Source of the DNA: Bacilli bacterium
GTDB lineage: Bacteria; Bacillota_I; Bacilli_A; RF39; UBA660
Direction of reading: 5' to 3'
Length of the DNA: 13,459 bases
Assembly (NCBI GenBank): GCA_017411235.1
Contig: JAFPMR010000101.1
Span: 1-13,459, forward strand
Shown here in pieces: positions 1 to 13,459 of this stretch; the stretch's first letter is position 1, and each line of letters starts with the position of its first letter. The notes beneath the pieces were generated by a model, which did no database searches, was not told where the DNA came from, and saw only the letters and a list, made by a program, of their open reading frames with translations. The position numbers and the translations under genes were made by a program.

Positions 1-1
1 G

Positions 2-253
2 ATAAGAACTGAGGTTGGAATAGAAGAGTTATTTAAGTTACAGTCTTTTAAAGCTTTCTTAAAAGACTTTGGTCATTTTGTCGATAAAAGAGTAGATGAA
101 GTAGTTTTATGGGATCGTTATTTAGCATATGCTCAGTTATTTGGTTTAACTAAAGAAATAATGAATACAGGATATAAACAATTAGTAAGTAATTCTTCTT
201 TTGATATTGATGATATAGACAATATTCATTTTAATAATATTTTTATACAATAA
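2..253 (+). CDS. C-terminal end of a probable DUF2207-family membrane protein (5' partial)
   Basis: The reading frame is open from the left edge and ends at TAA 251-253, giving 83 C-terminal residues. The segment has no membrane span. It contains a FKAFLKDFGHFVDKR stretch followed by VVLWDRYLAYAQLFGLTKEI. That W-x-RYL-x-YA-x-x-x-G pattern is what I know from the cytoplasmic C-terminal domain of DUF2207 predicted membrane proteins (lWe.YL.YA.alGv), whose function is unknown. The last about 25 residues are polar and Asp/Asn-rich. The N-terminal part, including any signal peptide and transmembrane segments, lies outside the window. The assignment rests on one motif and could be wrong; the coding call itself is secure because the frame is long, AT-codon biased and ends right at a terminator. 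Confidence 0.6.
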   Translation: MRTEVGIEELFKLQSFKAFLKDFGHFVDKRVDEVVLWDRYLAYAQLFGLTKEIMNTGYKQLVSNSSFDIDDIDNIHFNNIFIQ

Positions 254-275
254 AAAAGCACTAATGTGCTTTTTT
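252..275. terminator. Bidirectional intrinsic terminator between convergent genes
   Basis: A ten-base-pair stem AAAAAAGCAC / GTGCTTTTTT encloses the loop TAAT. The A-tract on one side and T-tract on the other give a U-tail on both strands. It therefore serves the DUF2207-like gene (plus) and the lipoprotein gene (minus), whose stop codon (261-263) lies inside the hairpin. Confidence 0.85.
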
Positions 276-1001
276 TAATGTTTTATCTAAGCTCATTGAT
301 TTATTTTCTAAATCAGGATGATTAAAGCAAGTGAAACTATCTGCAGATAAGAATCCTAAGGTACTAGGTGTGAATTCAATATCTTTAGTTACTACTTCAA
401 AACAGTTTTCTGTGAAGTATGGATATTCTCCTAGTACTTCTCTAATATCATCTACTAATGGACTTTTTATTAGTTGTAGTTTTCCATCTATTTCTTCTAC
501 TTTATAACCATAGAATAAGTGATGATAGATTCTTACAACACCTGTATTACCTGAGGCATAGTGTTTTTCTTTATAAGATTTTGTTGGTATTAAAACATGT
601 TTAGTACCACGATTTCCTTCTGTATCATATACTTCTATTTCTACATTTTCATAACTAATATTTTCAAATCTAATATAATCTTGGTGTTTACACATTAAAT
701 TATATAGATAATTCCAATGATAGATTCCTTCAAATAAAGGTGTATCACCAATGGCAGCATAGAAAGCTTGATCATATTCATCCATTAGTTTAATATCATC
801 AGTTTTAGTAAAACCTTGGTAATCTTCTTCTTCACTATTAAAGTATGAACTTAATACTTGTGAAGATGAGATTTCTTTTTGATATAAATGTAGATGTGGA
901 TCTTTTACATTACATGCTTCTTTAGTTTTATTACAACCTGTTAATAATAGTGTAGTTATTAACATAGTTGGTAATATTCTTTTTAATGTTTTATTATTCA
1001 T
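261..1001 (-). CDS. Putative lipoprotein of unknown function
   Basis: A 246-residue protein with a lipoprotein signal peptide: a Lys/Arg-rich start (NNKTLKR), a hydrophobic core and the lipobox LLTGC with the lipidated Cys at residue 23. It is expected to be exported and anchored to the outer face of the membrane. The mature part is hydrophilic, rich in Tyr, Glu and Lys, with four further Cys (about residue 30, in LMCKH, in ENCFEV and in TCFNHP) that could pair in disulfides. I do not recognise a family. A clear Shine-Dalgarno, GGGGGAG, sits 6 bases before the ATG and a consensus promoter lies upstream. It is divergent from the 118-residue gene at 1088. The last codons are built into the bidirectional terminator. 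Confidence 0.85.
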   Translation of the reverse strand: MNNKTLKRILPTMLITTLLLTGCNKTKEACNVKDPHLHLYQKEISSSQVLSSYFNSEEEDYQGFTKTDDIKLMDEYDQAFYAAIGDTPLFEGIYHWNYLYNLMCKHQDYIRFENISYENVEIEVYDTEGNRGTKHVLIPTKSYKEKHYASGNTGVVRIYHHLFYGYKVEEIDGKLQLIKSPLVDDIREVLGEYPYFTENCFEVVTKDIEFTPSTLGFLSADSFTCFNHPDLENKSMSLDKTLKKAH

Positions 1002-1027
1002 GGAAATCTCCCCCGAAATTAGATTTT

Positions 1028-1056
1028 ATTTTATTCTTATGTTTATTAATTGTCAA
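1028..1056 (-). promoter_or_regulatory. Sigma-A type promoter of the lipoprotein gene
   Basis: On the minus strand TTGACA (1051-1056) is followed, after a 17-base spacer, by TAAAAT (1028-1033). This is one of the few promoters in the window with a perfect -35 hexamer. It is back to back with the plus-strand -10 at 1065. Confidence 0.7.
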
Positions 1057-1064
1057 TTTATTTG

Positions 1065-1070
1065 TATAAT
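1065..1070 (+). promoter_or_regulatory. -10 element of the 118-residue protein gene
   Basis: TATAAT lies 18 bases before the ATG at 1088, so the transcript would start only about 11 bases ahead of the start codon, roughly at the Shine-Dalgarno. No good -35 is present (TTTATT at 17 bases). Part of the spacing overlaps the minus-strand -35 at 1051-1056, so the two divergent promoters may compete. Confidence 0.5.
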
Positions 1071-1087
1071 TATAGTAGGTGATAGAT

Positions 1088-1444
1088 ATGAGTATTAGAC
1101 AACAATTAGAAAGATTACAATTTTTTAAAGATCAAATGTTATATAACAAGTTTGGTAGTAATATACATGATATTGATTTAAATGAAACAATTCAAACGGG
1201 TATTGTAGACAGATTAATGAAAGCTAGAGAATTAGGTATTCCATATTGTGTTGTATTTGGACATACTATACCTAGTAGTAGAACTTGGGATAAGTTCGGT
1301 GATGGAACTTGGAATCCTCCTAGAGATTATATTTCTACTGAAGATATACAAACTGAAGATAATGATCGTGAACAAGAACTTAAGAATATCTATGATTTCT
1401 TAAGAGGTAAGAAGTTAGAAGAAGAAGTAAGAATGACTAAATAA
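1088..1444 (+). CDS. Small cytoplasmic protein of unknown function (118 aa)
   Basis: I place the start at ATG 1088 (MSIRQQLERLQFF). The in-frame GTG at 1079 is part of the Shine-Dalgarno AGGTG (1077-1081), which then sits 6 bases before the ATG. The protein is soluble, with an amphipathic N-terminal helix, a central hydrophobic segment IPYCVVFGHTIPSSRTW that looks like a beta strand and turn, a Trp/Pro-containing patch (WDKFGDGTWNPPRDY) and a charged helical C-terminus. There is no signal peptide or membrane span. I do not recognise the family. It is a single-gene unit between its own -10 and a terminator, divergent from the lipoprotein. Confidence 0.8.
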   Translation: MSIRQQLERLQFFKDQMLYNKFGSNIHDIDLNETIQTGIVDRLMKARELGIPYCVVFGHTIPSSRTWDKFGDGTWNPPRDYISTEDIQTEDNDREQELKNIYDFLRGKKLEEEVRMTK

Positions 1445-1466
1445 AAAGACTTTATAAGTCTTTTTT
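1443..1466 (+). terminator. Intrinsic terminator after the 118-aa gene
   Basis: Stem AAAAAGACTT (1443-1452) / AAGTCTTTTT (1456-1465) with the three-base loop TAT, continuing in a T-run. It starts at the TAA stop codon. The flanking A-tract may make it work on both strands. Confidence 0.85.
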
Positions 1467-1486
1467 AATTGTTATTATCAATAATT

Positions 1487-1495
1487 TGATATAAT
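1487..1495 (+). promoter_or_regulatory. Extended -10 promoter of copA-srtB
   Basis: TGATATAAT has the TGn extension and a perfect TATAAT (1490-1495). There is no convincing -35 at 17 bases. The predicted transcript start falls about at the AGGAGGG Shine-Dalgarno (1502-1508), so the leader is only around 10-15 bases. No CsoR or CopY operator was recognised by eye. Confidence 0.6.
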
Positions 1496-1513
1496 TATTT
1501 TAGGAGGGTTATT

Positions 1514-3643
1514 ATGAAAAAAGTAATTCTTAAAGTAGATGGCATGAGTTGTAGTGCTTGTTCTAATAGGGTAGAAAAGTACTTGAATAAACAAGATGGC
1601 GTAGAAGCTAGTGTTAATTTAGTAATGGCTCAAGCTTTAGTTAATTATGATGAGAATAAAGTTGATATAGATGATTTGGCTAGATTCATAGAAGAATCTG
1701 GTTATAAATATGCTGGTATATATAAAGATGATAAAGAAGAAAAAGATAATCGTAAAACTTATTTATTATTCTTTTTAGTATTAATTATTATCTTTATGAT
1801 ATTTAGTATGGGTCATATGATTCATATACCTTCTTTAATTCATAAATATCCTAGAGTATATGGAATTATTTGTTTAGTATTTTGTATACCATTTGTTATG
1901 TATGGCTTAGATATTTTAGTAAGTGGTATTAAAAAAATAGCTCATCCTAATATGGATAGTTTAGTTAGTGTTGGTGTTATTGCTAGTATAGTTTATAGTT
2001 TAATTAATTTAATACTTGGGGATGTACATCATTTGTATTTTGAATCAGCAGCAATGATTATTTTCTTTATTAAATTAGGTAGATATATAGATGGTAAGAG
2101 TAAAGATAAAACTAAGGAAGCTTTAAAAGAATTAGTTGTTATTACACCATCTTCTGCTTTAACAAAAAGTGGTAAAGAAATAACAATAGATGAAGTTAAT
2201 GAAGGAGATTTATTAGCTTGTAAAGCTGGTATGAAAGTAGCAGTAGATGGTGTTATTAATTCTGGTTCTGCTTATTTTGATGAAGTTTTTATAACGGGTG
2301 AATCTAAACCAGTTAAGAAAGAAAAAGGAGATAGAGTAATTGCTGGATCTATTAATTTAGATGGTTATATAGAATATGAAGCAGAATCTATTGGACCTAA
2401 TTCTACTATTTCAGAAATAGTTAGATTAGTAGTAGAAGCATCTAATACAAAGATGAAATTACAAAGAACAGTAGACAAAGTAGCAAGTATTTTTGTACCA
2501 AGTATTTTTATTATAGCTTTAATATCTTTTTGGATATATATAATTATTGGTAAAACATTTAATGAAAGTATTTTAACTTTTATTACTGTATTAGTTGTAG
2601 CATGTCCTTGTGCTTTAGGACTTGCTACACCTTTAGCAATAGTAGTTAGTGAAGGAACTAGTGCTAAGAAAGGTATTTTAATTAAGAGTAGTGAAGTATT
2701 AGAAAATGTAAGTAAATGTGATACTGTTGTCTTTGATAAGACTGGTACTTTAACTTATGGTGATCTTAGAATTAGTAAAGTATTTAATTATTCTAAATAT
2801 GATGAATCTAAATTACTAAGTATTGTAGGTAGTATGGAAAAATTAAGTACACATCCTATTAGTAAAGCTTTTAAAGAAGGTAATAGTAAGGTAACTGATT
2901 ATAAGAACTTAGATGGTATTGGTATTACTGGTATGATAGGTAAACACAAGTATTTTATTGGTAATAGTAAGATATTTGATAAAGCTAAAGTAGAGAATGA
3001 ATATACTAAAGATGAAAATGAATTAGTTAATGATGGCAATAGTATTGTTTATGTTATAGAAGATAAGAATGTTATTGGTTTAATTGGTGTTAGAGATGTT
3101 ATTAGAGAAGAAAGTGTAGATACTATTAAAGAGTTAATTAAGATGAAAAAAGATGTTGTATTACTTTCAGGAGATAATGAGATAACATCTAATGTAATTG
3201 CTAAAAATCTAGGTATTAAGAAAGTTATAAGTAATGTAATGCCTAAAGATAAACAAAAGTATATTAGTGAATTAATTCATTTTAGTCATAAAGTTATGAT
3301 GGTTGGAGATGGTATTAATGATGCTCCAGCATTAGAAACTGCTACTGTAGGAGTATCACTAAATGGTGGTACTGATATAGCAGCTGATAGTAGTGATGTT
3401 ATATTAATTCAAGATGAATTAAATAAAGTAGTGGAATTATTTAAGATAAGTGATAAAACTATTAAAATCATTAAAGAGAATTTATTCTGGGCATTTATTT
3501 ATAATGCTTGTATGATACCAATAGCTATCGGAGTATTTAAGAGTTTTGGTTTAAGTATTAATCCAATGATAGCTAGTGGTGCTATGATGTTAAGTAGTTT
3601 ATGTGTTGTATTTAATTCTTTAAGATTAAGGAAAACAAAATGA
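1514..3643 (+). CDS. copA: Cu(+)-exporting P1B-type ATPase, CopA-like
   Basis: A 709-residue heavy-metal ATPase that would pump Cu(I) (or Ag(I)) out of the cytoplasm at the cost of ATP. Order of parts: one N-terminal HMA domain with GMSCSAC (10-16); paired hydrophobic segments from about 83 to 190; the actuator domain with TGES (261-264); the metal-site helix with CPC (364-366); the phosphorylation site DKTGTLT with Asp408; the P1B-specific HP (447-448) in the nucleotide domain; and the hinge GDGINDAP (598-605). After the P-domain, YN (663-664) and MxxSS (691-695) complete the Cu(I) set known for P1B-1 pumps, which argues against Zn/Cd/Pb specificity. The size is slightly short for CopA because there is a single HMA domain. 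Shine-Dalgarno AGGAGGG precedes ATG 1514. The TGA stop overlaps the sortase start (ATGA). No copper chaperone or regulator gene is present in the window. Confidence 0.93.
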   Translation: MKKVILKVDGMSCSACSNRVEKYLNKQDGVEASVNLVMAQALVNYDENKVDIDDLARFIEESGYKYAGIYKDDKEEKDNRKTYLLFFLVLIIIFMIFSMGHMIHIPSLIHKYPRVYGIICLVFCIPFVMYGLDILVSGIKKIAHPNMDSLVSVGVIASIVYSLINLILGDVHHLYFESAAMIIFFIKLGRYIDGKSKDKTKEALKELVVITPSSALTKSGKEITIDEVNEGDLLACKAGMKVAVDGVINSGSAYFDEVFITGESKPVKKEKGDRVIAGSINLDGYIEYEAESIGPNSTISEIVRLVVEASNTKMKLQRTVDKVASIFVPSIFIIALISFWIYIIIGKTFNESILTFITVLVVACPCALGLATPLAIVVSEGTSAKKGILIKSSEVLENVSKCDTVVFDKTGTLTYGDLRISKVFNYSKYDESKLLSIVGSMEKLSTHPISKAFKEGNSKVTDYKNLDGIGITGMIGKHKYFIGNSKIFDKAKVENEYTKDENELVNDGNSIVYVIEDKNVIGLIGVRDVIREESVDTIKELIKMKKDVVLLSGDNEITSNVIAKNLGIKKVISNVMPKDKQKYISELIHFSHKVMMVGDGINDAPALETATVGVSLNGGTDIAADSSDVILIQDELNKVVELFKISDKTIKIIKENLFWAFIYNACMIPIAIGVFKSFGLSINPMIASGAMMLSSLCVVFNSLRLRKTK

Positions 3644-4323
3644 AAAAGTTTAAGTATTTAAAAGTATTTTTTCTAGTATTGATGTTAATAGGACTTAGTG
3701 GTTTATTACTATGGAGAGATGATAATACTAGAGTTAAAAAGATAGTATCTAATGTAGGAGATTATCTAATATTAGATAATGATAGTTATAATATTAAAGA
3801 AGAGATTAAAGATTTAAATAATGACACAGTAGGGTGGTTAAAAATAGATGGAACTAGTATAAATTATCCAATAGTACAAGGTAATGATAATAAGTATTAT
3901 TTAACACATGATTATAGTAAGAAAAAGAATAGTGCTGGTTGGATATTTATGGATTATAGAAATTCTATGAAAGATCAAAATATTGTTATTTATGGTCATC
4001 ATCGTAAGGATGGAATTATGTTTGGTGATGTAGATAAATTAATGAAGAAGAAGTTCTATGATAATAATGATGGTAAGATTCTTTTAGTAATAAATGATGA
4101 AAATATTTATTACCAAATATTTAGTGTTTATAAAGCTGAATCTAACTCTAATTATAATCAAAGAAATTATGATGATTTTTCTCTGATGTTAGAAGAATTC
4201 AAGAATAGAAGTAGTATTAAATTTTCTAGTGATTTAGAGGGTGTAGAGCAAATAATTACCTTATCTACTTGCCATGATAATAACAAAGATAGATTGGTAG
4301 TTCATGCTTACAAATTAATGTAA
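3640..4323 (+). CDS. srtB: Class B sortase
   Basis: A 227-residue membrane-anchored transpeptidase that cleaves a C-terminal sorting signal and joins the protein to peptidoglycan. One N-terminal membrane segment (about 7-25) is followed by the extracellular catalytic domain. Class B hallmarks are YPIVQGNDNKYYLTHDY (76-92), FMDYRN and IYGHH. The catalytic triad is visible: His120 (YGHH), Cys211 (TLSTC) and Arg218 (DRLVV). Its ATG lies within the last codons of copA (ATGA overlap), so translation is probably coupled to copA; the Shine-Dalgarno would be the AAGGAAA inside the copA end. The next gene downstream, after a terminator, encodes a protein ending in NPKTWD, a motif of the NPxT type used by class B enzymes, and this is its likely substrate. 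Note that the sortase shares a transcript with a copper pump and not with its substrate. Confidence 0.93.
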   Translation: MKKFKYLKVFFLVLMLIGLSGLLLWRDDNTRVKKIVSNVGDYLILDNDSYNIKEEIKDLNNDTVGWLKIDGTSINYPIVQGNDNKYYLTHDYSKKKNSAGWIFMDYRNSMKDQNIVIYGHHRKDGIMFGDVDKLMKKKFYDNNDGKILLVINDENIYYQIFSVYKAESNSNYNQRNYDDFSLMLEEFKNRSSIKFSSDLEGVEQIITLSTCHDNNKDRLVVHAYKLM

Positions 4324-4344
4324 AGGGGTTTAAAAACCTCTTTT
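4322..4344 (+). terminator. Intrinsic terminator after srtB
   Basis: Stem AAAGGGGTT (4322-4330) / AACCTCTTT (4335-4343) with one G-U pair and a four-base loop, followed by T. It begins at the srtB stop codon and separates the sortase transcript from the surface operon. The T-tail is short, so read-through into the surface operon is possible. Confidence 0.75.
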
Positions 4345-4348
4345 AATA

Positions 4349-4357
4349 TGTTATAAT
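4349..4357 (+). promoter_or_regulatory. Extended -10 promoter of the surface (TasA/SipW) operon
   Basis: TGTTATAAT has the TGn extension and TATAAT at 4352-4357. It lies only a few bases after the srtB terminator. The hexamer at -35 distance (TTTAAA) falls inside that terminator and matches poorly. A transcript start near 4364 would give a leader of about 20-30 bases. Confidence 0.55.
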
Positions 4358-4382
4358 TTTTCATATAGTAGATGATTCGGAG

Positions 4383-5483
4383 GTGGTTCGATATTGTGCT
4401 AGTAAGAAGAGATTATTCTTTCTAGGATTAGCATTCTTTGTAGTGATGTGTATTTCTGGGATTTATTCGTTATCTAATGAAATAAATGATACAGAGACTA
4501 CATTGTCTACAGGAGCTGTTGAAATTGAATTAAAAGAATATAACGGCAATGATGAACTGTTCTCAGAAGATGGAAAGTTAGTAATGCCGGGCGAGGAGAT
4601 TTCATTAGTCCCAAGAGTTAATAATCTCGGTATTGAATGCTATTTAAGAGTTAAAATTACTTACACAATAGATAGTGAAGAGATAAATGAAATAGATTAT
4701 ATAAATGGTAATTATTCTTCTTGGAATAAAGAAGATGGTTATTACTATTACGATTCAGTTTTAGAAAAAAATGGATCCGTTGATTTATTTAATAATGTTT
4801 CAATACCTGATAATTTACTAAATGAATATCAAGGTAATGAAGTTAAAGTTAGAATAGTGGTGGAAGCTGTACAAGCCAAGAACTTTGATGGTAATTGGGA
4901 TGAGGTAGAAATATTAGATAGTATTAATAAGACTTATGATATTGATGGCTCTGGTAGTTCTACTGTTATATATGTAAATGGTGCAGAAAACCATGTTAAA
5001 ACTGATGATGGATTCTTTGATAGTTTAGGTGGTTTATTACCAGGAGATAGTGTTAGTGAAACAATAACTATCTTAAATAGTAGTAAAGACGAAAATAGTT
5101 ATCTCTTAACAATCGATAATGATTTAAGTGATGACGAAAAGAAACTGCTAGAAAAATTCAAACTAGTTATTAAAGATAGTGATGGTAATGAAGTAGTAAG
5201 TACCGACTTGAGTGATGCTTCAGAACATCTGTTAGGTACTTTTGGAGCTAATAAGGGAGATACTTACACGATTGAAGTATTACTACCTAAAGAAGCTAAT
5301 AACGAAGTTAGTAAGCTTCTAGCAAAATTAAAATGGAGTTTCTCATTAGAAGTTATTTCTCCTGGAGAAAATCCAAAGACATGGGATTTAAAATTTGACC
5401 TGTCATTAACATTGTTCTTATTTTCAGCTTTAGGACTTCTTATTGTTCTAATACTGGAAAGAAGATATAAAGAAGAAAATTAA
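4383..5483 (+). CDS. Two-domain TasA/camelysin-like surface protein with C-terminal sortase signal NPKTWD
   Basis: A 366-residue cell-wall protein. The N-terminus is a short basic stretch and a hydrophobic segment (11-30), then the SipW-type substrate pattern around DTETTLSTGAVEIEL (36-50). Two related beta-rich domains follow: about 36-185, with VMPGEEISLVPRVNN (67-81) and ECYLRVKITYTI, and about 190-325, with LLPGDSVSETITILNS (218-233) and a closing WSFSLEV. The PG-x-x-I/V-x-x-x-x-x-x-x-N pattern is what I know from TasA/camelysin-type proteins. The C-terminus is a sorting signal: NPKTWD (330-335), a hydrophobic span (341-358) and the basic tail ERRYKEEN. Sortase B is the upstream neighbour. 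The start is doubtful: GTG 4383 overlaps the strong GGAGG (4379-4383) and no in-frame start codon stands at normal distance from it. A role as wall anchor of a TasA-like fibre is inference. Confidence 0.8.
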   Translation: MVRYCASKKRLFFLGLAFFVVMCISGIYSLSNEINDTETTLSTGAVEIELKEYNGNDELFSEDGKLVMPGEEISLVPRVNNLGIECYLRVKITYTIDSEEINEIDYINGNYSSWNKEDGYYYYDSVLEKNGSVDLFNNVSIPDNLLNEYQGNEVKVRIVVEAVQAKNFDGNWDEVEILDSINKTYDIDGSGSSTVIYVNGAENHVKTDDGFFDSLGGLLPGDSVSETITILNSSKDENSYLLTIDNDLSDDEKKLLEKFKLVIKDSDGNEVVSTDLSDASEHLLGTFGANKGDTYTIEVLLPKEANNEVSKLLAKLKWSFSLEVISPGENPKTWDLKFDLSLTLFLFSALGLLIVLILERRYKEEN

Positions 5484-5504
5484 AAAAAGAAAGAGGAAAA
5501 AATT

Positions 5505-6098
5505 ATGAATAAGAAAAGAACAATAATCGCAGCTATAGTATTATTGCTAGTACTATTAGTTGGAGGAGCTATAGCATATTTTACAGATGAAACTGATCCT
5601 GTAACAAATACATTTACATTAGGTAAAGTTTCAATCACTTTAACTGAACCAAATTGGGTTACTACAGATTCTGATAATAATGGAGTTCCTGATGTAGCAG
5701 AAAAATTAGTGCCTGGAGATTCATTACTAAAGAACCCAACAGTTACTGTTGATGCAGATAGTAACGATGCATATGTATTCGTTAAAGTAGAAGTTCCATG
5801 TGTTGGAAGTAAAGAAGTATTTACTTATGATGTTACTGATACAAAATGGACAGTTATTCAAAATGGTGCATGTAGTTCAGAAACAGGAGCAGCTGTTAAA
5901 GTTTATGGTTATAGTGATGCTTTAGAAGCAGAAAAACATGTAACATTATTTGAAAGTGTTACTTTAGTTAACTTATCAAATGAAGAAGCTCAACAATTAG
6001 CTGGTAATATTGATATGCCTGTAAAAGCATTTGCTATTCAAGCTGATAACGTTGAAGGAGCAACTGCTGCTGTTTGGAATGCTAATTTTAATGATTAA
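5505..6098 (+). CDS. TasA/camelysin-like secreted subunit with SipW-cognate signal peptide
   Basis: A 197-residue exported protein. The signal segment is NKKRT plus a hydrophobic run (7-25) ending GGAIAYFTDETDP; the pattern AYFTD-x-x-x-x-x-N-x-F-T-L-G-K-V is the SipW-cognate signal class found on TasA and camelysin relatives. The mature part has an acidic loop DSDNNGVPD (55-63) resembling a calcium-binding DxDxxGxxD loop, then LVPGDSLLKNPTVTVDAD (68-85), the PG-x-x-x-x-x-P element of the family, and VFVKVEV. Two Cys (99 and 123) could form a disulfide. TasA polymerises into matrix fibres and camelysin is a surface protease-like relative; I see no sorting signal here, so a fibre or matrix subunit is the better guess. 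It starts 21 bases after the previous gene with a weak AGAGGA Shine-Dalgarno and is followed 8 bases later by sipW, which should process it. Confidence 0.85.
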   Translation: MNKKRTIIAAIVLLLVLLVGGAIAYFTDETDPVTNTFTLGKVSITLTEPNWVTTDSDNNGVPDVAEKLVPGDSLLKNPTVTVDADSNDAYVFVKVEVPCVGSKEVFTYDVTDTKWTVIQNGACSSETGAAVKVYGYSDALEAEKHVTLFESVTLVNLSNEEAQQLAGNIDMPVKAFAIQADNVEGATAAVWNANFND

Positions 6099-6106
6099 TA
6101 ATTAGT

Positions 6107-6646
6107 ATGAAGGTAATAAAAGGCTTAATTAACGTATTAACTACGTTAATTATTGTCGTTGGTGTAATATTCATCGGGCTTTACATTTGTGGCATTACAC
6201 CATATGTTGTATTATCTGGTTCGATGGAACCAACGATTAAAACAGGAAGTTTATGCTTTATTAATAAGCATACAAAATATGAAAAAATAAAAGAAAAAGA
6301 TATTATAGCTTTTAAAATGAGTAATGGTACTCTAGTTACCCATAGAATAATTAGTATTGCTGATGATGGTTTTGTTACTAAAGGAGATAACAACGATAAT
6401 CAAGATGGTTTCTCTAAAAAAGACAAATACGTTGGTAAGAATATTTTCTGGATACCTAAAGTTGGTTATGTAGTTAAAGCTTTTCAAACTACAAAAGGTA
6501 AACTTATCTTAGGTACTTGTATAGTTTTATTAATTGCAGCTGGCTTCTTAATTGGTGATGATAAAAAGAAAGTTTCTAAAGATAAGGAACTTACTTTAGA
6601 GATTACTAATACTGATATTTTAAAAGGTAAAAAATTAAAAAAATAG
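6107..6646 (+). CDS. sipW: SipW-type (ER-type) signal peptidase I
   Basis: A 179-residue membrane-bound serine protease that removes signal peptides from TasA-type proteins. The N-terminal membrane helix (about 8-30) is followed by LSGSMEPTIKTG with nucleophile Ser39, and THRI with His79 in the place where bacterial-type SPases have Lys. That Ser/His arrangement defines the ER-type (SipW, archaeal and eukaryotic) enzymes. Next is TKGDNND (91-97) with the conserved acidic residue. A second membrane helix lies at about 131-150, then a Lys-rich cytoplasmic tail. The gene lies in the middle of a four-gene operon, between its likely substrates. The upstream sequence TTAATAATTAGT has no recognisable Shine-Dalgarno, so translation probably depends on coupling to the gene in front, which ends 8 bases earlier. 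Confidence 0.92.
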   Translation: MKVIKGLINVLTTLIIVVGVIFIGLYICGITPYVVLSGSMEPTIKTGSLCFINKHTKYEKIKEKDIIAFKMSNGTLVTHRIISIADDGFVTKGDNNDNQDGFSKKDKYVGKNIFWIPKVGYVVKAFQTTKGKLILGTCIVLLIAAGFLIGDDKKKVSKDKELTLEITNTDILKGKKLKK

Positions 6647-6662
6647 AAGGAGATGATGAAAT

Positions 6663-9026
6663 ATGAAAAGACTAAATGTACTTGGTATTCTTTTGGTTGC
6701 TTGTATTTCATCATTTTTCTTTGTAAATAAAGTTGAAGCTTTGTTTAAGACTTCAACTGAATCAAAAGTAAATAGTTTTACTATTCAAGACAAAGGTTTC
6801 TATGTTGTTACACATAAACAAATGGATTTGAATGGTGAATATACAATTGTTGATTCTCCTAATGATGAAGGAGAAGCTTTACTTGGTACAACAATAGCTT
6901 TAAGTCCTAGAAGTTATACAGGTTTTAAACAACCTGATCTACAAACTATAGTTATTGGATTTGGTACTCAAGAAGTAACTTATCTTTATGAAAGAGAAAT
7001 GTATTTACTGATTATCGAAAATGAAAATTATGTTACAACGAATACACCATCTGGACAATATTATTATGGTACAAATATTTATTTGTTAGCTGATGAGACT
7101 GATTCTCAAGGTAAAACATTTAAGAAATGGTCAGATGGCTCTATTGATAGAGGTCATACATTTGAAATGACTCAAGATGTAACTATTAAGCCAATATATG
7201 ATGATCCATTTATTGTAGAGTTTGAAACTAATGGTGGTTCTCCAGCAATTCCTTCTAGGGATATAGATCCTGGAACATCAATTGGTAGTCTTCCAGTTGT
7301 AACTAGAGATGATTGTGAATTAAGTGAAGGAAGTTATGATGATCGTAATTGTACATATGCCTATAAATTCTTAGGATGGTATTTAGAACCAACATTTGAG
7401 ACTCAAGTAAATGAAGATTATGTTCCAACTGAGAATGTTGTGTTATATGCTAAGTGGACAAAAGTATATTATCATGATGATGAAGAAGAGTTTAAAGGAC
7501 ATAATTTCCTTGATTCTGAAATAGCTTTATTTAGTGAAGAAAATGCTGGTAAAGACTTCATCGTTAGATTCACTTTAGATGAAATGAAGAATGGCCAAGG
7601 TGTTGGTGGAGAAAAACGTGCTGTGTTATTCTCTGACTTATATGAAAATGGACCAATATTCCCTGGTACAATGTTTAGATATGATTCAGATAACAAAATA
7701 AAAGACTTCCAAATTGTTGCCAATGTTAAGAATGTTAATAATACGTATGGTGGTAGATTAACAAGTACTGTCAGTGACTTTGAAGTTGGTATGACATTTG
7801 TCTTAATGCGTGAATCTGGTAAGTTATATTATAGTATTGATGGTGGAGAACACTTCATTAGATACAATGACTTTAGTGGATTTAATAGTTACTTTGATAC
7901 TACAGCAACATTTGGTGGTGAGTATAATGCTGATAATACACCATATCGTTACTTTAAAGGTACAATGTCTAATATGACTGTTGAAATAATTGAACCTAAG
8001 ACATATACTGTTCACTTTGATCCTAATGGTGGAACTGGTATGATGTTAGATCAAGAGTTCCCATTACATGGTTCAGCGCCATTAACTGCTAATAGTTATG
8101 AAAGACTAGCTTATATGTTTAGTCATTGGACAACTAATGCTGATGGTACTGGTGATAGATATGACAATGAGGAAGAAGTTGCTCAACTTGGGGCAGAAAA
8201 TGAAGTAGTAACATTATATGCTCAATGGGTAGATGCACCACGTTATACTGTTCATTTTGATGCTAATGGTGGACAAGGAACAATGGATGATCAATTATTT
8301 ATCTATAGTGTTGAACAAAATCTTACAACTTCAACATTAACTAAAGAAGGTTATGTATTTGGTAGTTGGAATACTTCTCCAGATGGTTCTGGTACTAGAT
8401 ATGAGAATGGTCAAGCTGTTAAGAACTTATCATCAACTGATGGAGGTGTAGTTACTCTATATGCTCAATATGTTAGAGCAAGTTATGTTCTTATGGGTGA
8501 AACAACATTCGATGGAGTAGATGATTACATAAATACTGGAATTAATATATTTGATGAAGATAATTATGATAGAGATTTTGATATTAGTTTCACAATTGTT
8601 GAAATTGGTCCTGCATTAAATCCTGTTAATGAAAACCAAACAACAGTTATGAATGCTAAAGATGAAACTAAGACTCCTGATGAAAACAAACGTGTTCCTG
8701 GATTTGCTACTCGTTTCGATTGGCAAAATACAAATAATATTCACTTTGTATCACATTGGGAGAATAATGAAAATCATGATTATACATTAGCTTCTACAAA
8801 TGCACCAGTTGAAGTACTATATAAACGTAGAGGTGGTATTGTTACTGTTGAATATACATATAATGGTAGAACAGTAACTAAAGATGTATATAATCAAAAT
8901 CTAGCTCAATTAGAACCTTATTCACCACTAAATATTGTATTTGGTGCTGCTCAAGATAAGGATCAGAATTATATTAGATTCTTCAATGGAACAATAGCAG
9001 ATATTAGAGTTGAAGTATTTGATTAA
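6663..9026 (+). CDS. Large secreted adhesin-like protein with InlB-type repeats and two LamG-like modules
   Basis: A 787-residue exported protein. A signal segment (4-26, ending KVEA) is followed by LFKTSTESKVNSFTI (27-41), matching the pattern after the signal peptide of the TasA-like neighbour, so it is a likely SipW substrate. Then, in order: a MucBP-like region (about 45-110, ending VTYLYER); a region with WSDG and FEMTQDVTIKPIY (112-180); an InlB B-repeat (List_Bact_rpt; 182-266, FETNGGSP...LGWYLEP...VVLYAKW); a LamG/concanavalin-like module (about 275-445, ending YFKGTMSNMTVEI); two more InlB-type repeats (447-523 and 527-603, each YTVHFDxNGG...TLYAQ); and a second LamG-like module (608-787, starting FDGVDDYINTG and ending FFNGTIADIRVEVF). 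There is no C-terminal sorting signal or membrane anchor. Such domains usually bind carbohydrate or host protein, so an adhesive role is inferred. AAGGAG lies 10 bases before the ATG. Confidence 0.85.
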   Translation: MKRLNVLGILLVACISSFFFVNKVEALFKTSTESKVNSFTIQDKGFYVVTHKQMDLNGEYTIVDSPNDEGEALLGTTIALSPRSYTGFKQPDLQTIVIGFGTQEVTYLYEREMYLLIIENENYVTTNTPSGQYYYGTNIYLLADETDSQGKTFKKWSDGSIDRGHTFEMTQDVTIKPIYDDPFIVEFETNGGSPAIPSRDIDPGTSIGSLPVVTRDDCELSEGSYDDRNCTYAYKFLGWYLEPTFETQVNEDYVPTENVVLYAKWTKVYYHDDEEEFKGHNFLDSEIALFSEENAGKDFIVRFTLDEMKNGQGVGGEKRAVLFSDLYENGPIFPGTMFRYDSDNKIKDFQIVANVKNVNNTYGGRLTSTVSDFEVGMTFVLMRESGKLYYSIDGGEHFIRYNDFSGFNSYFDTTATFGGEYNADNTPYRYFKGTMSNMTVEIIEPKTYTVHFDPNGGTGMMLDQEFPLHGSAPLTANSYERLAYMFSHWTTNADGTGDRYDNEEEVAQLGAENEVVTLYAQWVDAPRYTVHFDANGGQGTMDDQLFIYSVEQNLTTSTLTKEGYVFGSWNTSPDGSGTRYENGQAVKNLSSTDGGVVTLYAQYVRASYVLMGETTFDGVDDYINTGINIFDEDNYDRDFDISFTIVEIGPALNPVNENQTTVMNAKDETKTPDENKRVPGFATRFDWQNTNNIHFVSHWENNENHDYTLASTNAPVEVLYKRRGGIVTVEYTYNGRTVTKDVYNQNLAQLEPYSPLNIVFGAAQDKDQNYIRFFNGTIADIRVEVFD

Positions 9027-9031
9027 TAAAT

Positions 9032-9057
9032 AAAAAGAAGGTTTAACCTTCTTTTTT
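9032..9057 (+). terminator. Intrinsic terminator of the surface operon
   Basis: Stem AAAAAGAAGG (9032-9041) / CCTTCTTTTT (9047-9056), loop TTTAA, followed by more T. It lies 6 bases after the stop codon of the adhesin-like gene and closes the four-gene unit. Confidence 0.88.
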
Positions 9058-9099
9058 TATGTAAAGTTATTATTTTAAGGTTTTAATTATTTTTATTAA

Positions 9100-9108
9100 T
9101 GATATAAT
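9100..9108 (+). promoter_or_regulatory. Extended -10 promoter of the AI-2E transporter gene
   Basis: TGATATAAT with TATAAT at 9103-9108 and no clear -35. It sits 25 bases before the ATG at 9133. Confidence 0.6.
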
Positions 9109-9132
9109 AAATATCAACTTGGAGAGATGCTT

Positions 9133-10347
9133 ATGAAAGAGAAGATTAAAAATAAGTATGTTTATTGGGGCTTAACTGCTTTTTGTGTTTTAGCTGCTAT
9201 AGTATTCTTTTTCTTCTGTTTATATAGATGGGTTAGAATTAAAGCATTAATAGTTAGAGTTTTTAATATCTTCTTACCATTTATATATGGTTTAGCTATA
9301 GCATATATTTTAAATCCAGTCGTTATATTCTTTGATAATAAAGTGTTTAGAAAACTATTAAAGAATTCTAAGAATAAAGAAAAAGTATCTAGATATTTGT
9401 CTTTAACAATGGCTTCTATTATATTTATTGGTATTTTAGTTGGTATCTTTAGTTTACTTGTTCCAACTATGATTAAGAGTTTTGAAACTTTAGCTAGTAA
9501 TATTAATTTATATTTAAATGATAGTAAAATGTTTTTATTATCTTTCTCTAGTAATACTAAGTATGCTGAAATAATAGAATCTTTTTATGAAAATATTTCT
9601 AGTACTGTAGTAGGTTGGGTATCTACTGATAATTTGGAACATTTATTCTTAATTGTTAGAGAAGGAGTATTTAGTACTTTAAAGATTATTTATAACTTAG
9701 TAATAGGTTTTGTTATATCTATATATGTTTTATATGATAAAGAGAAATTTAAAGGTCAAATAAAAAAATTATTATATTCATTATTTAAAGAAGAAACTGT
9801 TGAAGGTATTTTAAATAGTGCTAGAAATACTGATAAGGTATTTGGTGATTTCTTTAATGCTAAGTTAATAGATTCTTTAATAGTAGGTATTATTTGTTTT
9901 ATAGGTATGATTATCTTTAAAATGCCATATGCTACAATGATTTCTGTTATAGTTGGTGTTACTAATATTATTCCTTATTTTGGACCTTATATTGGTGCTG
10001 TACCTTCTGCATTGATTATTTTATTAGTTGATCCTTCTAAGTGTATTTGGTTCTTATTATTTGTCTTTGTATTACAACAATTTGATGGTAGTGTATTAGG
10101 ACCTAAAATACTTGGTAGTAAGACTGGTTTAAGTAGTTTCTGGGTATTATTCTCATTATTAGTATTTGGAAGTATATTTGGTGTTGTAGGTATGATTATC
10201 GGGGTACCAATATTTTCAATTATTTATTCTATAGTTAATAATAAATTAAAGAAGAGATTAAAGGATAAGAATCTACCTGTAGATTCTAAAGATTATATAG
10301 AACCTAAAAAAGTTAAAAAGAAAATAAAAAAGATGCTAACGAGTTAG
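9133..10347 (+). CDS. AI-2E family transporter (PerM/YdiK-type, formerly UPF0118)
   Basis: A 404-residue polytopic membrane protein. I place the start at ATG 9133 and not at the in-frame ATG 9127, because 9127 directly abuts the Shine-Dalgarno GGAGAG (9121-9126) while 9133 lies 6 bases from it. Recognised family signatures: GLAIAYILNPVV in the first membrane pair, GVTNIIPYFGPYIGAVPSA in the conserved C-terminal half, then VLGPKILGSKTGLSSFWVL and GVVGMIIGVPIFSIIY. About eight hydrophobic segments are visible. Named members export autoinducer-2 or act as Na+/H+ antiporters, and most are uncharacterised, so no substrate is claimed. The C-terminal tail is very Lys-rich. The stop codon lies inside a bidirectional terminator shared with the convergent gene, and the two reading frames overlap by 12 bases. 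Confidence 0.9.
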   Translation: MKEKIKNKYVYWGLTAFCVLAAIVFFFFCLYRWVRIKALIVRVFNIFLPFIYGLAIAYILNPVVIFFDNKVFRKLLKNSKNKEKVSRYLSLTMASIIFIGILVGIFSLLVPTMIKSFETLASNINLYLNDSKMFLLSFSSNTKYAEIIESFYENISSTVVGWVSTDNLEHLFLIVREGVFSTLKIIYNLVIGFVISIYVLYDKEKFKGQIKKLLYSLFKEETVEGILNSARNTDKVFGDFFNAKLIDSLIVGIICFIGMIIFKMPYATMISVIVGVTNIIPYFGPYIGAVPSALIILLVDPSKCIWFLLFVFVLQQFDGSVLGPKILGSKTGLSSFWVLFSLLVFGSIFGVVGMIIGVPIFSIIYSIVNNKLKKRLKDKNLPVDSKDYIEPKKVKKKIKKMLTS

Positions 10348-10358
10348 CACCTTTTTTT
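10334..10358. terminator. Bidirectional terminator overlapping the stops of two convergent genes
   Basis: Stem TGCTAA (10334-10339) / TTAGCA (10344-10349), loop CGAG. On the plus strand it is followed by CCTTTTTTT; on the minus strand by TCTTTTTT. Both stop codons (plus 10345-10347, minus 10336-10338) are written in the stem itself. Confidence 0.8.
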
Positions 10359-10674
10359 CTGTGTTATGATAAAGTCTTCTAATTAATTCTATTCCCTCTG
10401 AGCAGTATATTTCAGTCATTATGTGTATAGTTGGTTCGCTACTACCAATGTAACGAGGACAACTATCTATAATTGCTTTTAACTCTTCGTCTGAAGCTCC
10501 GTTTGCTTTAGCACTTAAAAGTTTTACAAATGTTTGTAATACAGCTGGTCCTCTTAATGTTGTAACATGATAAGCTATACATTGTTTCCAGGCATTTTGT
10601 TCTTCTTGTACTATTAAGTCTTTTGATATTGCGTAGAAATCTTTTGCTAATTCTCTTCTTTTTAGAATATTCAT
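10336..10674 (-). CDS. Small soluble protein of unknown function under a manganese riboswitch (112 aa)
   Basis: The protein appears wholly helical and cytoplasmic: no signal peptide and no membrane span. The N-terminal half is basic to neutral (NILKRRELAKDFYAISKDL), with a Trp at 29. Three Cys (32, 72, 91) and three His (36, 84, 103) are spread along it; C32-x-x-x-H36 and the CPRY and HIMTEIYC segments could supply metal ligands, but no known metal motif is complete. I do not recognise the family. The start is ATG 10674, 8 bases after a G-rich Shine-Dalgarno (AAGGGGGG). It has its own promoter inside the hpt end and a yybP-ykoY riboswitch leader, so expression should rise with Mn(II). Because read-through from hpt also enters the leader, hpt and this gene may form a conditional operon. 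A role in manganese handling is inference from the leader only. Confidence 0.8.
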   Translation of the reverse strand: MNILKRRELAKDFYAISKDLIVQEEQNAWKQCIAYHVTTLRGPAVLQTFVKLLSAKANGASDEELKAIIDSCPRYIGSSEPTIHIMTEIYCSEGIELIRRLYHNTEKKVLTR

Positions 10675-10705
10675 ATTTCATTCCCCCCTTATCATAAGAG
10701 CAATG

Positions 10706-10738
10706 AAAAAACTCTTATGAATTTATATTCATAAGAGT
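10706..10738 (-). terminator. Riboswitch-controlled intrinsic terminator (expression platform)
   Basis: A perfect 12-base-pair inverted repeat, ACTCTTATGAAT / ATTCATAAGAGT, with a four-base loop, followed on the minus strand by TTTTTT. Its 5' arm contains CTCTTA (10732-10737), which is also the 3' strand of the aptamer's P1 helix, so aptamer and terminator exclude each other. It is probably also the only terminator for hpt transcripts. Confidence 0.85.
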
Positions 10739-10813
10739 CTTGTTCGATTAAGTTTAATCCGGTATTCGTGTTGACGAATTAAACCATATCTCTATGGGAA
10801 CTACTCCCTCTTA
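10732..10813 (-). promoter_or_regulatory. yybP-ykoY manganese riboswitch aptamer (compact form), ON switch
   Basis: Read on the minus strand: P1 TAAGAG (10808-10813) pairs with CTCTTA (10732-10737). It is followed by the conserved GGGAGTAG (10801-10808). P2 is CCATA-GAGA-TATGG (10784-10797), closed by a GNRA tetraloop. P3 is TTTAAT / ATTAAA (10778-10783 / 10753-10758), framing the conserved CGTCAA (10771-10776) and ACCGG (10759-10763). The end carries CAAGAC (10737-10742). These blocks, in this order, are those of the yybP-ykoY family that binds Mn(II). Only 7 bases separate CGTCAA from ACCGG and about 10 bases stand where P4 would be, so the distal P3 and P4 arms are minimal or missing. Mn binding would stabilise P1, take up the terminator's 5' arm and allow transcription. 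Confidence 0.85.
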
Positions 10814-10822
10814 AGTATCTTA

Positions 10823-10851
10823 ATTATATCATTTTTTGAGCATTTTTTCAA
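10823..10851 (-). promoter_or_regulatory. Promoter of the Mn riboswitch and 112-aa gene, inside the hpt 3' end
   Basis: On the minus strand TTGAAA (10846-10851), a 17-base spacer and TATAAT (10823-10828), with the TGA of an extended -10 being the hpt stop codon itself (10829-10831). It is the best-scoring promoter by eye in the window and gives a leader beginning just ahead of the aptamer. Confidence 0.75.
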
Positions 10852-11407
10852 TTTTAGCTTGGTATTCTAATACTGTTTTTTCTTCGTCTCTATCGCTTAT
10901 AAAACAGTGAATAGCAGGTAGGTTACGATACTTTTCATCGTAGTCCATTCCATAACCAATTACGAAAAGGTTAGGGATAGTAAAACCAGAATAATCAGGT
11001 GTCATTTTTACTACTCTTCGATCTGGTTTATCTAATAATGTACATATTTTTAAACTAGCAGGTTTTTCTCCTTTTAGATAATCTACTAAATATGATAGGG
11101 TTCTACCAGTATCTATTATATCTTCTACTATTAAGATATGTTTACCAGTTACTGGTTCATCTAAATCTAGTTTCATTTTTATTACACCTGTACTATTAGT
11201 TCCTTCGTAACTAGATAATCTCATACATTCGACGATAACATTTTTTCTTAAGTATTTAGTTAAGTCAGCAGTAAAGTAGATTGATCCTTTTAGTAGACAG
11301 ATTACTGTTAGATCCTTTCCTTTATAGTCGTTTTCAATTTGTTTTGCAAGTTCTTTAATTCTTCGTTGGAGCATTGATTTAGTAATTAATACTTTTTTCT
11401 TTTTCAT
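10829..11407 (-). CDS. hpt: Hypoxanthine(-guanine) phosphoribosyltransferase
   Basis: A 192-residue cytoplasmic enzyme of purine salvage that joins hypoxanthine or guanine to PRPP, giving IMP or GMP and pyrophosphate. Motifs: LLKGS (38-42), the PPi loop; SSYEG (65-69), the flexible catalytic loop; the PRPP-binding VEDIIDTGRTL (94-104) with the paired acidic residues; LLDKP with Lys127 of the purine site; and GYGMDYDEKYRNLP (151-164), the C-terminal signature of the HPRT group, which separates it from Xpt and Apt. Length is normal for the family. ATG follows GGAGG with a 4-base gap. The gene is divergent from the purine permease and so forms a salvage pair with it, but it has no guanine riboswitch of its own. 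The TGA stop is followed directly by TATAAT of the next promoter, and no separate terminator follows. Confidence 0.94.
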   Translation of the reverse strand: MKKKKVLITKSMLQRRIKELAKQIENDYKGKDLTVICLLKGSIYFTADLTKYLRKNVIVECMRLSSYEGTNSTGVIKMKLDLDEPVTGKHILIVEDIIDTGRTLSYLVDYLKGEKPASLKICTLLDKPDRRVVKMTPDYSGFTIPNLFVIGYGMDYDEKYRNLPAIHCFISDRDEEKTVLEYQAKIEKMLKK

Positions 11408-11435
11408 AAATCCTCCATTAAAAAAAGATATATAA

Positions 11436-11464
11436 ATTATATCATTTTAGTGATGCTTTTTAAA
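11436..11464 (-). promoter_or_regulatory. hpt promoter
   Basis: Minus strand TTTAAA (11459-11464), a 17-base spacer, TATAAT (11436-11441) with TGA extension (11442-11444). It overlaps the region where the divergent permease promoter has its -35, so the two RNA polymerase sites probably compete. Confidence 0.6.
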
Positions 11465-11472
11465 GATGGTTG

Positions 11473-11481
11473 TGATATAAT
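11473..11481 (+). promoter_or_regulatory. Extended -10 promoter of the purine permease gene
   Basis: TGATATAAT with TATAAT at 11476-11481. The -35 match is poor. It gives a transcript starting close to 11488, about 13 bases before the guanine aptamer. Confidence 0.6.
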
Positions 11482-11500
11482 TTAGGTGAAAAATAAAGAT

Positions 11501-11569
11501 AGTCATATATGTTCGAAAATATGGTTCGAATGTTTCTACCTATTCACCGTGAATGAATAGACTATGACT
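11501..11569 (+). promoter_or_regulatory. Guanine/hypoxanthine (purine) riboswitch aptamer
   Basis: All parts of the purine aptamer are present. P1 AGTCATA (11501-11507) / TATGACT (11563-11569) is 7 perfect pairs. P2 TTCGAA (11512-11517) / TTCGAA (11525-11530) has the loop AATATGG. The joining segment TGTTTCTACC is present, and P3 CTATTCA (11540-11546) / TGAATAG (11554-11560) has the loop CCGTGAA. The base before the P1 3' strand, C at 11562, corresponds to C74 of the B. subtilis xpt aptamer, which pairs with guanine or hypoxanthine; adenine riboswitches have U there. This agrees with the purine permease downstream. Confidence 0.95.
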
Positions 11570-11625
11570 TGATGTTATGCTACTTAGATACCCATAGTCT
11601 ACAGAATTTTTGTAGGCTTTTTTAT
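11558..11625 (+). terminator. Guanine riboswitch expression platform: antiterminator and terminator
   Basis: The terminator is AGTCTACA (11596-11603) / TGTAGGCT (11611-11618) with one G-U pair and a 7-base loop, ending in TTTTTT. A competing 9-base-pair antiterminator forms between TAGACTATG (11558-11566) and CATAGTCTA (11593-11601). That antiterminator uses the aptamer's C74 region and half of its P1 3' strand, and half of the terminator's 5' arm. Ligand-bound aptamer therefore frees the terminator: an OFF switch. Confidence 0.9.
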
Positions 11626-11656
11626 TTTTCAAAAAATATTTTATGGAGGTGTGTTT

Positions 11657-13153
11657 GTGGCTAGACAAACGAAAAAAGAAGTCGGTAAATTTGATGCCTT
11701 TTTCGAGATTACTAAAAGAAAATCGACAAAAAGAATTGAAATAGTAGCCGGCTTAACAACATTCTTGGCGATGGCTTATATTTTGATCGTCAATCCAAAT
11801 AATATCTTGTGGGGAGGCACAGCGGATCCTAGATTCTCTAGCGTATTTATTGCTACTGCGTTAGGTGCATTTATAGGTACGTTGTTGATGGCATTACTTG
11901 CTAAAATGCCACTTGCTCAAGCACCAGGTATGGGTCTTAATGCGACTGTTGGAACAATAGTAGGAGGTGCACTTGGTATTGCTTACTCATATGGTAATGC
12001 AATGGCATTAGTATTTGTAAGTGGTATTATTTTCTTACTATTATCTATTATTCCTTGTGGAAGAAACAAGGATGGTAAATTAATCTCTTTAAGAGAGAAA
12101 ATCTTTGAAGGAGTACCAAAAGCAGTACGTACAAGTATTTCTGTTGGTATTGGTTTATTTATTGCATTTATAGGATTACAAAATGCACATATTATAGTAG
12201 ATAATCAATTTACTTTAATTCAATTAGTAGATTTTAATAATAAAGCAGCATGGGCTGCAGGGGGAGTAGCAAGATTTGCTACAGTAGCACTTTTTGGTTT
12301 AATTGTTATTGGTGTACTAGAACATAATAAAGTTAAAGGTTCTGTTATTTGGGGTATGTTAGCAGCTACTTTATTAGCTATTCCTTTAGGAGTTGCTGAT
12401 ACTTCAATTTTAGCTGGTAAGGTTGATGGAATTAGTTGGAAATTCTGGGAGAATATTGCTAACTTCTTCAAAGGTGGAGAAAACTCAGTATTCTTAGCAT
12501 TATTCCATGGAGGATTTAATTTCCCTAAAGGAGCAGCAATGACTTCTATTATGTTAGTTGTTTCATTCTGTATGATTGATATGTTTGATACAATGGGAAC
12601 TGTAGTAGGTTGCTGTAAGAATGCTAAATTAATGGATGAAGATGATAAACCTATTAATTATGGTCAAATGATGTATTCAGATAGTATTGCTACTGTTGCT
12701 GGTTCTGTTTTAGGTACTAGTACAGTTACTACATTTGTTGAATCAGGAGCTGGTGTTGCTGCTGGTGGTAAAACTGGTTTAACTGCTTTAACAACTGCAA
12801 TATTATTCTTATTATCAATTTTCTTATTACCATTATTTGCATTTATACCATCTGCTGCTGCAGCAAGTGCATTAATCTATGTTGGTGTATTAATGATGAA
12901 AAATGTTGTTGATATTGATTTTGATAATGTTAAACAATCAATTCCTGCATTTGTAACTATTATTACAATGGTACTTGCATATTCAATTACTGATGGTATT
13001 GGAATGGGAATTATTTCATTCGTAGTATTAGATTTAATTATTTGGTTAATTGATTTAATAAGAGGCAAGAAAGCTAAATTAGAGATTACTTGGGTAACTT
13101 TAATAATATTTATTCTATTCCTAGTTTACTTCTTAGTGCCAACAGTTATATAA
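11657..13153 (+). CDS. pbuG: NCS2-family (AzgA/PbuG-like) guanine-hypoxanthine permease
   Basis: A 498-residue membrane transporter with about 12-14 hydrophobic segments that would import purine bases with protons. The true start is most likely GTG 11657 (MARQTKKEVG): the Shine-Dalgarno GGAGG (11645-11649) lies 7 bases away, whereas the in-frame GTG at 11651 is almost on top of it. Signatures of the AzgA/PbuG branch: AYILIVNPNNI; QAPGMGLNATVG; SVGIGLFIAFIGLQNAHIIV; DMFDTMGTVVG; and GTSTVTTFVESGAGVAAGGKTGLTA. These separate it from the xanthine/uracil branch (PbuX, UraA). The guanine riboswitch in the leader supports purine substrates and predicts shut-off when guanine is plentiful. The hpt gene is divergent and would trap the imported base as a nucleotide. 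A terminator follows directly. Confidence 0.93.
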   Translation: MARQTKKEVGKFDAFFEITKRKSTKRIEIVAGLTTFLAMAYILIVNPNNILWGGTADPRFSSVFIATALGAFIGTLLMALLAKMPLAQAPGMGLNATVGTIVGGALGIAYSYGNAMALVFVSGIIFLLLSIIPCGRNKDGKLISLREKIFEGVPKAVRTSISVGIGLFIAFIGLQNAHIIVDNQFTLIQLVDFNNKAAWAAGGVARFATVALFGLIVIGVLEHNKVKGSVIWGMLAATLLAIPLGVADTSILAGKVDGISWKFWENIANFFKGGENSVFLALFHGGFNFPKGAAMTSIMLVVSFCMIDMFDTMGTVVGCCKNAKLMDEDDKPINYGQMMYSDSIATVAGSVLGTSTVTTFVESGAGVAAGGKTGLTALTTAILFLLSIFLLPLFAFIPSAAAASALIYVGVLMMKNVVDIDFDNVKQSIPAFVTIITMVLAYSITDGIGMGIISFVVLDLIIWLIDLIRGKKAKLEITWVTLIIFILFLVYFLVPTVI

Positions 13154-13177
13154 AAGATGTTAAAAACATCTTTTTTT
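13152..13177 (+). terminator. Intrinsic terminator after the purine permease gene
   Basis: Stem AAAAGATGT (13152-13160) / ACATCTTTT (13166-13174), loop TAAAA, with a T-run to 13177. It starts within the TAA stop codon. Confidence 0.85.
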
Positions 13178-13178
13178 A

Positions 13179-13187
13179 TGGTATAAT
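13179..13187 (+). promoter_or_regulatory. Extended -10 promoter of the Cys-rich mini-protein gene
   Basis: TGGTATAAT with TATAAT at 13182-13187. The terminator of the previous gene ends one base before it, so the -35 distance falls within the hairpin. Confidence 0.55.
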
Positions 13188-13209
13188 TTAATAGATAGGT
13201 GGTGTTAGG

Positions 13210-13416
13210 ATGAAAAAAAGAAAAGATTGCGAATGCAAAGAATGCGAATGTAATGAAGTTCCAACAACTTGTGTAGCTCCTGATGCTAAGGATGCTAAGA
13301 AAAAGAAAGTTGGTATTATTGTTGGAATTGGTGCTGGTTTAGCTGCAGTTGGTGCAGCAGTAGCTGGTATATTTATTTCTAAAAAGAAAAAAGAATTTAA
13401 AGAAGAGGACGAATAA
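13210..13416 (+). CDS. Cys-rich single-pass membrane mini-protein (68 aa), unknown function
   Basis: The N-terminal domain carries CECKECEC (Cys 7, 9, 12, 14) plus Cys21 within a basic and acidic stretch. A Lys-rich linker (27-33) is followed by one hydrophobic helix (34-57) rich in Gly and Ala with small-residue spacing (GIGAGLAAVGAAVAG), and then a charged KKKKEFKEEDE tail. The C-x-C-x-x-C-x-C pattern could bind a metal such as Zn or Cu(I), or an iron-sulfur cluster; I do not recognise a family. The start is well supported: AGGTGG lies 7 bases before the ATG, and the gene has its own extended -10 and terminator. Lys on both sides of the helix leaves the orientation open. The coding call is supported by codon use and signals, not by homology. 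Confidence 0.75.
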   Translation: MKKRKDCECKECECNEVPTTCVAPDAKDAKKKKVGIIVGIGAGLAAVGAAVAGIFISKKKKEFKEEDE

Positions 13417-13419
13417 AAG

Positions 13420-13442
13420 AGTGATTTTTAATCACTTTTTTT
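13420..13442 (+). terminator. Intrinsic terminator after the mini-protein gene
   Basis: Stem AGTGATT (13420-13426) / AATCACT (13430-13436) with a TTT loop and a T-run to 13442. The remaining 17 bases of the window show nothing I can name. Confidence 0.8.
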
Positions 13443-13459
13443 ATATACTATAAATAGTA

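Follow-up and report, generated by a model that had tools for sequence, protein, structure and literature searches.

In a 13,459-nt window, i.e. the whole stretch of DNA that has been analysed, we have found a complete, small minus-strand transcription unit, extending from the hpt end to that of a convergent gene for an AI-2E-family transporter, in which a reduced, P4-less variant of the yybP-ykoY Mn2+ riboswitch most probably acts as a transcriptional ON switch (we put the probability of this reading at roughly 0.8) ahead of an orphan open reading frame (ORF) of 112 residues. At the level of sequence and covariation, we have established the aptamer and its helices, the ORF, and the overlap between helix P1.1 and the terminator; Mn2+ as the ligand and the ON direction of switching are those of the riboswitch class, and would be carried over to the window leader by analogy. 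The features of the unit are listed in Table 1.

Table 1. Features of the minus-strand transcription unit, in the order of transcription where they do not overlap.
Feature	Positions	Strand	Remarks
Promoter	10851-10823	-	in the hpt 3' end; TTGAAA 10851-10846, 17-nt spacer, TG extension, TATAAT 10828-10823
Reduced yybP-ykoY-class (Mn2+) aptamer	10815-10731	-	R1 match, 45.9 bits; Mn2+ is the presumed ligand, from the class
P1.1 switch helix	UAAGAG 10813-10808 + CUCUUA 10737-10732	-	outermost pair of the model is non-standard in the window leader
L1 block GGGAGUAG	10808-10801	-	from sequence
P1.2	GUUC 10801-10798 + GAAC 10745-10742	-	from alignment
P2 hairpin CCAU-AGAGAU-AUGG	10797-10784	-	4 bp; the final G may extend P3 instead
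P3	UUUAAU 10783-10778 + AUUAAA 10758-10753	-	encloses L3 UCGUCAACAC and CCGG
Adenosine aligned with L. lactis A41, the Mn2+ sensor (UCA41 of L3)	10772	-	from alignment
Linker CUUAAUC, 7 nt	10752-10746	-	replaces the P4 of most aligned leaders; three-way junction form
Intrinsic terminator	stem 10738-10711, U-run 10711-10706	-	12 bp counting a basal A-U; 11-bp core, -11.3 kcal/mol
Third switch-segment copy CTCTTATGA	10700-10692	-	3' of the terminator, with whose 3' arm, once freed, it could pair
Ribosome-binding site GGGGGG	10688-10683	-	8 nt ahead of ATG
Orphan ORF	10674-10336	-	112 aa
Closing terminator	10357-10326	-	overlaps the ORF 3' end

The unit is preceded by a promoter that the first-pass annotation had described as consensus, and which we find to be near-consensus with an extended -10 element: 11 of the 12 consensus positions are matched and a TG is located ahead of the -10 hexamer, this being a consensus match only, with a predicted transcription start. 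The gene for the 112-residue protein appears to be monocistronic and convergent with the AI-2E-family gene (9127-10347, plus strand). The four conserved yybP-ykoY blocks that had been recognised on the minus strand by the same annotation are all present in the leader and in order: GGGAGTAG (10808-10801), CGTCAA (10776-10771), ACCGG (10763-10759) and CAAGAC (10742-10737). The pattern of the first three blocks has a single occurrence in the window and is absent from each of 200 dinucleotide shuffles.

Leaders for comparison were pulled by motif (regular expression) from 76 loci, 75 of them from hits of the Rfam model RF00080 and one being L052; these yielded 65 distinct leaders, six loci being without a regex leader and five being duplicates. 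The alignment comprises 46 of the 65, L052 included, while 19 were omitted for their length, for near-identity or so as to limit the size of the set; one of the aligned leaders (L108:374-464) is an additional site next to an RF00080 hit, picked up by regex. Helices P1.1, P1.2, P3 and P3b were set from the columns of this alignment and a covariance model, R1, was built, with the window excluded; R1 is thus seeded with motif-filtered leaders. In the alignment, 94.3% of the cells are paired, versus 76.6% after column shuffling and no more than 51.6% with the partner slid, and two-sided changes are seen in 21 of 24 pairs. In P1.2, the first pair occurs as G-C, A-U or G-U and the second as C-G or U-A; the window carries the change from C-G to U-A, a minority covariant form that is found in 6 of the 46 leaders.

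When R1 is applied to all 13,459 bases, the aptamer is its sole match at E<=10, with a rough E-value of 8.9e-12. Its 45.9 bits are towards the bottom of the range of true leaders: 22 distinct left-out leaders score 36.5-75.5 bits in R1, with only L138 (36.5) below the window and the next at 53.0. Of the 26 sources in this left-out test, L001 and L002 had no match and the other 24 had 25 matches between them, which were reduced to 22 as one is in R1, L157 is identical to the R1 row L150, and L105 equals L106. In 80 IMG/VR viral loci that were picked by the three-block pattern, R1 gave 71 bits for L052, a training member, and found four other places at E<=10, with 34.4 (L047, E 1.1e-6), 16.2, 11.5 and 11.4 bits. 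L047 is taken for a chance match, since it is without the AAGAC block, and at 34.4 bits it indicates that the E-values of R1 are not to be trusted far; the score of the window exceeds that of L047, though the window was not picked by the pattern.

The first-pass annotation had called the leader a yybP-ykoY riboswitch and had proposed RF00080 as the test: class membership is upheld by R1 and by covariation, while RF00080 itself (Rfam 15) gave no match in the window at E<=1, nor in positions 10660-10860 at E<=10. The best Rfam score on 10660-10860 is that of RF02617, SSRC10, with 27.2 bits (E 0.0018) against a gathering score of 56. We attribute the failure of RF00080 to the model, which treats the P1 region as unpaired (as seen in its alignment to L052) and leaves clear relatives under its gathering cut-off of 45 bits. 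L052, the leader of a lactococcal-looking prophage contig, whose host we presume from its resemblance, scores 38.7 bits; among seven relatives, six are under the cut-off (24.5-42.6 bits, e.g. L094 with 42.6, L142 with 25.6 and L149 with 24.5) and L211 gives no match at E<=0.01. Across 398 genomes from the phylum of Clostridium cibarium, RF00080 matches 62 at E<=0.001, eight of which are over the cut-off, and R1 matches 235 of the same genomes, two counts that are not strictly comparable, as up to 10 first-look candidates per genome were scored for R1 versus 6 for RF00080. By the Rfam rule, then, the window leader is not filed under RF00080, and we have filed it as a reduced variant in the wider class. 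We have rejected an RF00080 match as a requirement for class membership, since clear relatives also fail the cut-off. The core blocks of the wider class, i.e. L1 GGGAGUA, L3 UCA...C, CYGG and AGAC, are present in the window leader, as are P1.1, P1.2 and P3 with covariation, through a covariance model that was not trained on the window; the four-way-junction form of yybP-ykoY does not occur in the window leader, which has the 7-nt linker and no P4 helix.

The aptamer is small, with its core conserved. The L1 columns GGGAGUA are invariant in all 46 aligned leaders, and the core from GGGAGTAG to AAGAC measures 72 nt, among the shortest (the minimum in our census, described below, is 70). P3b is reduced to six letters (GAATAC) with one possible pair, G10767-C10762, while in all 46 other leaders it has 9-17 letters. 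L211, which precedes a CaCA-type gene, has the L3 letters of the window leader (CGTCAACAC). According to the available part of PMC6754395, A41 of L. lactis and A48 of X. oryzae contact Mn2+. Of the metal-site residues of L. lactis that are given in PMC9190785, U39, C40, A41, C45 and G9 are kept in the window in our own alignment and U44 is replaced by A. As judged by alignment, P4 is likewise missing in L142, L149, L150 and L094, hence it is not common to the whole yybP-ykoY class; L142, L149 and L094 precede genes that are of GDT1/UPF0016 type by motif.

With the L. lactis yoaB leader, of the RF00080 class, the window leader has in common L1, L3, P1.1, P1.2, P2, P3, the overlapping terminator and the Mn-contacting adenosine; it differs in its 7-nt linker in place of P4, in a P3b of about one pair and in a target that is not an exporter. 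Closer to it are L142, L149 and L150, which share the GUUC/GAAY form of P1.2, a short P2 and a linker that replaces P4, but keep a P3b hairpin of 9-10 letters, unlike the window. The core of L150 is the same as that of L149 and is not counted apart. Like the window leader, SSRC10 (Streptococcus sRNA 10) has GGGAGU, CGUCAA, CCG and GAC blocks ahead of a terminator; in S. pyogenes it is flanked by a hypothetical gene and by the gene for a putative calcium transporter. It might be the leader of this transporter gene, but in the accessible part of its description the Northern signal of SSRC10 is on the complementary strand, while both flanking genes are on the top strand.

The switch itself would depend on the segment CUCUUA (10737-10732), which is both the 3' strand of P1.1 and part of the 5' arm of the terminator, just as the first-pass annotation had noticed for CTCTTA and a 12-bp terminator. 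In the sections available of PMC6754395 and PMC9190785, Mn2+ stabilises P1.1 and thereby blocks the terminator, and the terminator mechanism is lost with the A48U change. Applied to the window, RNA polymerase would start at the promoter inside the hpt end. When Mn2+ is low, a weak P1.1 would cede CUCUUA to the hairpin of the terminator, and transcription would stop at the U-run; when it is high, Mn2+ would bridge L1 and L3 via A10772 and lock P1.1, which would keep the terminator from forming and allow a monocistronic mRNA for the 112-residue protein to be made. The leader fold is more stable than that of shuffles (z -5.4), which we attribute mostly to the terminator. Calculated without tertiary contacts, the energy is -32.0 kcal/mol with the terminator versus -17.5 kcal/mol with the aptamer forced; the ON state would therefore need Mn2+-dependent tertiary contacts or timing, both beyond a fold computation, and the modelled preference for the terminator fits the OFF default that is required.

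The ribosome site is predicted to be mostly paired in four folded contexts, whether or not the aptamer is formed, and a competing fold in which the site is free has an energy of -13.2 versus -14.5 kcal/mol; as the site is mostly paired either way, translational control through CTCTTATGA is not claimed and is put forward as an idea only. A downstream repeat of the terminator arm of at least 8 nt occurs in 3 of 120 leaders, these 120 being the census leaders in which such a terminator was recognised by script.

Our census of target genes covers 153 distinct leaders from fetched loci, a subset of the R1 matches that is biased to high scores; three loci are without a regex aptamer and three leaders without an ORF. 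The first ORF was chosen by a simple rule, gene classes were assigned by sequence motif, with L132 grouped with L124 by eye, and 10 proteins, from among the non-transporter or unclear ones, were checked against Pfam. The first gene is of TerC type behind 37 leaders, GDT1/UPF0016 behind 36, a cation P-ATPase behind 36, CaCA behind 12 and LemA behind two; 27 are unclassified, eight of which are read by eye as further transporters, and three leaders have no gene. Pfam confirms six non-exporters, namely LemA (L128 and L144), an M48 peptidase (L143), DUF5685 (L124), DUF6376 (L197) and Spo0M (L237, over partial length), and identifies L263 as OAD_beta; L139, L126 and L224 have no Pfam match over the cut-off. 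The non-exporter genes are tied to the switch by position only, and some are located behind a second hairpin. Non-exporter targets thus seem to exist as a minority, and in light of the six Pfam-checked cases a non-exporter target is unusual, not unprecedented.

The protein has 112 residues with three cysteines (C32, C72, C91), three histidines (H36, H84, H103) and, as the first-pass annotation had stated, no membrane segment, its highest 19-residue hydropathy being 0.92; it is probably real and soluble. By codon position, the GC content of the ORF (0.43/0.37/0.17) resembles that of its neighbours. Its codon score is +0.19 in frame, while the remaining two forward frames give -1.48 and -1.10; a score of 0.19 is low among the neighbours (0.18-0.60) and little higher than that of the best spurious ORF (0.13). 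Among 5.8 billion proteins it has two homologues, P0001 (97% identity, 7 member sequences) and P0002 (85%, 4), and a profile search to E 10 has revealed no further one. All three cysteines and all three histidines are common to the three proteins; P0002 shows no difference over residues 1-66, and the 17 columns in which it does differ are all located from residue 67 on, which may reflect either a strongly constrained N-terminal half or the exchange of a segment.

In other databases, the best Pfam match has an E-value of 0.052, under the cut-off; NCBIfam, PHROGs and the PDB sequences give no match at E<=1, plasmid and phage tblastn searches give none at E<=1 either, the GTDB contigs and IMG/VR have given nothing confirmed, and a family HMM against 21,417 open frames of the leader loci has its best E-value at 3.9, with no resemblance to the protein. 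A report of the protein was not found in the open-licence literature. AlphaFold2 predicts an all-helical model with six helices (pLDDT 71), for which a fold comparison with the PDB gave no convincing match, a result that does not show a new fold. A helix-borne metal site might be made up of C32-x3-H36 and H84-x3-E88-x2-C91.

The description of the product in the first-pass annotation as a new kind of manganese-responsive effector is overstated, given the non-exporter targets in the census and the poor fit of three cysteines with an Mn2+ buffer or chaperone. Mn2+ is seldom coordinated by cysteine, and we therefore consider direct Mn2+ buffering or Mn2+ storage less probable than a role with another metal, with thiols or with a partner protein. 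The protein might be a cytosolic helper in the response to excess Mn, rather than an exporter. It is doubtful, yet conceivable, that it founds a new cytosolic family that is switched on at excess Mn2+ and protects without export, for example with its conserved N-terminal half guarding a target that is prone to mismetallation, and that the leader adds a translational layer, in which the copy at 10700-10692, next to the sequestered ribosome site, acts as a competitor for the terminator arm once this is freed. MntS of E. coli is also a small protein that is linked to the level of Mn2+; it is induced at low Mn2+ (PMC4361602, in the part available), which is opposite to the response expected of the window gene.

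An alternative is that the leader is a variant of the yybP family that is tuned to a metal other than Mn2+, with the Cys/His protein belonging to the biology of that metal. The part available of a review (PMC7266159) holds that some yybP RNAs have probably changed specificity, which would explain genes unfit for Mn2+; the missing P4, the P3b that is shorter than in all 46 leaders and the non-exporter target all speak for this. We consider it unlikely, since the letters of U39, C40, A41, C45 and G9 are kept, with A for U44, the leader with the same L3 letters (L211) precedes a CaCA-type gene, and the relatives without P4 precede GDT1/UPF0016-type genes.

Quite unlikely, too, is that the ORF is short-lived or non-functional and that the leader mainly yields a terminated small RNA, as has been described for SSRC10: the best Rfam similarity of the leader is indeed to this small RNA, which is seen on Northern blots, the protein has two homologues in 5.8 billion, and the ORF codon score is modest, but the ribosome site, the GC content by codon position and the closing terminator fit a gene, and the divergence of P0002 is limited to residues 67 onward, as under protein-level constraint or segment exchange. 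That the blocks are a chance match with no riboswitch is highly improbable and has been rejected on the shuffles and the R1 match; the failure of RF00080 and the 34.4 bits that R1 gives to the viral L047, itself picked for the same blocks, are outweighed by the absence of the pattern from all 200 shuffles, the 45.9 bits of the window, the covariant letters of P1.1 and P1.2, the terminator that overlaps P1.1, the ORF downstream and the promoter-like site upstream. The reading of the leader as a P4-less Mn2+ ON switch is thus preferred.

Most targets in the census are exporters, and Mn2+ sensing beyond export has been little explored; an orphan soluble protein as the sole gene behind an Mn2+ switch would offer a clean handle on it, and the window aptamer shows how far the class can shrink with its core kept. 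Many short members escape the present Rfam model, and the annotation of the Mn2+ regulon in these bacteria is therefore probably incomplete; this regulon probably includes LemA, M48, DUF5685, DUF6376 and Spo0M proteins.

The neighbouring genes were also used in searches: the AI-2E-family gene as search bait gave two distant Clostridium loci, with 37% and 31% identity; among the matches listed, Hpt has a best identity of 56% (398 genomes), and the xanthine/uracil permease, compared with 32 of those 398 genomes, an identity of at most 48%.

The covariance model that we built from 46 other leaders with helix P1 paired (R1) has been compared with the current Rfam Manganese model (RF00080) across the same 398 genomes from the phylum of Clostridium cibarium: RF00080 has matches in 62 genomes at E ≤ 0.001 and R1 has matches in 235, with 6 candidates being scored per genome for the former and 10 for the latter. 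Short Mn2+ riboswitches that lack annotation are probably numerous. A separate R1 match, located in a GC-rich viral place (locus L047:10558-10676, plus strand; 34.4 bits, E 1.1e-6), has the three blocks and is without AAGAC; this match is taken for chance.

The yybP-ykoY blocks and a terminator are also present in the Rfam family RF02617, SSRC10 (“Streptococcus sRNA 10”), which adjoins a putative calcium transporter gene (PMC3675131); SSRC10 may be a terminated Mn2+ riboswitch leader that has been classed as an sRNA, although the published account assigns the Northern signal to the complementary strand (PMC3675131), which speaks against such a leader.

In some genomes of the Clostridium cibarium phylum, the leading gene downstream of the Mn2+ riboswitch appears to be a non-exporter: the apparent first gene encodes LemA (loci L128 and L144), M48 (L143), DUF5685 (L124 and L132), DUF6376 (L197) or Spo0M (L237), with DUF5685 and DUF6376 being of unknown function according to their family names. 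On the minus strand of locus L108, two Mn2+ riboswitch matches (1533-1629 and 374-464; 75.5 and 70.6 bits) are separated by approximately 1.1 kb.

In the leader of the window, the segment shared by the switch helix P1.1 and the terminator occurs in a third copy of 9 nt, which comes after the U-run and ahead of the ribosome site; terminator-arm repeats of at least 8 nt occur in 3 of 120 other leaders. The 112-aa protein is identical to its 85% homologue P0002 over residues 1-66, and all 17 of the differing columns are located in the C-terminal part.

Positions of the features discussed in the window
Feature	Position	Strand	Score (bits)
Third copy of P1.1/terminator segment	10700-10692	-	
112-aa protein	10674-10336	-	
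Purine riboswitch RF00167	11483-11584	+	84.5
Xanthine/uracil permease gene	11651-13153		
Cluster: class B sortase, camelysin-like protein (PF12389), SipW-like signal peptidase, 787-aa protein	3640-9026	+	

Elsewhere in the window, the purine riboswitch precedes the permease gene, which lies back to back with hpt, the gene whose 3' end holds the putative promoter of the leader, and the sortase cluster is perhaps a fibre or matrix locus.
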